A DNA stretch of 64,000 nucleotides from Marmoricola sp. OAE513 (GTDB taxonomy: Bacteria; Actinomycetota; Actinomycetes; Propionibacteriales; Nocardioidaceae). The notes under the pieces are model-generated. The model made no database searches, was not told the origin of the DNA, and saw only the letters and a list, made by a program, of their open reading frames with translations. The position numbers were made by a program, and so were the translations under genes. The stretch covers positions 1,550,001-1,614,000 of the forward strand of contig NZ_JBEPOC010000001.1 in NCBI RefSeq assembly GCF_040546585.1, written 5' to 3'. Within the stretch, counting starts at the first letter, position 1. Each line of letters starts with the position of its first letter. Below are positions 1 to 64,000 of this stretch, in pieces.

Positions 1-621
1 CACGACCTGGTCGGACTCGGTGGAGACGTCACGGGTGCGCTGGCCCTCGGGCAGCTCGGCGACGAAGAACCAGGTCCGGTAGCGCTTGGGCTCGAAGATC
101 GGCGTGAGCCAGCCGGACCAGGCGCCGAGCAGGTCGGTGCGCAGCACCAGACCCCGGCGGTCGAGGAAGTCGGTCAGCGCGAGCTCGTGCTTCTCCAGAG
201 CGATCCGGTCGGCCTCCCAGTCGGCACCGGTCGTGTCGGCGACCACGGAGTCCGCGGACTCACCTGCCAGCAGCACGCCGGACTCCTCGAAGGTCTCGCG
301 CACGGCGGCGCAGACCAGGGCGCGGGCCTGGGCCTCGTCGGTGCCGAGCAGCTCGGCCCACTCGGCCGGCGACGGTCCGGCCCAGGCGACCGCGTGGTCG
401 AAGTCCCGCTGGTCGACGCCGCCGCCCGGGAAGACGCACATGCCGCCGGCGAACTCCATCGAGACCTGACGGCGCAGCAGGTACAGCTCGGGGCCCGCGC
501 TGCCCGGGCGCAGCAGCACCACGGTCGCCGCGTCGCGCGGCTCGACCGGCTCTTTGGACCCATCGGCGAACTCGGCGGCAGCGTCGGCGAACGCCTGCGG
601 CAGCTGGACGAGACCGGCCAT
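1..621 (-). CDS. NUDIX hydrolase, C-terminus cut by window edge
   Basis: The minus-strand frame starts with ATG at 621 and is open to the left edge, so about 207 codons are visible and the C-terminus is missing. Residues 108-115 read REtfEEsG, the core metal-binding part of the Nudix box. It is preceded by a FPGGGV strand (about 64-69) and a roughly 40-residue insertion, as in actinobacterial members that split the box. The family hydrolyses nucleoside diphosphates linked to another group; the substrate here is unknown. The start lies 1 nt beyond the stop of the RidA-family gene, so DUF4177, RidA and NUDIX form one operon. Confidence 0.85.
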
Positions 622-622
622 G

Positions 623-1090
623 TCAGTCGATCTCGACGATCAGCTCGACCTCGACCGGGGAGTCGAGCGGGAGCACCGGTACGCCGACCGCGGACCGGAC
701 GTGCTGACCGGCGTCGCCGAAGACGTTGCCGAACAGCTCGGAGGCGCCGTTGGCGACCTGCGGCTGGCCGGTGAAGTCGGAGGTGGAGGCGACGAACACG
801 ACGACCTTGACCACGCGCTTGATCGCGGTCAGCGACCCGAGCTCGGCGTTCACGGCCGCCAGGGCGTTCAGCGCGCACTGCTGCGCGCACGCGACGGCCT
901 CCTCGAGGCTGACCTCGCCGCCGACCTTGCCGGTCGCCATCAGCTGACCGTCCTGCATCGGGAGTTGGCCGGAGGTGAAGACGTGGATCCCGCTGCGCAC
1001 CGCGGGGATGTAGGCCGCCACCGGCTTGGCAACGGCAGGGATGCTCAGGCCCAGCTCGGCGAGCCGCTCCTCCGGGGTGGCGGCGCTCAT
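623..1090 (-). CDS. RidA/YjgF family protein
   Basis: A 155-residue protein of the RidA (YjgF/YER057c/UK114) family, whose founding members deaminate reactive enamine/imine intermediates released by PLP enzymes. The family fold is recognisable in VFTSGQLPM, a variable centre and the C-terminal [15 protein letters not shown] strand. The start chosen is [10 protein letters not shown]; its ATG overlaps the DUF4177 stop in an ATGA (1087-1090 region), indicating translational coupling. A longer in-frame start at 1237 would overrun the upstream gene. The typical RidA arginine is not obvious to me, so activity is not assured; it may belong to a RidA-like subfamily. The position beside the ArsA-like pair resembles Rv3678c of mycobacteria (from memory). 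Confidence 0.85.
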
Positions 1091-1245
1091 CAGCTGGCCT
1101 TCGGGCGCTTCAGGAACGCGATCAGCCCGCCCTGCTCGTTGCGCTCGATGTGGACGAGCTCCCAGCCGTCCAGACCGAAGTTGTTCAGCATCAAGGTCTC
1201 GTTGTGGAGCGGAATCGGCGCCACCTGGTACTCCCACTGGTTCAT
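1090..1245 (-). CDS. DUF4177 family small protein
   Basis: A 51-residue protein, MNQWEYQV... ending in LKRPKAS, with the compact beta-strand/helix pattern of DUF4177 (GLDGWELVHIE motif, residues about 30-40). Function is unknown. The start at 1245 is supported by a TAGAGT -10-like box at 1253-1258, 7 nt upstream, so the mRNA is probably leaderless and there is no Shine-Dalgarno. The stop overlaps the RidA start. A longer frame to 1323 exists but would read through the long inverted repeat at 1269-1327 and is rejected. Confidence 0.8.
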   Translation of the reverse strand: MNQWEYQVAPIPLHNETLMLNNFGLDGWELVHIERNEQGGLIAFLKRPKAS

Positions 1246-1268
1246 GGGTCCGACTCTAGTCACCTCCT

Positions 1269-1327
1269 GAGGGTGTCGCGCGGGCCCGGGCCGGCGCGCA
1301 GCAGGCTCGGGCCCGCGCGACACCCTC
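1269..1327. repeat. 20-bp perfect inverted repeat between divergent genes
   Basis: Arms 1269-1288 and 1308-1327 are perfectly complementary over 20 bp and enclose a 19-nt GC-rich loop. The site lies between two divergent starts (1245 minus, 1340 plus), so it is not at a gene end where a terminator would be expected. It abuts the TAGGTT -10 box of the downstream hydrolase. Confidence 0.9.
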
Positions 1328-1339
1328 TAGGTTGGGCGG

Positions 1340-2074
1340 GTGAGCCAGGACCGCCTCCCCGACGCCGTCGTCCGGTACTCCGACCACCGCGACGGGATCA
1401 TCGACCTGCACGTGCCGGCCGACCCGAACGGAACCCTGCTGGTCCTCGTGCACGGCGGCTTCTGGATGGAGGAGTGGGACCGGACGCACACCCGCGACCA
1501 GGCGCGCGCGCTGGCGGACCTCGGCTACCTGGTCGCGACGCCGGAGTACCGGCGCCTGCGCGGCGAGGGCGGCTGGCCGACGACGGCGACCGATGTCCTC
1601 GACGCGTACGCGCAGCTGCCGGACCTGCTCTCCGGGCTCGGGCTCGAGCACAGCCGCACCGTCACGATGGGGCACTCGGCCGGCGGGCACCTGGTGCTCT
1701 GGCTGGCTGCGCAAGAGCTCATCCGCCCGCCGGACCGCACGGTCGCGCTGGCCCCCGTCTGCGACCTGGCCCTCGCCCAGACGCTCGGCCTGGGCGACGG
1801 AGCGGTCGACGAGCTGCTCGACGGCACGCCGCTGACCGCGGCCGACCCGCAGACCCTGCACGCCGGCCAACCCCCGGGGACCGTCGTGATCCTGCACGGC
1901 GACCGCGACCACCTGGTGCCGATCGAGCTCGGCCGGTCCTTCGCTACCAGGCACGCGTGGGTCGAGCTCGTCGAGCTGCCCGGCGTCGGACACTTCGAGT
2001 TCCTGGATCCGCGCGACCCGGTCTGGAAGACCCTCGCCTCGGCCGTCGCCGACGGGCAGACTGACCCGCGATGA
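1340..2074 (+). CDS. alpha/beta hydrolase (esterase/kynurenine formamidase-like)
   Basis: A 244-residue alpha/beta-hydrolase. HGGFW (about 38-42) is the oxyanion-hole motif of the HSL/formamidase branch, and GHSAGG (about 111-116) carries the nucleophilic serine. HGDRDHLVP supplies the acid and GVGHFEFLDP the histidine. There is no signal peptide, so it is cytoplasmic. GTG at 1340 is preceded by TAGGTT (1328-1333) with a 6-nt gap, implying a leaderless message. It overlaps the acetoacetyl-CoA synthetase start by ATGA (2071-2074), so the two are co-translated. The natural ester or amide substrate cannot be told; arylformamidase is one possibility. Confidence 0.85.
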   Translation: MSQDRLPDAVVRYSDHRDGIIDLHVPADPNGTLLVLVHGGFWMEEWDRTHTRDQARALADLGYLVATPEYRRLRGEGGWPTTATDVLDAYAQLPDLLSGLGLEHSRTVTMGHSAGGHLVLWLAAQELIRPPDRTVALAPVCDLALAQTLGLGDGAVDELLDGTPLTAADPQTLHAGQPPGTVVILHGDRDHLVPIELGRSFATRHAWVELVELPGVGHFEFLDPRDPVWKTLASAVADGQTDPR

Positions 2075-4062
2075 CCAGCGACACGACTCCCCCGATCCTC
2101 TGGCGCCCGGACCCCGCACGCCCCTCGCGGCTGGCGAGGTTCCAGGACCGGCTCGCCGCGGCCGGCGGTCCCGTCACCACCGGGTACGACGATCTCTGGT
2201 CGTGGTCGGTCACCGACCTGGACGCCTTCTGGCTCGCGGTGTGGGGCTGGTTCGACCCGCCGGCCGACGTACCCGCCGACGGCCCCGGTGTGGCGCTGGC
2301 CGACGACGCGATGCCCGGCGCGACCTGGTTCCCCGAGGTACGCCTGAACTACGCCGAGGCGATGCTGCGGCTGCCCGGCCGCGGGGCGGACGACGTCGTG
2401 GTCGTCAGTCGCAGCGAGACCCGGGACGAGGTCTCGCTCACCGCCGCCGAGCTGCGCGCACTGGTGGGACGGGTGCGCGCGGGACTGGTCCGTGCCGGCG
2501 TCGGCACGGGCGACCGGGTGGCGGCGTACGCCCCGAACATCCCGGAGACGCTCGCCGTCCTGCTCGCCACCGCCAGCCTCGGGGCGACCTTCAGCTCGTG
2601 CGCTCCCGAGTTCGGCACCCAGAGCGTCACGGACCGCTGGAAGCAGATCGAGCCGAGGGTGCTGGTCACCGTCGACGGCTACGCGTACGGCGGCAAGCGG
2701 ATCGAGCGGGCGGACGAGGTCGCTGCCATCCGCGCGGCGATCCCCAGCATCGAGACCACCGTGTGGGTCGACTACCTCGACCCCGGCTCCGTGCCTGCGG
2801 ACACGATCGGGTGGGACGAGTTCACCGCCACCGAGGGCCCCCTCGACTTCGTCCGGCTCCCGTTCGACCACCCGCTCTACGTGCTGTTCTCCTCCGGCAC
2901 GACCGGCCTGCCGAAGCCGATCGTGCACGGCCACGGCGGGATCACGGTGGAGCACCTCAAGGCCCTCGGGCTGCAGACCGACCTCGGCCCCGAGGACACC
3001 TTCTTCTGGTTCTCCACCACCGGCTGGATGATGTGGAACTACCTGGTCTCCGCCCTGGGGGTCGGTGCCACGATCGTCCTGTACGACGGCAACCCGGCAC
3101 CGGCCGTCGAGGGCAGACCCGACGTCGGGATGCTCTGGCGGATGGCCGCCGACCTCGGCGTCACCTACTTCGGCACCAGCGCACCGTTCCTGCTGCAGTG
3201 CCGCAAGGAAGGGATCGTGCCGCGCGAGATCGCCGACCTGTCCGCGGTCCGGGGCATCGGCTCGACCGGTGCTCCGCTGCCGGCCGAAGGCTTCACCTGG
3301 GTCTACGAGGCCGTCAGCGCGACCGCGCAGCTCGGGTCGCTGTCGGGAGGGACCGACGTCTGCTCCGGCTTCGTCGGATCGGCGCCGACCGTCCCGGTCT
3401 ACGCCGGCGAGATCGCGTGCCGCTGCCTCGGCGTCGCCGTCGCGGCGTACGACGACCAGGGTCGTTCCCACGTCGGCGTCCTCGGCGAGCTGGTGATCGA
3501 GCGGCCGATGCCCTCGATGCCGCTCGGTTTCTGGGGCGACATCGACGGGTCGCGCTACTCCGCGGCGTACTTCGAGGACTTCCCGGGCGTGTGGCGCCAC
3601 GGCGACTGGATCACGATCACCGACCGCGGCACGTGCACGATCACCGGCCGCAGCGACGCCACCCTGAACCGCGGCGGTGTCCGGCTCGGCACCTCGGAGT
3701 TCTACTCGGTCGTCGAGTCGCTGCCCGAGGTCGTCGACAGCCTGGTCGTGCACCTCGAGGACACCGAGGGCGGCGCCGGCACCCTCGTGCTGCTGGTCCG
3801 GCTCGCGGCCGACCAGACGCTCGACGAGCACCTGCGCCGCAAGCTCGTCACCGCGCTGCGGTCCTCGCTCTCGCCGCGGCACGTGCCCGACGTGCTGCAC
3901 CAGGTCGACGCCTTGCCGCGCACGCTCTCGGGCAAGCGGATCGAGGTCCCCGCCAAGAAGATCCTGCAGGGCACTCCGGTCGAGGTCGCCGTCGCCCGGG
4001 GCGCCCTCACCGCGCCCGAGGGACTGGACGAGCTCGTGGCGCTGCGCACACTCCTCGCGTGA
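2071..4062 (+). CDS. acetoacetate-CoA ligase (acetoacetyl-CoA synthetase)
   Basis: A 663-residue ANL-superfamily adenylating enzyme that ligates acetoacetate to CoA using ATP. The N-terminal ACAS_N region contains WFPEVRLNYAEAML. The P-loop-like A3 motif SSGTTGLPK lies near 274-282. FWFSTTGWMMWNYL, GGTDVCSGFVG and the C-terminal GRSDATLNRGGVRLGTSEFY hinge follow. The acylation-site lysine is in LSGKRIEVPAKKIL near the end. Length and these motifs fit AacS rather than acetyl-CoA synthetase. It lets the cell salvage acetoacetate or ketone bodies into the acetoacetyl-CoA pool. Coupled to the upstream hydrolase by a 4-nt overlap. Confidence 0.93.
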   Translation: MTSDTTPPILWRPDPARPSRLARFQDRLAAAGGPVTTGYDDLWSWSVTDLDAFWLAVWGWFDPPADVPADGPGVALADDAMPGATWFPEVRLNYAEAMLRLPGRGADDVVVVSRSETRDEVSLTAAELRALVGRVRAGLVRAGVGTGDRVAAYAPNIPETLAVLLATASLGATFSSCAPEFGTQSVTDRWKQIEPRVLVTVDGYAYGGKRIERADEVAAIRAAIPSIETTVWVDYLDPGSVPADTIGWDEFTATEGPLDFVRLPFDHPLYVLFSSGTTGLPKPIVHGHGGITVEHLKALGLQTDLGPEDTFFWFSTTGWMMWNYLVSALGVGATIVLYDGNPAPAVEGRPDVGMLWRMAADLGVTYFGTSAPFLLQCRKEGIVPREIADLSAVRGIGSTGAPLPAEGFTWVYEAVSATAQLGSLSGGTDVCSGFVGSAPTVPVYAGEIACRCLGVAVAAYDDQGRSHVGVLGELVIERPMPSMPLGFWGDIDGSRYSAAYFEDFPGVWRHGDWITITDRGTCTITGRSDATLNRGGVRLGTSEFYSVVESLPEVVDSLVVHLEDTEGGAGTLVLLVRLAADQTLDEHLRRKLVTALRSSLSPRHVPDVLHQVDALPRTLSGKRIEVPAKKILQGTPVEVAVARGALTAPEGLDELVALRTLLA

Positions 4063-4101
4063 GCAGTGCTGCGGTCACCCCCCGATCGCTAGGCTTCGGC
4101 C

Positions 4102-5091
4102 ATGTCTGACTTCCCGGATGTGCAGCTGCACATCGTCACCGGAAAGGGAGGCACCGGGAAGTCGACGGTCGCCGCCAGCCTGGCTCTCGCGCACGCCGCG
4201 CAGGGGAAGCAGGTGCTGCTCTGCGAGGTCGAGGGGCGTCAGGGCATCGCGCAGATGTTCGACGTGCCACCGCTGCCCTACGAGGAGCGGCTGCTGGCCA
4301 AGGCGAGCGAGGCCGGCCACGGCAACGTCTACGCGCTGGCGATCGACGCGGAGTCGGCACTGCTGGAGTACCTCGCGATGTACTACCGGCTCGGTCGTGC
4401 GGGCAAGGCACTGGACCGCTTCGGCGTGATCGACTTCGCGACCACGATCGCGCCCGGCGTCCGCGACGTGCTGCTGACCGGCAAGGTCTACGAGGCGGCG
4501 CAGCGCAACAGCCGCAACAAGAACGCCCGCAACTACGACGCGATCGTCCTCGACGCTCCGCCCACCGGACGCATCTCGCAGTTCCTCAACGTGAACAACG
4601 AGCTCGCCGGCCTGGCGAAGGTCGGCCCCATCAAGGCGCAGGCCGACACCGTCACCACGCTGCTCAAGTCGAGCCGTACGGCCGTGCACCTGGTCACCGT
4701 CCTCGAGGAGATGCCGGTGCAGGAGACCGCCGACGGTGTCGTCGAGCTGCGCGGCGCAGGGATGCCGGTCGGCGGCGTCATCGTGAACCTGGTCAGGCCC
4801 CAGGACCTCGACGCCCGGGCCCGCGAGGACCTGCTCGCCGACGAGGTCGACACCAAAGCCCTCGGCAAGGTGCTCACCGCCGCGGGGCTCAAGGCGCCGA
4901 TGAGCCTGGTCCCCGCCCTGATCCGGGAGGGCCGCGACCACGCGGAGCGGCGTCGGCTCGAGGACTCCCAGCGCGCGCTCGTCGAGAAGATCGGCGTTCC
5001 GACGTACGAGCTGCCGAAGCTGGCCGGCGGCGCCGACATCGGGGGGCTCTACGAGCTCGCCGCCGCGCTGATCGCGCAGGGTCTCGCATGA
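4102..5091 (+). CDS. ArsA/Get3-like ATPase, first of a pair
   Basis: A 329-residue P-loop ATPase of the ArsA/Get3 (SIMIBI) class. The deviant Walker A GKGGTGKST spans 14-22 and includes the signature lysine K15. LDAPPTGR is the switch/Walker B region. The protein is half the size of two-domain ArsA and lacks recognisable arsenite cysteine pairs, so an arsenic role is not supported. TAGGCT at 4090-4095 with a 6-nt gap to ATG suggests leaderless expression. The next gene overlaps by ATGA (5088-5091). Mycobacterial homologues occur as an adjacent pair next to whiB4 and ponA2 (Rv3679/Rv3680, from memory), the same arrangement as here, so a heteromeric complex is likely. Confidence 0.85.
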   Translation: MSDFPDVQLHIVTGKGGTGKSTVAASLALAHAAQGKQVLLCEVEGRQGIAQMFDVPPLPYEERLLAKASEAGHGNVYALAIDAESALLEYLAMYYRLGRAGKALDRFGVIDFATTIAPGVRDVLLTGKVYEAAQRNSRNKNARNYDAIVLDAPPTGRISQFLNVNNELAGLAKVGPIKAQADTVTTLLKSSRTAVHLVTVLEEMPVQETADGVVELRGAGMPVGGVIVNLVRPQDLDARAREDLLADEVDTKALGKVLTAAGLKAPMSLVPALIREGRDHAERRRLEDSQRALVEKIGVPTYELPKLAGGADIGGLYELAAALIAQGLA

Positions 5092-6299
5092 GCCCGGCAG
5101 CAGGACGGTCCACCGCCCGGGTCGCGCCGATGACCTCGACCCGAGGACCCGTGCCCGAGCTGGACGTCGACGCGCTGCTCGCCGACCGCAACCAGCGGAT
5201 CATCGTGTGCTGCGGGGCAGGCGGTGTCGGCAAGACGACCACGGCTGCGGCAGTCGCGCTCCGAGCGGCGGAGCAGGGGCGCAAGGTCGTCGTCCTGACC
5301 ATCGACCCGGCCCGCCGGCTCGCGCAGTCGATGGGCATCGAGGCGCTGGACAACACCCCGCGTCCGGTCCCCGGCGTCCAGGGCAGCGGGTCGCTCGACG
5401 CGATGATGCTCGACATGAAGCGCACCTTCGACGAGGTGGTCGAGAACCAGGCCAGCCCGGAGAAGGCGCAGCAGATCCTCAACAACCCGTTCTACATCGC
5501 GGTCTCCAGCTCGTTCGCGGGCACGCAGGAGTACATGGCGATGGAGAAGCTCGGCCAGCTCGACAAGGACGCGCGTGCCTCGGGACGTTGGGACCTGATC
5601 GTCGTGGACACCCCGCCCTCGCGCAGCGCCCTGGACTTCCTGGACGCACCCGAGCGGCTCTCGAGCTTCCTCGACGGCAAGTTCATGAAGCTGCTGCTCG
5701 CGCCGGCCAAGGGTCCGGCGAAGCTGATGACGGCCGGATTCGGCCTGGTCACCAAGGCAGTGACGACGATCATCGGCGGGCAGGTGCTCACCGACATGCA
5801 GGCGTTCGTCTCAGCGTTCGACACGCTCTTCGGCGGCTTCCGCCAGCGCGCGCAGCGCACCTTCGAGCTGCTGCAGGCGCCGGGCACCGCGTTCCTGGTG
5901 GTGGCAGCGCCCGAGCCGGACGCGCTGCGTGAGGCGGCGTACTTCGTCGAGCGACTCAGCGCCGAGAAGATGCCGCTCGCCGGCCTGGTGGTGAACCGGG
6001 CGAGCACCGAGCCCGAGGGCAACCTGACGGCCGCCGGTGCCATGGCCGCGCACGAGAAGCTGCGCGAGATGGCGGGCGCGACCGAGGACGACGACACCAC
6101 CCGGATGGCGGCAGGCCTGCTCCGGCTCTACTCCGATCGCAAGGTCATCGTGGAGCGCGAGGCCCGGTTGCGCACCCGTTTCGCGACGGCTCACCCGCGG
6201 GTGCGCACCGTCGTGCTGCCGGCCCTGTCCAGCGACGTGCACGACCTCGACGGTCTCCGTCGGATCGGCTCGCTGCTGGGCACGCCAGGACCTGCCTAG
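5088..6299 (+). CDS. ArsA/Get3-like ATPase, second of a pair, signature lysine absent
   Basis: A 403-residue partner ATPase. Its P-loop, GAGGVGKTT at 43-51, keeps the catalytic Walker lysine (K49) but has alanine where the first subunit has the signature lysine of the deviant Walker motif. VDTPPSRSALDFLDAP is the switch region. An insertion around 190-260 rich in hydrophobic/FGG residues (LMTAGFGLVTKAVTTIIGG) resembles the client- or membrane-facing helical domain of Get3-like proteins. The start overlaps the upstream stop; an internal Met at residue 15 is an alternative. It converges with whiB. The ion or protein client is unknown. Confidence 0.85.
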   Translation: MSPAAGRSTARVAPMTSTRGPVPELDVDALLADRNQRIIVCCGAGGVGKTTTAAAVALRAAEQGRKVVVLTIDPARRLAQSMGIEALDNTPRPVPGVQGSGSLDAMMLDMKRTFDEVVENQASPEKAQQILNNPFYIAVSSSFAGTQEYMAMEKLGQLDKDARASGRWDLIVVDTPPSRSALDFLDAPERLSSFLDGKFMKLLLAPAKGPAKLMTAGFGLVTKAVTTIIGGQVLTDMQAFVSAFDTLFGGFRQRAQRTFELLQAPGTAFLVVAAPEPDALREAAYFVERLSAEKMPLAGLVVNRASTEPEGNLTAAGAMAAHEKLREMAGATEDDDTTRMAAGLLRLYSDRKVIVEREARLRTRFATAHPRVRTVVLPALSSDVHDLDGLRRIGSLLGTPGPA

Positions 6300-6341
6300 G
6301 CCGAGCTCCGGGAGAACCCGGGACCGACCCGTCCGCGGTGA

Positions 6342-6641
6342 TCAGGCGGAAACGGTCTCGACAGACTCGAGGTGAGCGTCCTTCGCCGCGGAGAGCAGCG
6401 CGCGCCACGACGTGACGTTCGGACGCTTCCGCAGCACGGCACGACGCTCGCGCTCGGTCATGCCACCCCAGACACCCCACTCGATGCGGTTGTCGAGAGC
6501 TTCGGCCAGGCACTCGGCCCGGACCGGACAGGCCGCGCAGACGACCTTGGCCTTGTGCTGCTCGGCCCCCCGGACGAACAACTCATCGGGCCGCGATTGC
6601 TGACAGGTTGCGGCAGCAGCCCACTCTTCATTCCAAGACAT
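6342..6641 (-). CDS. whiB4: WhiB-family Fe-S transcription regulator (WhiB4-like)
   Basis: A 99-residue WhiB protein (103 if the upstream ATG at 6653 is used). In the longer numbering the four cluster cysteines are C17, C39, C42 and C48 (C-x21-C-x2-C-x5-C), followed by the diagnostic GVWGGM turn and a basic ERERRAVLRKRP tail. Such proteins bind a [4Fe-4S] cluster and act in redox-linked gene control. The ATG at 6641 is preferred because GGGGG lies 5 nt upstream and the protein then begins MSWNEEW. WhiB4 identity rests on synteny with the ATPase pair and the PASTA PBP. The last residues (LESVETVSA) are encoded by DNA resembling the repeat element seen elsewhere in the window. Confidence 0.88.
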   Translation of the reverse strand: MSWNEEWAAAATCQQSRPDELFVRGAEQHKAKVVCAACPVRAECLAEALDNRIEWGVWGGMTERERRAVLRKRPNVTSWRALLSAAKDAHLESVETVSA

Positions 6642-6866
6642 TGAAACCCCCATGAGAAAAGCTTGTGGTTCCGCCCGAAACGGGACGGTCCCCCCACATA
6701 TCGGAACGTTAGGTTCTCGGTCATCCTCGGAACAGGCCCGAACGTACCGAATCGCCCTGGCCCAAAAGGACTAGTGACGCTAGTCATAACGCCGCGCCGA
6801 ACCGGAGGTTACGACGCAGATCTGACGTATCGGGCGGCTGTGCCGGCACCGCCTAGACTGACCGCC

Positions 6867-9236
6867 ATGGCGAGCAAGCTGACCTTCCGCGACGTCTCCT
6901 CCCACCTCACGGTGATGGTGGCGTTGTCCGCGTTGATGGGTCTGCTGGTCGCCGGCCTGGTGATCCCGTTCGCCGGCGCGATCGGCGTCGGGGCCAAGTC
7001 GCTGTCGAAGTCCGTGAAGGACCTGCCCGAGGACCTGGAGGCGGCGCCGCTCGCCCAGCGCACCCGCGTGCTGGACTCCGAGGGCAAGACCATCGCCACC
7101 TTCTACGACCAGAACCGCGTGAACGTCTCCCTCGACAAGGTCGCGCCGATCATGCAGCAGGCCATCGTCGCCATCGAGGACTACCGGTTCTACGAGCACG
7201 GTGCGATCGACCTCAAGGGCACGCTGCGTGCGTTCGTGACCAACCAGGCCAACGACGGCATCACCCAGGGCGGGTCGTCGATCACCCAGCAGATGGTCAA
7301 GATGACACTGCTCAACCAGGCCACGACCAAGGAAGAGCGCGACGCCGCCACGGACGACACCTACCAGCGCAAGATCAAGGAGCTGCGCTACGCCATCGGC
7401 GTGGAGCAGAAGTACTCCAAGGACTGGATCCTCGAGCGGTACCTGAACATCGCCTACTTCGGCGACGGCGCGTACGGCGTCCGGTCGGCCGCCCGGCACT
7501 ACTTCGACACCGAGGCGAGCAAGCTGACCCTGGCGCAGGCCGCGGTCCTCGCGGGTCTGGTGAAGAACCCGGTCGGCTACGACCCGACGTCCTTCCCGGA
7601 CAAGGCCACCCAGCGTCGTGACACCGTGCTCCGCCGGATGGCCGAGCTCGACATCATCACCCAGGCCCAGGCCGACCAGGTGATCTCCCAACCGCTCGGG
7701 CTCAAGGTCACCCCGACCCGCAACGGCTGCCTCGGCTCCAAGGCCGCCTTCTTCTGCGACTACGTGCGCCGCTACCTGCTCGCCGACCCCTCGCTCGGCA
7801 CGACGGTGGAGGACCGGGCGCGACTGCTGAACTCCGGCGGCCTGACCATCAAGACGACGCTGAACATGAAGTTCCAGAAGGCTGCCGACGCGGCCACGAA
7901 GGCACGCGTGAAGGCGACCGACTCCGCGATCGGCGCGCTCGCGATGGTGCAGCCGGGGACCGGCGCGGTCGAGGCCATCAGCCAGTCGCGGCCGATGGGC
8001 CGGTCGAAGAAGAAGGGCCAGACCTTCCTCAACTACGTCGTCGACTCCAAGTACGGCGACTCCAACGGTTTCCAGGCAGGCTCGACCTTCAAGGTGTTCG
8101 TGCTCGCCGCGGCCCTCGAGCAGGGGTTGCCGCCGAACACCACGTTCAACTCGGTCCGCTCGATGCGGATCCCGCAGAACCAGTTCAAGGACTGCAGCGG
8201 GCCGTACGCGAACTTCGCGCCCTGGAACGTCAGCAACTCCACGACCAGCGGCCGCAAGAACATGTACACCGGCACCCGGGAGTCGGTGAACACCTTCTTC
8301 GCGCAGCTGGAGAAGAAGACCGGCCTCTGCAAGCCGTACGCCCTCGCGCGCTCGATGGGCGTCGACCTGACCAACCCCGCCAAGGAGCGGGTGCCGAGCT
8401 TCGTGCTGGGCATCGCGGACGTCAGCCCGCTGGAGATGGCCGGTGCGTACGCGACGTTCGCGGCCCGGGGCACGTTCTGCGAGAACCGGCCGGTCAACCG
8501 GATCGTCAACGCCGACGGCAAGGTCTTCAAGGACTACCCGAAGGTCTGCAAGCAGGTGATGGCCGAGGGCACCGCCGACACCGTCAACGACATCCTGCGC
8601 GGGGTGCTGGAGCCCGGCGGCTTCGGCTCCAAGCTCGCACTGAACAAGCCGTCGGCCGGCAAGACCGGCACCATCCAGAACAACAAGGCGGTCTGGTTCA
8701 ACGGCTACACCCCGGCGATCTCGACGGCTGCGATGGTCGCCGGCGCCAACCAGGAGGGCCAGCCGATCACCCTCAACAACCAGACCGTCGGTGGCCAGTA
8801 CGTCGCGAGCGCGTTCGGTTCCACGACCGCCGGTCCGATGTGGTCCCAGGCGATGCGCGCCATCCAGGACGACCTCCCGAACACGAACTTCGTCCAGCCC
8901 ACCGGACGGTTCAAGCTCGAGGTCCTCAAGGAGGTGAACGTCCGCGTGCCCGACGTCGTCGGGATGACCGTCCAGCAGGCGGCCCGCACGCTGCAGCGCG
9001 CCGGCTTCCGGGTCAGCCTCGGCGGCAACATCACCTCGAACATCCCTGCCGGTCTCATCGCGCTGTCCCGGCCGGGCACCGGTGCCACGGTGAAGCAGGG
9101 CTCACGGGTGATCCTCTACCGGTCGAGCGGGCCCCTCGCCAACAACGGCAACGGCAACGGCAACGGCAACGGGAACGGCAACAACCCCGGCGGGTTCCCG
9201 ACCGGGTTCCCGACCTTCTTCCCGCCGGGCGGCTGA
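6867..9236 (+). CDS. ponA2: class A penicillin-binding protein with PASTA domain (PonA2-like)
   Basis: A 789-residue bifunctional peptidoglycan synthase. It has a short cytoplasmic N-terminus and one membrane segment (about 17-37). The GT51 transglycosylase domain contains EDYRFYEHGAID with the catalytic glutamate near 104, plus QGGSSITQQMVK. The transpeptidase has the SxxK nucleophile in GSTFK (S406), an SVN triad and KTGT (K599). A PASTA repeat (VPDVVGMTVQQAA, about 693-755) and an Asn-Gly tail from an AACGGC microsatellite follow. ATG at 6867 is chosen because TAGACT (6854-6859) lies 7 nt upstream; the longer frame has no support. It diverges from whiB, in the same order as mycobacterial whiB4-ponA2. 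Confidence 0.93.
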   Translation: MASKLTFRDVSSHLTVMVALSALMGLLVAGLVIPFAGAIGVGAKSLSKSVKDLPEDLEAAPLAQRTRVLDSEGKTIATFYDQNRVNVSLDKVAPIMQQAIVAIEDYRFYEHGAIDLKGTLRAFVTNQANDGITQGGSSITQQMVKMTLLNQATTKEERDAATDDTYQRKIKELRYAIGVEQKYSKDWILERYLNIAYFGDGAYGVRSAARHYFDTEASKLTLAQAAVLAGLVKNPVGYDPTSFPDKATQRRDTVLRRMAELDIITQAQADQVISQPLGLKVTPTRNGCLGSKAAFFCDYVRRYLLADPSLGTTVEDRARLLNSGGLTIKTTLNMKFQKAADAATKARVKATDSAIGALAMVQPGTGAVEAISQSRPMGRSKKKGQTFLNYVVDSKYGDSNGFQAGSTFKVFVLAAALEQGLPPNTTFNSVRSMRIPQNQFKDCSGPYANFAPWNVSNSTTSGRKNMYTGTRESVNTFFAQLEKKTGLCKPYALARSMGVDLTNPAKERVPSFVLGIADVSPLEMAGAYATFAARGTFCENRPVNRIVNADGKVFKDYPKVCKQVMAEGTADTVNDILRGVLEPGGFGSKLALNKPSAGKTGTIQNNKAVWFNGYTPAISTAAMVAGANQEGQPITLNNQTVGGQYVASAFGSTTAGPMWSQAMRAIQDDLPNTNFVQPTGRFKLEVLKEVNVRVPDVVGMTVQQAARTLQRAGFRVSLGGNITSNIPAGLIALSRPGTGATVKQGSRVILYRSSGPLANNGNGNGNGNGNGNNPGGFPTGFPTFFPPGG

Positions 9237-9240
9237 CCGC

Positions 9241-9699
9241 TCAGCCCAGCTGGCGGCGTACCTCAGCAGCGACGGCACCGCCGTCGGCACGACCCTTGAC
9301 CTGCGGCGAGACGACGCCCATCACGGCACCGATCCCGCGCGGGCCGAGCTCGGCCGCACCGGTCTGCGCGATGGCGTCGCTGACCAGGACGGAGATCTCC
9401 TCGGCACTGAGCTGCTCGGGAAGGTAGGCGCTGATCACGGCGGCCTCGGCGCGCTCCTTGTCGGCCTGCTCCTTGCGGTCGGCGGCATCGAACGCCTCCG
9501 CGGCCTCGCGACGCTTCTTGCCCTCGCTGCCGAGCACGGTGAGCACGTCGTCGTCGGAGAGCTCGCGCGCTTCCTTGCCGGAGACCTCGGCGTTGGTGAT
9601 CGCCGTCAGCACCATCCGCAAGGTCGACGAGGTCACCTCGTCGCGCGCCTTGATGGCGGCGGTCAGGTCGGCGCGCAGTTGGTCCTTCAAGGTACTCAT
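9241..9699 (-). CDS. GatB/YqeY domain-containing protein
   Basis: A 152-residue free-standing YqeY/GatB-tail protein: helical N-half (LKDQLRADLTAAIKARDE), AYLPEQLSAEEI linker and C-terminal GRADGGAVAAEVRRQL helix. The same domain forms the tRNA-binding tail of GatB, but the role of the stand-alone form is unsettled. The start MSTLKDQL is preceded by GAGGA-like bases; a longer frame to 9783 would run into the neighbouring promoter. Its stop is 4 bp from the PBP stop, so the genes converge. Confidence 0.85.
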   Translation of the reverse strand: MSTLKDQLRADLTAAIKARDEVTSSTLRMVLTAITNAEVSGKEARELSDDDVLTVLGSEGKKRREAAEAFDAADRKEQADKERAEAAVISAYLPEQLSAEEISVLVSDAIAQTGAAELGPRGIGAVMGVVSPQVKGRADGGAVAAEVRRQLG

Positions 9700-9805
9700 C
9701 GACGTCCTCGCTTCGCTCCGGGCGCCGACGAGGCACGGGGGGCACGGTGCTGGCTGACTCGCTCGCTGCGCTCGCTCATGCACCCCATTGTGGCAGCCTT
9801 GTCAC

Positions 9806-10768
9806 ATGAGTTCTCTCCCGGCGACCCGATCGCGGCCGGCCCGCACGGTCGGGCGCACGGTTGGACGCGCGGTCGGCCTCGGGGCGCTCGTCGGCCTCGC
9901 CGGAGTCGGGTACGCCGCCGGCATCGAGGTCCGGAACTTCACGGTCCGCAAGCTCTCCATCCCGTGCCTGCCCGCCGGGAGCCGCCCTATCCGGGTGCTG
10001 CACATGAGCGACCTGCACCTGACACCGAAGCAGGGCTTCAAACGCCGCTGGATCGCCTCGCTGGCAGACCTGAAGCCCGACCTGGTGGTGAACACCGGCG
10101 ACAACCTCGCGCACATGGACTCGGTCCCACCGCTGCTGGACGCCCTCGGACCCCTGCGCGACGTTCCCGGCGTCTTCGTGCTGGGCTCCAACGACTACTT
10201 CGCGCCCAAGCTGCGCAACCCGCTGTGGTACCTGCTGCCCGACGACGGGGAGCGCAACACCAGCACCCCTCAGCTGCCCTGGAAGGAGCTCAAGGCCGAG
10301 CTCTCCGAAGGGTGGCTGGACCTGACGAACTCGTCGGGACGGCTGGAGATCAACGGCAGCGAGCTCGCCTTCGCCGGTGTCGACGACCCGCACCTGGAGT
10401 ACGACGACCTCGCCGCGGTGGCCGGACCGGCGCCGCAGGACGCGGCCCTGCGCATCGGGGTGACGCACGCGCCGTACCTGCGGGTCCTGGACCAGTACGC
10501 CGCCGACGGCTACGAGCTGACGCTGGCCGGGCACACCCACGGCGGGCAGCTCTGCCTGCCGGTCAAGGGCGCCCTCGTGACCAACTGCGACCTCGAGCCG
10601 GCCCGGGCCAAGGGCCTGCACCGGCACCCTGCCGATTCCGTGGCGGGTCAGGCTGGCTCGTCCTGGCTGCACGTCTCCGCGGGAGCCGGTACCTCGCCGT
10701 ACGCGCAGATCCGGTTCTGCTGCCGCCCGGAGGCCAGTCTGATCACGCTGGAACCGGCCACGTCCTGA
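9806..10768 (+). CDS. metallophosphoesterase, membrane-anchored YkuE/YaeI type
   Basis: A 320-residue calcineurin-like phosphoesterase. An N-terminal hydrophobic stretch (about 18-38, GLGALVGLAGVGYAAG) is followed by the metal-site series MSDLHL, NTGDN, GSNDYF, THAP and GHTHGGQ, all intact. The fourth motif reads N-D where many relatives have N-H-D. Relatives of this kind act on lipid or nucleotide phosphodiesters at the membrane. The start at 9806 (MSSLPATRSR) is preferred over an extension at 9788. The position just after the PBP/YqeY genes matches Rv3683 of mycobacteria (from memory). The substrate is not predictable. Confidence 0.88.
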   Translation: MSSLPATRSRPARTVGRTVGRAVGLGALVGLAGVGYAAGIEVRNFTVRKLSIPCLPAGSRPIRVLHMSDLHLTPKQGFKRRWIASLADLKPDLVVNTGDNLAHMDSVPPLLDALGPLRDVPGVFVLGSNDYFAPKLRNPLWYLLPDDGERNTSTPQLPWKELKAELSEGWLDLTNSSGRLEINGSELAFAGVDDPHLEYDDLAAVAGPAPQDAALRIGVTHAPYLRVLDQYAADGYELTLAGHTHGGQLCLPVKGALVTNCDLEPARAKGLHRHPADSVAGQAGSSWLHVSAGAGTSPYAQIRFCCRPEASLITLEPATS

Positions 10769-10817
10769 CCCGATTTCACCCCCGCGCAGGAGTCCCGTTA
10801 GACTTCCCAGGCTGCAG

Positions 10818-10894
10818 CGGGCTGTGGCGCAGTTTGGTAGCGCGCGTCGTTCGGGACGACGAGGCCGCAGGTTCAAATCCTGTCAGCCCGACCA
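10818..10894 (+). tRNA. tRNA-Pro (anticodon CGG)
   Basis: A complete cloverleaf: acceptor CGGGCTG pairs with CAGCCCG, the D-arm GCGC pairs with GCGC, the anticodon stem CGTCG/CGACG closes loop TTCGGGA with anticodon CGG, and the T-arm GCAGG-TTCAAAT-CCTGT follows. CCA is encoded at 10892-10894. It decodes CCG, an abundant proline codon in this GC-rich genome. Confidence 0.97.
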
Positions 10895-10902
10895 GTAGGT
10901 CA

Positions 10903-10940
10903 GCGGGCCCGGTGAATCTCACCGGGCCCGCTTTCCGTTT
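10903..10940 (+). terminator. intrinsic terminator after tRNA-Pro
   Basis: A 12-bp perfect stem (10903-10914 with 10920-10931, loop 5 nt) is followed by the T-rich stretch tttccgttt. It lies 8 bp past the tRNA, so it most likely ends the tRNA transcript. Confidence 0.85.
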
Positions 10941-11122
10941 CCCGGCGCGTGACGAACGAGGGTCGCGAGCGTCTGTACGTCGTGCCAGAGCCGGGAACGA
11001 CACCAGCGACCAAGCCCGTACGAGCGCCGTCCGTCAGCCGCCGAGCGACCGGACCGCGTCCACCAGCCAGGCATCCTGGCGACTTGCCTTGCCACGATGC
11101 TCAGGAGTGGCAGAATCCGGAC

Positions 11123-12538
11123 ATGCCCAAAGAGTCGGACGGAACCGGCAACGAACCGAACCTCGAGCTGCCGAGCATCTCGCTGGGGTTCGGTCGGCGG
11201 AAGAAGCGTTCCTCGAAGGGCGATGACGCCGACGCAGCGGCTCTGGAGCCCACCGAGCCCACCGAGGTAGCCGAAGAACCGGCTCCCGAGCCCGCCGAGG
11301 CACCCGCAACTGAGCCAGCCACTGAGCCGGCCGCTGAGGCGCCCGACGAGCCCGCGCCTCCCCGACCTCCGGCGCGTGCTCCTGCGCGCCCTGCAGCGCC
11401 CGCTGCGCCGTCCCGTGCGGCGCGTGCTGCCGGCGCACCCGCTGCGCGTCCGGCCGCTCGCCCTGCTGCCCGCCCCGCGGCTCGTCCTGCCAGTCCGGCG
11501 CCGGTGGTTCCACCCGTGGTCGTGACGCCCGCGAAGCCGGTTGACCCCCCGGCGGCGCCGGTGGTCGAGGCACCACTGGTCCCGGTCGTCGAGCCTGCCG
11601 AGGCACCTCGGCCCCCGGTCGAGAAGGCTGAGACCCCAGTCGTCGAGCCTGCCGAGACGGCTGGGGCCCCGGTCGTCGAGCCTGCCGAGAAGGCTGAGGC
11701 CCCGGTCGTCGAGCCTGCCGAGACGCCTCGGCCCCCGGTCGAGACGGCTGAGGCCCCGGTCGTCGAGCCTGCCGAGGCGGCTGAGGCCCCGGTCGTCGAG
11801 CCTGCCGAGACGCCAGCACCGGAGCCTGACCCCGAGCCCGAGCCGGTCGACGCCGCGACGGAAGCCGACGACCAGGCTGACACCGACGACGGGGTCGACG
11901 AGCCCGTCGTCGAGCTCCCCGCCGCTGCGAGCATCGCGCTGGAGACCCCGACCGCGATCCAGGACCCGGTCCTGGCCCGTGCTGCCGAGGGAGTCGCCAC
12001 CGTCCCCACGTCGCGCCGGGCGCACGCTCAGGCCCGCCGGGAGGCCAGCCAGCAGTCCAAGGCCGAGAAGGCCGCTCAGCGGGCCCGCGAACGCGGCCAG
12101 GGCGAGAGCAAGGGCCCGGCCGACCTGCTGGTCGAGAAGCTGCCCTCGATGAACCCTGCCGTTGCGGCGATCCTCACCGGACTCCTGTCCGGCCTGCTGT
12201 GCGTCGGCCTGACCTGGGGTGAGGTCGCCGGGTGCGAGGCACTGCGCGGCGACAACAACTGCAACGACGGCTTCGGCCTGCTCGCCCTGGTCGTCGTGCT
12301 CGCGATCGAGATCGTCGTCGGGGCCAGCCTGCTGCGTGCGTTCGGGGTCTCCGACCCGTTCAGCACCAGCTTCCTCGGCGTCAGCCTGGTCGCGATGGTC
12401 GTGATGCTGACCTTCATGGGTGACGACAACATGGTCTCGCCCGTGATGGTGCTGGTCATCCCCGGCCTGACCGCCGTGACGTTCCTGCTGTCGTGGTGGG
12501 TGACCGTGCGGTTCATCGAGGAACCTGCGGACTCCTAG
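11123..12538 (+). CDS. membrane protein with long Pro/Ala/Glu repeat region
   Basis: A 471-residue protein of two parts. Residues 1 to about 340 are low-complexity, rich in Pro, Ala, Glu and Val, including six VVEPAE repeats (about 155-229) and a basic stretch (RRAHAQARREASQQSKAEKAAQRARERGQ). From about 343 on there are four hydrophobic segments with acidic loops (GDDNMVSPV), a small integral-membrane domain. There is no signal peptide, so the repeat arm should be cytoplasmic. Start MPKESD at 11123 has CAGAAT 6 nt upstream, a weak leaderless-type -10; the longer frame from 10949 overlaps the tRNA terminator area. I do not recognise the family. The C-terminal domain might be a small DUF-type membrane module. 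Confidence 0.75.
   Translation: MPKESDGTGNEPNLELPSISLGFGRRKKRSSKGDDADAAALEPTEPTEVAEEPAPEPAEAPATEPATEPAAEAPDEPAPPRPPARAPARPAAPAAPSRAARAAGAPAARPAARPAARPAARPASPAPVVPPVVVTPAKPVDPPAAPVVEAPLVPVVEPAEAPRPPVEKAETPVVEPAETAGAPVVEPAEKAEAPVVEPAETPRPPVETAEAPVVEPAEAAEAPVVEPAETPAPEPDPEPEPVDAATEADDQADTDDGVDEPVVELPAAASIALETPTAIQDPVLARAAEGVATVPTSRRAHAQARREASQQSKAEKAAQRARERGQGESKGPADLLVEKLPSMNPAVAAILTGLLSGLLCVGLTWGEVAGCEALRGDNNCNDGFGLLALVVVLAIEIVVGASLLRAFGVSDPFSTSFLGVSLVAMVVMLTFMGDDNMVSPVMVLVIPGLTAVTFLLSWWVTVRFIEEPADS
11585..11809 (+). repeat. in-frame VVEPAE coding repeats
   Basis: Six copies of GTCGTCGAGCCTGCCGAG start at 11585, 11639, 11672, 11705, 11759 and 11792, spaced 54, 33, 33, 54 and 33 bp. All spacings are multiples of 3, so the array reads as VVEPAE separated by TAEAP-like or PRPPVE-like segments. 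The unit differs by one base from the core GTCGAGCCTGTCGAG of the dispersed element found elsewhere in this window. Confidence 0.9.
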
Positions 12539-12557
12539 GTCCCGGGCGCGCGCAGTC

Positions 12558-14899
<2,342 letters not shown>

Positions 14900-15026
14900 G
14901 ACTGCTCTCCTCGAAATCTGCTGGCCGGCTCCGGGAGCGATTCTCCCGCGCCGCGCGGCCTGGTGGCCACAGAGATTCTACCGAGCCGGGGCTCGGTGCC
15001 CGGCTACGCGTCTCTAGGCTTGAGCC

Positions 15027-15338
15027 ATGACCCAGCTCGAGAACGTCACCGTCCTGGCCCAGTCGAACGTCTACTTCGACGGCAAGTGCGTCAGCCACAC
15101 GGTGCTGCTGGCCGACGGCAGCCGCAAGTCGGTCGGCGTGATCCTGCCGGCCTCGCTCACCTTCGGAACCGCGGCGCCGGAGACGATGGAGATCACCGCA
15201 GGGACCTGCCGGGTCCGGTTCGCCGGCACCGAGGAGTGGGTCACCTACGCCGCCGGTTCGTCGTTCGACGTCCCGGGGGACTCGTCCTTCGACATCGAGA
15301 CCGACGAGCAGCTGGACTACATCTGCAGCTACGGCTGA
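15027..15338 (+). CDS. ppnP: pyrimidine/purine nucleoside phosphorylase (PpnP/YaiE)
   Basis: A 103-residue single-domain cupin-like protein, full length for PpnP (formerly DUF1255). It contains [38 protein letters not shown] and the C-terminal [13 protein letters not shown]...DYICSYG. Family members phosphorolyse a broad set of nucleosides. TAGGCT at 15015-15020, 6 nt before ATG, indicates a leaderless transcript. It diverges from aspartokinase, and its last 10 bp overlap tail-to-tail with the DUF5063 gene. Confidence 0.92.
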
Positions 15339-15901
15339 ACGCCGTCGAGCACTGCGTCGGCCGCCTCGAGCTGGTCGGACTCGTCGACGACCTCGAGGTC
15401 CAGCCGGTCGTGCGCGACGACCGAGTGCAGCGCTGAGAGGACTCCGATCGCCAGCGAACCCCAGGACGCCAGGTAGGAGTACTGCCACCACCACAGGGCT
15501 TCCTCGATGTTGCCCGCCCGGAAGTGCCGCAGGCCGTTGGCGACGTCCGTCGCGATCGAGGTGAGGTCGTCGGACAGGTTCGAGGTGACGCTCTCGGGGT
15601 CGTACGGCTCGAAGTTGTGGCTGTAGGTGTCCAGACCGCCCAGCGTGACCGCCAGACGCAGCCGCATCGCGTCGAGGTCGGCGTCCGGGCCGACGTCGGG
15701 CTGGTACTCGGTGGTCGGCTGGAAGTCCTGCTGCGCACCCAGGCGCGCCCCGGCCAGCAGCAGCTGGCTCACTTCGAGCAGCAAGATCGGCACCGCCGAG
15801 CCGGCGCCTTCCTCACGGGAGACCGCCTGCAGGCCGAGCAGGAACGCCTCGGACGCGTCGGCGATCTGCTGGCCGAAGTCCTCGAACTCGTGTGCCGTCA
15901 T
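15329..15901 (-). CDS. DUF5063 family protein
   Basis: A 190-residue soluble protein matching the DUF5063 pattern of actinobacteria: helical throughout, with [31 protein letters not shown] and [27 protein letters not shown]. Function unknown. The start MTAHEFEDF at 15901 has a GGAGAGGGAG Shine-Dalgarno region upstream; the longer frame to 15964 overlaps recR. It follows recR on the same strand with a 34-bp gap and is likely co-transcribed with dnaX-ybaB-recR. Confidence 0.8.
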
Positions 15902-15935
15902 CGTGCGCTCCCTCTCCTGGATCCCTCGTGCAGCT

Positions 15936-16535
15936 TCATTCTCCGGCGCTCCGCCGTCCTGCAAAAGCCCGCCCCAGGGTGACCTCGTCGGCGTACTCGA
16001 GGTCGCCGCCGACGGGCAGCCCGCTCGCGAGCCTCGTGACCGTCAGCTCCATCGACCGCAGCATCCGCGTCAGGTACGCCGCCGTGGCGTCGCCCTCGAT
16101 GTTCGGGTCGGTCGCGAGGATGATCTCGGTGACGACGCCGTCCTCGAGGCGCTGCATCAGCTCACGGATGCGCAGCTGCTCGGGACCGATGCCCTCCAGC
16201 GGCGAGATCGCCCCGCCCAGCACGTGGTAGCGGCCGCGGAACTCGCGGGTGCGCTCGATCGCGACGACGTCCTTGGACTCCTCGACGACGCAGATCAGGC
16301 TGAGGTCGCGGCGCGGGTCACGGCAGATCCGGCACTGCTCCTCCTCCGCGACGTTGCCGCAGATCGAGCAGAACCGGGCCTTGGCCTTGACCTCGATCAG
16401 CGTGTCCGCGAGGCGACGTACGTCGACGGGGTCCGCGGCGAGCAGGTGGAACGCGATCCGCTGGGCACCCTTCGGACCGACCCCGGGCAGCTGCCCGAGC
16501 TCGTCGATCAGGTCCTGGAGGACACCCTCGTACAA
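15936..16535 (-). CDS. recR: recombination mediator RecR
   Basis: A 199-residue RecR. It has an N-terminal helix-hairpin-helix ([17 protein letters not shown], 16-32), a zinc finger with C56, C59, C68 and C71, a TOPRIM domain ([30 protein letters not shown]) and the C-terminal Walker-like [19 protein letters not shown]. It works with RecF/RecO to load RecA at gaps. The start is a TTG at 16535 (the protein then begins M-YEGVLQDL as in homologues), preceded by GGGGAG and 1 bp after the YbaB stop. The longer frame to 16604 lies inside ybaB and is not credible. Confidence 0.95.
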
Positions 16536-16536
16536 C

Positions 16537-16920
16537 TCAGCTCCCCGCCGGTCCGAAACCGAGCGGGCCCGGGGTGGGACCGCCGAGCTCGCCTCCCAGG
16601 CCACCGAGGCCTCCGGCCAGGGGACCCATCGCCTCGGCAGCAGCGGCCTCGGTCTTCGCCTTGGCGTCGCGGAACGCGGCGACCACCAGGTCCCCCAGGT
16701 CCGTCAACGACTCGGCGTCCGAGGCGTCGAACGCCCCCGGCGCGATGACGACCCCGGTGAGGTCGCCCGTCCCGGTGACGTTGACGGTGACGCCGCCGGC
16801 GGTGCCCGTGAAGGTGGTCGCGGCGAGGTCCGCCTGGGCGGCCATCAGCTGCGCCTGCATCTGCTGGGCCTGCTCGAGCATGGCGCCGAGGTCCAGGTTG
16901 CCGAACGGGTTCTCAGTCAT
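16537..16920 (-). CDS. YbaB/EbfC nucleoid-associated protein
   Basis: A 127-residue YbaB-family DNA-binding protein. The helical N-terminus [19 protein letters not shown] is followed by the strand pair [23 protein letters not shown] and a C-terminal helix. A Gly/Pro-rich tail (from about residue 98, [23 protein letters not shown]) extends beyond the typical fold. It sits between dnaX and recR, the very conserved bacterial order, with 9-bp and 1-bp spacing. Confidence 0.93.
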
Positions 16921-16929
16921 GTCGTGTCC

Positions 16930-19077
16930 TCAGTCGTGGGGGATCTCGTCGATGACGGTCGCCCCGAGCCCGTTGATGAGCAGCTCGGTGCTGTCGTTCC
17001 CGACCTCGTCGATGTTCTCGTCGTCCGCGCTGACGTCGTCGTCGCGGGTGTCCACCGGCTTGTCCGGCTGCTCGCCGGTGCGGGTCGGCGAGATGTTGCT
17101 GCGCACCGCCGCGATCGTCTCGGGCTGCGGAGCAGCAGCCACCGGCCGCGTCGGCGCCTGCGGGGCAGCGGCCTCCTCGATCCACGCCGGCGGTCGTGAA
17201 CCCGCCTCGGGAGCAGGCGGCTCCGCAGGAACATCGGCCACCGGCACGAGCCGCGGCACCTCTGCCGTCGGCTCGGTCGCCGCCCGCGTCACCACGGGTC
17301 CGCCGGCGTCCGGGTCCGCCGAGGGATCCACGATCGCCTCCACCCGCCAGTCGGCCCCGATCACGTCGATCGCCGCCTGCCGGAGGATCTCTTCACTGCC
17401 GCCGCCGACGAACGAGTCCTTGGCCCCCGCGTTCTTGAACCCCACGGTCAGGATCCCGCCGTCCAACCCGATCACCTGAGCGTTCTGGCTCAGCAGGATC
17501 CAGGTGAACCGCCGCATCTCCTTGACCTTGTCCAACAGGTCCGGCCACAACCGCCGCGCATCAGCCAGACCCAACCCACCCGATGAAGCAGCAGGCGCAG
17601 CCGAAGCGGCGGGAGCAGGCGGTGCGGCGGGGGCAGCAGGGGCGGGCGGGGCAGGAACCGCAGCCTCGGCAGCGAGCTCGGGTGCCGACGTCGACGCCGC
17701 CTCCGAGCCGTGGATGGGACTGGCCCCCTCGGAGGGAGGCGCCGTACTGAGCTCGTCGAAGTGAACGACCGGAGAGGGTGGTTGGCTCACCGGAGGCGCC
17801 GGCGCCACCGGCCTCTCAGCCACCGGCGCAGGCTCAGCAGCGGGCGCCGCGGGGACAGGAGCCGGGGCAGCAGGTGCCGCCGCGGGAGCCGGTGTCGAGA
17901 CCACTCCCCCGATCTCCAACCGCTTCTCCATCCGGTCCAACCGAGCCGTCAGCCCGTCCGTCGAGTGGTCAGCCCCCGGCAGCAGCACTCGGGCACAGAT
18001 CAGCTCGAGCAGCAGCCGCGGCGTCGTCGCCCCCCGCATCTCGGTCAACCCCGCTGCCACGCAGTCCGCGGCCCGCACCAGGTCCGCGCGACCGAACCGT
18101 GCGGCCTGCGCGACCAGACGCTCGGCCTGGTCGTCGGGGACGTCGAGGAGCCCGGTGGTCGGGGCGTCAGGGACGGCGGCGACGATCACGAGGTCGCGCA
18201 GTCGTCGCAGCAGGTCCTCGGTGAACCGGCGCGGGTCCTGCCCGATCTCGATCACCTTGTCGACCACGGAGAAGACGGTGCGACCGTCTCCCGCGGAGAA
18301 CGCGTCGACGACCTGGTCGAGCAGCGCGTCGGGGGTGTAGCCGAGCAGACCGGCGGCCACGTCGTACGTCAGACCCGCGGGACCGGCGCCCCCGAGCAGC
18401 TGGTCGAGCACCGAGAGCGAGTCACGGGCCGAGCCCGCGCCGGCGCGGACGACGAGCGGCAGCGCCGCCGGCTCGATCGGCACGCCCTCGCGGCTGCAGA
18501 TCTCGGCCAGGTAATCGGAGAGCACGCGCGGCGGGATCAGGCGGAACGGGTAGTGGTGGGTGCGCGAGCGGATGGTCGGGATGACCTTCTCGGGCTCGGT
18601 GGTGGCGAAGATGAACTTGAGGTGCTCGGGCGGCTCCTCGACCAGCTTGAGCAGGGCGTTGAAGCCCTGCGTGGTCACCATGTGCGCCTCGTCGATGATG
18701 TAGACCTTGTAGCGGCTCGAGACCGGGGCGAAGAACGCCCGCTCGCGCAGGTCGCGCGCGTCGTCGACACCACCGTGGCTGGCCGCGTCGATCTCGATCA
18801 CGTCGAGCGACCCCGGGCCGCCGCGGGCCAGGTCGCGGCAGGACTGGCACTCGCCGCAGGGGTCGGAGATCGGCGCCTTCTCGCAGTTGAGCGCCCGCGC
18901 GAGGATGCGCGCGCTGGTGGTCTTGCCGCAGCCGCGGGGGCCGGAGAACAGGTAGGCGTGGTTCACCCGGTTGTTGGCGAGCGCGGACCGCAGAGGGTCG
19001 GTGACGTGGTCCTGGCCGATGACCTCGGCGAAGGACTCAGGCCGGTAGCGCCTGTACAAGGCGAGGTTGTGCTCCAC
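16930..19077 (-). CDS. dnaX: DNA polymerase III subunits gamma and tau
   Basis: A 715-residue clamp-loader ATPase. Walker A GPRGCGKT is at 46-53, zinc-binding cysteines at 65, 74, 77 and 80, DEAH-type Walker B in YIIDEAHM, the sensor in FATTEPEKV and the arginine finger in the GSARDSLSVLDQ region. A long Pro/Ala linker (about 395-520) precedes the tau C-terminus. GTG at 19077 is supported by TAGGGT (19084-19089) 6 nt upstream, so the transcript is probably leaderless. It heads the dnaX-ybaB-recR-DUF5063 operon. I see no A-rich slippery site in the linker that would obviously make a short gamma form. Confidence 0.97.
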   Translation of the reverse strand: MEHNLALYRRYRPESFAEVIGQDHVTDPLRSALANNRVNHAYLFSGPRGCGKTTSARILARALNCEKAPISDPCGECQSCRDLARGGPGSLDVIEIDAASHGGVDDARDLRERAFFAPVSSRYKVYIIDEAHMVTTQGFNALLKLVEEPPEHLKFIFATTEPEKVIPTIRSRTHHYPFRLIPPRVLSDYLAEICSREGVPIEPAALPLVVRAGAGSARDSLSVLDQLLGGAGPAGLTYDVAAGLLGYTPDALLDQVVDAFSAGDGRTVFSVVDKVIEIGQDPRRFTEDLLRRLRDLVIVAAVPDAPTTGLLDVPDDQAERLVAQAARFGRADLVRAADCVAAGLTEMRGATTPRLLLELICARVLLPGADHSTDGLTARLDRMEKRLEIGGVVSTPAPAAAPAAPAPVPAAPAAEPAPVAERPVAPAPPVSQPPSPVVHFDELSTAPPSEGASPIHGSEAASTSAPELAAEAAVPAPPAPAAPAAPPAPAASAAPAASSGGLGLADARRLWPDLLDKVKEMRRFTWILLSQNAQVIGLDGGILTVGFKNAGAKDSFVGGGSEEILRQAAIDVIGADWRVEAIVDPSADPDAGGPVVTRAATEPTAEVPRLVPVADVPAEPPAPEAGSRPPAWIEEAAAPQAPTRPVAAAPQPETIAAVRSNISPTRTGEQPDKPVDTRDDDVSADDENIDEVGNDSTELLINGLGATVIDEIPHD

Positions 19078-19165
19078 ACGTGAACCCTAGTCGGCACGGC
19101 CGACAACGGGCACAGTCGTGCCTGAGAACTCCCGAAGGGTGGACGACAGCCGGGAGCCGTCGAGG

Positions 19166-20020
19166 CTAGACGGGCGGACCGAAGCCGCACTTCACCGGGA
19201 CGGCCGGATCCAACCCGTGCAGGATCATCGACCCCACGCCGGTGTCGAACCCGATCCCGAAGTGGCCGACGGGGTCCGCCGGGCACTTGTCCTGCACGTA
19301 GTAGTTCTCCACGCCGGGCTCGCGGATGAATCCTTGCGAGGCGGGAGTCACGATCGCGTCGTACCGGGTGGCGATCACGACGTACCGGATCCCGGGCTGC
19401 GCGATGGGGCCCTGCGTCAGCCTGTCGGTCGCTGCGGACCCGGCAAGGAGGTCGGCGCACGCGAAGCAACCGCCCAGCCCGAGCAGCCCGGTCAGGACGG
19501 GTCGGAGTCCGGCCCGCTCGGCGAGGGCGAGGGCGCCGAACAGGGTGGTCCCGTGCGTCGGCGGCGTCAGCGAGACGACGGTCCCGACCCGGTCGCCGTA
19601 ACCGGCGACCTTGGGGACCCAGAGCGCCATGAACCCTCCGAGGGAGTGGCCCACGAGGTCGACCTTGCTCGCGTCCGTCTCGCTCAGGACGCGGTCGATG
19701 AAGCGACCGATCTCCTCCCCGGACCGGGCCACCGGCGCGTTGCCGTTGGCACCGGTGCTGTTCGCTCCGTAGTCCAGGGAGAAGGCGCAGTACCCGGCCT
19801 TCGCGACCGTCGTACCGTGCAGGAGCCACTGCTGGGAGCTGCTGCTCAGTCCGTGCAGCAGGACGACGGGTCGGGGATGCGTCGAGGAGGGCCGGCAGGA
19901 CCAGTCGTTCAGGCCCGAGGACGGCGCCGCGGGAGCAGCGGCGGCGAGCCGACCCGGAGCAAGAGCGGTCAGACCCACCAGCAAGGCGAGTGAGACGACC
20001 TTCGAGAACATGCTGCGCAT
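19166..20020 (-). CDS. secreted lipase/esterase (alpha/beta hydrolase)
   Basis: A 284-residue exported lipase. The signal peptide (1 to about 29, SLALLVGLTALAPGRLAAAAPA) is followed by the HG oxyanion motif in VVLLHGLSSSSQQW and the nucleophile elbow GHSLGG (S126). Paired cysteines (C42/C78 and others) could form disulphides in the exported protein. Sequence style fits the Streptomyces/Nocardioides EstA-like extracellular lipases. ATG at 20020 has GGGGG about 4 nt upstream; a second ATG at residue 4 is possible. It lies downstream of the GH25-like lipoprotein gene on the same strand. Confidence 0.88.
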   Translation of the reverse strand: MRSMFSKVVSLALLVGLTALAPGRLAAAAPAAPSSGLNDWSCRPSSTHPRPVVLLHGLSSSSQQWLLHGTTVAKAGYCAFSLDYGANSTGANGNAPVARSGEEIGRFIDRVLSETDASKVDLVGHSLGGFMALWVPKVAGYGDRVGTVVSLTPPTHGTTLFGALALAERAGLRPVLTGLLGLGGCFACADLLAGSAATDRLTQGPIAQPGIRYVVIATRYDAIVTPASQGFIREPGVENYYVQDKCPADPVGHFGIGFDTGVGSMILHGLDPAVPVKCGFGPPV

Positions 20021-20115
20021 TGAGCCCCCACGGCTACTCGAGTTCGCAGCAAAATAGCCCAGGTGCACGAGGCCCACCCGCGAAATTCGGCATGTCCTCG
20101 GTCGTCGCCGACGAG

Positions 20116-21078
20116 CTAGTACTGGTGGAACCAGCGGCCCAGCGTCGCCGCCACACCCGGGCAGGTGACGTTCCGGTCGCGACCGTCCTCGACCCACTGG
20201 CCGAACAGCGCGCGCCCACCCTGGATCGACCAGTCGGGTCCGCACCGGCTCAACGCCTCGGCCTTGGACGTCTGACCCGCCGCCCGCCACTCGACCGACC
20301 CCATCCGGAAGCCCCCGACGACCCGGCGCCACAGGGCAGGGGTCGAGTAGTACCCGATCTCGAAGCCGGCGTCGGTGTACCCGCGGGCCATCCCCTGGAC
20401 GACCGCCGCGTTGGCCTTCAGGTCGCTGCTCCACTCGAACTTCGGGACCGGCTCGACGTCGATCCAGATGATCGGCGTCTTGAGCCCGGACCGCTTCAAC
20501 GTGTCGAGGTTGAACAGCGCCGCCGCGTAGCCGACGTTCGCCAGCCTGCCGGCGAGGTTCTTGGTCGAGAACGGTCCGCGAGCGCCGTACGTCTTGAGCT
20601 CGGCCGGTCGCGGGTAGCTGACCACCGAGTACGCCGCCGCCATCAGGTGGCGGTCGGCCACCCACTTCTTCTGGCCGGCCAGGCACGGGTTCGGGTAGAA
20701 CGACGGGCCGTTGGTCAGGCCGATGATCACGAAATCCGCTGCCTTGGTCGGCATCGGAGCACCGAGGGTCCGCTTCTCCGGGATGCCGAGGCCCTTCGGG
20801 CACTGCGGCCAGCTGATGTCGGCGCCGAACACCTCGTCGGGGCGGCGCGGGACGTCGGGGACCTTCGGGGTGTTCGTGAGGTCCGGGATCGTGTCGGGAA
20901 CGTTGGTCGGGAGGTTGGTGGGGACCAGCTCGCCGTCCCCGTCGGTGGCCGCGGCGGACGGGGTCGCGGCGAGGCTCGGCGTTCCGGTGGTGGGCTTCTC
21001 CACCGCGCTGCCGCCGCAGCCGGCAAGCGCCCCTAGAGCCGCGAGGGCGACCAGGGACACCGCGAACGACCGAGACAT
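20116..21078 (-). CDS. lipoprotein with GH25-like (DUF1906-type) domain
   Basis: A 320-residue lipoprotein. The signal peptide ends in a lipobox LAGC (C21), followed by a Thr/Pro/Asp-rich linker to about 80. The globular domain starts GADISWPQCPKGLGIP and includes YPNPCLAGQKKW, IIWIDVEP and an exit strand ending WFHQY, a glycoside-hydrolase-25-like TIM barrel as in DUF1906 proteins. Such proteins are linked to cell-wall turnover, but the catalytic acid pair is not certain. TAGGAT at 21085-21090, 6 nt upstream of ATG, suggests leaderless expression. ffs lies just upstream on the same strand. Confidence 0.8.
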   Translation of the reverse strand: MSRSFAVSLVALAALGALAGCGGSAVEKPTTGTPSLAATPSAAATDGDGELVPTNLPTNVPDTIPDLTNTPKVPDVPRRPDEVFGADISWPQCPKGLGIPEKRTLGAPMPTKAADFVIIGLTNGPSFYPNPCLAGQKKWVADRHLMAAAYSVVSYPRPAELKTYGARGPFSTKNLAGRLANVGYAAALFNLDTLKRSGLKTPIIWIDVEPVPKFEWSSDLKANAAVVQGMARGYTDAGFEIGYYSTPALWRRVVGGFRMGSVEWRAAGQTSKAEALSRCGPDWSIQGGRALFGQWVEDGRDRNVTCPGVAATLGRWFHQY

Positions 21079-21101
21079 GGCCCGATCCTAGGCGGGAACG
21101 C

Positions 21102-21195
21102 GAAGGCCCCCCATGCACCCGGAAGAGCCCACCTGCCCTTGCTGCCTTCCGGCCCTGGGGGAGTTCAGTGAGATACCGCCGCATGGGGGGTTGGA
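21102..21195 (-). ncRNA. ffs: signal recognition particle RNA, small bacterial type
   Basis: The minus strand carries the conserved SRP domain IV core GGGCCGGAAGGCAGCAAGGG (GGAA tetraloop flanked by the Ffh-binding internal loops). The ends pair over 10 bp: 21107-21116 with 21181-21190. Length of about 94 nt fits the small 4.5S form of actinobacteria. The position next to dnaX and a tRNA-Ser is typical of the phylum. Exact ends are estimates. Confidence 0.93.
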
Positions 21196-21252
21196 GCGAG
21201 TCTAGATGAGGCGATTTCACTACGACGAATCAGGGACGGTAACCTCTCCGAC

Positions 21253-21337
21253 GGAGGTATCGCCTAGTGGCCTATGGCGCTCGCTTGGAAAGCGAGTTGG
21301 GTTAACGCCCTCCGGGGTTCGAATCCCCGTACCTCCG
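21253..21337 (+). tRNA. tRNA-Ser (anticodon GGA)
   Basis: Acceptor GGAGGTA pairs with TACCTCC. The anticodon stem CTCGC/GCGAG closes loop TTGGAAA, giving anticodon GGA. A long variable arm (class II tRNA) precedes the T-arm CGGGG-TTCGAAT-CCCCG. CCA is not encoded: the discriminator G is followed by CCG, unlike the tRNA-Pro above. Confidence 0.96.
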
Positions 21338-21487
21338 CCGGTGGACGGCGCCGCAGCGATGCGGCGCCGTTCGTGCTTTTCCGCGCGGGCGCGACCGCCC
21401 CCGCCCCTGCCATTGTCACGCGCGGGGCCTGTGGGGCTCCCCTCAGTCCCGACCGCGACAATTGCAGGTGCCCAGGTGCCCGGATAC

Positions 21488-22042
21488 TCAGAGCAGGAAC
21501 TCGGCCTCCACGTCGTACCGGGGCCGCCCGCCGGGACCCTCGCCCAGGTGGGAGGAGAACAGCGTGAACCGGTCGACCGGGAAATCCTCGGAGCGGTAGG
21601 TGTCGAGCACCCGCAGCCACCGGGTCGCCTCGAACGGGTGCCTGCTGCGGGCCAGTGTCAGGTGCGGGGTGAAGCGCTCCCGCAGTGTCTCCACCCCGTG
21701 CGTCGCTGCGGCGGTCCGGCAGCCGGCCGCCAGCCGGCCCAGCTCCTCGTCGTCGTCGGTGCGGACGCCGGCCCACAGCACCCGGGCACCCGCCACGTCC
21801 GGGAACGCTCCCGCTCCGCCGACCGACGCGACCAGCGTCCGACGACGTCCGGCGACCTCGGCCAGGGCGTCGACCAGACCGTCCAACGACCGGTCCGGTA
21901 CGTCGGGCAGGAAGGCCAGCGTCACGTGCCAGGTCTCCGGGCGGGTCCAGCGCAGCTCGGCTGCGTCGCGTCGTACGTCGAGGAAGGTGTCGAGGTCCTC
22001 GGTGATTCCCATCGGCGGGGCGACCGCCACGAACATGCGCAT
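21488..22042 (-). CDS. thpR: RNA 2',3'-cyclic phosphodiesterase / 2'-5' RNA ligase
   Basis: A 184-residue 2H-phosphoesterase. Both HxT motifs are present: HVTLAF (H39, T41) and HLTLAR (H127, T129), at the spacing usual for ThpR. The N-terminus MRMFVAVAPP matches the family's first strand. The enzyme opens 2',3'-cyclic phosphates on RNA and was first described as a 2'-5' tRNA ligase. ATG at 22042 is used; a second Met is at residue 3. It diverges from the lipase-fusion gene across a 105-bp gap. Confidence 0.92.
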   Translation of the reverse strand: MRMFVAVAPPMGITEDLDTFLDVRRDAAELRWTRPETWHVTLAFLPDVPDRSLDGLVDALAEVAGRRRTLVASVGGAGAFPDVAGARVLWAGVRTDDDEELGRLAAGCRTAAATHGVETLRERFTPHLTLARSRHPFEATRWLRVLDTYRSEDFPVDRFTLFSSHLGEGPGGRPRYDVEAEFLL

Positions 22043-22147
22043 CGACCAGGACGCTACGCCCCAGAGGCCGGTCGGCCCACCGATTTGTACGAGCGCGATC
22101 GCGGGACCCACCAGGCCGTCCAGCCACCGATCGGGGACCATGGACCC

Positions 22148-23848
22148 ATGACAGCGATGGTCAGATCCCTCCTTCTGATTCTCGGCGCTCTCGTCTCCGG
22201 GCTCGGCGCGGTGCTCGCCGCGCGCCCGTTCAGCTCCGTCGACACCCTCGGCCACCTCGTCGCGGCCGCCCTGGTCGCGCTCGCCGCCGGCACGGTGCTG
22301 GCGCGTCCGGCGCCGCGGGTCCCGGCAACCTGGTTCGCCGGCGGAGCCCTGGTCGTCGCAGGTGCGTCGGTCGAAGCGACCGGGTCCACCGTCGACCGGG
22401 TCGCCCTGCTCGCCGGCATCGCGCTGATCCTGGACGGTGTTGCCGGCCTGGCCGACGGTCGCCCCGGCGGACGGGGCTTCGGGCTCGTCGGCGCGCTGAT
22501 GGGTGCGGCGCTGATCGGCTGGCCGGACAAGACGGTGCTCCTGGTCGCCGTGGTCGTGGGCGCGCGGGCACTCTGGGCCGGAGTCACCGTCGGATGGATC
22601 GGCTACCGCGGCACCTTCGACGAGGCGCAGCCGTTCGAGCCCGGCGACCTGAGGCGCACGACGACCACCGTGGCCTCGGTCGTCGCGCTGGTGGTCGCCG
22701 CCGCGTTCGGTGGCGCCAGCGCGGTGCTGCACGACCGGGACACCAGCACCGGCCAGACCCAGCGGCTGCCGGTCTCCGACAAGCCCGGCAACCTCGTCAC
22801 GGCATCGCCGTACGCCGGCGGCGGCTCGGGAGGTGTCCGCGCCTGGCGGATCACCTACACGACCACGCGCGAGGACGGCCGGCCGACGATCGCCAGCGGC
22901 CTGGTCGTCGCGAAGGAGGCGGACGGCGGACCCCCGCGGCCGGTGATCGCCTGGGCGCACGGAACCACCGGCATCGCACCCTCGTGCGCACCGTCCCGCA
23001 GCACAGCAGCGGTCACCTCCAGCGCGATCCCGGCGCTCGCCGACGCGCTGGACGAGGGCTGGGCGATCGTCGCTCCGGACTACACCGGCCTGGAAGCAGA
23101 CGAGCCGAGCCCCTACCTGGTGGGTCAAGGGGAGGCTCGGGCGGTGCTCGACGGCGTTCGCGCGGCACGCCAGATCACCGGTCTCGAGCTCAGCCGCAAG
23201 ACGGTCGCCTGGGGGCACTCGCAGGGAGGCCACGCTGTCCTGTGGGCCGGCATGATCGCCCCGACCTATGCGCCGGGTGTCGACCTCGTCGGCGTCGCAG
23301 GCATCGCGCCTGCCACCGACCTCCCGGATCTCCTGGCCCGGTTCGTCAAGTTCCCCGCCGCCTCTCTCGTGCTGCTGACCTACGTCATCAGCGCCTACTC
23401 CGACACCTACCCGGACGTGGGCTTCGACGACTACGTCAAACCAGCTGCACGAGCGCCGGTGCGGAAGATCGCCGAGCTCTGCGCCACCGACGGTCAGCAG
23501 ATGGTCGCCGCGTCGAAGGCGTTCGACTTCTCCCAACCGTTCTACCAGCGCGACCCGGTCACCGGCCCGCTCGGCAGCAGGCTCGAGGACAACGTTCCCG
23601 ACGGCACGATCAAGGCCCCCGTGCTGATTGCTCAGGGCGCCCTGGACCCGGTGGTCGTTCCCCAGACGCAGGCGGCGTACGTGGCCGAACGGTGCGCGAA
23701 GGCCGGCAACGGTCCCCTGGAGTACAAGGAGTACCCCGACCGGGAGCACGTGAACATCGTCGCTGCGGACTCCCCGATGATCAACGACCTGGTGCTGTGG
23801 ACCTCGGACCGGTTCGACGGCAAGGAAGCCCCGACGACCTGCTCGTGA
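22148..23848 (+). CDS. membrane protein fused to secretory-lipase-like hydrolase
   Basis: A 566-residue protein. The N-terminal 160 residues form about six hydrophobic segments (LLLILGALVSGLGAVLA, LVAAALVALAAGTVLA, LVGALMGAALIGW and so on), like the HdeD/DUF308 membrane module. One further transmembrane segment (SVVALVVAAAFGGASAVL, about 180) leads to an alpha/beta-hydrolase of the LIP secretory-lipase type. HGTTG forms the oxyanion hole, GHSQGG carries the nucleophile S358, GALDPVVVP the acid and EHVNIV the histidine. The topology would put the hydrolase outside. Its stop abuts the mce-associated gene's stop (23848/23849). The fused architecture is unusual to me. Confidence 0.8.
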   Translation: MTAMVRSLLLILGALVSGLGAVLAARPFSSVDTLGHLVAAALVALAAGTVLARPAPRVPATWFAGGALVVAGASVEATGSTVDRVALLAGIALILDGVAGLADGRPGGRGFGLVGALMGAALIGWPDKTVLLVAVVVGARALWAGVTVGWIGYRGTFDEAQPFEPGDLRRTTTTVASVVALVVAAAFGGASAVLHDRDTSTGQTQRLPVSDKPGNLVTASPYAGGGSGGVRAWRITYTTTREDGRPTIASGLVVAKEADGGPPRPVIAWAHGTTGIAPSCAPSRSTAAVTSSAIPALADALDEGWAIVAPDYTGLEADEPSPYLVGQGEARAVLDGVRAARQITGLELSRKTVAWGHSQGGHAVLWAGMIAPTYAPGVDLVGVAGIAPATDLPDLLARFVKFPAASLVLLTYVISAYSDTYPDVGFDDYVKPAARAPVRKIAELCATDGQQMVAASKAFDFSQPFYQRDPVTGPLGSRLEDNVPDGTIKAPVLIAQGALDPVVVPQTQAAYVAERCAKAGNGPLEYKEYPDREHVNIVAADSPMINDLVLWTSDRFDGKEAPTTCS

Positions 23849-24748
23849 TCAGGCCCGGTTCAACCCGTCGACCAGCCACGTCCCCTTGACCCGGCGCAGG
23901 TCCACGAACAACCGCGACTCGGTGACGTCGGCGGAGTCGTCCGGGTTCAGGACCTGGTCGACGAAGACGAGCGTCCGCGCCTTGTCGCCGTTGCGCACGA
24001 CCAGTCCCGCTGCACGCACGTACGCCGCCGTGACCGACTTCTTCTCGGTCGCCAACGGCCGCACGGTCGCGTCGAAGGTCCGGGCGAAGTCGGCCGAGAA
24101 CGACCTGGTGAGCAGCGGAAGCGTCGACTCGAGATCCTCGTCGAGCTTCTTGTAGTCGTAGCTCAGCATCGAGGACAGTGCCTCGGCGGAGGCCGCGACG
24201 ATCGCGGTGCCTCCGCCCCGCAGCGTGCCGGGCTCGAACTCGCCGGGACCGGGGACGCCGGCCAGCTGGTCGAGCGTCGAGGTCGTCCAGCGCGACCCGG
24301 TCCTGTTCAGGGTGAGCCGCAGCCGGTACTCGTTCTCGGCGGGCACGCGGGTGCTCTCCTTGGTGGTCACGTTGATCGCAACCAGCACGACGGCCTTGGC
24401 GGGGTCGAAGGAGGCGATCGCCAGACCGTCGGTGGGGACCTGGGAGGACACCGCACGCTTGCGGTCCTGCACGTTCTTGATCACGACCGCGCGCTGGGCG
24501 GAGTACTCGCGCTCGAACTTGCCGCTGGCCAGGTCGAGCACCGCGTCGACCTGCTTCGCGACGTTCTCCGGATCCAGGGTGAAGAAGGCGATCGCCGTAC
24601 GCCGGGCCGCCACCAGGGCCGCCGCCTCGTTGGCTCCTGACGGGTCCTTCTCGGACTCGCTGCGTCCGAGCACGACGAGGGCGCCCACGACGACCGCCAC
24701 CAGCATCAGCACCGTGGCGACGGCGATGACCGAACGTCTACCGGTCAC
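23849..24748 (-). CDS. Mce-associated membrane protein
   Basis: A 299-residue single-pass protein: TM segment at about 5-26 (VIAVATVLMLVAVVVGALVVL), then an extracytoplasmic domain with two repeats of a cystatin/NTF2-like fold (TAIAFFTLDPENVAKQVDAVLDLASG... and SSMLSYDYKKLDEDLESTLPLLTRSF...). This is the Mas family that closes mce operons and stabilises the Mce complex. The GTG start overlaps the MceF stop (24745-24748), so it is the ninth and last gene of the operon. Confidence 0.85.
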   Translation of the reverse strand: MTGRRSVIAVATVLMLVAVVVGALVVLGRSESEKDPSGANEAAALVAARRTAIAFFTLDPENVAKQVDAVLDLASGKFEREYSAQRAVVIKNVQDRKRAVSSQVPTDGLAIASFDPAKAVVLVAINVTTKESTRVPAENEYRLRLTLNRTGSRWTTSTLDQLAGVPGPGEFEPGTLRGGGTAIVAASAEALSSMLSYDYKKLDEDLESTLPLLTRSFSADFARTFDATVRPLATEKKSVTAAYVRAAGLVVRNGDKARTLVFVDQVLNPDDSADVTESRLFVDLRRVKGTWLVDGLNRA

Positions 24749-25965
24749 GGGTTGGGGACGTTCTGGGAGCCGCGGATGTTGGGCTGGCCGGGATCGGTGG
24801 GCGAAGCGGTGCACGCGGCCTTCGGGTTCGGCTCGCTGTCCTGGCTCTGCTTCGGCCCTCCCTTGAGCGGGGTGCCGTCCGGCAAGTGCTTCACGGTGCC
24901 TTCATACCCCTTGGTGCACGAGGCGTAGGCGGGAGTGCCCGGAGTTTCCGGCAGCTGGACAGCCAGGTGGGCGCTGTAGACCGGTCGCCCCTGGGCGTCG
25001 TACCGGCAGGTCGACTGGATCGGTTTGCCGGTCTTGGCGTCCAGCTCGTCGCAGTAGCGGAAGGAGGTGGCGTTGACCTCCAGCACCCACGGGAAGATCG
25101 CGAGCGTCTTGCGCAGCGCCGGCAACCGCTCGGCAGCGACCTCGGTCAGGGTGACCAGGTTGCCGAGCAGCCCGGGCAGCGCCGGGCGCAGGTCCTTGAG
25201 CAACCCGGTCACCTCGGTGCCGGCCTTGACCCCGGAGACGAAGACGTCGGCGAAGACCGGGTTCAGGTTCTCCAGGGTGCCGAGCACCGACCCGGCGGTG
25301 CGCAGGGCCGTCCGGGTGGCCGGCGCCAGGTCGACCTGGGTGTCGAGGGCGACCTTCGCCGAGTCGATCAGCCGGTTGAGGTCCGAGAGCCCGTCGAGCG
25401 AGGCCCTGGTGGCGCGGTCGGAGGCGTCGATCAGCCGACCGAGGTCGGCCCCGCGTCCACCGAAGGCGTCACTGGCCTCCGTCAGTGCGGTCGTGAGCTT
25501 CTTCGGGTCGATCGAACCGGCCAGCGCCTCGGTGTGCGCGAGCAGGTCCTCGACCGCGACCGGGGTGGAGGTGTCGGCGATGCCGATGACGTCCCCGTCG
25601 GCGAGGTACGGCGCGCCGCTGGAACGCGGCTCGAGCTCGATGTACTGCTCGCCGATCGCCGACTTGCTGCCGATGAGGGCGGTCACGTCGGCCGGGATCT
25701 CGACGCCCTTGTCGATCGCGATGACGACGGTCGTCCCGGACCCGGGCCCTGGCTTGATCTCCTTCACGCTGCCCACCCGGGTGCCGAGCAGGTCGACGTC
25801 GGCGCGCGCGTAGATGCCGCCCGAGCTCGCGAACTGCGCCTCGATCTCGTACGGCGGCGAGAAGACCTTGCCGACACCGAGCAGGTTCACCGCGCCGTAC
25901 GAGACCGCGAGCACCGTGACGAGCGCGAACACGACGAGCTGGATCTTGGTCAGACGGGAGATCAC
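24745..25965 (-). CDS. mceF: MCE family protein MceF
   Basis: A 406-residue Mce protein: N-terminal TM (about 7-30), the MCE/MlaD domain (IEAQFASSGGIYARADVDLLGTRVGSVKEI, GSKSAIGEQYIELEP), then a long alpha-helical region. The Cys-containing C-terminal tail (YCDELDAKTGKPIQ, PKAACTASPTDPGQPN) is extended and Pro-rich. As in the whole locus, the start overlaps the previous stop by ATGA. Mce subunits form a tunnel carrying lipids or sterols to the YrbE permease. Confidence 0.9.
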   Translation of the reverse strand: MISRLTKIQLVVFALVTVLAVSYGAVNLLGVGKVFSPPYEIEAQFASSGGIYARADVDLLGTRVGSVKEIKPGPGSGTTVVIAIDKGVEIPADVTALIGSKSAIGEQYIELEPRSSGAPYLADGDVIGIADTSTPVAVEDLLAHTEALAGSIDPKKLTTALTEASDAFGGRGADLGRLIDASDRATRASLDGLSDLNRLIDSAKVALDTQVDLAPATRTALRTAGSVLGTLENLNPVFADVFVSGVKAGTEVTGLLKDLRPALPGLLGNLVTLTEVAAERLPALRKTLAIFPWVLEVNATSFRYCDELDAKTGKPIQSTCRYDAQGRPVYSAHLAVQLPETPGTPAYASCTKGYEGTVKHLPDGTPLKGGPKQSQDSEPNPKAACTASPTDPGQPNIRGSQNVPNP

Positions 25966-27116
25966 GAGCCACCTCCGAGGAGACCGAGGAGCGAGTTCAG
26001 CCCCGAGCCGGCGCCGCCGTTCGGACCGAGCGCAGGTCCCAGCCCCAGACCGCTGAGCAACCCGCCGAGTCCGGTGAGCGGTGCCGGCTCGTCGTTCACC
26101 TTCGCGGCCGGCGCCTTGGCCCCGGCGGACTTCGGCGCGTAGCTGGCGATCAGGGAGTTGAGCGAGTCGATGTCGAGGGTGAAGGTCGCGTACATGCCGC
26201 CGTAGTCACCCTTGATCGCGGACAGGCCGTTGCTCGGGAACGGGAAGCTCACGATCCGCTCGACGGTCACCGCGAGCTCGTCGCCCTGCTCGGCGAGACC
26301 GTCCAGGACGGGCGTGAGGTGCTTGAGGTCGGCGACCGTGTCCGCCTTGCTCCTCGCGATCAGCGGGACCACGACGTCGGAGAGGCTGTCGACGTTCTCC
26401 AGCAGCTTCACCAGCGCGGGACGCTGCCGGTCGAGCACCTCGAGGCCGGCGGGGACGGTGTCGAGCGCCGACCCGATCACCTGGCGCTGCCGGGCCAGCG
26501 CGCCGCTCAACCGGTCGAGCGCCTCGAGCGCGGAGGTGATGTCCTCGCGCCGGTCGTTGAGGTGCCCGACGGTGTCGCCGAGCTGGTCGATGGTGCGCCG
26601 CAGGTCCCCCGTCTCCAGCGCCTGGCCGAGCTCGCGCGTGATCGTCTGCAGCGAACCGAGGTTGCCGCCGTTGAGCACCTGGGACAGGGCACCGAAGACG
26701 AGCTCGACGTCGGGGTCGGCGCGGGTCGCGGAAGCGGGGACGACCGAACCCGCAGCCATCCGTCCCTCGGGCTCCTGACCCGGCGGCACGTCGAAGGACA
26801 CGAAGCGCTCGCCGAGCAGACTGGTCTCGCGCAGGGTCGCGACCGCGTTGGCCGGGATCGACACCGACTTCTTGATCTTGCAGACGACGGTGGCCTGGAG
26901 GTTCTTGTCGAGCTTCACCGACTTCACGTCGCCGACGACGGTGTCGTTGGTGCGGCACGTCTCCCGCGCCACCAGGTTGGTGGCGTCGGCGAACGTGACG
27001 GTGAGCTCGTAGGTCTCGCCGCCGACGCCGCCGGGCAGCGGCAGGCTGCTGGCGCCGCGGTAGCCGCATCCGGTCAGCGCCGCCGTGGCGAGGACGGCCG
27101 CGAGGAGCTTCTTCAT
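25962..27116 (-). CDS. mceE: MCE family lipoprotein MceE
   Basis: A 384-residue Mce subunit with a lipoprotein signal, MKKLLAAVLATAALTGC (lipobox LTGC, lipidated C17), as expected only for the E position of the mce operon. The MCE domain (YELTVTFADATNLVARETCRTNDTVVGDVKSV) and a helical coil follow. A Gly-rich C-terminus (LGGLLSGLGLGPALGPNGG) may be disordered. Starts 4 nt inside the mceD stop. Confidence 0.92.
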   Translation of the reverse strand: MKKLLAAVLATAALTGCGYRGASSLPLPGGVGGETYELTVTFADATNLVARETCRTNDTVVGDVKSVKLDKNLQATVVCKIKKSVSIPANAVATLRETSLLGERFVSFDVPPGQEPEGRMAAGSVVPASATRADPDVELVFGALSQVLNGGNLGSLQTITRELGQALETGDLRRTIDQLGDTVGHLNDRREDITSALEALDRLSGALARQRQVIGSALDTVPAGLEVLDRQRPALVKLLENVDSLSDVVVPLIARSKADTVADLKHLTPVLDGLAEQGDELAVTVERIVSFPFPSNGLSAIKGDYGGMYATFTLDIDSLNSLIASYAPKSAGAKAPAAKVNDEPAPLTGLGGLLSGLGLGPALGPNGGAGSGLNSLLGLLGGGS

Positions 27117-28336
27117 CGGGCCGCCCCCATCATCGCGGAGAGCGTGCGCGCGCTCGGGTCCGTCGGCAGGCTCGGTCCGCCCTTGGCCAGCAGCGTCGTC
27201 AGCAGGGCGCCGATGCTGCCTCCCGCAGAACCGAGCGCCCCGCAGAACGCGGCAAGCTGGGCCTGCTGGGTCGGGTTGCCCTGCTGGCAGACCGCGCTGA
27301 GCGTGGAGGAGAGCTGCACCTCGAGGTCCTCGAACAACGGGGCACGAAGCGCCTGGTTCCCGGCGCGACCGTCGATCGGCGTGCGCTCGGGGTGGGCGAG
27401 GTCGAAGTTCTTCGGCACGAAGATGTTCAGCAAGCTGGTCAGGCCCACCGGGGCCAGCGAGGTCAACCGGCCCAGCTCGTCGGCGTGCGAGGCCAGGTTG
27501 CCCGACACGCTCTCCAGGCTGCCGACGGTCTCCTTCAGCGCGCCGCGGTTCTCCGCGGTGAAGTCGGCGACGACCGTCAGCGCCGTCCGCAGCTCCTTGA
27601 CGGCACCGGAGAGGTCGCTGCGCTGGCGGTCCAGCTCGGTGCCGACGCGCGACAGCGACTCGACGAGCCGGCGCACCTCGGCGTCCTTGCCGGCAAAGGT
27701 CTGGGACAGGTCCGCGAGGTTGGCGACCGTGCCGTTGATGTCGTCGCTGCTGCCGGCGAGCACGCTGATCGCACCGGAGAGCTGGCGGATGGTGTCGTTG
27801 AACTGGCGGCCGTTGCCGTCGAGGTTCGACGCGGCGGCGTCGACGAAACGGGACAGCGCACCGTCCTTGTTCGCGCCGTCCGGACCGAGGGAGGTGGCCA
27901 GCTGGTCGAGGCTGCGGTAGGTGTCGTCGAGCTCGAGCGGGACGCCGGTGCGGTCCAGGCCGAGCCGCGCCCCGTCGGACAACCTGGCACCGCCCTCGTA
28001 CGCCGGCGCAAGCTGGACGAACCGGTCACCGACGATCGACGGCGGCACGATCAGCGCGTGCACGTCGTCGGGAAGGTCGACGTCGGAGTCGTAGGAGATC
28101 TTCACCTCGACCGCGGTCCCCTTCACCGTGATCGAGTCGACCTTGCCGACGTTGACGCCGAGCACCTTGACCCGGGCACCGGCGTACAGGCTGGTGGTGC
28201 GCTCGAAGGTCGCCGTCAGGTGCCGGGGGCCGTCGTCCGGCTTCATCAGCGTGTACCCGACCAGCGCGACGATCGCGAGGGTCAGGACGATGCTGACCCG
28301 GCGGATCACCGTGGTCGACAGCAGTGGCGTGCTCAC
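27113..28336 (-). CDS. mceD: MCE family protein MceD
   Basis: A 407-residue Mce subunit: TM near 12-30 (VSIVLTLAIVALVGYTLM), MCE domain (HLTATFERTTSLYAGARVKVLGVNVGKVDSI, VGDRFVQLAP), a coiled-coil-like helix (about 150-300) and an LFEDLEV...AFCGALG tail. GTG at 28336 overlaps the MceC stop (28333-28336). The longer frame to 28465 lies inside mceC. Confidence 0.9.
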   Translation of the reverse strand: MSTPLLSTTVIRRVSIVLTLAIVALVGYTLMKPDDGPRHLTATFERTTSLYAGARVKVLGVNVGKVDSITVKGTAVEVKISYDSDVDLPDDVHALIVPPSIVGDRFVQLAPAYEGGARLSDGARLGLDRTGVPLELDDTYRSLDQLATSLGPDGANKDGALSRFVDAAASNLDGNGRQFNDTIRQLSGAISVLAGSSDDINGTVANLADLSQTFAGKDAEVRRLVESLSRVGTELDRQRSDLSGAVKELRTALTVVADFTAENRGALKETVGSLESVSGNLASHADELGRLTSLAPVGLTSLLNIFVPKNFDLAHPERTPIDGRAGNQALRAPLFEDLEVQLSSTLSAVCQQGNPTQQAQLAAFCGALGSAGGSIGALLTTLLAKGGPSLPTDPSARTLSAMMGAAR

Positions 28337-29424
28337 GGCGTACCTCCTGCCGGGCCGAGCGGCAGGCACGGCTGCGAGGTGCCGTTCACCTGCTCGTTGA
28401 CCTGGGTGAGGATCGGCGACAGGAGCGAGAGCAGCGGGCCGGCGGCACCGTTCGGGGTGGCGCACAGGCCGGCTCCGGCCGGGGCCTTGACGGTCGCGTC
28501 GAAGAAGTGGCCGCTGCCACCGACGTTGGTGAACTCGCGTCCGTAGATGGAGGTGTACCTGATGATCTCGTCGATGTTCTTGTCGTTCTGACGCAGCACC
28601 GTGAGCACCCGGTTGAGCTTGGCCAGCACCGGCTTCAGGGTCGCTCGGTTGTCCTTCACCAGGCCCGTGAGCTCCCGGGAGAGCGACATGGTCCCCTCGA
28701 TGATCTGGCGGATCGTGGCGCGGCGCTGGTCCAGGATGCCGAGGACGGTCGCGGTGTCGGAGAGCAGGTCACCGATCTCCTCGTCCCGGGCGGCGACGAC
28801 CTTCGAGACGTCCTGCGCGCGGGCGAACAGCTCGGCGACCTGGTCGTCGCGGCTGGTGATCGTGCGGGAGAGCCGGGCCAGACCCTGCAGGGTGCCCTTC
28901 ATCTGAGGTGCGGTGCTGGACAGCGTCTCGGTGAGCGCGTCAAACGCGTCGGCGACCTGCGCGGTGTCGATGTCGCGCACCTGGGAGCTCAGCTGCTGGA
29001 ACGCCGGGACGATGTTGATCGGGGTCGTCGTTCGCGCGAGCGGGATGGTGCCGAGGTCTCCGCCGCCCTGGGGGTCGAGGCTGAGGTAGTGCTGGCCGAG
29101 GAGCGTCTTGACCTCGATCGAGGCGGTCGTGCGGCGACCGAGGTCGACGCCCTTGACCCGGAAGCTGACGACGACCTTGCCGCGGCCGAGCTCGATGCCG
29201 GTCACCTGCCCGACCTTGATGCCCGCGACCCGGACCTCCTCACCCTCGACGAGACCGCTCGCGTCCGCGAACTCCGCCCGGTACGTCGAGCCGCCGCCGA
29301 CGAACGGAAGTCGCTGGAGGTTCATCGTGACGAGCACCGCGACGAGCATGCCGACCAGGCCGATGACGGCGATGCGGACCTTGCGCTGCTCCGAGATCCC
29401 CTCGGTGGAGACGACGTCGCTCAC
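28333..29424 (-). CDS. mceC: MCE family protein MceC
   Basis: A 363-residue Mce subunit: TM at about 15-35 (IAVIGLVGMLVAVLVTMNL), MCE domain (YRAEFADASGLVEGEEVRVAGIKVGQVTGI, LLGQHYLSLDP), a long helix and a Cys-containing end (LCATPNG...QPCLPLGPAGG). GTG at 29424 overlaps the mceB stop; an in-frame GTG/ATG 6 codons earlier is less likely. Confidence 0.9.
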   Translation of the reverse strand: MSDVVSTEGISEQRKVRIAVIGLVGMLVAVLVTMNLQRLPFVGGGSTYRAEFADASGLVEGEEVRVAGIKVGQVTGIELGRGKVVVSFRVKGVDLGRRTTASIEVKTLLGQHYLSLDPQGGGDLGTIPLARTTTPINIVPAFQQLSSQVRDIDTAQVADAFDALTETLSSTAPQMKGTLQGLARLSRTITSRDDQVAELFARAQDVSKVVAARDEEIGDLLSDTATVLGILDQRRATIRQIIEGTMSLSRELTGLVKDNRATLKPVLAKLNRVLTVLRQNDKNIDEIIRYTSIYGREFTNVGGSGHFFDATVKAPAGAGLCATPNGAAGPLLSLLSPILTQVNEQVNGTSQPCLPLGPAGGTP

Positions 29425-30530
29425 TCGATCCCACCCCCGCACACGGTGTCGCGTTCGTTGGCGGCCAGGGCGGGGGTCCCGAGGTTGACGGTGCCCTGCA
29501 GCAGCTGGAGCCGCACCTCGAGACCGCAGACGTAGAAGTTGAACCAGGAGCCGTAGGAGCCCGTGCGCGCCAGGACGCGCATCTTGTCCGGCGTCCGGGC
29601 CAGCGACGCCACCAGCTCGCCGCGGGTGTCGTCGAGCGCACCGGCGACGGCATCGAGCCCGCGCAGGTCGGCCTTCAGCGGCGCCCTGATCTCCTGGACC
29701 ATCCCCGAGGTCGAGTCGAGCAGGTCGGCCAGCGACGGCAGGCTCGCGGAGATCACGTCACCGTCCTTCGCCAGGCCGGACATCAGGTCGCGGAACTGCA
29801 CGATCAGGTCGGTGAGCTTGGTGTCGCGTGCGCCGACCTCGGCGAGGACCTGGTTGAAGTTCGAGATCACCCCGCCGATGACCTGGTCGCGGTCGGCCAG
29901 CCCGTTGGTCAGCTCGGCGGTGTCGGTCATCAGGCCGGCCAGCGTGCCGGACTCGCCCTGGAGCGCCTTGACGATCTGGAAGGAGAAGGTGTTGACCTCC
30001 TTCGGGTCCAGCGCCCGGAAGAGCGGCTGGAACCCGTTGAACAGCTCGGTGAGGTTCAGCGCCGGTGTCGTCTGACCGAGCCCGAAGGTGCTGTCGGCGC
30101 GCGCCGTGCGGCCCGAGGGGTCCTCGGTGATCGACAGGTAGCGCTGCCCCACGATGTTCTCGTAGCGCAGGGCGAGCTCGGCGTCGGTGTACAGCGGCAC
30201 GTCGTCCTCGACGCTGAACGAGACCTTGGCGACCTTGCGCCCGTCGACCTCGACGAGCTCGAGTCCCTTGATGGTGCCGACCTCGACCCCGGCGATCCGG
30301 ACGCGGTCGCCCTTGTTCACGCCGGTGGCGTCGGTGAAGTACGCGTGGAAGGTGCGCGACCCGGCGAAGGAGACGTTGCCGATCAGCGTGGCCAGCACCC
30401 CGATCGTGAAGATGGTGACGGCAGCGAAGACGGCGAGCTTGTAGACCGAGGACGGGATCTTGTTCCGAGCCAGCGACCGCTGCCCCGGCACCCGGAAGGG
30501 TCCGCCGCGAGAGTTCGAGGTGTGGCTCAC
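29421..30530 (-). CDS. mceB: MCE family protein MceB
   Basis: A 369-residue Mce subunit. A short basic N-terminus, TM at about 25-46 (LAVFAAVTIFTIGVLATLIG), MCE domain (FHAYFTDATGVNKGDRVRIAGVEVGTIKGLEL, NIVGQRYLSITEDP), helical body and the FNFYVCGLEVRL C-terminus typical of MceB. GTG at 30530 overlaps the mceA stop in a GTGA. Confidence 0.9.
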   Translation of the reverse strand: MSHTSNSRGGPFRVPGQRSLARNKIPSSVYKLAVFAAVTIFTIGVLATLIGNVSFAGSRTFHAYFTDATGVNKGDRVRIAGVEVGTIKGLELVEVDGRKVAKVSFSVEDDVPLYTDAELALRYENIVGQRYLSITEDPSGRTARADSTFGLGQTTPALNLTELFNGFQPLFRALDPKEVNTFSFQIVKALQGESGTLAGLMTDTAELTNGLADRDQVIGGVISNFNQVLAEVGARDTKLTDLIVQFRDLMSGLAKDGDVISASLPSLADLLDSTSGMVQEIRAPLKADLRGLDAVAGALDDTRGELVASLARTPDKMRVLARTGSYGSWFNFYVCGLEVRLQLLQGTVNLGTPALAANERDTVCGGGIE

Positions 30531-31834
30531 GGGACCGGCACCTCCCCGTCGGAGAGCAGCGGTGCGATCAGCACGCCGGCGTAGTCCGGAGCGTCGACCT
30601 TCTCCCCGAGGAGCCTGGCGGCCAGGGCCTGGGCCATCGCCCGCCGCGCCTCCACGACGGCAGGGTCGTCGGCGCGGGCGCTCGCGGCGCCCGGGCGACC
30701 GCCGACAGGCGACGGCAGCTCCTGGGAGTAGGGCAGCGCGTTCTTCAGCTTGAGCACCGAGGAGGCGAACTCGGCGCAGTGCGGCTCCCAGGAGGGCACC
30801 GAGACCGGGAGGTTCGCGTTGTTGCCGTCGGACTTCGGGTTGCTCGGCAGGTCGTCGGGATACGTGTACGGCGCCTGGTGGGTGACCATGTCGATGGTCA
30901 GGTTCGCGAACGGTCCGAGCGCGCCCGCCGTCTGGTTCACCAGGATGTCTCCGGTGTGCAGCGCCTGCAGGAAGCACGGCAGCGCCGAGGAGTACTCGTC
31001 GAGCAGGGCCAGGACGTCGCGCGAGCGGCCCGACAACCGGATCAGCTCCCGGCTGTTCTCGGCGAGCACGGTCTCGGCCTGCTTGGTGGTACCGATCGCC
31101 GACGCGAGGGCAGCGGCGAACTGCTTCTCCTGGGGCACCAGGAGTCCGCTGCTGATGCCCGAGGAGGCGGACAGCACCCGCATCAGGTCAGGGGTGCTCT
31201 CGGCGTAGACGTCGGCGGTCGTCGCGAGCTGGCGCAGGTCGTGGGTGAAGGTGTCCAACCGCGGGTCGACCCCGTGCAGGAAGGCGGTCAGCTGGTTCAG
31301 GGTGCGTCCGAGCTGCTCGCCCCGCCCGTCCAGCGCCTCGGCCAACGAACCGATCACCGTCGACAGCTTCTCGGGCTCGAGCGCCTCGAGCACCGGGACC
31401 AGGCGGCCGAAGAGCGCGCCGATCTCGACCGAGGTGGTCGACTGCTTGATCACTCCCCCGTCGGCCAGCCGGGCCGTCGCCGGCCGGGCCGGTGGGCGGA
31501 GGTCGACGAACTTCTCCCCGAAGAGGGTCTTCGGGACGATCGCAGCGTCGACGTTCACCGGGATCAGCTCGAGCGCGTCCTTGTCGAGGGCGAGCTCGAT
31601 GGTGGCCCTCGTGCCGGCGGTGGTGATCTTGCGGACCTCGCCGACCCGACGGCCCTGCAGCTTGACGTCCGACTGCGGGTTCAGCTCCAGGCCGGGCGAC
31701 GCAGTCGTGATCGTGACGGTGGCGGCGTCCTGCCAGGGCAGCGCCTTGCGGAAGACGCCGATGCTGAAGGAGACCAGCAGGACGATCACGACGAGCGCGG
31801 CAACGCCCAGCAGGGGGCGGGTGTGGGCGCGCAT
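30527..31834 (-). CDS. mceA: MCE family protein MceA
   Basis: A 435-residue first Mce subunit: TM at about 8-26 (LLGVAALVVIVLLVSFSIGVF), MCE domain (VTITTASPGLELNPQSDVKLQGRRVGEVRKI, LFGEKFVDLRPP), helical region and C-terminal segment with LPCFLQALHTG...PHCAEF. The ATG at 31834 shares one base with the YrbE stop (TGATG). It is the first substrate-channel gene after the two permeases. Confidence 0.9.
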   Translation of the reverse strand: MRAHTRPLLGVAALVVIVLLVSFSIGVFRKALPWQDAATVTITTASPGLELNPQSDVKLQGRRVGEVRKITTAGTRATIELALDKDALELIPVNVDAAIVPKTLFGEKFVDLRPPARPATARLADGGVIKQSTTSVEIGALFGRLVPVLEALEPEKLSTVIGSLAEALDGRGEQLGRTLNQLTAFLHGVDPRLDTFTHDLRQLATTADVYAESTPDLMRVLSASSGISSGLLVPQEKQFAAALASAIGTTKQAETVLAENSRELIRLSGRSRDVLALLDEYSSALPCFLQALHTGDILVNQTAGALGPFANLTIDMVTHQAPYTYPDDLPSNPKSDGNNANLPVSVPSWEPHCAEFASSVLKLKNALPYSQELPSPVGGRPGAASARADDPAVVEARRAMAQALAARLLGEKVDAPDYAGVLIAPLLSDGEVPVP

Positions 31835-32691
31835 CAGCCGGCGATCCGGACGGTCGTCGTCGAGCCCCAGAGCATCAGCGAGAGGAAGAAGTCGGCGATC
31901 ACGATGACCACCAGGGAGAGGCGGACCGCGCGGCCGACCGCGACGCCGACGCCGGCCGGTCCACCCTTGGCCGTGAAGCCGTAGTAGCAGCAGATCATCG
32001 TGAGGATGACCGAGAAGACGAGCACCTTGGCGAACGAGTAGAGGACGTCTATCGGTGGAAGGAACAGGTTGAAGTAGTGGTCGTAGGTGCCACCGGTCAG
32101 CCCGTAGTAGTGGATCGAGACCGCCTGGGTGGCGGCGTAGGTACCGATGAGGCCGACGAAGTAGAGCGGGATCACCGCGACCAGGGCGGCGATGACCCGG
32201 GTGCTCACCAGGTAGGGGATCGACCGGATCGCCATCACCTCGACGGCGTCGATCTCCTCGCTGATCCGCATCGCACCGAGCTGTGCGGTGAACCCGGCGC
32301 CGACCGTCGCGACCAGCGCGTTCGCCGCGACCAGCGGGGCGACCTCGCGCGTGTTGAAGTACGCCGACAGGAAGCCGACGTACGGCTGGATGCCAACCTG
32401 CTTGAGGCCCTGGTAGCCGACCAGGCCGACGACCGAGCCGACGGCGAGGACCTCGAAGATGAGGATGCCGAGGGTGCCCGCGACCAGCACGAGCGCACCC
32501 CGTCCGAGGCTGACCTCGGCAAGCTGTCGGTACACCTCGGCGCGGTACTTCACCAGCGTGCGCGGGATGCCCCCGAGCGCCTTGCCGTAGAACTGAACCT
32601 GGTCGCCGAGGTCGGCCAGGACGTCGTACGTCGCCTTCCACGCGCGGAAGACCGGTCCTCCCCCGTGGTCGAGCCTGTCGAGACCGGCCAT
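31834..32691 (-). CDS. yrbEB: MlaE/YrbE permease, second copy (YrbEB)
   Basis: A 285-residue integral-membrane permease of the MlaE family. It contains LGAMRISEEIDAVEVMAIRSIPYLVSTRV, the EExDALxVM coupling helix that touches the cytoplasmic ATPase, and five or so TM segments. The start shares one base with the YrbEA stop (TGATG). Residues 3-9 (GLDRLDH) are encoded by a copy of the GGTCGAGCCTGTCGAGACC element (32667-32685), so the extreme N-terminus looks acquired. No MceG-type ATPase gene is in the window. Confidence 0.9.
   Translation of the reverse strand: MAGLDRLDHGGGPVFRAWKATYDVLADLGDQVQFYGKALGGIPRTLVKYRAEVYRQLAEVSLGRGALVLVAGTLGILIFEVLAVGSVVGLVGYQGLKQVGIQPYVGFLSAYFNTREVAPLVAANALVATVGAGFTAQLGAMRISEEIDAVEVMAIRSIPYLVSTRVIAALVAVIPLYFVGLIGTYAATQAVSIHYYGLTGGTYDHYFNLFLPPIDVLYSFAKVLVFSVILTMICCYYGFTAKGGPAGVGVAVGRAVRLSLVVIVIADFFLSLMLWGSTTTVRIAG
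32667..32685 (+). repeat. dispersed GTCGAG element, copy inside yrbEB
   Basis: An exact GGTCGAGCCTGTCGAGACC on the plus strand, antisense to the first codons of yrbEB. The identical 19-mer, in the opposite orientation, occurs at 43454-43472 inside an unrelated gene. Confidence 0.85.
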
Positions 32692-33479
32692 CACAGTCCC
32701 TTCGGCGGGACCAGCTGGTAGTAGACCAGCGTGAGGACGGTGTTCACCACGAACAGCAGCACGAACGAGATCACCACGGACTGGTTCACGCCGTTGCCGA
32801 CGCCCTTCGGTCCGCCCTTGGCGTTGATGCCCTGGTGGCAGGCCACGATCCCGGCCACCAGGCCGAAGACGAAGGCCTTGATCTCGCCCACCCAGAGGTC
32901 CGGCAGCTGCGCCAGCGCCGTGAAGGCGTGCAGGTACGCACCGGGCGAGCCGTCCTGGACGAGGACGTTGAAGATGTAGCCGCCGATCGTGCCGACCGCG
33001 GTGGCGACACCGTTGAGCAGGGTGGCGACCACCGCGACGGCGAGGACGCGCGGGACGACCAGTCGCGGGATGACGGGGATGCCGAGCACCTCGAGCGCGT
33101 CGAGCTCCTCGCGGATCTTGCGGGCGCCCAGGTCGGCGGCGACCGCCGTACCCGCGGCTCCGGCGATGATCGTCACCGTGGCGATCGGCGCCGCCTGCTG
33201 GACGATGCCCACGACCGCGACCGCGCCGGTGAAGGACCGCGCGCCGAGCTGGTTGAACAGCGACCCGATCTGCAGCGAGAGGACGGCCCCGAACGGGATC
33301 GTGATCGCCATCGTCGGGAGGAGCGAGACCCGGGTGACGAACCAGGCCTGATCGAAGAACTCGACCCACGCGAAGGGGCGGCGGAAGACCGACCGGAGCA
33401 CCTGGAGGGCGAAGGCGAACAGGTCCCCGACCGGGATGAGCGGGCGCAGCAGGGCGCGAACCGGTACCGCCTGGCTCAT
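32691..33479 (-). CDS. yrbEA: MlaE/YrbE permease, first copy (YrbEA)
   Basis: A 262-residue MlaE-type permease heading the mce operon. It carries ADLGARKIREELDALEVLGIPVIPRLVVPRV (coupling helix) and AKGGPKGVGNGVNQSVV near the C-terminus. With YrbEB it forms the inner-membrane pore of the Mce lipid/sterol importer. The nine genes from here to 23849 overlap by 1 or 4 nt at every junction, so they form one transcript. The substrate class (fatty acid, phospholipid or sterol) is not shown by sequence alone. Confidence 0.92.
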   Translation of the reverse strand: MSQAVPVRALLRPLIPVGDLFAFALQVLRSVFRRPFAWVEFFDQAWFVTRVSLLPTMAITIPFGAVLSLQIGSLFNQLGARSFTGAVAVVGIVQQAAPIATVTIIAGAAGTAVAADLGARKIREELDALEVLGIPVIPRLVVPRVLAVAVVATLLNGVATAVGTIGGYIFNVLVQDGSPGAYLHAFTALAQLPDLWVGEIKAFVFGLVAGIVACHQGINAKGGPKGVGNGVNQSVVISFVLLFVVNTVLTLVYYQLVPPKGL

Positions 33480-33692
33480 CGCGCCACCTTGCGCATGGTC
33501 GCCCCCGTGGTGAGGAGTGCTGTTGAGGTCCTAACGACGCACGCTGCCAGAAGGAACGGCCTGGGAGATACAAAACCAGCGCATTTGTTTCCGGCGAGTT
33601 CCGGATCCGGACCCGCACATCTGGCCGTCGCCCGTACCGCAATGGCCGTCCTAGTCTCGGCACAGATCTCGGACCACAGCCCAGGAGGCAGC
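33480..33692. other. intergenic region upstream of mce operon
   Basis: A 213-bp divergent gap that should hold the mce promoter. It has an AT-richer patch (about 33570-33592, with atacaaaacc and gcatttgtttcc). I see no TnnAACnnGTTnnA site like that at 49579, so KstR control of this mce locus is not supported. Confidence 0.5.
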
Positions 33693-34283
33693 GTGTTCAT
33701 CCAGGTCATCCAGGGCCGCAGCAGCCGGCCCGACGAGCTCCGCGCGGTCGGCGACTCGTGGCTCACCGAGCTCGGTCCGGGCGCGACCGGGTACCTCGGC
33801 GGGACGTTCGGCTTCACCGACGACGGGCTGTTCCTCGCCGTGATCCGGTTCGCCTCCCGCGCCGATGCGACGGCCAACTCTCAGCGCCCCGAGCAGGGCG
33901 CCTGGGCAGAACGACTGATGGCGACCTTCGACGCGCCGCCGGAGTTCCGCGACTACGACGAGGTCCTCGTGCTGCTCGACGGCGGCTCCGACGACGCCGG
34001 CTTCGTCCAGGTCATCCAAGGTGTCGCCCGGGACCGCGCTGCGGTCGACCTGCTGGTGGGCAACGGGGACGCCCTGCGGGCGATGCGACCCGAGATCATC
34101 GGCGGCACGTTCGCGATCGCCGAGGACGGGTCGTTCACCGAGACGGTGGCGTTCACCGACGAGGCGACCGCTCGCACCGGCGAGGCGGGCGAGTTCCCGC
34201 CAGAGGTGGCGGTCGCGCTGTCCTCGGTGATGGACGGCGCGGTCTTCCACGACCTTCGCGCCCCCTGGTTCGAGAGCCCCTGA
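33693..34283 (+). CDS. two-repeat protein, likely dimeric alpha/beta barrel fold
   Basis: A 196-residue protein made of two similar halves: VFIQVIQGRSSRPDELRAVGDSW... and GFVQVIQGVARDRAAVDLLVGNG..., each followed by a GGTFxxxxDGxF(L/T) strand (GGTFGFTDDGLF, GGTFAIAEDGSF). This pattern suggests tandem ABM/ferredoxin-like domains. The GTG at 33693 is chosen because AGGAGG lies 4 nt upstream; an ATG at 33642 is an alternative. No catalytic residues can be assigned. It converges with the Rrf2 gene. Family function unknown; a monooxygenase-like or heme-degrading fold is possible only by shape. Confidence 0.7.
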   Translation: MFIQVIQGRSSRPDELRAVGDSWLTELGPGATGYLGGTFGFTDDGLFLAVIRFASRADATANSQRPEQGAWAERLMATFDAPPEFRDYDEVLVLLDGGSDDAGFVQVIQGVARDRAAVDLLVGNGDALRAMRPEIIGGTFAIAEDGSFTETVAFTDEATARTGEAGEFPPEVAVALSSVMDGAVFHDLRAPWFESP

Positions 34284-34296
34284 GCAGGGTCCGCCG

Positions 34297-34773
34297 TCAG
34301 CCCGGGGCGAGCCAACCCCGGAGCGCGTCGAACGTTCCCGCACCGTTGTCCCGGACCACGCTGCCGGCCAGGTCGTCGACCGAGACCGAGGCGAGCGAGC
34401 GACGCCACGCCTGCTCGGCCGCGCCCATCGCCCGGGCCACGCCGCACGGCTTGAGGCACTTCTCAGGCGGGGTCGCGAGCGGTCCGCGCTGCCGGATCTC
34501 GGTGCACCGGAACGCCGGCTCGGGCCCGTCGACCGCCTCGACGATGTCGAGCAGGCTGACCTTCGCCGCAGCGCGGGTGAGCTCGTAGCCACCGACCCGT
34601 CCCCGCGTCGACCGGACCAGCCCGGCACGCGACAGCTGCTGCAGGTGCTTGGCGAGGTAGGTCTTCGACACCCCGTGCAGCTCGGCGAGCTGGGCGGCCG
34701 AGACCGGCTCGACGGCCTGGCTCAGCACGACGCAGCAGTGCACCGCCCACTCGACGCCTTCGGTCATTTTCAC
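34297..34773 (-). CDS. Rrf2 family transcriptional regulator
   Basis: A 158-residue winged-helix Rrf2 protein. The recognition helix is in VSKTYLAKHLQQLSRAGLVRSTRGRVGGYELTR. Three cysteines, C90, C106 and C110, sit where IscR/NsrR proteins ligate an Fe-S cluster, so redox or NO sensing is plausible. The start is placed at GTG 34773, with a consensus TATAAT (34781-34786 on the minus strand) 7 nt upstream giving a leaderless mRNA; ATG at 34767 is an alternative. It diverges from an NAD(P)-binding protein, and two inverted repeats lie between them. Confidence 0.9.
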   Translation of the reverse strand: MKMTEGVEWAVHCCVVLSQAVEPVSAAQLAELHGVSKTYLAKHLQQLSRAGLVRSTRGRVGGYELTRAAAKVSLLDIVEAVDGPEPAFRCTEIRQRGPLATPPEKCLKPCGVARAMGAAEQAWRRSLASVSVDDLAGSVVRDNGAGTFDALRGWLAPG

Positions 34774-34789
34774 GGTTCCGATTATACCC

Positions 34790-34839
34790 GGATGACAACT
34801 GTCCGCATTCGTGGTTACTATCGCGGATAGAAACTATCC
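34790..34839. promoter_or_regulatory. putative Rrf2 operator pair in divergent promoter
   Basis: GGATAGAAACTATCC at 34825-34839 is a perfect 6-bp inverted repeat with a 3-bp spacer. A related imperfect copy, GGATGACAACTGTCC, is at 34790-34804 (11 of 15 identical), centre-to-centre 35 bp. A third half-site gives CTATCgcgGATAG at 34818-34830. The sites cover the probable promoters of both the regulator and the divergent gene. Confidence 0.7.
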
Positions 34840-34862
34840 ATGTTTAGCGAAGGAGCACCCCC

Positions 34863-35594
34863 ATGCGCATCGCCATCGCCGGCTCGACCGGCCTGATCGG
34901 TCGTCAGCTCGCCGCCCTCGCCGCCGAGCAGGGTCACGAGGTCGTCGGCATCGCTCGCGAGACCGGCTTCGACCTGCTCGACGGCGCTGGCCTCGAGGAA
35001 GCCCTCGACGGGGCCGACGCCGTCGTCGACGTCACCCAGAGCCCGAGCCTCGACGAGACCGAGGCCAGCGAGTTCTTCACCACCGTCGCCCGCAACCTCG
35101 GGACCGCAGCCCACGCATCGGGCGTCGGTCGCACGGTCGTGCTCTCGATCGTCGGAACCGACCTGTCACCGGACTACGGCTACTACGTCGCGAAGACCGC
35201 CGAGGAGAACGCGCACCGGCAGCACTCCCCCGGCACGGTCGTGCTGCGGGCGACGCAGTTCCACGAGTTCGCCGGCCAGATGCTCGCCTGGAACACCGAC
35301 GGCGCCACCGTCTCAATCATCGATGTCCCGACGCAGCCCGTCGCGTCCGCCGAGATCGCCCGGCTGCTCCTCGAGCTCGCGACCGACCCGGCCGCGCAGG
35401 ACACCAACCTCGCCGGACCGCGCCAGGAGCTGCTCGTCGACCAGGTGCGCGAGCTCGTCCGTCGCAATGGTCAGGACCTCGACGTCGTGGCCGTCCCCGG
35501 CCCGCCGTCGATGGCCGGTGGCTCGATGCTGCCCGGCCCGGACGCCGTCATCGCCGGCCCGACCTGGTCCGAGTGGCTGGACGCGCAGGAGTGA
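34863..35594 (+). CDS. NAD(P)-binding atypical SDR (NmrA/YbjT-like)
   Basis: A 243-residue Rossmann protein. GSTGLIG at 7-13 is the glycine-rich loop of atypical SDRs, and DGADAVVDVTQSP, SIVGTDLSPDYGYYVAKTAEEN and FHEFAGQML follow the NmrA/YbjT template. The YxxxK pair is present (YYVAK). Such proteins reduce small carbonyls or act as redox sensors. AGGAG sits 7 nt before ATG. Divergence from the Rrf2 regulator with shared operators implies Rrf2 controls it. The stop is followed within 30 bp by the tandem repeat array. Confidence 0.83.
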   Translation: MRIAIAGSTGLIGRQLAALAAEQGHEVVGIARETGFDLLDGAGLEEALDGADAVVDVTQSPSLDETEASEFFTTVARNLGTAAHASGVGRTVVLSIVGTDLSPDYGYYVAKTAEENAHRQHSPGTVVLRATQFHEFAGQMLAWNTDGATVSIIDVPTQPVASAEIARLLLELATDPAAQDTNLAGPRQELLVDQVRELVRRNGQDLDVVAVPGPPSMAGGSMLPGPDAVIAGPTWSEWLDAQE

Positions 35595-35620
35595 TCTCTA
35601 CGGCGCGACCAGCGTCCGGC

Positions 35621-35808
35621 TGGTCGAGCTCAGGCCCGGGTGGTCGAGCTCAGGCCCGGGTGGTCGAGCTCAGGCCCGGGTGGTCGAGCTCAGGCCCGGG
35701 TGGTCGAGCTCAGGCCCGGGTGGTCGAGCCGTGAGGCCCGGGTGGTCGAGCCGTGAGGCCCGGGTGGTCGAGCCGTGAGGCCCGGGTGGTCGAGCGTAGT
35801 CGAGACCA
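35621..35808 (+). repeat. left tandem repeat array
   Basis: Five perfect copies of the 20-mer TGGTCGAGCTCAGGCCCGGG (35621-35720) are followed by three copies of a 22-bp variant (35721-35786), in which CCGTGA replaces TCA, and a terminal unit TGGTCGAGCGTAGTCGAGAC (from 35787). There are no unique spacers, so it is not a CRISPR. It ends one base before the nuclease stop codon. Confidence 0.95.
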
Positions 35809-35809
35809 A

Positions 35810-36127
35810 TCAGCCGCCCGGGTCCTCTTGCACCCCTCGCTTCATCCAGCCGTTACGCCCGCGGGCGAGGCCTGGGAGGTCGTCGTACCGACCCTCGATC
35901 AATGCTTCTCGCTTGGCGCGCGACCAGTTCTGGACCTTCTTCTCGAACGCGAATGCTTCGGGGATCGTCTCGAACTCCTCGGCCCACACCAGGACCACGG
36001 GAAGTCGTCGGCGGGTGTACTCCGCACCCATCCCCCTTTGGTGCTGGTAGACGCGAGCCTCGAGAAGCGTGGTGCTACCGACGTAGTAGCTGCCGTCTAG
36101 GCACTGAAGGATGTAGGTCCATGCCAT
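35810..36127 (-). CDS. GIY-YIG domain nuclease
   Basis: A 105-residue single-domain nuclease of the UPF0213/YhbQ-like class. The GIY and YIG elements appear as Y5-I-L and Y15-V-G. R25 and H29 lie in the first helix, the metal-ligand glutamate is E62 in FAFEKKVQNWSRAKREALI, and the family Asn is N67. All catalytic positions look intact, so the protein should be active. ATG at 36127 is preceded by an in-frame GTG (36130); no good Shine-Dalgarno is visible. It is fully enclosed by inverted copies of a 27-bp repeat. Family members cut branched or repeat-derived DNA; its own flanking hairpin-prone repeats are the obvious candidate substrate (inference). Confidence 0.88.
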   Translation of the reverse strand: MAWTYILQCLDGSYYVGSTTLLEARVYQHQRGMGAEYTRRRLPVVLVWAEEFETIPEAFAFEKKVQNWSRAKREALIEGRYDDLPGLARGRNGWMKRGVQEDPGG

Positions 36128-36214
36128 CACCGCAGCCTGCGGCGTCGTACGCCGCAGATCGAGGCCCCTGCCCGCCCTTGTGGAGGGGCAGGTCAGGGAT
36201 GAGCCTGGGCAGTT

Positions 36215-36321
36215 TGGTCTCGACTACGCTCGACCACCCGAGACCTACGCTCGACCACCCGAGACCTACGCTCGACCACCCGGACCTACGCTCGACCAGA
36301 CGGACCTACGCTCGACCAGAC
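36215..36321 (-). repeat. right tandem repeat array, inverted
   Basis: Five units of CTCGACCACCCGAGACCTACG type with periods of 20-22 bp. The first unit (36215-36236) is the exact reverse complement of 35787-35808. The last two units end in CAGACGG rather than CACCCGAG. The array runs straight into the truncated oxidoreductase fragment. Confidence 0.93.
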
Positions 36322-36455
36322 GGGTCGTGGGCGGCCTCGGCGACGAACAGGCCGCGCACCCCGCCGCGGGCCTCCGCAGACTGGACCAGCTCGACTATTT
36401 TCTCGGGTCCGCCGTGAAACGCGACATCTGTGGCTACGGTGGTTCTCCGGTCCAT
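36306..36455 (-). pseudogene. truncated LLM-class (F420-type) oxidoreductase N-terminus
   Basis: A 49-codon minus-strand frame from ATG 36455. It reads VAFHGGPEKIVELVQSAEA then LFVAEAAHDP, closely resembling the start of luciferase-like F420-dependent oxidoreductases, where AAHDP is normally followed by FLPLALAAEHT. Here the frame enters the repeat array right after HDP (codon 45), adds four array-encoded residues and stops at a TAG in the array. The rest of the gene is absent on either side of the GIY-YIG locus. This looks like a gene cut off by insertion or deletion at the array. Confidence 0.6.
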
Positions 36456-36609
36456 CTCCGCTCCCGTCTGGTCCGCACCGAGGTTGAGCGAGGGTACCGG
36501 CAGAAAGATCGGGACATTTCATCCGAAATGCCGTAACCCCGACCTGAGCGCCTCGTTATCCCTGTCAGAACCCCGCGACCGTCGCAGGGACCGAGACTGG
36601 GAGGCCACC
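36456..36609. other. short intergenic region
   Basis: A 154-bp gap between the oxidoreductase remnant and the next small gene. It contains CATTTC-atcc-GAAATG (36515-36530), a small inverted repeat that might be a leftover operator. No gene is supported. Confidence 0.5.
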
Positions 36610-36903
36610 ATGCTGATCATCGCTCTGGGACTGGTACTCATCTCCGCTGCGTGCGCCGTCGTGCTGATGGAGGCGAGCCAGACCGTGCTTCCGGTCGTCG
36701 GACGCGGCATCCCGGTCCCCGACTCAGCAGCCCCGACCACCGACTGGCGCGGTGCGGCGCTCAACGCGCACACCGACTCGGCGAACCTCCAGTTCGCGAT
36801 CGTCGCCGCGCTCGAGACCGACGACCTCGGTCACCGCGACACCATCCTGCGCAGCGCGCTGCGCGAGACCGGCTCCCGCGTGCCGGTCAACGTCGCTCTC
36901 TGA
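36610..36903 (+). CDS. small membrane-anchored hypothetical protein
   Basis: A 97-residue protein with one N-terminal hydrophobic segment (2-21, LIIALGLVLISAACAVVLME) and a soluble remainder rich in Asp/Thr (TDWRGAALNAHTDSANLQFAIVAALETDDLGHRDTILRSAL). GGGAGG lies 5 nt upstream of ATG. I do not recognise the family. It converges with a hydrolase gene across a 65-bp hairpin. Confidence 0.6.
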   Translation: MLIIALGLVLISAACAVVLMEASQTVLPVVGRGIPVPDSAAPTTDWRGAALNAHTDSANLQFAIVAALETDDLGHRDTILRSALRETGSRVPVNVAL

Positions 36904-36918
36904 GTTCATCCCTCCCTG

Positions 36919-36983
36919 AGTTAGTCCCCACCGCAAAGCACCAGACATCTCCCTCCCGGGGTGCTTTGAGGTGGGGACTAACT
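36919..36983. terminator. large hairpin between convergent genes
   Basis: Arms AGTTAGTCCCCACC (36919-36932) and GGTGGGGACTAACT (36970-36983) pair over 14 bp. After a 2-nt bulge on each side, AAAGCACC (36935-36942) pairs with GGTGCTTT (36960-36967). With 22 bp of stem and no T-tract it could be a two-way terminator or a small palindromic element. Confidence 0.65.
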
Positions 36984-36987
36984 GCTT

Positions 36988-37902
36988 TCAGGAAGCCCGG
37001 GTCGCTGCGTGCTGCCCGGCGAAGGTGTCCACCAGCGCGCCGATCACGTCCGGCTGCTCGCTGACGACCCAGTGGCTCCCGTCGACCTCGACGACGGTGA
37101 GGTCGTCGACGAACGGCACCGGCACCTCGGTGGCGAGCCGGGTCGAGACGTAGTTGTCGCGCGTCGGCGCGAGCACCTGCACCGGGATGCTGGTGTGCAC
37201 CGGCCGCGGACGAGCAAGTCGCTGCGGCATGTTGGCCCGGTAGAGCTGGATGCCGTTGACCTTGTCGGCCTCGCTGCGGACGACCGGGTTCTTCAGTGCA
37301 GTCTCGGCGCGGCCCTTCAGCTCGGCACGCGCGATCCCCTGGTCGACCGCGGCCAGCCGGACCACGCGCTCGGGGAGCCACGGGATCTGGAAGACAGCGA
37401 TGTACCAGGACGACAACGCCTGGCGCAGCGAGGCACCGGGGTGGCTCCGGTCGCGCATCCAGGTGCCGACGTAGTCCAGGTGCGGACCGGAGATCGAGGT
37501 GTACGACGCGATCCGGTCCGCGAACCGCGGGTCGGTCACCGGGCCCCAGGACTGGATCGAACCCCAGTCGTGGGCCAGCAGGTGCACCGGCGCATCCGGG
37601 CTCACGTCGTCGATCACCGCGGCGAAGTCCTCCACCAACCGGTCGATCTTGTACGCCGCCTTGCCCTTCGGCTTGTCGGAGGCGCCGGCTCCACGCACGT
37701 CGTAGGTGATCACGCGGTAGCGGTCGCCCAGCTCGGCGGCAACGCCGTCCCACACGGAGTGGTTGTCGGGGTACCCGTGCACGGCGACGAGAACCGGGCC
37801 CTCGGGATTGCCGGACTCGAACACCGCGATCCGGGTGCCGTCGAGGGACGTGACGGTGTGGTTTACAGACTGGTGAGCCATGTACACACCGTGGTCGCTC
37901 AT
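36988..37902 (-). CDS. alpha/beta hydrolase, epoxide hydrolase-like
   Basis: A 304-residue alpha/beta-hydrolase. HGYPDN (42-47) matches the HGxP motif of epoxide hydrolases, and the nucleophile is aspartate D112 in AHDWGS, not serine, which excludes an esterase. SHWV near 273-276 holds the catalytic histidine. The cap region has the aromatic residues typical of EH. MSDHG at 37902 or MAHQS at 37881 are possible starts. An imperfect inverted repeat TTGAACGTCTGTCAA (37902-37916) sits on the start region and may be an operator. Actinobacterial relatives act on hydrophobic epoxides or open steroid/aromatic intermediates. Confidence 0.83.
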   Translation of the reverse strand: MSDHGVYMAHQSVNHTVTSLDGTRIAVFESGNPEGPVLVAVHGYPDNHSVWDGVAAELGDRYRVITYDVRGAGASDKPKGKAAYKIDRLVEDFAAVIDDVSPDAPVHLLAHDWGSIQSWGPVTDPRFADRIASYTSISGPHLDYVGTWMRDRSHPGASLRQALSSWYIAVFQIPWLPERVVRLAAVDQGIARAELKGRAETALKNPVVRSEADKVNGIQLYRANMPQRLARPRPVHTSIPVQVLAPTRDNYVSTRLATEVPVPFVDDLTVVEVDGSHWVVSEQPDVIGALVDTFAGQHAATRAS

Positions 37903-37956
37903 TGAACGTCTGTCAATAGCGGGTGGGCGCGCAGATCCCCTGCAGGCTGGGGGAGC

Positions 37957-39543
37957 TCAGCGACGACCTGTGCCGAAGGCCCCGCGGACGATCTCCCGGG
38001 CCGCGGTCCGGAGAACCTGCCGGAATGTGGTGGAGTTCACCACCTCGGTGACCACGCTCTTGTCCTTCGCCTGCCGCGCACGCTTCGACGGGGCGCGCTG
38101 GGGCCCAGGCGCAGGCGCGGGCGCCGGGGCCGGCGTGGTCGGTGCGGGTACGGGGGTGCCCGCGGTCTCGGCCGCCGCCTTCTCCGCCCCCGCGGTGAGC
38201 CGTGCCCCGAGCTGCTCGCGGGCGGACTCGCGATCAACGGGGGTCGCGTAGGTCGCGTACAGCGCCGATGCCTGCACGGCCTTGGTCATCTCGGCCGGAT
38301 CGGCCGGGCCCATCAGCGACTCGGGCGCGCGCAGGCGGGTCCACGCGACCGGCGTCGGCGCACCGCGCTCGTTCATCACGGTGACGACGGCCTCGCCGAT
38401 CCCTAGGGAGGTGATCACCTCGCCGAGGTCCTCGTAGTCGCTGTTCGGGTAGGTGTTCACCGTCGCCTTGAGCGCCTTGGCGTCGTTCGGGGTGTGCGCA
38501 CGGAGCTGGTGCTGGATCCGCGAGCCGAGCTGGGCGAGCACGTCGTCGGGCACATCGGTCGGCGACTGGGTCACGAAGAAGACCCCGACGCCCTTGGAAC
38601 GGATCAGCCGCACGGTCTGCGCGATCGCGGCCAGGAAGTCCTTCGAGGCATCCTTGAAGAGCAGGTGCGCCTCGTCGAAGAAGAAGACCAGCTTGGGCTT
38701 GTCGACGTCCCCGACCTCGGGCAGGTCGTGGAAGAGGTCCGCGAGGAGCCACATCAAGAAGGTCGAGAACACCGCCGGCCGGTCCTGGAGGTTCGGCAGC
38801 TCGACCAGGTTAATCAGGCCCTTGCCCGAGGGCGTGTTGCGCAGCAGGTTCCGGCTGTCGAACTCGGGCTCGCCGAAGAACGCGTCGGCACCCTGGTCGG
38901 AGAACGCGATCAGCTCGCGCAGGATCACCCCGGCCGTCGCCGCCGACAGCCCGCCGAGATCCTTCAGCTCAGGCTTGCCCTCGTCGGAGACCAGGTACTT
39001 GACCACCTCGCGCAGGTCGGCGAGGTCGAGGAGCGCCAGTCCGGCCTTGTCGGCGTAGTGGAAGATCAGGCCGAGCGAGGACTCCTGGGTGTCGTTGAGC
39101 CCGAGGACCTTGCTCAGCAGGGTCGGCCCGAACGCGCTCATCGAGACCCGCAGCGGGATGCCCGTGCCGACACCGCCGAGGGCGTAGTACTCGACCGGGA
39201 ACGCGGTCGTCTTCCAGGTCTGGCCGACCGAGGCCGCCCGCGCGGTGATCTTCTCCCCGCCCTCGCCGAAGGTGGAGAGCCCGGACAGGTCGCCCTTGAT
39301 GTCGGCGGCGAAGACCGGAACACCCGCGGTGCTCAGCTGCTCGGCCATCAGCTGCAGCGTCTTGGTCTTGCCGGTTCCCGTCGCCCCGGCCACCAGTCCG
39401 TGCCGGTTCAGCATGCTCAGCGGGATCCGGACGTGCACGTCGGTGAGCTCCTCCGCGCTCAGCATCAGTGCTCCCAGCTCGAGCGCTGCGCCCTCGAACG
39501 CGTATCCCGCTGCGACCGCCGTACGGATGTCTTCGTCTCCCAT
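37957..39543 (-). CDS. HerA-like DUF853 family ATPase
   Basis: A 528-residue FtsK/HerA-superfamily ATPase of the DUF853 (YjgR-like) type. Walker A is GATGTGKT at 53-60, Walker B is LVFFFDEAHLLF, and a following FFVTQSPTDVPDDVLAQLGSRIQHQLRA is the family signature. A Pro/Ala linker (about 455-480) leads to a basic C-terminus. TAGAGT (39551-39556) ends 7 nt before ATG, so leaderless. The ATPase fold is clear. The cellular role of this family is unknown, and no NurA-like nuclease gene is beside it. Confidence 0.9.
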   Translation of the reverse strand: MGDEDIRTAVAAGYAFEGAALELGALMLSAEELTDVHVRIPLSMLNRHGLVAGATGTGKTKTLQLMAEQLSTAGVPVFAADIKGDLSGLSTFGEGGEKITARAASVGQTWKTTAFPVEYYALGGVGTGIPLRVSMSAFGPTLLSKVLGLNDTQESSLGLIFHYADKAGLALLDLADLREVVKYLVSDEGKPELKDLGGLSAATAGVILRELIAFSDQGADAFFGEPEFDSRNLLRNTPSGKGLINLVELPNLQDRPAVFSTFLMWLLADLFHDLPEVGDVDKPKLVFFFDEAHLLFKDASKDFLAAIAQTVRLIRSKGVGVFFVTQSPTDVPDDVLAQLGSRIQHQLRAHTPNDAKALKATVNTYPNSDYEDLGEVITSLGIGEAVVTVMNERGAPTPVAWTRLRAPESLMGPADPAEMTKAVQASALYATYATPVDRESAREQLGARLTAGAEKAAAETAGTPVPAPTTPAPAPAPAPGPQRAPSKRARQAKDKSVVTEVVNSTTFRQVLRTAAREIVRGAFGTGRR

Positions 39544-39702
39544 GGGCAGGACTCTAAGCGGTTCGGACCAGCCCGGCGCCGCGCCGGGAGACGGGATTCT
39601 CGGCACCTTTCCTATGATGGCCCTGTGATCCTCACTCCGTCCGTCCACGAGTTCTCGGCCGCTCAGCACCGAGCAGGCTCGGGCACTCGGTAGCCTCGAC
39701 CC

Positions 39703-39999
39703 GTGATCTTCAAGCGCATCGGCGACGGGCGCCCGTACCCGGCCCATGACCTGGGGCCGCGGGACTGGGCGGCACTGCCGCCGCGCCCGGTGCGCCTGGA
39801 CGAGCTGGTCACCACGAAGGACACCCTCCAGCTCGCGGCCCTCCTGGACGAGGACTCCACCTTCTTCGGCGACCTCTTCGCCCACGTCGTGCAGTGGGAG
39901 GACGAGCTCTACCTCGAGGACGGACTGCACCGGGCTCTGCGCGCGGCGCTGCAGCAGCGCCACGTCGTGCACGCCCGGGTGTACGAGGCCAAGCGGTGA
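39703..39999 (+). CDS. conserved actinobacterial small protein
   Basis: A 98-residue soluble protein: MIFKRIGDGRPYPAHDLGPRDWAALPPRPVRLDELVTTKDTLQLAALLDEDSTFFGDLFAHVVQW and so on. I recognise it as a widely conserved actinobacterial protein often next to a LytR_C-domain gene, without an assigned function. GTG at 39703 has TAGCCT 6 nt upstream (leaderless). The GTGA overlap at 39996-39999 couples it to the next gene. Confidence 0.75.
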   Translation: MIFKRIGDGRPYPAHDLGPRDWAALPPRPVRLDELVTTKDTLQLAALLDEDSTFFGDLFAHVVQWEDELYLEDGLHRALRAALQQRHVVHARVYEAKR

Positions 40000-40535
40000 C
40001 CTCGACCCCGCGCGGGACCGTCTCCGCGGTCTCGCTGGCGGTCACTGTCGTCATCGTGATCGTGATGGCGGTCTGGGGTGTCAACGCCCTCACCGCGCCG
40101 ATCGAGGATGACGGCGACACGAGCTCGTCGACCGATGACGGCACCCTGACCTGCGCGGCCGGCCAGGAGCTGGTCGAGACCAAGTTCCTCAAGCGCAGCC
40201 AGGTCGTCGTCAGCGTCTACAACGCCGGCAAGAAGGCAGGCCGCGCACGAGCCACGCTCGACAACTTCGAGGCTGCCGGCTTCCGCGCCGGCGAGGTCGG
40301 CGACGCCCCCGAGCGGACCGACGTACGGCGGGCCGAGGTGCGGGCCAAGGCCTCCGACGCCGTGGCCGCCGGCCTGGTCGCGCAGTCGCTCGGCAAGAAC
40401 ACCCAGGTCGTGGTCGCGGACGCCGAGGACCTCGGCCCGGGGATCAACGTGATCATCGGCGACAAGTTCAAGAACCTGGACCCGAAGGCGCCGAAGCGGG
40501 CGCGGCTCAAGGAACCGAAGTACAGCTGCGTCTGA
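39996..40535 (+). CDS. LytR C-terminal (LytR_C) domain membrane protein
   Basis: A 179-residue protein: TM segment at about 11-33 (VSLAVTVVIVIVMAVWGVNAL), acidic Ser/Asp linker, then a LytR_C domain (SQVVVSVYNAGKKAGRARATLDNFEAAGFRAGEVGDAPE... TQVVVADAEDLGPGINVIIGDKF). Here the domain stands alone, without the LCP catalytic domain. It is probably envelope-facing, perhaps partnering an LCP ligase coded elsewhere. GTG start overlaps the previous stop. Confidence 0.82.
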   Translation: MTSTPRGTVSAVSLAVTVVIVIVMAVWGVNALTAPIEDDGDTSSSTDDGTLTCAAGQELVETKFLKRSQVVVSVYNAGKKAGRARATLDNFEAAGFRAGEVGDAPERTDVRRAEVRAKASDAVAAGLVAQSLGKNTQVVVADAEDLGPGINVIIGDKFKNLDPKAPKRARLKEPKYSCV

Positions 40536-40539
40536 GCCG

Positions 40540-40983
40540 TCACCACTTCAGGTGCTGACTCAGGTCCCCCATGAGGTCGACGAACAGCGTGCGGGTGGCG
40601 AACCACCACTCCCCGTCGATGACCTGGAACGTGTCGTGGTACCTCCCGGCGATGATCGGCTGCAGCGGCAGAGCCGGCGTGGCCTGGACGACGCAGTAGT
40701 ACGACCGGCAGGTCGCGGTGCCGGCCTCGTCGTCGACCTCGATGATCGCGTTGGTGGTGATGTGCTTGGTCTTCGGCGTGCCGTCGTCCTCGTAGAGCCG
40801 GGTCGACATGCCGTACATCTTGGCCGCACCCTCCTTGCCGACGAACTGGGTCTCCGGCGGCCCGTTCTCCTGGCCGAAGATCGTCGCGTGCGTGAAGAGC
40901 TCGGCGACGCCGTCGAGGTCCCCGCGGTCGATCCGCTCGGCGTAGGTGTAGAGCAGATTCTCGATCTTCCGGGCGCTGTCCAT
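40540..40983 (-). CDS. SnoaL-like / NTF2-fold protein
   Basis: A 147-residue protein of the SnoaL_4-like NTF2 superfamily: IENLLYTYAERIDRGDLDGVAELFTHATI at the start, ITTNAIIEVDDEAGTATCRSYYCVVQAT and GRYHDTFQVIDGEWWFATRTLFVDLMGDLSQHL. This fold hosts hydratases, isomerases and ring-dioxygenase small subunits; the active-site pattern is not specific enough to choose. TATGCT (40991-40996) ends 7 nt before the ATG at 40983 (leaderless), overlapping the divergent -10 of the sulfotransferase. Confidence 0.83.
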   Translation of the reverse strand: MDSARKIENLLYTYAERIDRGDLDGVAELFTHATIFGQENGPPETQFVGKEGAAKMYGMSTRLYEDDGTPKTKHITTNAIIEVDDEAGTATCRSYYCVVQATPALPLQPIIAGRYHDTFQVIDGEWWFATRTLFVDLMGDLSQHLKW

Positions 40984-40990
40984 GGTCCGG

Positions 40991-41000
40991 AGCATAGGTT
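40991..41000. promoter_or_regulatory. overlapping divergent -10 boxes
   Basis: The minus-strand -10 TATGCT (40991-40996) and plus-strand -10 TAGGTT (40995-41000) share two bases. Both lie 6-7 nt from start codons only 23 bp apart, so the two transcripts cannot easily initiate at the same time. Confidence 0.65.
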
Positions 41001-41006
41001 TCGCGC

Positions 41007-42185
41007 GTGGACCTGCGCGCGGACTTCTCGCCAACTGCCCTGATCGAGACTGCCCGGACCAAGGAGTCGCTCGACGACTTCGGGCCGTGGGCGTTCGAGG
41101 AGCCGCTGGCCGTGCTGGCCGAGGACTACCTCGGGGCCGACCTGTCCGAGATGGGCGCGCACATCCTCCGCGCCGGCCTCGTGCACCACCTCCGGATGCG
41201 GTTGCGCGCGACCGAGTGGCGGCGCCGGCACCCGGAGATCGCCGAGGAGGTCATCGAGGCGCCCGTCGTGGTTGTCGGGATGATGCGCAGCGGAACGACC
41301 CTGGTCCAGCGCCTGATCGCGGCCGACCCGCGGTTCACCTGCGCGCACGGGTGGGAGGTGATCTCCCCGGCTCCGCGCCTGGACTTCGACTTCGCCGGCC
41401 CCGACCCGCGGATCGCCTCCGCACTGACCCGGCAGGAGCAGACCCAGCAGTTCATGCCGGACCTGTTCGCGATCCACCCCATGTACGTGATGGAGGCCGA
41501 GGAGGAGATCGTCTTCCTCGACGCGGCGTTCCTCTCGCACGTCCCCGAGTCGGGGGCGAACCTCCCGACGTACCGGCGTTGGCTCGATCACGCCGACTTC
41601 GCGCCGGCGTACGGGCACCTGCACGAGATGCTCCAGCTGCTGCAGTGGCAGAAGCGGCAGCGCGGCGAGACCGTCGGCCGGTGGGTGCTGAAGACCCCCG
41701 TGCACCTGGGCTACCTGGACACGCTGCGCGCCCAGTTCCCCGACCTGCACGTGGTGCACCTGCACCGGGATCCCCTCGAGACGATCCCGTCGGGCGCCAG
41801 CCTCAACGCGGTGCTGCACGGGATGCACTCCGACCACGTGGACCTGCACCGGGTCGGCAGCCAGTGGATCGAGCGGATGGGCTGGACCAACGACCGCGCC
41901 CTCGCGACCCGGGCGGCATGGGCGGCGTCCGGCAGCGAGCCGGCCACCGACCTCGCCTTCGAGGATGCGGTCGCCAGGCCGATCGAGTCGATCAGCACCG
42001 TGTACGACGCCATCGGCCTGGACCTCAGCGCGGAGGCCGAGGCGTCGATGCGCGACTGGTTGGTCCGGCGCCCGCGGGAGACCGGCCGCCCCGACTACCG
42101 CGCCGAGACGTACGGGTTGAGCGAGGGACAGATCAAGGAGCGGTTCGCGGCGTACGAGGCGCGCTTCCGTCCCCAGGCTGGTTGA
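41007..42185 (+). CDS. sulfotransferase family protein
   Basis: A 392-residue PAPS-dependent sulfotransferase-fold protein. The 5'-phosphosulfate loop is GMMRSGTTLVQRL (about 91-103), and the 3'-phosphate motif is the HLHRDPLETIPSGASLN region. LKTPVHLGYLDTLRAQFP is typical of the Sulfotransfer_3 branch found in actinobacteria. The acceptor is unknown; lipid or sterol acceptors are possible. GTG at 41007, TAGGTT 6 nt upstream. Terminates in the hairpin at 42179-42219. Confidence 0.85.
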   Translation: MDLRADFSPTALIETARTKESLDDFGPWAFEEPLAVLAEDYLGADLSEMGAHILRAGLVHHLRMRLRATEWRRRHPEIAEEVIEAPVVVVGMMRSGTTLVQRLIAADPRFTCAHGWEVISPAPRLDFDFAGPDPRIASALTRQEQTQQFMPDLFAIHPMYVMEAEEEIVFLDAAFLSHVPESGANLPTYRRWLDHADFAPAYGHLHEMLQLLQWQKRQRGETVGRWVLKTPVHLGYLDTLRAQFPDLHVVHLHRDPLETIPSGASLNAVLHGMHSDHVDLHRVGSQWIERMGWTNDRALATRAAWAASGSEPATDLAFEDAVARPIESISTVYDAIGLDLSAEAEASMRDWLVRRPRETGRPDYRAETYGLSEGQIKERFAAYEARFRPQAG

Positions 42186-42219
42186 GGTGCCCGCGCGCAG
42201 CGCGGCCACACCTCAACCA
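42179..42219. terminator. hairpin across both convergent stop codons
   Basis: Arms TGGTTGAGGTG (42179-42189) and CACCTCAACCA (42209-42219) pair over 11 bp, with an inner CCGCGC/GCGCGG stem. It contains the stop codons of both the sulfotransferase and the TetR gene, so it can end both transcripts. It also looks like a repeat-type palindrome. Confidence 0.75.
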
Positions 42220-42764
42220 ACCTGGTTCAAGGCTTCCTCGGTCAGCGCGCCCAGCGTGCGCAGGTCGTGCGGCTCGGGGCCGTCGCTCCACACCGCGACC
42301 GCCGCGAACACGGCACCCGCGAGCGTCTCGGCCCGCACGGCGGCAGCCAGGTCCTCGACGCCCCGCTCCACGAGCAGTGCGCGCAGCTCGGTCGCCATGG
42401 CAGCCTGACGGTCGCGGAAGACCCTCTCGATCCGCTCGGGGCTCAGCAGCTCACGCCGCAACCGGGCGATCTCGACCAGCAGGCGCGGGTCGGTCGGCGC
42501 GGAGCTCAGCGACTCGAGCACCGAGCGGTGCAGCGGCTCGTCGACCGGGCGGCTCCGCACGGCCGTCCTGAACCAGGCGAGCCCTTCGACCAGATCGGCG
42601 AACAGCACCTCGTCCTTGGTCGCGAAGTGCCGGTAGAACGTCCTCTCGGTGACCCCGGCCTCGGCCGCGATCGCTGGCACGCTGGCTCCTTCGAACCCGT
42701 CGGCGACGAAGTGCCGCAGGGCGGTGGCACGCAGTGCTGCTCGCGTGCGCTCCGACTTGGTCAC
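42213..42764 (-). CDS. TetR family transcriptional regulator
   Basis: A 183-residue TetR protein. The N-terminal HTH contains HFVADGFEGASVPAIAAEAGVTERTFYRHFATKDEVLF; the ligand domain is all-helical and unassignable. GTG at 42764, with TAGCCT (42771-42776) 6 nt upstream, indicates leaderless expression. The perfect palindrome at 42783-42796 between it and the divergent DUF1214 operon is its likely operator. Confidence 0.92.
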   Translation of the reverse strand: MTKSERTRAALRATALRHFVADGFEGASVPAIAAEAGVTERTFYRHFATKDEVLFADLVEGLAWFRTAVRSRPVDEPLHRSVLESLSSAPTDPRLLVEIARLRRELLSPERIERVFRDRQAAMATELRALLVERGVEDLAAAVRAETLAGAVFAAVAVWSDGPEPHDLRTLGALTEEALNQVG

Positions 42765-42782
42765 CGCGCGAGGCTATCATTT

Positions 42783-42796
42783 TGTCAGTACTGACA
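42783..42796. promoter_or_regulatory. TetR operator candidate
   Basis: TGTCAGTACTGACA is a perfect 14-bp palindrome. It covers CTGACA, a -35-like box 18 nt from TAGCGT (42815-42820), the -10 that lies 7 nt before the DUF1214 start. It also sits just upstream of the regulator's own -10, so one bound dimer could repress both. Confidence 0.8.
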
Positions 42797-42827
42797 TTTT
42801 CGTCGAATCGCTGCTAGCGTCGCCGAC

Positions 42828-44099
42828 ATGTCTCCTGCCTTCCCCGACCACCCGGTCGCCACCGCCGAGCAGCACGCGCACGAGCTGGCGGCTCTCGAGC
42901 TGGTCGAGCACCCCACCGTGCGCGCCGCGTACCGCGACGTCGCCGAGACCTGGCTGGCCCGCGCCAAGCCCAGCGACGCGATGCGCGAGCGCTTCAACGC
43001 GGCGTACGAGGAGGTGATGTTCTCGGCGGCTGTGTGGTCCAGCAACCAGGACCCGTTGCGACCGAAGGTCACCACGATCACCCGGCTCGCGCACGAGGTC
43101 GAGGGCGTCCGGATCCCCGGCACCCGCTGGGGCATCGACAACCCGGACTCGGTCTACCGGGTCATCCCGATCTCGGGCGAGGAGAAGTACGTCATCCGCG
43201 GCCGGGTCGGCGAGCACCGGATGACGGAGAACTACTTCACCCTCTGGAACGCCCACATGGGGACCATCGACGTCGTCGACGGACGCCGGATGGAGGTCGC
43301 CCCCGACGGCACCTACGAGATCACCGTCGACGCCAGCGAGAAGAACGGGCGCACCAACCACATCCAGTCCACACCCGAGGCGCACGAGTTCTACATCCGC
43401 GACGTGCTCCTCGACTGGTCGCTGGACCAGCCGAACGAGATCACCATCGAGCGGGTCTCGACAGGCTCGACCACCGGTGACCGCCCCGCCCTGACCCTGG
43501 ACGAGCAGGCCGAGAAGACCGCCGCGATGATGGCGCACTTCGCCGACTTCACCGGCAAGCTCTCCTACGGGATGTCCAAGTCACCCGCGAACCACTTCTC
43601 GCTGGCGTGGAACTCCAACCAGCACGGGGCGATGGTCGGCCAGGTCTACGTCGCCGGGCGCTTCGACCTCGAGCCCGGCCAGGCGTTCGTGGTCGACGTC
43701 AGCGACGGCGGCGCGGAGTACTTCACCGTCCCGCTCGGCAACCTGTGGGGCACCACGCTGGACATCTACGGCAGCACGAGCTCGCTGAACAAGGCTCAGT
43801 CGAAACCGAACGGGGACGGCACCTACACCTACGTCATCGGCCCGGAGAACCCCGGCGTCCACAACTGGATCGACTCGGCCGGCCTGCGCGAGGGCTTCCT
43901 GACGCTGCGGATGGCGGAGTTCGGTCCGGGCGGCGCCACCGAGGACCTCGCCGCCACCGGACGCGTCATCGACCTCGACGACCTCGACAAGGAGCTCCCC
44001 GACATCGCCCGGATCGACGAGGCCGGCCGGGCCGACCAGCTCGCCGAACGTCAGACCGGCTACACGAAGAACCGCCTCCCCGAGGGAGTCGTGGCATGA
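42828..44099 (+). CDS. DUF1214 domain-containing protein
   Basis: A 423-residue protein. The C-terminal half fits DUF1214 (FSLAWNSNQHGAMVGQVYVAGRFDLEPGQAFVVDV, YGSTSSLNKAQSKPNGDGTYTYVIGPENPGVHNWIDSAGLREG). The N-terminal half resembles the matching beta-rich domain of the DUF1214/DUF1254 group. It is the first gene of an operon with two SDR dehydrogenases, so a role in catabolism of a lipophilic compound is likely. Residues 210-218 (VSTGSTTGD) come from an inserted copy of the dispersed GTCGAG element. Leaderless TAGCGT promoter. ATGA overlap to the next gene. Confidence 0.82.
   Translation: MSPAFPDHPVATAEQHAHELAALELVEHPTVRAAYRDVAETWLARAKPSDAMRERFNAAYEEVMFSAAVWSSNQDPLRPKVTTITRLAHEVEGVRIPGTRWGIDNPDSVYRVIPISGEEKYVIRGRVGEHRMTENYFTLWNAHMGTIDVVDGRRMEVAPDGTYEITVDASEKNGRTNHIQSTPEAHEFYIRDVLLDWSLDQPNEITIERVSTGSTTGDRPALTLDEQAEKTAAMMAHFADFTGKLSYGMSKSPANHFSLAWNSNQHGAMVGQVYVAGRFDLEPGQAFVVDVSDGGAEYFTVPLGNLWGTTLDIYGSTSSLNKAQSKPNGDGTYTYVIGPENPGVHNWIDSAGLREGFLTLRMAEFGPGGATEDLAATGRVIDLDDLDKELPDIARIDEAGRADQLAERQTGYTKNRLPEGVVA
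43454..43472 (-). repeat. dispersed GTCGAG element, copy inside DUF1214 gene
   Basis: The exact reverse complement of GGTCGAGCCTGTCGAGACC. It is in-frame within the coding sequence and contributes V-S-T-G-S-T-T, the same peptide produced by a related copy in the carboxylase gene at 62595-62613. Confidence 0.88.
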
Positions 44100-44932
44100 G
44101 CCGCTGGCTGATCACCGGGTGCTCGACCGGGATCGGGCGGGAGATCGCGACCGTCGCCCTCGAGGCCGGGCACCAGGTCGTCGTCACCGCGCGCAAGGTC
44201 GAGGCCGTCCAGGACCTCGTCGACTCGTACGGCGAACAGGCCGTCGCCGTCGCTCTCGACGTCACCGACCGCGGTCAGATCGCGAACGCGGTCGCTGCGA
44301 CCATCAGCGCGTTCGGCGGCATCGACGTACTGGTGAACAACGCCGGCTACGGCTACCTCTCCGCCGTGGAGGAGGGCGAGGACGCCGAGATCCGGGCGCT
44401 CTTCGACACCAACTACTTCGGCGTCGTCGACACCATCCAGGAGGTGCTGCCCACGATGCGCGAGCAGGGCAGCGGCCACATCATCAACATCTCCTCGATG
44501 ACCGGACTGGTCGCGAACCCGCCGAACGCGTTCTACTCCTCGACGAAGTTCGCCCTCGAGGGACTCACCGAGGCGCTCTCCAAGGAGGTCGCCGCCTTCG
44601 GGATCAAGGTGACCGCGATCGAGCCCGGCGCGTTCCGCACCGACTGGGCCAGCCGGTCGATGCACGAGTCCTCGGCCCCCCTCGAGGCGTACGCCGAGGA
44701 CGTCGGCGTCCGCAAGGACCTGATCAAGCAGTTCGCCGACCACCTGCCCGGGGACCCGCGCAAGTGCGCCGAGGCCGTCGTCATGGTGGCCGGACTCGAG
44801 CAGCCGCCGCTGCGCCTGCTGCTCGGTCACGACGTCCTCAAGGCCGTGCGGGAGAAGATCGAGCAGCTGACCGCGTCCATCGACGAGTGGGAAGCCGTCA
44901 CCAAGGACGTCAACTTCCCGGCAGGCACGTGA
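44096..44932 (+). CDS. short-chain dehydrogenase/reductase
   Basis: A 278-residue classical SDR: TGCSTGIG (7-14), NNAG (81-84), catalytic serine in ISSMTG, and Y147-x3-K151 in YSSTK. The C-terminus resembles the oxidoreductase group of PRK06180-type SDRs acting on ketones or alcohols. ATG overlaps the DUF1214 stop (44096-44099), and the stop shares a base with the next SDR start. Second gene of the TetR-regulated operon. Substrate unknown. Confidence 0.9.
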   Translation: MSRWLITGCSTGIGREIATVALEAGHQVVVTARKVEAVQDLVDSYGEQAVAVALDVTDRGQIANAVAATISAFGGIDVLVNNAGYGYLSAVEEGEDAEIRALFDTNYFGVVDTIQEVLPTMREQGSGHIINISSMTGLVANPPNAFYSSTKFALEGLTEALSKEVAAFGIKVTAIEPGAFRTDWASRSMHESSAPLEAYAEDVGVRKDLIKQFADHLPGDPRKCAEAVVMVAGLEQPPLRLLLGHDVLKAVREKIEQLTASIDEWEAVTKDVNFPAGT

Positions 44933-45921
44933 TGACCTACGCCGCCACCGAGCAGGTCCCGCTGGGCTCCGGCTTCGGCCTGCACACCACCGCTGCCGAG
45001 GTGCTCGAGGGCATCGACCTGCGCGGCAAGCGCGCCCTGGTCACCGGTGGCTACTCGGGCATCGGCATCGAGATGGTCAAAGCACTGGTCGCGGCCGGGA
45101 TCGACGAGGTGCTGGTTCCTGCGCGACGTCCGGAGACAGCGGCCGAGGCGTTGGCGGGGATCCCGCGGGTGACTCTCGGGGTGATGGACCTCTCCGACCA
45201 GGCCAGCGTCGCGGCGTACGCCGACCAGGTGCTCGCTGCGGGCGGGCACCTCGACATCCTCATCGGCAGCGCCGGGATCATGGCGACCCCGCAGGAGCAC
45301 GTCGGCCCCGGCTGGGAGCTGCAGCTGGCCACCAACCACCTCGGCCACTTCGCGCTCGTCAACCGGCTCTGGACGCTGCTGCGCGACACCGGGGCAGGGG
45401 GCGCCCGCGTCGTCAGCGTCTCCTCCGGCGGCCACCAGTTCGGCGGGATCCGTTGGGACGACCTGGACTTCGCCCGCGACGGCTACGACAAGTGGCTCGC
45501 CTACGGGCAGTCCAAGACGGCGAACGTGCTGTTCGCCGTCGAGCTCGACCGGCGCGGTGCCGAGCACGGCGTCCGCGCGTTCGCCCTGCACCCGGGCGCC
45601 ATCCTGACTCCGCTGGGCCGGCACCTCCAGGCCGAGGACGTCGAGAACCTGCTCTCCTACGGCAGCGACGGCAAGCCGCTGATGCCGGAGTTCAAGTCAC
45701 CCGAGGCCGGTGCCGCGACCGCCGTCTTCGCCGCGACTTCGCCGCTGCTGGAGGGGCTGGGCGGCGTCTACCTGGAGGACTGCGACATCACCGGAGTCGC
45801 CGATCCCGAGAACCGGGTCACCGGTCAGGCCCTGGGCGTCTTCCCGCACGCCAAGGACCCAGCCGAGGCAGCCCGGCTCTGGGCCTGGTCGGCCGAGCAG
45901 ACCGGGGTCGACGCGCTGTAG
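44932..45921 (+). CDS. SDR oxidoreductase, retinol-dehydrogenase/WWOX-like
   Basis: A 329-residue SDR. The nucleotide motif is TGGYSGIG (38-45), the usual NNAG is altered to GSAG (112-115), and the catalytic SSG and Y191-x3-K195 (YGQSK) are intact. Length and NHLGHF place it with the retinol-dehydrogenase/WWOX-like group. ATG 44932 shares a base with the previous stop (TGATG). Third gene of the operon. Confidence 0.88.
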   Translation: MTYAATEQVPLGSGFGLHTTAAEVLEGIDLRGKRALVTGGYSGIGIEMVKALVAAGIDEVLVPARRPETAAEALAGIPRVTLGVMDLSDQASVAAYADQVLAAGGHLDILIGSAGIMATPQEHVGPGWELQLATNHLGHFALVNRLWTLLRDTGAGGARVVSVSSGGHQFGGIRWDDLDFARDGYDKWLAYGQSKTANVLFAVELDRRGAEHGVRAFALHPGAILTPLGRHLQAEDVENLLSYGSDGKPLMPEFKSPEAGAATAVFAATSPLLEGLGGVYLEDCDITGVADPENRVTGQALGVFPHAKDPAEAARLWAWSAEQTGVDAL

Positions 45922-46017
45922 AAAAAAACTTTCGCGAGAAGTTGCAAGGTTCCGCGCCCGTGGTGCTCCTACCACCACGCAACGCAACCGCAACCGATCT
46001 CTCGAAAGGCTCCAGCC

Positions 46018-47946
46018 ATGTTCCGCAAGACCTTCACCGGCTCGCTCGTAGCCGCCTCGCTCACCGCGGGCGCCCTGCTCACGATGCCCTCGGCCTCCGC
46101 CACCCCGACCTTCGTCTCCGGCACCAACGTCAGCGGAGTCGGCAACCTCCCCACCGACGCCGACTTCGCCATGGCGGAGAACGGCACCGCCGTCGCCACC
46201 TGGATCCGTGACGGCCGCGTCGTCGCGGCCTCCCGCCCTGCCGGCACCTGGCACACCGACTACGTGACCGCTCCCGGCACTGTCGTCTCGAACCCGACCG
46301 TCAGCACCAACGACAAGGGCGAGACCGTCGTGGCCTGGATGCAGACCGACCAGTTCGACGACATCCGCGTCGCCGCCGCACGCATGGACGCGGAGGGCAA
46401 CTTCCCCGACCCGCAGCTCATCAGCACCGCAGGCTCCCCGGACGTGCAGGCCCCCCTCGACGCAGCCGTCGACGGGAAGGGCAAGCTCTTCGTCGCCTAC
46501 GAGATCTCCAACGGTGGCGGGTTCGACCAGGTCCGCGTCTCGACCCTGGACAAGGCCGGCACGGCGGACACCAAGTCCGTCTCCGGCACCTCCGCCCACC
46601 AGCCGAGCATCGCGGTGAACACCGCCGGCCAGGCGCTGATCGCGTACAACGAGGAGTACAACGCCGACGACGTGATCAACACCCGCCGGTTCGACCCGAG
46701 CAACCAGACCTGGTCGGCGACCAAGTCCGTCGGGCTGGTCGGCAAGTACACGACCGAGTCCGACGTGGCCCTCGGCGACGACGGTTTCGGCACCGTGGTC
46801 TACGGCAAGAAGGTCGACGCCGACTTCCGGGCGATGACCAGCACCTCCAAGCCGGACGCCACCCTCGGCGGCGCCGTCTACGCCTCGCCCGCCGGCTACA
46901 CGGCCGCGTTCTTCAGCGTCGACCAGAACGACAAGGGCGCTGCCCTGGTCTCCTACACCCGCATCGGCGGCGGCAACTACGTCGGCTACACCCAGCGCGC
47001 GACCACCACCGGCAACTGGACCAACCCGGCGATCGTCTCCGGTGCCCTCAGCGGCCTGTCGGCGTCGCACGCCACGATCAGCGACTCCGGGTTTGCCTTC
47101 ATCGGCTTCGACGACAACGAGCACCAGCGCGCTGCCTACCGCTCGAGCGTCATCCAGAACATGACGACGTACGACTCCGGTGACACCAACTACGTGTACG
47201 GCGGCACCGGTGTCGGTTCCGACAACCAGGGCAACGTCCTCTTCGCCGGCATCATCCACAGCGCCGACCCGGCCAAGGGGTTCATCTCCGCGAAGATCCT
47301 GGACACCGCCGGTCCGACCTCGACGGTGAGTGCGCCGGCCAGCTCGGTCGGCACGACGTTCAAGGTCAGCCGCGCTGCCAGCGACCGGTTCTCGAACCTG
47401 GGCAACGGAAGCATCCGGGTCCGGTCGGCCAAGTGGGACAGCAACCTGGGCAACCCGACGATCATCTCGTCGAACTCTGCTGCCACGTCCCTCGACTTCA
47501 CCGGCAAGCCCGGCTACACCTACTGCTTCAGCAGCCTGGCCAAGGACTCCCACGCCAACACGGGAGCCTGGAGCGCCGAGAAGTGCACGACCGTGGCGCA
47601 CGACGACCGGCACCTGTTCAACGCCAAGAAGTTCAAGCGGGTCAAGTCCGGCGCCGCCTACCAGGGCACGCTGAGCAAGGCCACCACGAAGAACGCCAAG
47701 CTGATCCTGCAGGACCTGAAGGTGCGCAAGATCGCGATCGTGGTCAAGAAGTCCGCTCACGGCGGCAAGATCAAGGTCTCGTTCGGCGGCAAGAAGCTGG
47801 GCACCTACAGCCTCAAGGGCAAGGGTTCGAAGCAGGTCATCAACGTCAAGGACCTCGGCTCGGTCAAGACCGGGACCCTGGTGATCAAGGTGATCAGCAA
47901 GTCCGGCAAGACGGTCAAGATCGACGGCGTGATCGCGACCCGCTGA
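46018..47946 (+). CDS. large secreted protein, probable beta-propeller
   Basis: A 642-residue exported protein. The signal peptide (1 to about 29, GSLVAASLTAGALLTMPSASA) is followed by repeated strands with DG/NDKGETVVAWMQ-like units (about every 45-60 residues to residue 430), suggesting a beta-propeller. A fibronectin-like section with CFSSLAKDSHANTGAWSAEKC comes next, then a Lys-rich C-terminal beta domain (VKKSAHGGKIKVSFGGKKLGTYSLKGKG). AAAGG lies upstream of ATG. No catalytic motif is visible. It may bind wall or extracellular polymers. Monocistronic, ending in a hairpin. Confidence 0.78.
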   Translation: MFRKTFTGSLVAASLTAGALLTMPSASATPTFVSGTNVSGVGNLPTDADFAMAENGTAVATWIRDGRVVAASRPAGTWHTDYVTAPGTVVSNPTVSTNDKGETVVAWMQTDQFDDIRVAAARMDAEGNFPDPQLISTAGSPDVQAPLDAAVDGKGKLFVAYEISNGGGFDQVRVSTLDKAGTADTKSVSGTSAHQPSIAVNTAGQALIAYNEEYNADDVINTRRFDPSNQTWSATKSVGLVGKYTTESDVALGDDGFGTVVYGKKVDADFRAMTSTSKPDATLGGAVYASPAGYTAAFFSVDQNDKGAALVSYTRIGGGNYVGYTQRATTTGNWTNPAIVSGALSGLSASHATISDSGFAFIGFDDNEHQRAAYRSSVIQNMTTYDSGDTNYVYGGTGVGSDNQGNVLFAGIIHSADPAKGFISAKILDTAGPTSTVSAPASSVGTTFKVSRAASDRFSNLGNGSIRVRSAKWDSNLGNPTIISSNSAATSLDFTGKPGYTYCFSSLAKDSHANTGAWSAEKCTTVAHDDRHLFNAKKFKRVKSGAAYQGTLSKATTKNAKLILQDLKVRKIAIVVKKSAHGGKIKVSFGGKKLGTYSLKGKGSKQVINVKDLGSVKTGTLVIKVISKSGKTVKIDGVIATR

Positions 47947-47958
47947 TCCAACGCTCCT

Positions 47959-47990
47959 CGGCCCCGTCGACCACCAGGTCGGCGGGGCCG
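47959..47990 (+). terminator. intrinsic terminator-like hairpin
   Basis: CGGCCCCG (47959-47966) pairs with CGGGGCCG (47983-47990), with inner CGAC/GTCG. It is followed by tggcgttctt. It lies 13 bp past the secreted-protein stop and faces the converging antiporter gene. Confidence 0.7.
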
Positions 47991-48012
47991 TGGCGTTCTT
48001 GCGTGCGGCGTC

Positions 48013-49500
48013 CTACTCGTTGAGCCACTGGGCCAGGCGGCCCTTGAGCGAGACCGCCCGCAACCGGGCCTCGGTCTTCTCCCGCGTCTTGCGGGGCGTG
48101 ACGACGAGCAGCTCGTCGCCACGACGCAGGACCGTGCGCAGCTGAGGAACCAGGGTTGAGCCGTCACGGACGATCAGCGAGACCGAGGCGCCCTTGGGCA
48201 ATCTCAGCTCGGCCACCTCGACGCCGTGCATCAGGGACTTCGGCGAGATGGTGATCATCAGCAGGTCCGCCGCGATCCGTTCGAGGGGAGCGGCCTCGAC
48301 GTCGAGGTCGCGCGGCTCGCTGCGCCGCGCGACCTTGAGCACCCGGGCGACCAGCGGCAGGGTCGGTGCCGTGATCAACGTGTAGATCACGGTCATGACG
48401 AAGACGATGTTGAACAGCTGGGTGGCGTCGTCGACCCCGGCCGAGAGCGGGATCGTCGCGAGCACGATCGGCACCGCTCCGCGGAGACCCGCCCAGCTGA
48501 TGAAACCGAGCTCGCGCACGGGCATCGGCTGGACCAGCGCCGAGACGAAGACCGAGACCGGGCGCGCGACCAGGGTCAGCACGAGGCCGGCGGCGAATGC
48601 CAGCCCCACGTCCTCCCACGTGATCAGGCTCGGCGTGACCAGCAGCCCGAGCATCACGAAGAGCCCGATCTGGGCGAGCCAGGCCATCCCCTCCGCGAAC
48701 GACCGGGTGGCGGCACGGTGCGGCAGCTCGGAGTTCCCGAGGATCAGCGCCGCGACGTAGACGGCCGCGAAGCCGGAACCGTGCACGGTGGCCGTGGCGG
48801 CATACGCGAGGACCGAGAGGGAGAGGACAGCGAGCGGGTACAGACCCGAGGACGGCAGCGCCGCCCGGCGCATCGCCCAGGCGCCGCCGAACCCGACCAG
48901 GAGGCCGCCGAGCACACCGACGACGAGCTCGAAGGCGACCTCGCCGACGAAGCTGGCGGCGCCGTGGTGGCCCGAGGCGCTGACCAAGGTCACCAGCACG
49001 ACGGTGGGCGCGTCGTTGAGGCCGGACTCGGCCTCGAGCGTGGAGTTGAGGCGCCGCGGCAGCGGCACCCGGCGCAGCACCGAGAACACGGCTGCCGCGT
49101 CCGTCGGGGAGGTGAGCGCACCGAGCAGCACCGAGATCTGCCAGCTCATCCCGAAGACGAAGTGCGCTGCCAGCGCGACGATCCCGACGCTGACGGCGAC
49201 GCCGACGGTGGCCAGGGACAGGCCCATCTTGACCACCGGGCGCATCTCGCCCCAGTTCGTGGTGAGACCACCTTCGGCCAGGATGATGATCAGGGCCGCG
49301 AAGCCCAGCGCGTTGGCCAGCTCGGCGTCGGAGAAGCTGACGCCCAGCCCGGCCTCGCCGATGCCGACCCCGATGAGCAGGTAGAGCAGAAGGCTGGGGA
49401 GGCCGGCTCCGGTGGAGGCCCGCACGGCCAGGATCGCGACCAGCAGCACGCCCGTGCCCGCCAGGAGACCCTGGTTGAGCGTGTGGACGTCGAGTGTCAT
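48013..49500 (-). CDS. cation/H+ antiporter, CPA1/NhaP2-like with RCK_C domain
   Basis: A 495-residue antiporter with 12-13 TM segments. LTSPTDAAAVFSVLRR and LNSTLEAESGLNDAPTVVLV carry the conserved acidic (ND-type) transport site. After the last TM a cytoplasmic RCK_C/TrkA_C domain (about 410-480, VEVAELRLPKGASVSLIVRDGSTLVPQLRTVLRRGDELLVV) would bind a regulatory ligand. This fits NhaP2-like K+(Na+)/H+ exchange. The start at 49500 (MTLDVHTL) is preferred over GTG 49512. Diverges from the KstR-type operator gene. Confidence 0.92.
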   Translation of the reverse strand: MTLDVHTLNQGLLAGTGVLLVAILAVRASTGAGLPSLLLYLLIGVGIGEAGLGVSFSDAELANALGFAALIIILAEGGLTTNWGEMRPVVKMGLSLATVGVAVSVGIVALAAHFVFGMSWQISVLLGALTSPTDAAAVFSVLRRVPLPRRLNSTLEAESGLNDAPTVVLVTLVSASGHHGAASFVGEVAFELVVGVLGGLLVGFGGAWAMRRAALPSSGLYPLAVLSLSVLAYAATATVHGSGFAAVYVAALILGNSELPHRAATRSFAEGMAWLAQIGLFVMLGLLVTPSLITWEDVGLAFAAGLVLTLVARPVSVFVSALVQPMPVRELGFISWAGLRGAVPIVLATIPLSAGVDDATQLFNIVFVMTVIYTLITAPTLPLVARVLKVARRSEPRDLDVEAAPLERIAADLLMITISPKSLMHGVEVAELRLPKGASVSLIVRDGSTLVPQLRTVLRRGDELLVVTPRKTREKTEARLRAVSLKGRLAQWLNE

Positions 49501-49578
49501 GAAGAGCGGCACCTGGCGGTGGGGGCTGTGGAGAGCAGTCTATCGGAGGCGGTCTCCGGTCCGACGCCGGCCGAACTG

Positions 49579-49592
49579 TAGAACTTGTTCTA
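49579..49592. promoter_or_regulatory. KstR-type operator
   Basis: TAGAACTTGTTCTA fits the consensus TnnAACnnGTTnnA of the mycobacterial/rhodococcal cholesterol regulator KstR, with perfect arms. It lies 9 nt upstream of TACCCT (49602-49607), the -10 located 6 nt before the flavoprotein start. Confidence 0.7.
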
Positions 49593-49613
49593 GTTTCGTC
49601 CTACCCTTCTCCC

Positions 49614-51071
49614 ATGACGACCGCCCTGCCTGATGTCCTCCCCGCTTCCGCGATCCCCTCCGACGTCGAGGAGACCGACGTCGTCGTCATCGGGTTCGGC
49701 ATCGCCGGCGCCTGCGCAGCGCTGGAGGCAGCCCGGTCGGGCGCGCGCGTCGTCCTGCTCGAGCGGTCCGCGACGTACGGCGGCACCAGCGCGATGTCCG
49801 GCGGGCACTTCTACCTGGGCGGCGGCACCGCGGTGCAGCAGGCGACCGGGCACGAGGACTCCGCAGACGAGATGTACAAGTACCTGGTCGCGGTCAGCGA
49901 GGACCCGGAGCACGACAAGATCCGCGTCTTCTGCGACGACAGCGTCGAGCACTTCGACTGGGTCGAGGCGCTCGGCTTCCAGTTCGAGCGCAGCTACTTC
50001 TCCGGCAAGGCCGTGATCCAGCCCAACACCGAGGGTCTGATGTTCACCGGCAACGAGAAGGTCCACCCCTACCGCGACGCTGCCGTCCCGGCCCCGCGCG
50101 GCCACAAGGTCCCGGTCCCCGGTGACACCGGCGGCACCCAGATGGTGATGGACCTGCTCAACGAGCGCATCAAGGAAGCCGGCGTCGACGTGCGGTACGA
50201 GGTCGGCGCCACCAACCTCGTCCAGGACGCCGACGGGTCCGTCGTCGGCGTCGCCTGGAAGAAGTTCTCCGAGACCGGCCACCTGAGGGCCAAGGCCGTC
50301 GTGGTCGCCGCCGGCGGCTTCGTGATGAACCCGGACATGGTCGCCGAGAACACCCCGGCCCTGGGCGAGAAGCTGTTCGTCCTCGGCAACACCTACGACG
50401 ACGGCCTCGGCCTGCGCCTGGGCAAGTCGGTCGGCGCACAGCTGAAGTTCATGGACGAGCCCTTCATCACCGCGCCGTTCTACCCGCCGTCGGTCCTGGT
50501 CAAGGGCATCGTGGTGAACAAGGACGGCAAGCGCTTCGTCACCGAGGACAGCTACCACTCCCGGACGTCGTACCACGTGATGCACCAGCCGGAGCAGAAG
50601 GCGTACCTGATCGTCGACTCCGCGCACATCGAGCACCCCTCGATGCCGCTGTGCCCGTTCATCGACGGCTGGGAGACGGTCGAGGAGATGGAGTCCTCGC
50701 TCGGCATCCCCGAGGGGAACCTCGTCGAGACGCTCGGCAGCTACAACAAGCACGCGCACAACGGCGAGGACCCGGAGTTCCACAAGCACCCGGACTGGAT
50801 CGCACCGCAGGACCAGGGTCCGTGGGGCGCTTACGACCTGACCCTGGGCAACGCCCTGTACGCCGGCTTCACGCTCGGTGGGATGCGCTGCACGGTCGAC
50901 GGCCAGGTCCAGCGCGAGGACGGCAGCGTCGTCGCCGGCCTGTACGCCGCCGGAGCGTGCGCCGCGAACATCGCCCAGACGGGGGCCAGCTACGCCTCGG
51001 GCACCCAGCTCGCCGAGGGGTCGTACTTCGGTCGTCGCGCCGGTCGGCACGCCGCCGCCCAGAAGGGCTGA
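49614..51071 (+). CDS. FAD-dependent oxidoreductase, KstD/fumarate-reductase family
   Basis: A 485-residue flavoprotein. The N-terminal Rossmann loop GFGIAGACAALEAA (27-40) is followed by GGTSAMSGGHFYLGGGT, PVPGDTGGTQMVMDLL and a C-terminal GLYAAGACAANIAQTGASYASGTQLAEGSYFGRRAG FAD closure. This is the family of 3-ketosteroid dehydrogenases and soluble fumarate reductases. At 485 residues it is shorter than most KstD proteins, so the exact substrate is open. A KstR-type operator upstream argues for steroid catabolism. Leaderless TACCCT promoter. Confidence 0.87.
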   Translation: MTTALPDVLPASAIPSDVEETDVVVIGFGIAGACAALEAARSGARVVLLERSATYGGTSAMSGGHFYLGGGTAVQQATGHEDSADEMYKYLVAVSEDPEHDKIRVFCDDSVEHFDWVEALGFQFERSYFSGKAVIQPNTEGLMFTGNEKVHPYRDAAVPAPRGHKVPVPGDTGGTQMVMDLLNERIKEAGVDVRYEVGATNLVQDADGSVVGVAWKKFSETGHLRAKAVVVAAGGFVMNPDMVAENTPALGEKLFVLGNTYDDGLGLRLGKSVGAQLKFMDEPFITAPFYPPSVLVKGIVVNKDGKRFVTEDSYHSRTSYHVMHQPEQKAYLIVDSAHIEHPSMPLCPFIDGWETVEEMESSLGIPEGNLVETLGSYNKHAHNGEDPEFHKHPDWIAPQDQGPWGAYDLTLGNALYAGFTLGGMRCTVDGQVQREDGSVVAGLYAAGACAANIAQTGASYASGTQLAEGSYFGRRAGRHAAAQKG

Positions 51072-51139
51072 CCAGAAGGCCTGACCAGGGGGCCGAGCAC
51101 CTGAGAAGCGGCTTCAGGAAGCGCCGTTACCATCTCCGG

Positions 51140-51694
51140 GTGTTCCGCCCTCCCCGCTCGCGCGTCCCCGCGGCAGCGCTCGCCCTGCTCGGCGGCGTGC
51201 TCGTGCTCACCGCCTGCGGCGAGGACAGCTACCGCGACAGCTCGGCCGGGCAGAAGGCGCCGACCGTGACCCGCGGCTGGAGCGCTGTCGATCCGATCGC
51301 GGTCGACTTCCCGACCGACGACCCGCTCGGTGACGGCGCGACCCTGCCGACCGGCGACGAGCCGTACCTGGTCAACATCTGGGCCAGCTGGTGCGTGCCG
51401 TGCAAGACAGAGCTCCCGCTGCTGCAGTCCGTGGCCGCGAGCGGTGCACTCGACGTCGTCGGCTTCAGCCGCGACCGCTCCGCCGGCAACGCCGAGGAAG
51501 CCCTGGCCGACGCCGACGTCACCTATCCCAATTGGCTCGACAGCGGCGCCGACCTGGTCGTCGCCCTCGACGGTCGTGTCCCGCTGAGTGCCGTCCCCTC
51601 GACCGTCCTGGTGCGCGACGGCAGGGTCGTCGCGGTCCACGTCGGTGAGCTCAAGTCCCGTTCCGAAGTCCTGCAAGCCCTGGAGCAGAAGTGA
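51140..51694 (+). CDS. TlpA-like thioredoxin-fold lipoprotein
   Basis: A 184-residue lipoprotein. The signal ends in lipobox LTAC (C26). The thioredoxin fold has the active-site WASWCVPC (C85, C88) and the cis-Pro loop in AVPSTVLVRDGR. TlpA/ResA-like proteins keep thiols reduced outside the membrane, often for cytochrome or CuA assembly. GTG at 51140, TACCAT 6 nt upstream. GTGA overlap with the Sco1-like gene supports a shared role in oxidase copper insertion. Confidence 0.88.
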   Translation: MFRPPRSRVPAAALALLGGVLVLTACGEDSYRDSSAGQKAPTVTRGWSAVDPIAVDFPTDDPLGDGATLPTGDEPYLVNIWASWCVPCKTELPLLQSVAASGALDVVGFSRDRSAGNAEEALADADVTYPNWLDSGADLVVALDGRVPLSAVPSTVLVRDGRVVAVHVGELKSRSEVLQALEQK

Positions 51695-52332
51695 ACCCGA
51701 AGCGTGTCCTGGTCGCCGTTGCCGCTGCGGTGACGGCTCTGACCCTCCTCTCCGCTTGCGGCGGCGAGGAGAAGGGCGTCGACATCCACGGCACCGTCCT
51801 GGACGCCAGCCGTCCGGTGGCGGCCGACGAGCTGACCACGACCGACGGCGGCACCTTCTCCTTGGTCGACGACAGCACGAAGCCCCTCACGCTCGTGTTC
51901 TTCGGCTACACGCGCTGCCCGGACATCTGCCCCGCGGTGATGTCGTCGGTCGCCGCCGGCCTGACCAAGCTCAGCGACGCGCAGCGCAAGCAGGTGCAGC
52001 TTGTCTTCGTCACCACGGACCCGAAGCGCGACACCGACAAGGTCCTCGCCGACTACGTCAGCCGCTTCGACCCGTCCTTCCGTGCACTCACCGGGGACAT
52101 CCGGACCATCTCGAAGGTGGCGCTCTCCCTCGGCGTCTTCGTCGACAAGGGCGAGGCCCTCCCCGGCGGCGGCTACGACCCGAACAGCCACGGCGCCAAC
52201 GTCATCGGGATCAACGCCGAGCACCGGGCGCTGATCGCGTGGGACGGCGAGACGTCCCCGTCGCAGTTCGCGAGCGACTTCGAGTTCCTGGTCACCAAGA
52301 AGCCCGACCGGCTCGAGGGACCGAACGGGTAG
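51691..52332 (+). CDS. Sco1/SenC/PrrC copper chaperone lipoprotein
   Basis: A 213-residue lipoprotein. Lipobox LSAC (C23). The Sco copper site is complete: C76 and C80 in TRCPDIC, plus H167 in NSHGANV. It delivers copper to the CuA site of cytochrome c oxidase or acts as a thiol reductase. The GTG start overlaps the TlpA-like stop, so the two are translated together. Confidence 0.93.
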   Translation: MNPKRVLVAVAAAVTALTLLSACGGEEKGVDIHGTVLDASRPVAADELTTTDGGTFSLVDDSTKPLTLVFFGYTRCPDICPAVMSSVAAGLTKLSDAQRKQVQLVFVTTDPKRDTDKVLADYVSRFDPSFRALTGDIRTISKVALSLGVFVDKGEALPGGGYDPNSHGANVIGINAEHRALIAWDGETSPSQFASDFEFLVTKKPDRLEGPNG

Positions 52333-52374
52333 GAGCCCGAGGGGGGCACGGCGGACGGGCACTACCGTGTCACT

Positions 52375-53562
52375 GTGACCGGTCAGACCCAGCAGCGCCT
52401 TCAGGTGGCAGCCCGCGCGAACGTGCCGCCGTTCCACGTGATGGACCTGCTGGCCGCGGCCCAGACCCGCGCCGCGAGCCACGGCGACCTGGTGAACTTC
52501 GTCGCCGGTCAGCCGTCCACGGGTGCGCCGCGTCCGGTGCGCGAGGAAGCCAAGCGCCTGCTCGACGAGGACCTGCTCGGGTACAGCGTCGCCACCGGGA
52601 TCCCGGAGCTGCGCCGGGCGATCGCCGAGCACCACCGGCGTACGTCGGGCATCGAGGTGGACGCCGAGGACATCGTGGTGACCACCGGGTCCTCGGGCGG
52701 GTTCCTCCTCGCCTTCCTGGCGGCGTTCGAGCCGGGTGACCGCGTCGTGATGGCCCGGCCCGGGTACCCCTGCTACCGCAACGTGCTGACCGCGCTCGGG
52801 TGTGAGGTCGTCGAGATCGACTGCGGCCCCGAGACCCGGTTCCAGCCGACGGTCGAGCTGCTCGAGGCAGCAGCGTCGTCTGCGGGGGGTCCGGTCGCCG
52901 GCCTGGTGATCGCCTCTCCCGCGAACCCGACCGGCACGATGATCGCGCCCGAGGAGCTGGCTGCGATCGCTGCGTGGTGCGAGCAGAACGGCGTACGGCT
53001 GATCTCCGACGAGATCTACCACGGCATCACCTACGGGGGTGCCGGCACGTCGTCGGCGTGGCAGACCTCGCGCACCGGGGTCATCTTCGGGTCGTTCTCG
53101 AAGTACTTCTCGATGACCGGCTGGCGGCTCGGCTGGATGGTCGTCCCCGGGGACCTGCGCCGTCCGGTCGACGTGCTCACCGGCAACTTCACGATCTGCC
53201 CCCCGGTGATCTCCCAGTACGCCGCCGTCGCCGCGTTCACCCCGGAGTCGTACGCCGAGCTCGACGGCCACGTCAACCGGTACGCCGCCAACCGCGCCCT
53301 GCTCCTCGAACGTCTGCCGCGGCTCGGGGTCGACCGGCTCGCCCCTGCCGACGGCGCGTTCTACGTGTACGCCGACATCAGCCACCTCACCGACGACAGC
53401 TACTCCTGGTGCCAGCGCCTGCTCGCCGAGACCGGTGTCGCCACCGCGCCCGGCATCGACTTCGACACCCGGCGCGGCAACGAGTTCGTCCGGCTCTCCT
53501 TCGCCGGGAGCGCCGAGGAGATCACCCGCGGCCTGGACCGGCTCGAGGGTTGGTTGCGATGA
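52375..53562 (+). CDS. PLP-dependent aminotransferase, class I/II
   Basis: A 395-residue fold-type I aminotransferase: VAGQPSTGAP, the PLP-phosphate loop TTGSSGGF, ASPANPTGTM, SDEIYHGITY and the Schiff-base lysine K243 in SFSKYFSMTGWRLGW. A C-terminal FVRLSFAGS arginine binds the substrate carboxylate. Amino-acid specificity cannot be read from sequence. GTG at 52375 with TACCGT 6 nt upstream. Its stop overlaps the MOSC gene start. Confidence 0.92.
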   Translation: MTGQTQQRLQVAARANVPPFHVMDLLAAAQTRAASHGDLVNFVAGQPSTGAPRPVREEAKRLLDEDLLGYSVATGIPELRRAIAEHHRRTSGIEVDAEDIVVTTGSSGGFLLAFLAAFEPGDRVVMARPGYPCYRNVLTALGCEVVEIDCGPETRFQPTVELLEAAASSAGGPVAGLVIASPANPTGTMIAPEELAAIAAWCEQNGVRLISDEIYHGITYGGAGTSSAWQTSRTGVIFGSFSKYFSMTGWRLGWMVVPGDLRRPVDVLTGNFTICPPVISQYAAVAAFTPESYAELDGHVNRYAANRALLLERLPRLGVDRLAPADGAFYVYADISHLTDDSYSWCQRLLAETGVATAPGIDFDTRRGNEFVRLSFAGSAEEITRGLDRLEGWLR

Positions 53563-54401
53563 CGCTGACCCTGCGCGGCATCAACGTGCACCCGGTCAAG
53601 AGCACGGCGATCCGGCCGCTGACCACCGCCGAGGTGCTGCCCTGGGGACTGGCCGGGGACCGCCGGTGGATGGTCGTCGACAACGGCGGCACGTTGGTCA
53701 GTGCGCGCGAGCTGCGGACCCTCTTCCACGTCGTCGCCGACACCCCCGAGACCGAGCCAGGCCTGCCGGCGCCGTTGCGACTGCGCTCGCGCGGGCACGA
53801 GCCGATCGACGTCGTCGAGCCGGACTCCGCCCTCATCGACCTGCGGATGTTCAGCAACGACCTGCAGGGCCGGCCGGCCGACGAGTCGGCGCACCAGTGG
53901 CTGCGCGCCGTCACCGGTCGCCCCGACCTGCGCCTGGTCTGGTGCGACGACCCCGAGCGCCGGCGGTTCGAGCGGGAGTGGGCAGTCGCGACCGACCACG
54001 CGCCGTACACGGACAGCTGCCCGGTGACGCTGGCGTCGCTCGCGTCCCTGAACCAGCTCAACGACTGGATCGCTGCCGGAGCCCTCGAGCGCGGCGAGGA
54101 AGCACCCGCGCCGCTGCCGATCGAGAGGTTCCGCCCGAACGTGGTGATCGACGGCGACCACCCGTTCGCGGAGGACGGCTGGACCCGGGTGCAGATCGGC
54201 GAGGTCGCGTTCCGGGTCCCCAAGCGGGTGGACCGGTGCGTCATGACGACGATCTCCTCGACCGACCTCACCTCGACCAAGGAACCGATCCGGACCTTGG
54301 CGAAGCACCGGCTGCACGACGGAGCGACCTGGTTCGCGGTCCACCTGATCCCGCTGAACGCGGGTCGGATCGCCGTCGGCGACCCCGTCACCTTCGCGTA
54401 G
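53559..54401 (+). CDS. MOSC domain protein, mARC/YcbX-like
   Basis: A 280-residue protein with an N-terminal MOSC_N beta-barrel (VHPVKSTAIRPLTTAEVLPWGLAGDRRWMVVD) and a C-terminal MOSC domain (RFRPNVVIDGDHPFAEDGW). C227 in DRCVMTTIS is the expected molybdenum-ligating cysteine of mARC/YcbX N-hydroxylate reductases. It overlaps the aminotransferase stop by ATGA. Reduction of N-hydroxylated compounds is the best guess. Confidence 0.88.
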   Translation: MTLTLRGINVHPVKSTAIRPLTTAEVLPWGLAGDRRWMVVDNGGTLVSARELRTLFHVVADTPETEPGLPAPLRLRSRGHEPIDVVEPDSALIDLRMFSNDLQGRPADESAHQWLRAVTGRPDLRLVWCDDPERRRFEREWAVATDHAPYTDSCPVTLASLASLNQLNDWIAAGALERGEEAPAPLPIERFRPNVVIDGDHPFAEDGWTRVQIGEVAFRVPKRVDRCVMTTISSTDLTSTKEPIRTLAKHRLHDGATWFAVHLIPLNAGRIAVGDPVTFA

Positions 54402-54461
54402 GGCGGGGCTACGACGCGTCGTTGCTGAAGATCGACGCCTTCACGTCGGTGCGCACGATCC

Positions 54462-55523
54462 TCAGACCACGGGCCTGGTCGAACCGCAGCACGACGTCCT
54501 CGATCGCCTCGTCCTCTCGGCGTCGTCGGCGACCGGGATCGAGAACCACGCGGTTCGGACGCCACGCGGGAACGACACGGTCACGAGCACCGGGGTGTAG
54601 TCCGACCCGGCCTTCGCGCTGCCGTCTGCGGTCCGCACCCGGACGCTGACCGGACGCGAGGTCGGTCGGTCCAGGTCGAGCCGGACGCGGACGGGTGTTG
54701 CTCCGTCCTCGGTGCCGGAGAGCACGGTGGCGCGCAGCTTCGGTGAGGGGTACGCGACACCGCCGCCGGGGCCGATCTCGCTGAAGCAGTAGCCGCGCTT
54801 CTTGGCGACCCGGATGATCTTGGAGACCGCCTTCACCGAGTTCGGCGAGTTCGTGACGCCGTCGTGCTGCAGCACGATGTTCTTCTTGTGCGGGCGGAGC
54901 GCGCGGAGCACCCGGTTCGCGATCTGTCCGGAGCTTCCGCTCGACCAGTCCAGCGAGTCGACCGTCCAGAGCACCGGCACCAGGCCGACCTTCTTGACGT
55001 CCTTGCTCACCCGCTTGTTGATCGCGCCGTACGGCGGCCGCATCAGGTTGCTCGGAGTGATGCCGTGGGTCTTCATCGTGTGCCGTGTCCGGGTCAGCTC
55101 GCCGCGCACGGTCCTGTTCGAGAGCGCGGGCAGCTCGCGGTGGTCCCAGGTGTGGTTGCCGATGACGAAGCCGGAGCGTTGCACCAGGCGGGCCGTCGCG
55201 GGCGACGACTTCACCCGCGAGCCGACCATGAAGAAGGTCGCGGGCACGTCGTGCGCCAGCAACGTCCGCACGAGCCTCGGGGTGACCGAGGCGGAAGGGC
55301 CGTCGTCGAAGGTGAGCGCCACCAGGCCGGCACGGCAAGCCTTGGTCTTCGGCGCCTGCTGGACCTTCACCGCGAGCGGTGTCGTCCGGAACGCGACGGT
55401 CGCCAGGTCGGCGACGCCGCGGGCGTCGGCGGGTCCGGTGGAGGTGCTCACCGCCGAAGCGCCGAGCGCAGCTGTCAGCAACGCCAGCGCCGCGGTGAGC
55501 GCTCCGAGAGCGGTGCGATGCAT
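54462..55523 (-). CDS. secreted polysaccharide deacetylase, C-terminus frameshifted
   Basis: A 353-residue exported NodB-type deacetylase as encoded. Signal peptide 1 to about 24. Catalytic motifs are intact: TFDDGPS (D73, D74), HTWDH (H124, H128), RPPYGA, WTVDSLDW and LQHDG. It removes acetyl groups from peptidoglycan or another GlcNAc polymer. A Calx-beta-like domain begins near 267. At about 54517-54520 the frame breaks: after VADDAE the expected EDEAIEDVVLRFDQARGLRIV lies in another frame, ending at 54409. A 1-nt deletion restores the domain, so this is a recent mutation or a sequencing error. Confidence 0.85.
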   Translation of the reverse strand: MHRTALGALTAALALLTAALGASAVSTSTGPADARGVADLATVAFRTTPLAVKVQQAPKTKACRAGLVALTFDDGPSASVTPRLVRTLLAHDVPATFFMVGSRVKSSPATARLVQRSGFVIGNHTWDHRELPALSNRTVRGELTRTRHTMKTHGITPSNLMRPPYGAINKRVSKDVKKVGLVPVLWTVDSLDWSSGSSGQIANRVLRALRPHKKNIVLQHDGVTNSPNSVKAVSKIIRVAKKRGYCFSEIGPGGGVAYPSPKLRATVLSGTEDGATPVRVRLDLDRPTSRPVSVRVRTADGSAKAGSDYTPVLVTVSFPRGVRTAWFSIPVADDAERTRRSRTSCCGSTRPVV

Positions 55524-55535
55524 GCCCCCAGGATT

Positions 55536-56135
55536 TCAGGCCGCGAGGGCTCCCGTGAGCACATTCACCAGGTGTTCCACGAATCGTTCGTGCCCCAGGC
55601 GCTGACGAGCCCCCGCCTCGCGGGATCGGGCGCGTTCGGCGAGGGCTGCCGTAAGGAACGTCACCATCAGCGCGGCCCGCTCGCGGGCCAGAGGAGTTCC
55701 CAGCCGTGGTGCGAGGAGGCTGTCGAGGCGAGCGAGCTGGTCGCCGATCACGGTGCCGACCAGGACCTCGTTCGGCTCTCCGGCCCCGACACCGGACCAG
55801 CCCGCGACCTGTTCCATGATCCGCAGGAAGTCCCGACCGTCCTCGGTGGCCAGCAGGCTGGCGGTCGGGGCGACGATGGCATCTACCACCTGGCGGAGGT
55901 CGGCTCCGGCAGGTGGCACCTCGCGGCGACCCTCCATCGCTTCCATGTGCTTGGCGACGATCGCGGCGAGCAGGCCGGTGCGCGAACCGAAGTGGTAGCC
56001 GACCGCGGAGTCGTTGCGCTGCTCGGCGTCGCGGACGATGTCGCTCAGCTTCGCGCCGGCCACGCCGTCGCGGGCGAACCGCCGCTCGCCGGCACGCAGC
56101 AGGAGTGCTCGGGTCTGGGTTGCGTCGCGGGCCAC
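55536..56135 (-). CDS. TetR family transcriptional regulator
   Basis: A 199-residue TetR protein: HTH with RRFARDGVAGAKLSDIVRDAEQRNDSAVGYHFGSRTGLLAAIV, and a helical ligand domain. The unusual DSAVGYHFGS reading is shared with regulators that recognise lipid-CoA or other hydrophobic effectors. GTG start at 56135. It diverges from a cytochrome P450 with only 53 bp between the two starts, where the inverted CTAACG/CGTTAG repeat lies; it likely represses the P450. Confidence 0.9.
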   Translation of the reverse strand: MARDATQTRALLLRAGERRFARDGVAGAKLSDIVRDAEQRNDSAVGYHFGSRTGLLAAIVAKHMEAMEGRREVPPAGADLRQVVDAIVAPTASLLATEDGRDFLRIMEQVAGWSGVGAGEPNEVLVGTVIGDQLARLDSLLAPRLGTPLARERAALMVTFLTAALAERARSREAGARQRLGHERFVEHLVNVLTGALAA

Positions 56136-56146
56136 AGTTGCACATA

Positions 56147-56179
56147 CTAACGAGGTGTCTTATTAACAATCTCCGTTAG
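56147..56179. promoter_or_regulatory. TetR operator candidate between regulator and P450
   Basis: CTAACG (56147-56152) and CGTTAG (56174-56179) are inverted 6-bp half-sites, 21 bp apart, surrounding the AT-rich tcttattaacaat. The spacing would place two protein subunits or dimers on one face of the helix across the promoter. Confidence 0.55.
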
Positions 56180-56188
56180 AAGGTGCTC

Positions 56189-57427
56189 GTGAGCGCGCTG
56201 TCCTACGACCCGCTGGACGTCGACTTCCTCGCCGACCCGTACCCGGCCTTCGCCTGGCTGCGCGAGAACGACCCCGTGCACCACCACCCCAAGGACGACC
56301 GCGCGCCCGCCTTCTGGGCACTGTCCCGGTTCGAGCACATCTGGGAGGCCGTGCGCCGTCCGGACCTGTTCTCCTCCGCGCAGGGCCTCACCTTCTTCCC
56401 CGATGAGATCGGTCAGCTCGGCATCCCTCCGACGATGGTGATGCTCGACCCGCCCGTGCAGACACAGCTGCGCAGCCTGATCGGTCGAGGCTTCACGCCC
56501 AAGCGGGTCACCGTCCTGGAGGACCGGATCCGCGATTTCGTCCGGGCGCGGCTCGACGACATGGGACGACGGTGGCGCGACGGCATGGGCGTCGACCTGC
56601 ACGAGCACTTCTCCTCGACCATCCCGACGTACGTGCTGGCCGAGCTGTTCGGCATCCCGCTCGGCGACCAGGAGAAGTTCGCGCCCTGGGTGAACGCGCT
56701 GACCCAGCTGCAGAACGACGGCTTCTCCCTCGACCCGAACGGCTCGGCGACCGGGGCCGGGGCGCTCACCGCCATGGCCGAGATGATGGAGTACTTCACC
56801 GCCGCGATCGCCCACCGTCGTCAGAACCCGACTGACGACCTGCTCGGCGCCCTGGTCGCGGCGGAAGTGACCGACGAGAACGGGACCCACCGGCTCTCCG
56901 ACTGGGACATCCTCGGCTTCTGCTTCGTCGTGGTCGCCGGGGGCAGCGACACCACCGCGAGCCTGATCACCCACGCGGTGACGCTCCTGGGTGACGCCCC
57001 CGAGCAGCGCCGGCTGCTGCTGGAGGACCCGAGCCTGATCTCCGGATCCCTCATCGAGTTCCTCCGCCTGGAGTCCTCGGTCCAGGGCCTGGCGCGCACC
57101 ACCACGGCGGAGGTCACGATCGACGGCACCACGATCCCGGCCGGCGAGAAGGTGATGATGCTGTACGCCGCCGGCAACCGGGACCCGCGCGAGTTCGGCG
57201 AGACCGCCGACGCGCTCGACGTCCGCCGCGAGATCACCCGGCACCTCGCCTTCAGCAGCGGTCCGCACTTCTGCATCGGCACCCACCTGGCCCGACTTCA
57301 GGCCCGGGTGGCGCTCGAGGAGCTGCTCGCGCGCCACCCACAGGTCGCCGTGGATGCCGCTGCGGGCACACGGCACCAGTCGGCGTTCGTGCGGGGGTGG
57401 CTGTCTATTCCGGTCACCAGTTTGTAA
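56189..57427 (+). CDS. cytochrome P450
   Basis: A 412-residue soluble bacterial P450. The I-helix oxygen motif AGGSDTT is at about 250-256, ExxR in SLIEFLRLES, and the heme loop FSSGPHFCIG has the cysteine ligand C362. GTG at 56189 is chosen because GAAGG lies 5 nt upstream; GTG 56183 is an in-frame alternative. Substrate unknown: the sequence is CYP-family-like but not specific enough to assign a CYP number. No ferredoxin gene is adjacent. Regulated by the divergent TetR. Confidence 0.94.
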   Translation: MSALSYDPLDVDFLADPYPAFAWLRENDPVHHHPKDDRAPAFWALSRFEHIWEAVRRPDLFSSAQGLTFFPDEIGQLGIPPTMVMLDPPVQTQLRSLIGRGFTPKRVTVLEDRIRDFVRARLDDMGRRWRDGMGVDLHEHFSSTIPTYVLAELFGIPLGDQEKFAPWVNALTQLQNDGFSLDPNGSATGAGALTAMAEMMEYFTAAIAHRRQNPTDDLLGALVAAEVTDENGTHRLSDWDILGFCFVVVAGGSDTTASLITHAVTLLGDAPEQRRLLLEDPSLISGSLIEFLRLESSVQGLARTTTAEVTIDGTTIPAGEKVMMLYAAGNRDPREFGETADALDVRREITRHLAFSSGPHFCIGTHLARLQARVALEELLARHPQVAVDAAAGTRHQSAFVRGWLSIPVTSL

Positions 57428-57450
57428 CGCCGGTTCATAGACTCCGGCGT
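57427..57450 (+). terminator. hairpin after P450
   Basis: ACGCCGG (57427-57433) pairs with CCGGCGT (57444-57450) across a 10-nt AT-rich loop, immediately after the P450 stop. Followed by tccggttcg, so only weakly terminator-like. Confidence 0.5.
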
Positions 57451-57502
57451 TCCGGTTCGCCTACGGTCACAGTGTTAGGGGGACGTACTGGAGGTTCGGT
57501 TC

Positions 57503-58174
57503 ATGAAGATTCGCACGCTCACCGTCGCTGCGGCGCTCACCGCCGGGCTGGGTGTCACCCTGGCGCCCGCGCAGGCGCTCACCCCGGAGCCGCCGAGCTC
57601 CACCGTCGCGACCGTCGACCCGGCCTCCGACGTCCAGCGCTACTCCACCCACGTCCCCGAGCCCCTGCCCCAGTACCCGGCACCGAACCAGACTCAGGGC
57701 GACATCACCGGCTCCCGGCTCACCCACAAGAGCAAGACGATCCGCCTGCGCCTGCGCTTCGCCGAGCTGGACAAGGTCGGCTACCTGCACGGCTACAGCA
57801 TCCGCTTCCACGGAGCCAAGGTCGACCGGTCGGTGGTCTTCGCCGCCTACCCCGGCAAGCGGACGCCCATCGACCGGGTCGCGTACTGGCGCGGGGACAA
57901 GCCGGTCCTGCTCGGCAAGTTCGGCAACCCCCGGAAGTGCTCGGGCCTGAAGGCCACCATCAGCTACAAGTACGACAACGTGCTGGTCGTGATCCCGCGC
58001 AGGTGCCTCGGCAACCCGAGGTGGATCGAGGCGGGCCCCCGGGTCTCCACGAGGTTCGCGGGCGCGAACAGCTCCGAGGTCAACTACTTCGACGACGCGT
58101 ACAGCAGCGGGGGCAAGATCGGCGACAAGGCGCCGCTCGGAGCCCGCGCCTACACCCCGAGCGCCTTGGACTGA
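57503..58174 (+). CDS. secreted hypothetical protein, tandem family member 1
   Basis: A 223-residue exported protein with a signal peptide (1 to about 25, LTVAAALTAGLGVTLAPAQA). The mature region has GDITGSRLTHKSKTIRLRLRF, ELDKVGYLHGYSI, a cysteine (RKCSGL), DNVLVVIPRRCLGNPRWIEAG and a final FDDAYS. The same order of motifs recurs in the next two genes, so the three are paralogues. The two cysteines are conserved and may form a disulphide. Beta-rich by pattern; no known domain recognised. Confidence 0.75.
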   Translation: MKIRTLTVAAALTAGLGVTLAPAQALTPEPPSSTVATVDPASDVQRYSTHVPEPLPQYPAPNQTQGDITGSRLTHKSKTIRLRLRFAELDKVGYLHGYSIRFHGAKVDRSVVFAAYPGKRTPIDRVAYWRGDKPVLLGKFGNPRKCSGLKATISYKYDNVLVVIPRRCLGNPRWIEAGPRVSTRFAGANSSEVNYFDDAYSSGGKIGDKAPLGARAYTPSALD

Positions 58175-58212
58175 GCTCGATCAGGTGGGCCTGCTCGCCT
58201 AGGCTCGGGCAC

Positions 58213-58824
58213 ATGAAGTCCTCCCGTGCAGTGGTCCTGCTCGCCCTCGTCGCTGCGCTCGCACTGACCGGCGGAACGGCTGGTGCGGCCACGTCCACGA
58301 AGAAGCCGAGCGGTGCGACGACGTACGACAAGGCAGGTGACGTCTACTTCACGACGACCGTCGCCGGTTCACTCCAGGTCCCCGGCGGCAAGGCCACCAA
58401 GCAGCGCAACGGCGACATCCGGACGGTCCGCGTCAAGCACACCGCGACCCAGGTACGCGTCCGCCTCCGGTACGTCGAGCTGGCCAGGTCCGGGACCCAG
58501 CACCTGCACGTCGTCCAGCTGACCACCTCGAAGAAGAAGGCCTACGAGGTCGACCTGTACGCCGGCCCCGGGGCCTGGCGCGGCGTCGGCGAGCTGGTCG
58601 ACGCCCGCGGAGCCAGCAAGCGGTGCGCCCTGAAGTGGGACCTGGACTACCGGGCGAACACCGCGCTGATCGTGGTGCCGCGCAGCTGCATCGGCCGGCC
58701 CGGCTGGATTCGCGCCGGTGCCGGCACGACCAGCATGAGCGGGGACACCCGGTACGCCGACGACGGCCTGTCCGCGCGGAAGCCGGGGAGCGTGCTCGCG
58801 CTCGGACCGAAGCTCTACCGGTGA
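58213..58824 (+). CDS. secreted hypothetical protein, tandem family member 2
   Basis: A 203-residue exported protein: signal peptide to about 25 (VVLLALVAALALTGGTAGAA), then GDIRTVRVKHTATQVRVRLRYVEL, CALKWDLDYRANTALIVVPRSCIGRPGWIRAGAG and YADDGLS. The paired cysteines and VVPRxC motif match its neighbours. TAGGCT at 58200-58205 ends 7 nt before ATG, so it has its own leaderless promoter. Function unknown. Confidence 0.76.
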   Translation: MKSSRAVVLLALVAALALTGGTAGAATSTKKPSGATTYDKAGDVYFTTTVAGSLQVPGGKATKQRNGDIRTVRVKHTATQVRVRLRYVELARSGTQHLHVVQLTTSKKKAYEVDLYAGPGAWRGVGELVDARGASKRCALKWDLDYRANTALIVVPRSCIGRPGWIRAGAGTTSMSGDTRYADDGLSARKPGSVLALGPKLYR

Positions 58825-58831
58825 GGTGGAC

Positions 58832-59425
58832 GTGAGCGCCTTCCGCCTGATCACCGCCGTCGTCGTAGGCGCCACCGTGCTGGTCGCCGCACCGGCGTCG
58901 GCCGACTCCAAGGTCCGCAGCGACGCGCGGCACGACGTCCGCTACGTGTCGAGGGACGACCAGGGAGACTTCGGCGGCCGATCGACTGCGATCCCGTCAC
59001 GCCGTCTCGGCGACATCACCTCGCTGCGGGTGACCCACGGTCCGCGGAAGATCACCGCCACGCTGAAGTTCCGGGCGCTGCGGAAGGAGGGGTCGCACAC
59101 GCACTGGTTCCAGCTGCGAACGCCCCGACGAACAGTGGACGTCTTCCTCCAGGCCGACCGCGAGAGCTGGAAGGGAAGCCGGCTGATCTACGAGCTGGGC
59201 GACGAGGACAACGAGTTCTCGTGCCGGTTCTCCCACCGGATCGACTACCGGGCCGACACCGTCACCGTGGTCGTTCCCCGGACGTGCCTGCTTCGCCCCG
59301 CGTTCGTCCGGGTCGGGGCCGAGACGATGATCGAGAGCGGCGGGCACCGGTTCTACGACAAGGCCCCGCAGCGGGGCGGCCCGTACAACGCCGGCCCACC
59401 GCGAGGACCTCGGGTCCACCGCTGA
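58832..59425 (+). CDS. secreted hypothetical protein, tandem family member 3
   Basis: A 197-residue exported protein: signal peptide to about 24 (LITAVVVGATVLVAAPASA), GDITSLRVTHGPRKITATLKFRAL, CRFSHRIDYRADTVTVVVPRTCLLRPAFVRVGAE and FYDKAPQ. Third paralogue. Its GTG (58832, GAGGT 4 nt upstream; GTG 58826 alternative) lies 7 bp past the previous stop, so the last two genes form one unit. Function unknown. Confidence 0.74.
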   Translation: MSAFRLITAVVVGATVLVAAPASADSKVRSDARHDVRYVSRDDQGDFGGRSTAIPSRRLGDITSLRVTHGPRKITATLKFRALRKEGSHTHWFQLRTPRRTVDVFLQADRESWKGSRLIYELGDEDNEFSCRFSHRIDYRADTVTVVVPRTCLLRPAFVRVGAETMIESGGHRFYDKAPQRGGPYNAGPPRGPRVHR

Positions 59426-59428
59426 GGA

Positions 59429-60181
59429 CTACTTCTTGGAGAGGAACGCGAGCATCGCCTCGCGCGCCTCGTCCGAACCGAACAGCCGCGCACTGAGCGC
59501 GATCATGTCCTCGGCGTTCTCCTCGAGGTAGTCGAGGACCTCGCGGGAGAGCACCTTCTTGGTCTCGCGCAGCCCTTGCGGGTGCGCCTTGCCGAGGTCG
59601 TCGCACGCCTGGGCGACGGCCGCGTCCAGGTCGGCGGCCGGCACGCTGCGGGTCACCAGGCCCATCGATGCTGCCTCGGTTGCGTCGAAGGTGCGCCCCG
59701 ACAGGAACACGTCGTACGCCGCGCGTGGGCTGAGCCGCGGGATCAGCGTCAGCGAGATGACTGCGGGCGCCAGCGCGAGTCGTGACTCGGTCAGCGCGAA
59801 GGTGACGTCGTCCGCACAGATCACCAGGTCGCTGGAAGCCACGATGCCCAAACCGCCGGCGCGGACCGGACCGGCCAGACGGGTGACGATCGGCTTCGGG
59901 TGGTTGAGGATCACACGTTGCAGCTCGACGAGCGCGCCCGCCCCTTCGGTCATCGACCCGGCGGCCGCCTCGGAGAGGTCCGCCCCCGAGCAGAACACCC
60001 GGTCCGCCGAGCGCAGCACGACCACCCGGACCTCGTCGTCGTCGCCGGCGACCTCGAGCCGCTCGAACAGCTCGTTGACCAGCTGCCTCGAGAGTGCGTT
60101 CCGGTTGTGCGGCGAGTCCAGCGTGATCGTCGCGACACCGTTCTCGGCGGCGTAGTGGACCAGCTCGTCGTGCTCAGTCAT
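59429..60181 (-). CDS. enoyl-CoA hydratase/isomerase family protein
   Basis: A 250-residue crotonase-fold protein: TLDSPHNRNALS at the first oxyanion strand, CSGADLSE, and RAGGLGIVASSDL for the second. Of the two catalytic glutamates, one position is LAGPVRAGGLG where a Glu is often absent in non-hydratase members, so it may be an isomerase or hydrolase rather than a true hydratase. AAGGAG lies upstream of ATG. Last gene of the acyl-CoA operon, separated from the dehydrogenase by an inverted-repeat region. Confidence 0.88.
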   Translation of the reverse strand: MTEHDELVHYAAENGVATITLDSPHNRNALSRQLVNELFERLEVAGDDDEVRVVVLRSADRVFCSGADLSEAAAGSMTEGAGALVELQRVILNHPKPIVTRLAGPVRAGGLGIVASSDLVICADDVTFALTESRLALAPAVISLTLIPRLSPRAAYDVFLSGRTFDATEAASMGLVTRSVPAADLDAAVAQACDDLGKAHPQGLRETKKVLSREVLDYLEENAEDMIALSARLFGSDEAREAMLAFLSKK

Positions 60182-60197
60182 CGGTTCTCCTTCGATC

Positions 60198-60250
60198 GGT
60201 CGTCGAGCTTGTCGAGAAATGGTGACCACATCTCGACAGGCTCGATGACC
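60198..60250. repeat. inverted pair of the dispersed GTCGAG element
   Basis: GGTCGTCGAGCTTGTCGAGA (60198-60217) and TCTCGACAGGCTCGATGACC (60231-60250) are inverted with two mismatches and a 13-nt loop, between two genes of one operon. This is a head-to-head copy of the element seen at 32667, 43454 and 62595. Confidence 0.85.
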
Positions 60251-60273
60251 GGGTGGGTCGGGCGCATCGTCCG

Positions 60274-61440
60274 TCAGTACGACTTGGGCAGGCCGAGGCT
60301 GTGCATGGCCACGAAGTTGAGGATCATCTCGCGGCTCACTGGAGCGATCCGGCCGAGGCGGGCGGCCAGCAGCATGTTGCCGAGACCGTACTCCTGGGCC
60401 AGGCCGTTGCCGCCGTGGGTGTGCACCGCGACGTCGAGGGTGTTGCAGGCGACCTCGCCCCCGGAGTACTTGGCCATGTTCGCGTACTCGCCGGCAGCCA
60501 TGTCGTCCCCGGCGTCGTACAGGGCGGCGGCCTTCTGCTGGAGCAGGCGCGACTGCTCCAGCTCGATCTTCGACTTCGCCAGCGGGTGCGCGATGCCCTG
60601 GTGGGTGCCGATGACGTCCTTCCAGACCTTGCGGGTCTTCGCGTACTCGACCGCCTTGGCCAGCGCGAACCGGGCCATGCCGTTGGAGAACGCCGCACCC
60701 ATGATCCGCTCCGGGTTCAGGCCCGCGAACAGCTGCCACAAGCCGCCGTCCTCGTCGCCCACGAGGGAGGTGGCCGGTACCCGGACGTTGTCGAAGAACA
60801 GCGTGAACTGCTTCTCCGGTGCGTGGAAGTCCATCGGGATGACCTGGCGCTCGAGGCCCTTCGCGTCGGTGGGGACGATCATCAGCGCGGGCTTGAGCTT
60901 GCCCGTCTTGGCGTCCGCGGTCCGGGTCACGACCAGGATCGCGTCGGCCTCGTCGACACCGGAGATGTAGGTCTTCTGGCCGGTGATCACCCACTCGTCT
61001 CCGTCCTTGGTCGACGTCGTGGTGATCTGGTGGCTGTTGGACCCGGCGTCCGGCTCGGTGATCGCGAAGGCCATGATCATCGACCCGTCGGCGATCTTCG
61101 GCAGGTACTCCTGCTTCTGCGCCTCGGTGCCGCAGCGGCTGATGATCGTGCCGCAGATCGCCGGGCTGACCACCATCATCAGCAGCGGGGCACCGGCCGC
61201 GGCCAGCTCCTCGAGGACGGCCGCGAGGTCGGACATGCCGCCACCGCCCCCGCCGTACTCCTCGGGGATGTTCACGCCGAGGAAGCCGTGCTTGCCCATG
61301 TCCTGCCACAGCTCGGTCAGCTTGCCGTCGGTGCGGGTCTTCTCCGCGACGTAGCTGTGGCCGTAGCTGGTCGCGAGCTTGGCGACAGCCTCGCGCAGGG
61401 CGACCCGCTCGTCGGGCTCGGTGAACATCGTGCTGGTCAT
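60274..61440 (-). CDS. acyl-CoA dehydrogenase
   Basis: A 388-residue FAD-linked acyl-CoA dehydrogenase: N-terminal helical domain, FAITEPDAGSNSHQITTTSTKDGDEWVITGQKTYISG (FAD/substrate strand), GTHQGIAHPLAKSKIELEQSR, and the C-terminal HGGNGLAQEYGLGNM with the probable catalytic glutamate. It introduces the alpha,beta double bond in acyl-CoA. ATG overlaps the carboxylase stop (61437-61440), so it is translated with it. Confidence 0.92.
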   Translation of the reverse strand: MTSTMFTEPDERVALREAVAKLATSYGHSYVAEKTRTDGKLTELWQDMGKHGFLGVNIPEEYGGGGGGMSDLAAVLEELAAAGAPLLMMVVSPAICGTIISRCGTEAQKQEYLPKIADGSMIMAFAITEPDAGSNSHQITTTSTKDGDEWVITGQKTYISGVDEADAILVVTRTADAKTGKLKPALMIVPTDAKGLERQVIPMDFHAPEKQFTLFFDNVRVPATSLVGDEDGGLWQLFAGLNPERIMGAAFSNGMARFALAKAVEYAKTRKVWKDVIGTHQGIAHPLAKSKIELEQSRLLQQKAAALYDAGDDMAAGEYANMAKYSGGEVACNTLDVAVHTHGGNGLAQEYGLGNMLLAARLGRIAPVSREMILNFVAMHSLGLPKSY

Positions 61441-63434
61441 GCTTCTTCTCCTTCATCGGACGAAACCACAGCGAGCACGTCGCCCGCAGAAACCTGCTGG
61501 CCCACGGTCACGGCGATCTCCACGACACCGTCGCCCGGGGCACTGATCGAGTGCTGCATCTTCATCGCCTCGAGGACGAGCAGCGTCTGCCCCGCCTCGA
61601 CGCTCGCGCCCGTCTCCACCGGGACCGCGATCACGGTGCCGGGCATCGGCGCCAGCAGCGACCCGGCGCTGACCTGTTCCGCCGGGTCGACGAAGCGAGG
61701 CACCACCTTGTACGACGCGGAGCCGAGCCCCGAGTCGACGTGCACGCTGTCACCGGCGATGCAGACCGCGTGCACGACCCGCACGCCGCCGACCTCGAGC
61801 ACGACCTCGTCGGTGCCGGCCGCGAGAACCGCAGTGCCGTCGGTCAGCTCGTAACCGTCGCGGCCGCCGTACCAGGTGACGACGACGTCGTCTCCCCCGG
61901 TGGTCGGCGCCAGCGAGGTCTGCTGCGGCTGCGAGACGACGTTGCGCCAGGCGACCGGGATCCCCTGCTGGACCACGCGGGCGGAGCGGTCACGCTCGGC
62001 GAGGGCGATCGCTGCTGCCTGCGCAGCGCTCGTCGTGTCCGGGGTGGTCCCGGCCAGGTCGAAGGAGCCGAGGAAGTCGGTGCTCACGTCGCCGGCGAGC
62101 ACGTCGTCGTCGCGCAGCAACCGCACCAGCAGGTCCCGGTTGGTGACCAGGCCGTGGATCCGCGCACGCTCCAGGATGCCCGCGAGGGTGCGGAAGGCCG
62201 CCGCGCGGGTGGGGCCCCAGACGATCACCTTGGCGAGCATCGCGTCGTAGTGCGTGCTGACCTCGCTCCCGGAGACGAAGCCGCTGTCGAGCCGGCTGCC
62301 GTAGGTGAGCAGCTGGTGGAACTCCCCCTCGCAGTCGATCTCGAAGGTGTCCAGGACACCGCTCTGCGGCTGGTAGTCCGCCGCCGGGTCCTCGGCGTAC
62401 AGGCGCACCTCGACGGCGTGGCCGCGCGGGTGCGTCGGAGCGTTCGGCACCGTGCCGCCCTCGGCGACCCGGATCTGCGCCTCGACCAGGTCGATGCCGA
62501 AGACGGCCTCGGTGACCGGGTGCTCGACCTGGAGACGGGTGTTCATCTCCAGGAACGAGACCTTGGCGCCTCCGGCGGTTGAGCCGTCCCCGGTGGTTGA
62601 GCCTGTCGAAACCATGAACTCGACGGTCCCGGCGCCGACGTACCCGATCGCCCCGGCCGCGAGCCGCGCGCCCTCGTGCAGGGTCGCGCGGGTCTCGTCA
62701 CTGAGTCCGAACGCCGGCGCCTCCTCCACGACCTTCTGGTGGCGCCGCTGCAGCGAGCAGTCACGCTCGCCGAGGACCAACACGTTGCCGTGGGTGTCGC
62801 CGACCACCTGCACCTCGACGTGGCGCCCGTTCTCCAGGTACGGCTCGCAGAAGACGGTGGCGTCGCCGAAGGCGCTCGCGGCCTCGTCGGAAGCGAGCTT
62901 CACCTCGCCGGCCAGAGCGGCCAGGTCGCGCACGATCCGCATACCGCGGCCGCCGCCACCCGCCGAGGCCTTCACCAGCAGGGGCAGGTCCGCCTCGGTC
63001 GCGTCCGCCGGGTCGATCTGGCCGAACACCGGGACGCCGGCCGCGGCCATCAGCTCCTTCGCCGCGATCTTCGAACCCATCGCGTCGATCGACTCCGGGG
63101 TCGGCCCGATCCAGGTCAGGCCGGCGGCGATGACGTCGCGCGCGAACCCGGCGTTCTCGGACAGGAAGCCGTACCCGGGGTGGATCGCGTCGGCTCCGGC
63201 CTTCTTCGCGGCCTCGATGACGAGGTCGCCGCGCAGGTACGTCTCGGCCGGCGTGCTGCCCGGCAGCCGTACGGCGAGGTCCGCCTCGCCGACGAACGGC
63301 AGCCCGGCGTCCGCGTCGGAGTAGACCGCGACGGTGCCGACGCCGAGGCGACGGGCGGTGGTGAAGACGCGTCGGGCGATCTCACCCCGGTTCGCGACGA
63401 GAATTCTGGTGATGGTCGTCATGTCTCCACTCAC
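61437..63434 (-). CDS. acyl-CoA carboxylase alpha subunit (biotin carboxylase + BCCP)
   Basis: A 665-residue two-domain subunit. The biotin-carboxylase half begins ITRILVANRGEIARRV, with ATP-grasp KASAGGGGRGM and EMNTRLQVEHPVTE. The C-terminal biotinyl domain holds EAMKMQHSI with the biotinylated lysine K625. Together with the beta subunit it carboxylates a short or branched acyl-CoA. An insertion VSTGSTTGDGSTAGGA between EFM and KVSFLEMN is absent from typical biotin carboxylases and is coded by the dispersed element. GTG 63434 (overlapping the beta stop) or ATG 63422 could start it. Confidence 0.92.
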   Translation of the reverse strand: MSGDMTTITRILVANRGEIARRVFTTARRLGVGTVAVYSDADAGLPFVGEADLAVRLPGSTPAETYLRGDLVIEAAKKAGADAIHPGYGFLSENAGFARDVIAAGLTWIGPTPESIDAMGSKIAAKELMAAAGVPVFGQIDPADATEADLPLLVKASAGGGGRGMRIVRDLAALAGEVKLASDEAASAFGDATVFCEPYLENGRHVEVQVVGDTHGNVLVLGERDCSLQRRHQKVVEEAPAFGLSDETRATLHEGARLAAGAIGYVGAGTVEFMVSTGSTTGDGSTAGGAKVSFLEMNTRLQVEHPVTEAVFGIDLVEAQIRVAEGGTVPNAPTHPRGHAVEVRLYAEDPAADYQPQSGVLDTFEIDCEGEFHQLLTYGSRLDSGFVSGSEVSTHYDAMLAKVIVWGPTRAAAFRTLAGILERARIHGLVTNRDLLVRLLRDDDVLAGDVSTDFLGSFDLAGTTPDTTSAAQAAAIALAERDRSARVVQQGIPVAWRNVVSQPQQTSLAPTTGGDDVVVTWYGGRDGYELTDGTAVLAAGTDEVVLEVGGVRVVHAVCIAGDSVHVDSGLGSASYKVVPRFVDPAEQVSAGSLLAPMPGTVIAVPVETGASVEAGQTLLVLEAMKMQHSISAPGDGVVEIAVTVGQQVSAGDVLAVVSSDEGEEA
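62595..62613 (+). repeat. dispersed GTCGAG element variant inside carboxylase gene
   Basis: GGTTGAGCCTGTCGAAACC, a two-base symmetric variant of the 19-mer at 32667 and 43454. A partial GGTTGAGCC precedes it near 62578. Read in the carboxylase frame it gives the V-S-T-G-S-T-T peptide. Confidence 0.85.
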
Positions 63435-64000
63435 ATCCGGAAGACGCCGAAGCGGTCCGTGCCCTCGATGGGCTTGTTGTTGATCACGGACAGGCAGATG
63501 CCCAGGACGGTGCGGGTGTCCCGCGGGTCGATGACGCCGTCGTCGTAGAGCATCCCGGACAGGAAGTACGGCGCACTCTGCTCCTCGATCTGCGCCTCGA
63601 CGACGGCCTTGATCGCGGCGAAGCCCTCGCGGTCGAACTCCTCGCCCTTCGAGATCGCCGACTGCTCGGCGACGATCTCCAGGACGCCGGCGAGCTGGGC
63701 CGGCCCCATCACTGCGGACTTCGAGCTCGGCCAGGTGAAGAGGAAGCGCGGGTCGAAGGCGCGACCGTTCATCCCGTAGTTCCCGGCGCCGTACGAGGCG
63801 GCCATGATCACCGAGATGTGCGGGACCTTCGAGTTGGAGACCGCGTTGATCATCTGGGCGCCGTGCTTGATGATGCCGCCCTGCTCGTACTCCTTGCCGA
63901 CCATGTAGCCGGTGGTGTTGTGCAGGAACAACAGGGGCGTGTCCGACTGGTTCGCCAGCTGGATGAACTGGGTCGCCTTCTGCGCCTCCTCGGAGAACAG
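63431..64000 (-). CDS. acyl-CoA carboxylase beta subunit, N-terminus beyond edge
   Basis: The C-terminal 189 residues of a carboxyltransferase; the frame is open to the right edge (first visible residues LFSEEAQKATQF). FLHNTTGYMVGKEYEQGGIIKHGAQMINAVSNSKVPHISVIMAASYGAGNYGM is the biotin/acyl-CoA-binding C-domain of MCC/GCC-type beta subunits. The stop overlaps the alpha-subunit start. Similarity to methylcrotonyl- or geranyl-type carboxylases, with the dehydrogenase and hydratase downstream, suggests leucine or isoprenoid-type branched acyl-CoA breakdown. Confidence 0.92.
   Translation of the reverse strand: MFSEEAQKATQFIQLANQSDTPLLFLHNTTGYMVGKEYEQGGIIKHGAQMINAVSNSKVPHISVIMAASYGAGNYGMNGRAFDPRFLFTWPSSKSAVMGPAQLAGVLEIVAEQSAISKGEEFDREGFAAIKAVVEAQIEEQSAPYFLSGMLYDDGVIDPRDTRTVLGICLSVINNKPIEGTDRFGVFRM

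What the first reader, a model, noticed from the sequence alone, without database searches (positions are those of the whole stretch)
35621..36321. GIY-YIG nuclease gene enclosed by mirror-image repeat arrays: possible autonomous repeat-mobilising element
A single intact GIY-YIG nuclease gene (105 aa, with R25, H29, E62 and N67 present) is enclosed by 27-bp perfect inverted repeats (35783-35809 / 36214-36240). These are the inner units of two tandem arrays, 8 plus 1 units on the left and 5 on the right, in opposite orientation. No transposase is present. Related short elements are scattered elsewhere in the window, including in coding sequences. By analogy to REP elements and their RAYT transposases, the nuclease may act on the repeats it is flanked by and help spread or expand them. 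I do not know of a described system of this form.
Basis: partly seen in the sequence, partly recalled or inferred. Interest (0 to 1): 0.88.

Follow-up and report, generated by a model that had tools for sequence, protein, structure and literature searches.

The report
GIY-YIG nuclease with matched hairpin repeats
A tiny DNA-cutting enzyme gene sits between mirror-image copies of a short DNA hairpin, and across related bacteria the enzyme and its matching hairpin family tend to come and go together, which suggests a small selfish system in which the enzyme helps its own repeats to multiply.

Summary
In detail: a 105/106-aa GIY-YIG gene lies between 27-bp perfect inverted repeats that cap two mirror-image arrays. 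It is not a one-off. A second copy in the same genome (64% identical) is enclosed by arrays of a different repeat. Of 137 homologous loci, 113 have strong inverted flank repeats, against 0 of 411 control positions. Most repeats share one hairpin plan (stem, GA/GA, G-C, covarying X-Y pair, loop) and face the gene. In the family, 74 of 88 genomes with the nuclease have 35 or more copies of the two main hairpin types, against 4 of 54 without; the expanded type is the type beside the gene, and repeat type follows protein clade. The unit moves: 8 of 8 comparable relatives have an empty site for the second copy, and in one genome the hairpin-nuclease-hairpin unit occupies 4 of 8 paralogous DUF222-HNH genes. 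REP-type transposases (Y1_Tnp) are absent from 146 of 148 genomes. I recall, but could not read, the published 'Ssn' family of ssDNA-specific GIY-YIG nucleases that cut repeats near their genes; this is probably a large, more clearly mobile branch. Activity is untested. Verdict: real; new variant of a known kind.

The parts
35616..35782 (+). left tandem array of 5' half-units (GGTGGTCGAGC...; 20- and 22-bp periods), facing the gene
35783..35809 (+). left inner inverted repeat, contains the full hairpin GGTC-GAG-CGTAGT-CGA-GACC (35788-35807)
35810..36130 (-). GIY-YIG nuclease gene (106 aa from GTG, 105 aa from ATG at 36127); its stop codon abuts the left inverted repeat
36131..36213 (-). 83-bp leader between the nuclease start and the right inverted repeat; no sigma-70-like promoter found by simple scan
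36214..36240 (-). right inner inverted repeat (perfect 27-bp match to the left one), full hairpin 36216-36235
36241..36323 (-). right tandem array of 5' half-units (GGGTGGTCGAGCGTAGGTC..., 20/21-bp period), facing the gene
32667..32685 (+). dispersed hairpin of GGTC type (GGTCGAGCCTGTCGAGACC), lying inside a permease-like reading frame on the minus strand
43454..43472 (-). dispersed hairpin of GGTC type
62595..62613 (+). dispersed hairpin of GGTT type (GGTTGAGCCTGTCGAAACC)
11641..11812 (+). tandem CGTC-type hairpins (CGTCGAGCCTGCCGAGACG), the type of the genome's second nuclease, inside ORF 10949-12538

Best explanation
The locus is one member of a widespread family of small GIY-YIG nucleases, each encoded between inverted copies of its own hairpin repeat. 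Shown by comparison: the nuclease and a sequence-matched hairpin family belong together, and the hairpin-nuclease-hairpin unit has entered new sites. Inferred: the nuclease recognises its cognate hairpin, most likely when it is single-stranded (lagging strand, uptake, repair), and cuts it. The host repairs the break by copying from other repeat-bearing sequence. This expands arrays in tandem, seeds repeats elsewhere, and sometimes copies the whole unit, as a homing endonuclease does. It is a homing-like, repeat-driven selfish element, not a transposase with a covalent intermediate.
For: Inverted flank repeats score >=40 in 113 of 137 loci, 0 of 411 same-locus controls, 63 of 600 mispaired flanks. 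Gene-facing hairpins on both sides in 115 of 137 loci; 5.6 per kb near the gene against 0.30 to 0.36 per kb farther than 900 bp. In segments chosen without any hairpin assumption, the 4-bp stem outside GA/GA is complementary in 106 of 122 loci, in 1 to 18 of 122 when slid; X-Y complementary in 259 of 291 cores. Copy number: 74 of 88 genomes with the nuclease have >=35 hairpins, 4 of 54 without (Fisher p 1e-20); medians differ the same way within genera g1, g4 and g12. The expanded type matches the flanking type (p 1e-9 and 1e-5). Repeat type tracks protein clade: 23 changes against 50 shuffled; within one genus 8 against 23.7. In genomes with several nucleases, a locus's two flanks match each other better than any other locus's in 41 of 46. 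Mobility: the second copy's site is empty in 8 of 8 relatives with the same neighbours; in genome G102 the roughly 470-bp unit is 96.6-99.4% identical in 4 of 8 DUF222-HNH paralogues whose upstream flanks fall into two groups only 82.8-88.7% identical to each other, both groups holding intact and occupied copies. The second repeat type has 194 copies in the window's genome, reversed control 5. Y1_Tnp transposases are absent in 146 of 148 genomes.
Against: No biochemical evidence here; co-occurrence does not prove that the nuclease makes the repeats. G061 has 146 GGTC-type copies and only a doubtful nuclease-like match (E 0.05). Nine genomes with the nuclease have fewer than 25 copies of the two counted types, though several carry other stem types. 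In G102 the unit replaces some 460-490 bp rather than inserting cleanly, and spread by ordinary gene conversion of the host gene is not excluded: downstream flanks of three of the four occupied copies are somewhat alike (92.5-94.4%). In 188.6 kb aligned between two close genomes, neither of the 2 indels of at least 15 bp was a hairpin (few repeats there, little power). A simple DNA energy model folds 3 of 7 tested hairpins clearly better than shuffles; the window's own two repeat types are not among the three. Of six homologous loci fetched from plasmids and a phage only one (Sphingomonas L220) has the motif.
Confidence: 0.55

Rival explanations
1. Host-serving Ssn-type nuclease: the enzyme cuts single-stranded repeat DNA to modulate DNA uptake or recombination, and the repeats are kept as its recognition marks; there is no selfish spread.
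For: The recalled Ssn work in Neisseria describes repeat-specific ssDNA cleavage that modulates transformation (recalled, not read). The tight nuclease-repeat match fits this as well.
Against: Patchy presence (94 of 148 genomes, up to 5 matches each), broken copies (4 of 144 unique loci have an internal stop), empty sites and presence inside coding genes look like an element rather than a conserved host function.
Confidence: 0.2
2. Repeats first: the hairpins are independent genome repeats, and the nuclease gene is tolerated or inserted preferentially among them as a hitchhiker.
For: G061 has many repeats without a clear nuclease. Hairpins exist at many sites with no nuclease.
Against: Own flanks match each other better than those of any other fetched nuclease locus in the same genome in 41 of 46. 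Most genomes without the gene are near background. Arrays on the two sides are mirror images, not one array split by an insertion.
Confidence: 0.12
3. Repeat guard: the nuclease removes or resolves hairpins that stall replication, so repeat-rich genomes keep it; causality is reversed.
For: The copy-number correlation alone does not give direction.
Against: Does not explain why the gene itself sits between matched inverted copies or why the unit is copied as a block.
Confidence: 0.1
4. The repeats are REPs moved by a RAYT/IS200-type tyrosine transposase, and the nuclease is a bystander.
For: Architecture resembles REP-RAYT units (PMC3733652, section 16).
Against: Y1_Tnp is found in 2 of 148 genomes only, G024 and G029, both without the nuclease and with background repeat numbers of 17 and 13.
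Confidence: 0.02
5. Chance, low-complexity GC-rich sequence or assembly artefact.
For: High G+C and short motifs.
Against: 0 of 411 controls reach the score; reversed-pattern controls in the window's genome give 0 to 5; independent genomes agree.
Confidence: 0.01

Closest known systems
Ssn family: site-specific single-stranded-DNA GIY-YIG nucleases (Neisseria meningitidis Ssn and its NTS repeat; Nature Communications 2025; recalled, nothing of it seen here)
   Same: Small stand-alone GIY-YIG protein; a short repeated sequence around the gene and in many copies in the genome; many homologues with different cognate sequences (all from recall).
   Different: Here: mirror-image arrays with a GA/GA hairpin plan in Actinobacteria, clade-matched repeat types, copy-number association across 148 genomes, and evidence that the unit moves. 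I do not know which of these points the Ssn paper already makes. Cleavage untested here.
REP elements and RAYT (REP-associated tyrosine transposase) 'REPtrons'
   Same: A single gene flanked by short hairpin repeats that are dispersed through the genome; species with several repeat families have repeat-specific units (PMC3733652, section 16 read).
   Different: The enzyme is a GIY-YIG nuclease, not an HUH tyrosine transposase; Y1_Tnp is absent in 146 of 148 genomes.
CGTC-tagged REP superfamily (Di Nocera et al. 2013, PMC3733652)
   Same: CGTC stands directly before the hairpin beside GIY-YIG genes in L037 (flavobacterial MAG), L038 (alphaproteobacterial MAG), L039 (Bradyrhizobium) and L040 (Flavobacterium), and before a GAG half-unit in L033; that paper says CGTC REPs lack a dedicated transposase.
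   Different: Their consensus has 8-9 bp stems and 4-5 base loops; ours has a GA/GA interruption and often an inner stem. Four other non-actinobacterial loci (L034, L035, L036, L041) lack the tag.
Free-standing GIY-YIG homing endonucleases (recalled)
   Same: Same nuclease fold; unit found at near-identical junctions in paralogous targets in G102.
   Different: Recognition would be of the element's own repeat, not of the empty target; the repeats themselves are numerous.
UPF0213 GIY-YIG proteins (PDB 1zg2, 1ywl)
   Same: Closest solved sequences, E 4.5e-21 and 8.4e-17.
   Different: Labelled 'hypothetical' in the PDB; I did not examine their flanks.

Membership tests
GIY-YIG nuclease superfamily | GIY-YIG domain with the catalytic residues | tested here: met
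   PF01541 E 6e-17; E63 invariant, R26 and H30 at least 90% conserved in 19 rows, of which L042 looks degraded; the two tyrosines are in the consensus but not in every row
Ssn (site-specific ssDNA nucleases) | cognate repeat around the gene and dispersed in the genome (definition from recall) | tested here: met
Ssn (site-specific ssDNA nucleases) | cleavage of single-stranded DNA only, at the repeat (from recall) | not testable with these tools
   needs purified protein
Ssn (site-specific ssDNA nucleases) | same protein clade as Neisseria Ssn | not tested
REP/RAYT | HUH tyrosine transposase (Y1_Tnp) beside the repeat | tested here: not met
   none in the window's genome, 2 of 148 genomes in the family
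REP/RAYT | gene flanked by inverted hairpin repeats also dispersed genome-wide | tested here: met
CGTC-tagged REP superfamily | unpaired CGTC tag at one end of the hairpin | tested here: inconclusive
   before a detected hairpin in L037-L040, before a half-unit in L033, not in L034, L035, L036, L041; not counted in Actinobacteria
Homing endonuclease | copying of the gene into an allelic or homologous empty site | tested here: inconclusive
   G102: 4 occupied and 4 intact paralogues, unit more alike than flanks, but some 460-490 bp of target replaced and ordinary gene conversion not excluded
Anti-phage defence system | match to a known defence family | tested here: not met
   PADLOC-DB of 2023, no hit

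The most novel reading that the evidence does not exclude
A general class of autonomous bacterial selfish element: a GIY-YIG nuclease flanked by its own GA/GA hairpins, which spreads both single repeats (REP-like) and the whole unit (homing-like) by cutting hairpin DNA and using host repair. It would supply the missing enzyme for large REP families that have no transposase, including CGTC-tagged REPs.
Probability: 0.45. Interest if true: 0.87.

Novelty: new variant of a known kind. Interest (0 to 1): 0.72.

Why it matters
Short palindromic repeats fill many bacterial genomes, and for one large superfamily a 2013 survey found no mobilising enzyme (PMC3733652; abstract, passages and section 16 seen). 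Here a small nuclease predicts, with few exceptions, which repeat a genome carries and whether it is abundant. That turns 'what spreads these repeats?' into a test with one protein and one oligonucleotide. It also gives more than a hundred natural nuclease-repeat pairs from which recognition rules could be learned, useful for sequence-specific single-strand cutting tools.

Tried and rejected
Chance and low complexity: rejected (controls; reversed patterns). RAYT/IS200 as driver: rejected. Phage or plasmid cargo: plasmid hits in only 4 of 72,556 records in each of two searches, phage hits in 23 of 50,697 records, all under 60% identity; of six such loci fetched, five (two Methylobacterium, Sphingomonas paeninsulae, Radiobacillus, one Rhizobium phage) show no hairpin and one (Sphingomonas L220) does. 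Known RNA family, terminator or promoter at the locus: none found. Defence or PHROG family: none. Empty site for the window's own copy: the orthologue of the neighbouring epimerase-like gene in G006 (L170, 74% identical) is followed by another reading frame and then a hydrolase 49% identical to the window's, with no hairpin between; the one in G005 (L169, 76%) has different neighbours downstream and a single hairpin-like match in the stretch held. Suggestive only. Strain-level repeat gain or loss: one pair of close genomes, 188.6 kb aligned, 2 indels, neither a hairpin; too few repeats there to judge. Structure prediction was not run, as the Pfam and PDB sequence matches settle the fold.

Rows left out: of the matches, several fragments, contig-edge matches and part of the 79-residue subfamily were not fetched. 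166 loci were loaded, 144 unique nuclease loci kept, 137 with full 350-bp flanks. The 6 genomes with only the 79-residue subfamily were set apart in the copy-number test. Stem types seen fewer than 3 times were dropped from the tree counts. G102 was left out of the same-genome test.

Full report
What is in the window. The gene at 35810-36130 (minus strand) encodes a 106-aa (GTG) or 105-aa (ATG) protein with a GIY-YIG domain, PF01541 E 6e-17. It lies between perfect 27-bp inverted repeats at 35783-35809 and 36214-36240. Outward of these run tandem arrays in opposite orientation, 8.7 copies on the left and 4.6 on the right by TRF. The stop codon abuts the left repeat. Only the innermost unit on each side is a complete hairpin; the others are its 5' half.

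The genome has a second case. The 3.89-Mb genome holds one other clear homologue, 64% identical, between a CheX-like gene and flgB (gene names are my reading). It too is enclosed by mirror-image arrays, but of another repeat, CGTCGAGCTTGCCGAGACG. That repeat has 194 copies in the genome within 2 mismatches, reversed-pattern control 5. The window's own repeat has 19 within 3 mismatches, the two at the locus included, control 0.

The association is general. Homologues were collected by protein alone: 20 named loci, 15 of 24 genomes of the genus, own included, 94 of 148 of the family, up to 5 matches per genome, with most further loci fetched by place. A protein search scored 7,998 candidates (a capped set) and 7,993 passed E 1e-5. 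Of 137 loci with full flanks, 113 score 40 or more for an inverted repeat between the two flanks; so do 0 of 411 control positions in the same loci and 63 of 600 mispaired flanks. The mispaired figure is not zero, as expected if unlinked loci share repeat types.

One hairpin plan. The repeats differ in sequence but mostly share stem-GAG...CGA-stem'. Such hairpins occur at 5.6 per kb facing the gene on either side, 1.7 to 2.0 per kb in the other orientation, and 0.30 to 0.36 per kb beyond 900 bp; 123 of 137 loci have one facing the gene upstream, 122 downstream, 115 on both sides. In flank segments chosen only by inverted repetition, the 4-bp stem is fully complementary in 106 of 122 loci, against 1 to 18 of 122 when one arm is slid by 1 to 3 bases. 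The base after GAG pairs with the base two before CGA in 259 of 291 cores of at least 24 bases (identical cores counted once per flank); base composition alone would give about a third (my arithmetic). Read together: outer stem, GA opposite GA (as in tandem sheared G.A pairs, recalled), a G-C pair, a one-base bulge, a covarying X-Y pair, then a loop or inner stem. Related loci are counted as separate, so these are counts of sequences and not of events. A DNA energy model folds 3 of 7 examples clearly better than shuffles; the window's own repeat (z -0.97) and the second repeat (z 0.76) are not among them. The GA/GA reading rests on covariation, not on energy.

An internal control. A side clade of the tree with 97% SH-aLRT support (L161-L166, genus g12, 46-54% identical to the window's protein) lacks the hairpins in 5 of 6 members; the sixth has one short match of another kind.

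Nuclease predicts repeats. I counted GGTCGAG-N5..35-TCGAGACC and GGTTGAG-N5..35-TCGAAACC in 148 family genomes. Genomes with the main-family nuclease (88) have a median of 86.5 copies, those without any match (54) 15; 35 or more copies occur in 74 of 88 against 4 of 54. The medians differ the same way within genera: g1 75 (11 genomes) against 18 (6), g4 95.5 (48) against 19 (17), g12 51 (17) against 15 (14). Genomes whose flanks are GGTC-only (35) have median 65 GGTC and 1 GGTT copies; GGTT-only (21) have 27 and 65; both types (16) 54 and 56.5; neither (13) 15 and 2. Exceptions: G061 has 146 GGTC-type copies and only a match of E 0.05 to the nuclease profile; G004, G080 and G140, without any match to that profile, also pass 35 copies; nine carriers have fewer than 25, several of which use other stems such as CCTT, CCCT or GATC.

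Type follows protein clade, not only genome. On a protein tree the stem type (115 loci) changes 23 times, shuffled mean 50 (minimum 41); within genus g4 alone (65 loci) 8 times, shuffled 23.7 (minimum 17); the X-Y type behaves alike. The tree has few columns and many weak forks. In 20 genomes with two or more fetched loci, a locus's own two flanks match better than its flank matches any other locus's in 41 of 46.

The unit moves. Of 13 relatives with flgB, 8 have the CheX-like gene beside it in the stretch held; their spacers are 137 to 267 bp, against 841 bp in the window's genome, and none holds a nuclease or hairpin. In genome G102, 8 paralogous DUF222-HNH genes are at least 91% identical over the query (family name is my reading). 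Four are intact, four carry hairpin-nuclease-hairpin at near-identical junctions in place of some 460-490 bp. The unit is 96.6-99.4% identical among the four. The upstream flanks form two groups, 82.8-88.7% identical to each other, each with occupied and intact members; the downstream flanks do not group so clearly (87.5-94.4%), and three of the occupied copies are slightly closer there. So the unit, perhaps with some downstream sequence, was copied between diverged paralogues. One of the four has a frameshifted nuclease. A related hairpin lies farther upstream in seven of the eight (all but L139).

Mechanism. Shown: co-occurrence, matching, and movement of the unit. Inferred: cutting of the cognate repeat, preferably as a single-stranded hairpin, and spread by host repair. 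A GIY-YIG enzyme hydrolyses DNA and keeps no covalent intermediate (established knowledge), so a homing-like copying route is likelier than peel-and-paste. RAYT-type transposases are not available: Y1_Tnp in 2 of 148 genomes, neither with the nuclease.

Known or new. Paper searches for GIY-YIG with REP terms, RAYT, hairpin words, Ssn and dRS3, and for repeat words listed no paper on such a pair by title; for only the top 20 of 133, 20 of 530 and 12 of 18 were listed. I recall a 2025 paper on Ssn, ssDNA-specific GIY-YIG nucleases of Neisseria and many other bacteria that recognise a repeat around their genes; it was not found in the library, so overlap is unmeasured. Di Nocera 2013 (PMC3733652: abstract, passages, section 16 seen) states that CGTC REPs lack a dedicated transposase. 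CGTC stands directly before the hairpin beside GIY-YIG genes in L037-L040, and before a half-unit in L033, which makes this nuclease family a natural candidate. Of RepRanger 2025 (PMC12306157) I saw two passages, neither on a nuclease.

Noticed in passing
window 11581-11838, ORF 10949-12538 (+): A coding tandem repeat (...APVVEPAEKAEAPVVEPAE...) is made of the second nuclease's hairpin repeat (CGTCGAGCCTGCCGAGACG), so the repeat family has expanded inside a reading frame.
   Followed up: partly
window 32667-32685: A GGTC-type hairpin reads as MAGLDRLDHGG inside, perhaps at the start of, a permease-like frame on the minus strand.
   Followed up: no
genome G102: L213-L217, L153, L157: Seven of eight DUF222-HNH paralogues carry the same hairpin type farther upstream (not found for L139), which hints that DUF222-HNH genes may themselves be associated with these repeats.
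   Followed up: partly
G061: 146 copies of the GGTC-type hairpin but only a doubtful nuclease-like match: a possible recent loss.
   Followed up: partly
window 36919-36983: A 24-bp inverted repeat, 96% complementary with 17 nt between the arms (AGTTAGTCCCCACC...), of another kind than the hairpins.
   Followed up: no
L220 (Sphingomonas parapaucimobilis plasmid): GIY-YIG gene between nrdR and an RNA methyltransferase gene with hairpins GGCT-GAGCGAAGTCGA-AGCC facing it on both sides.
   Followed up: partly
L170 (genome G006): Beside the orthologue of the epimerase-like neighbour lies a frame absent from the window's locus, where the nuclease unit and a short ORF stand instead; possibly another replacement like that in G102.
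   Followed up: partly
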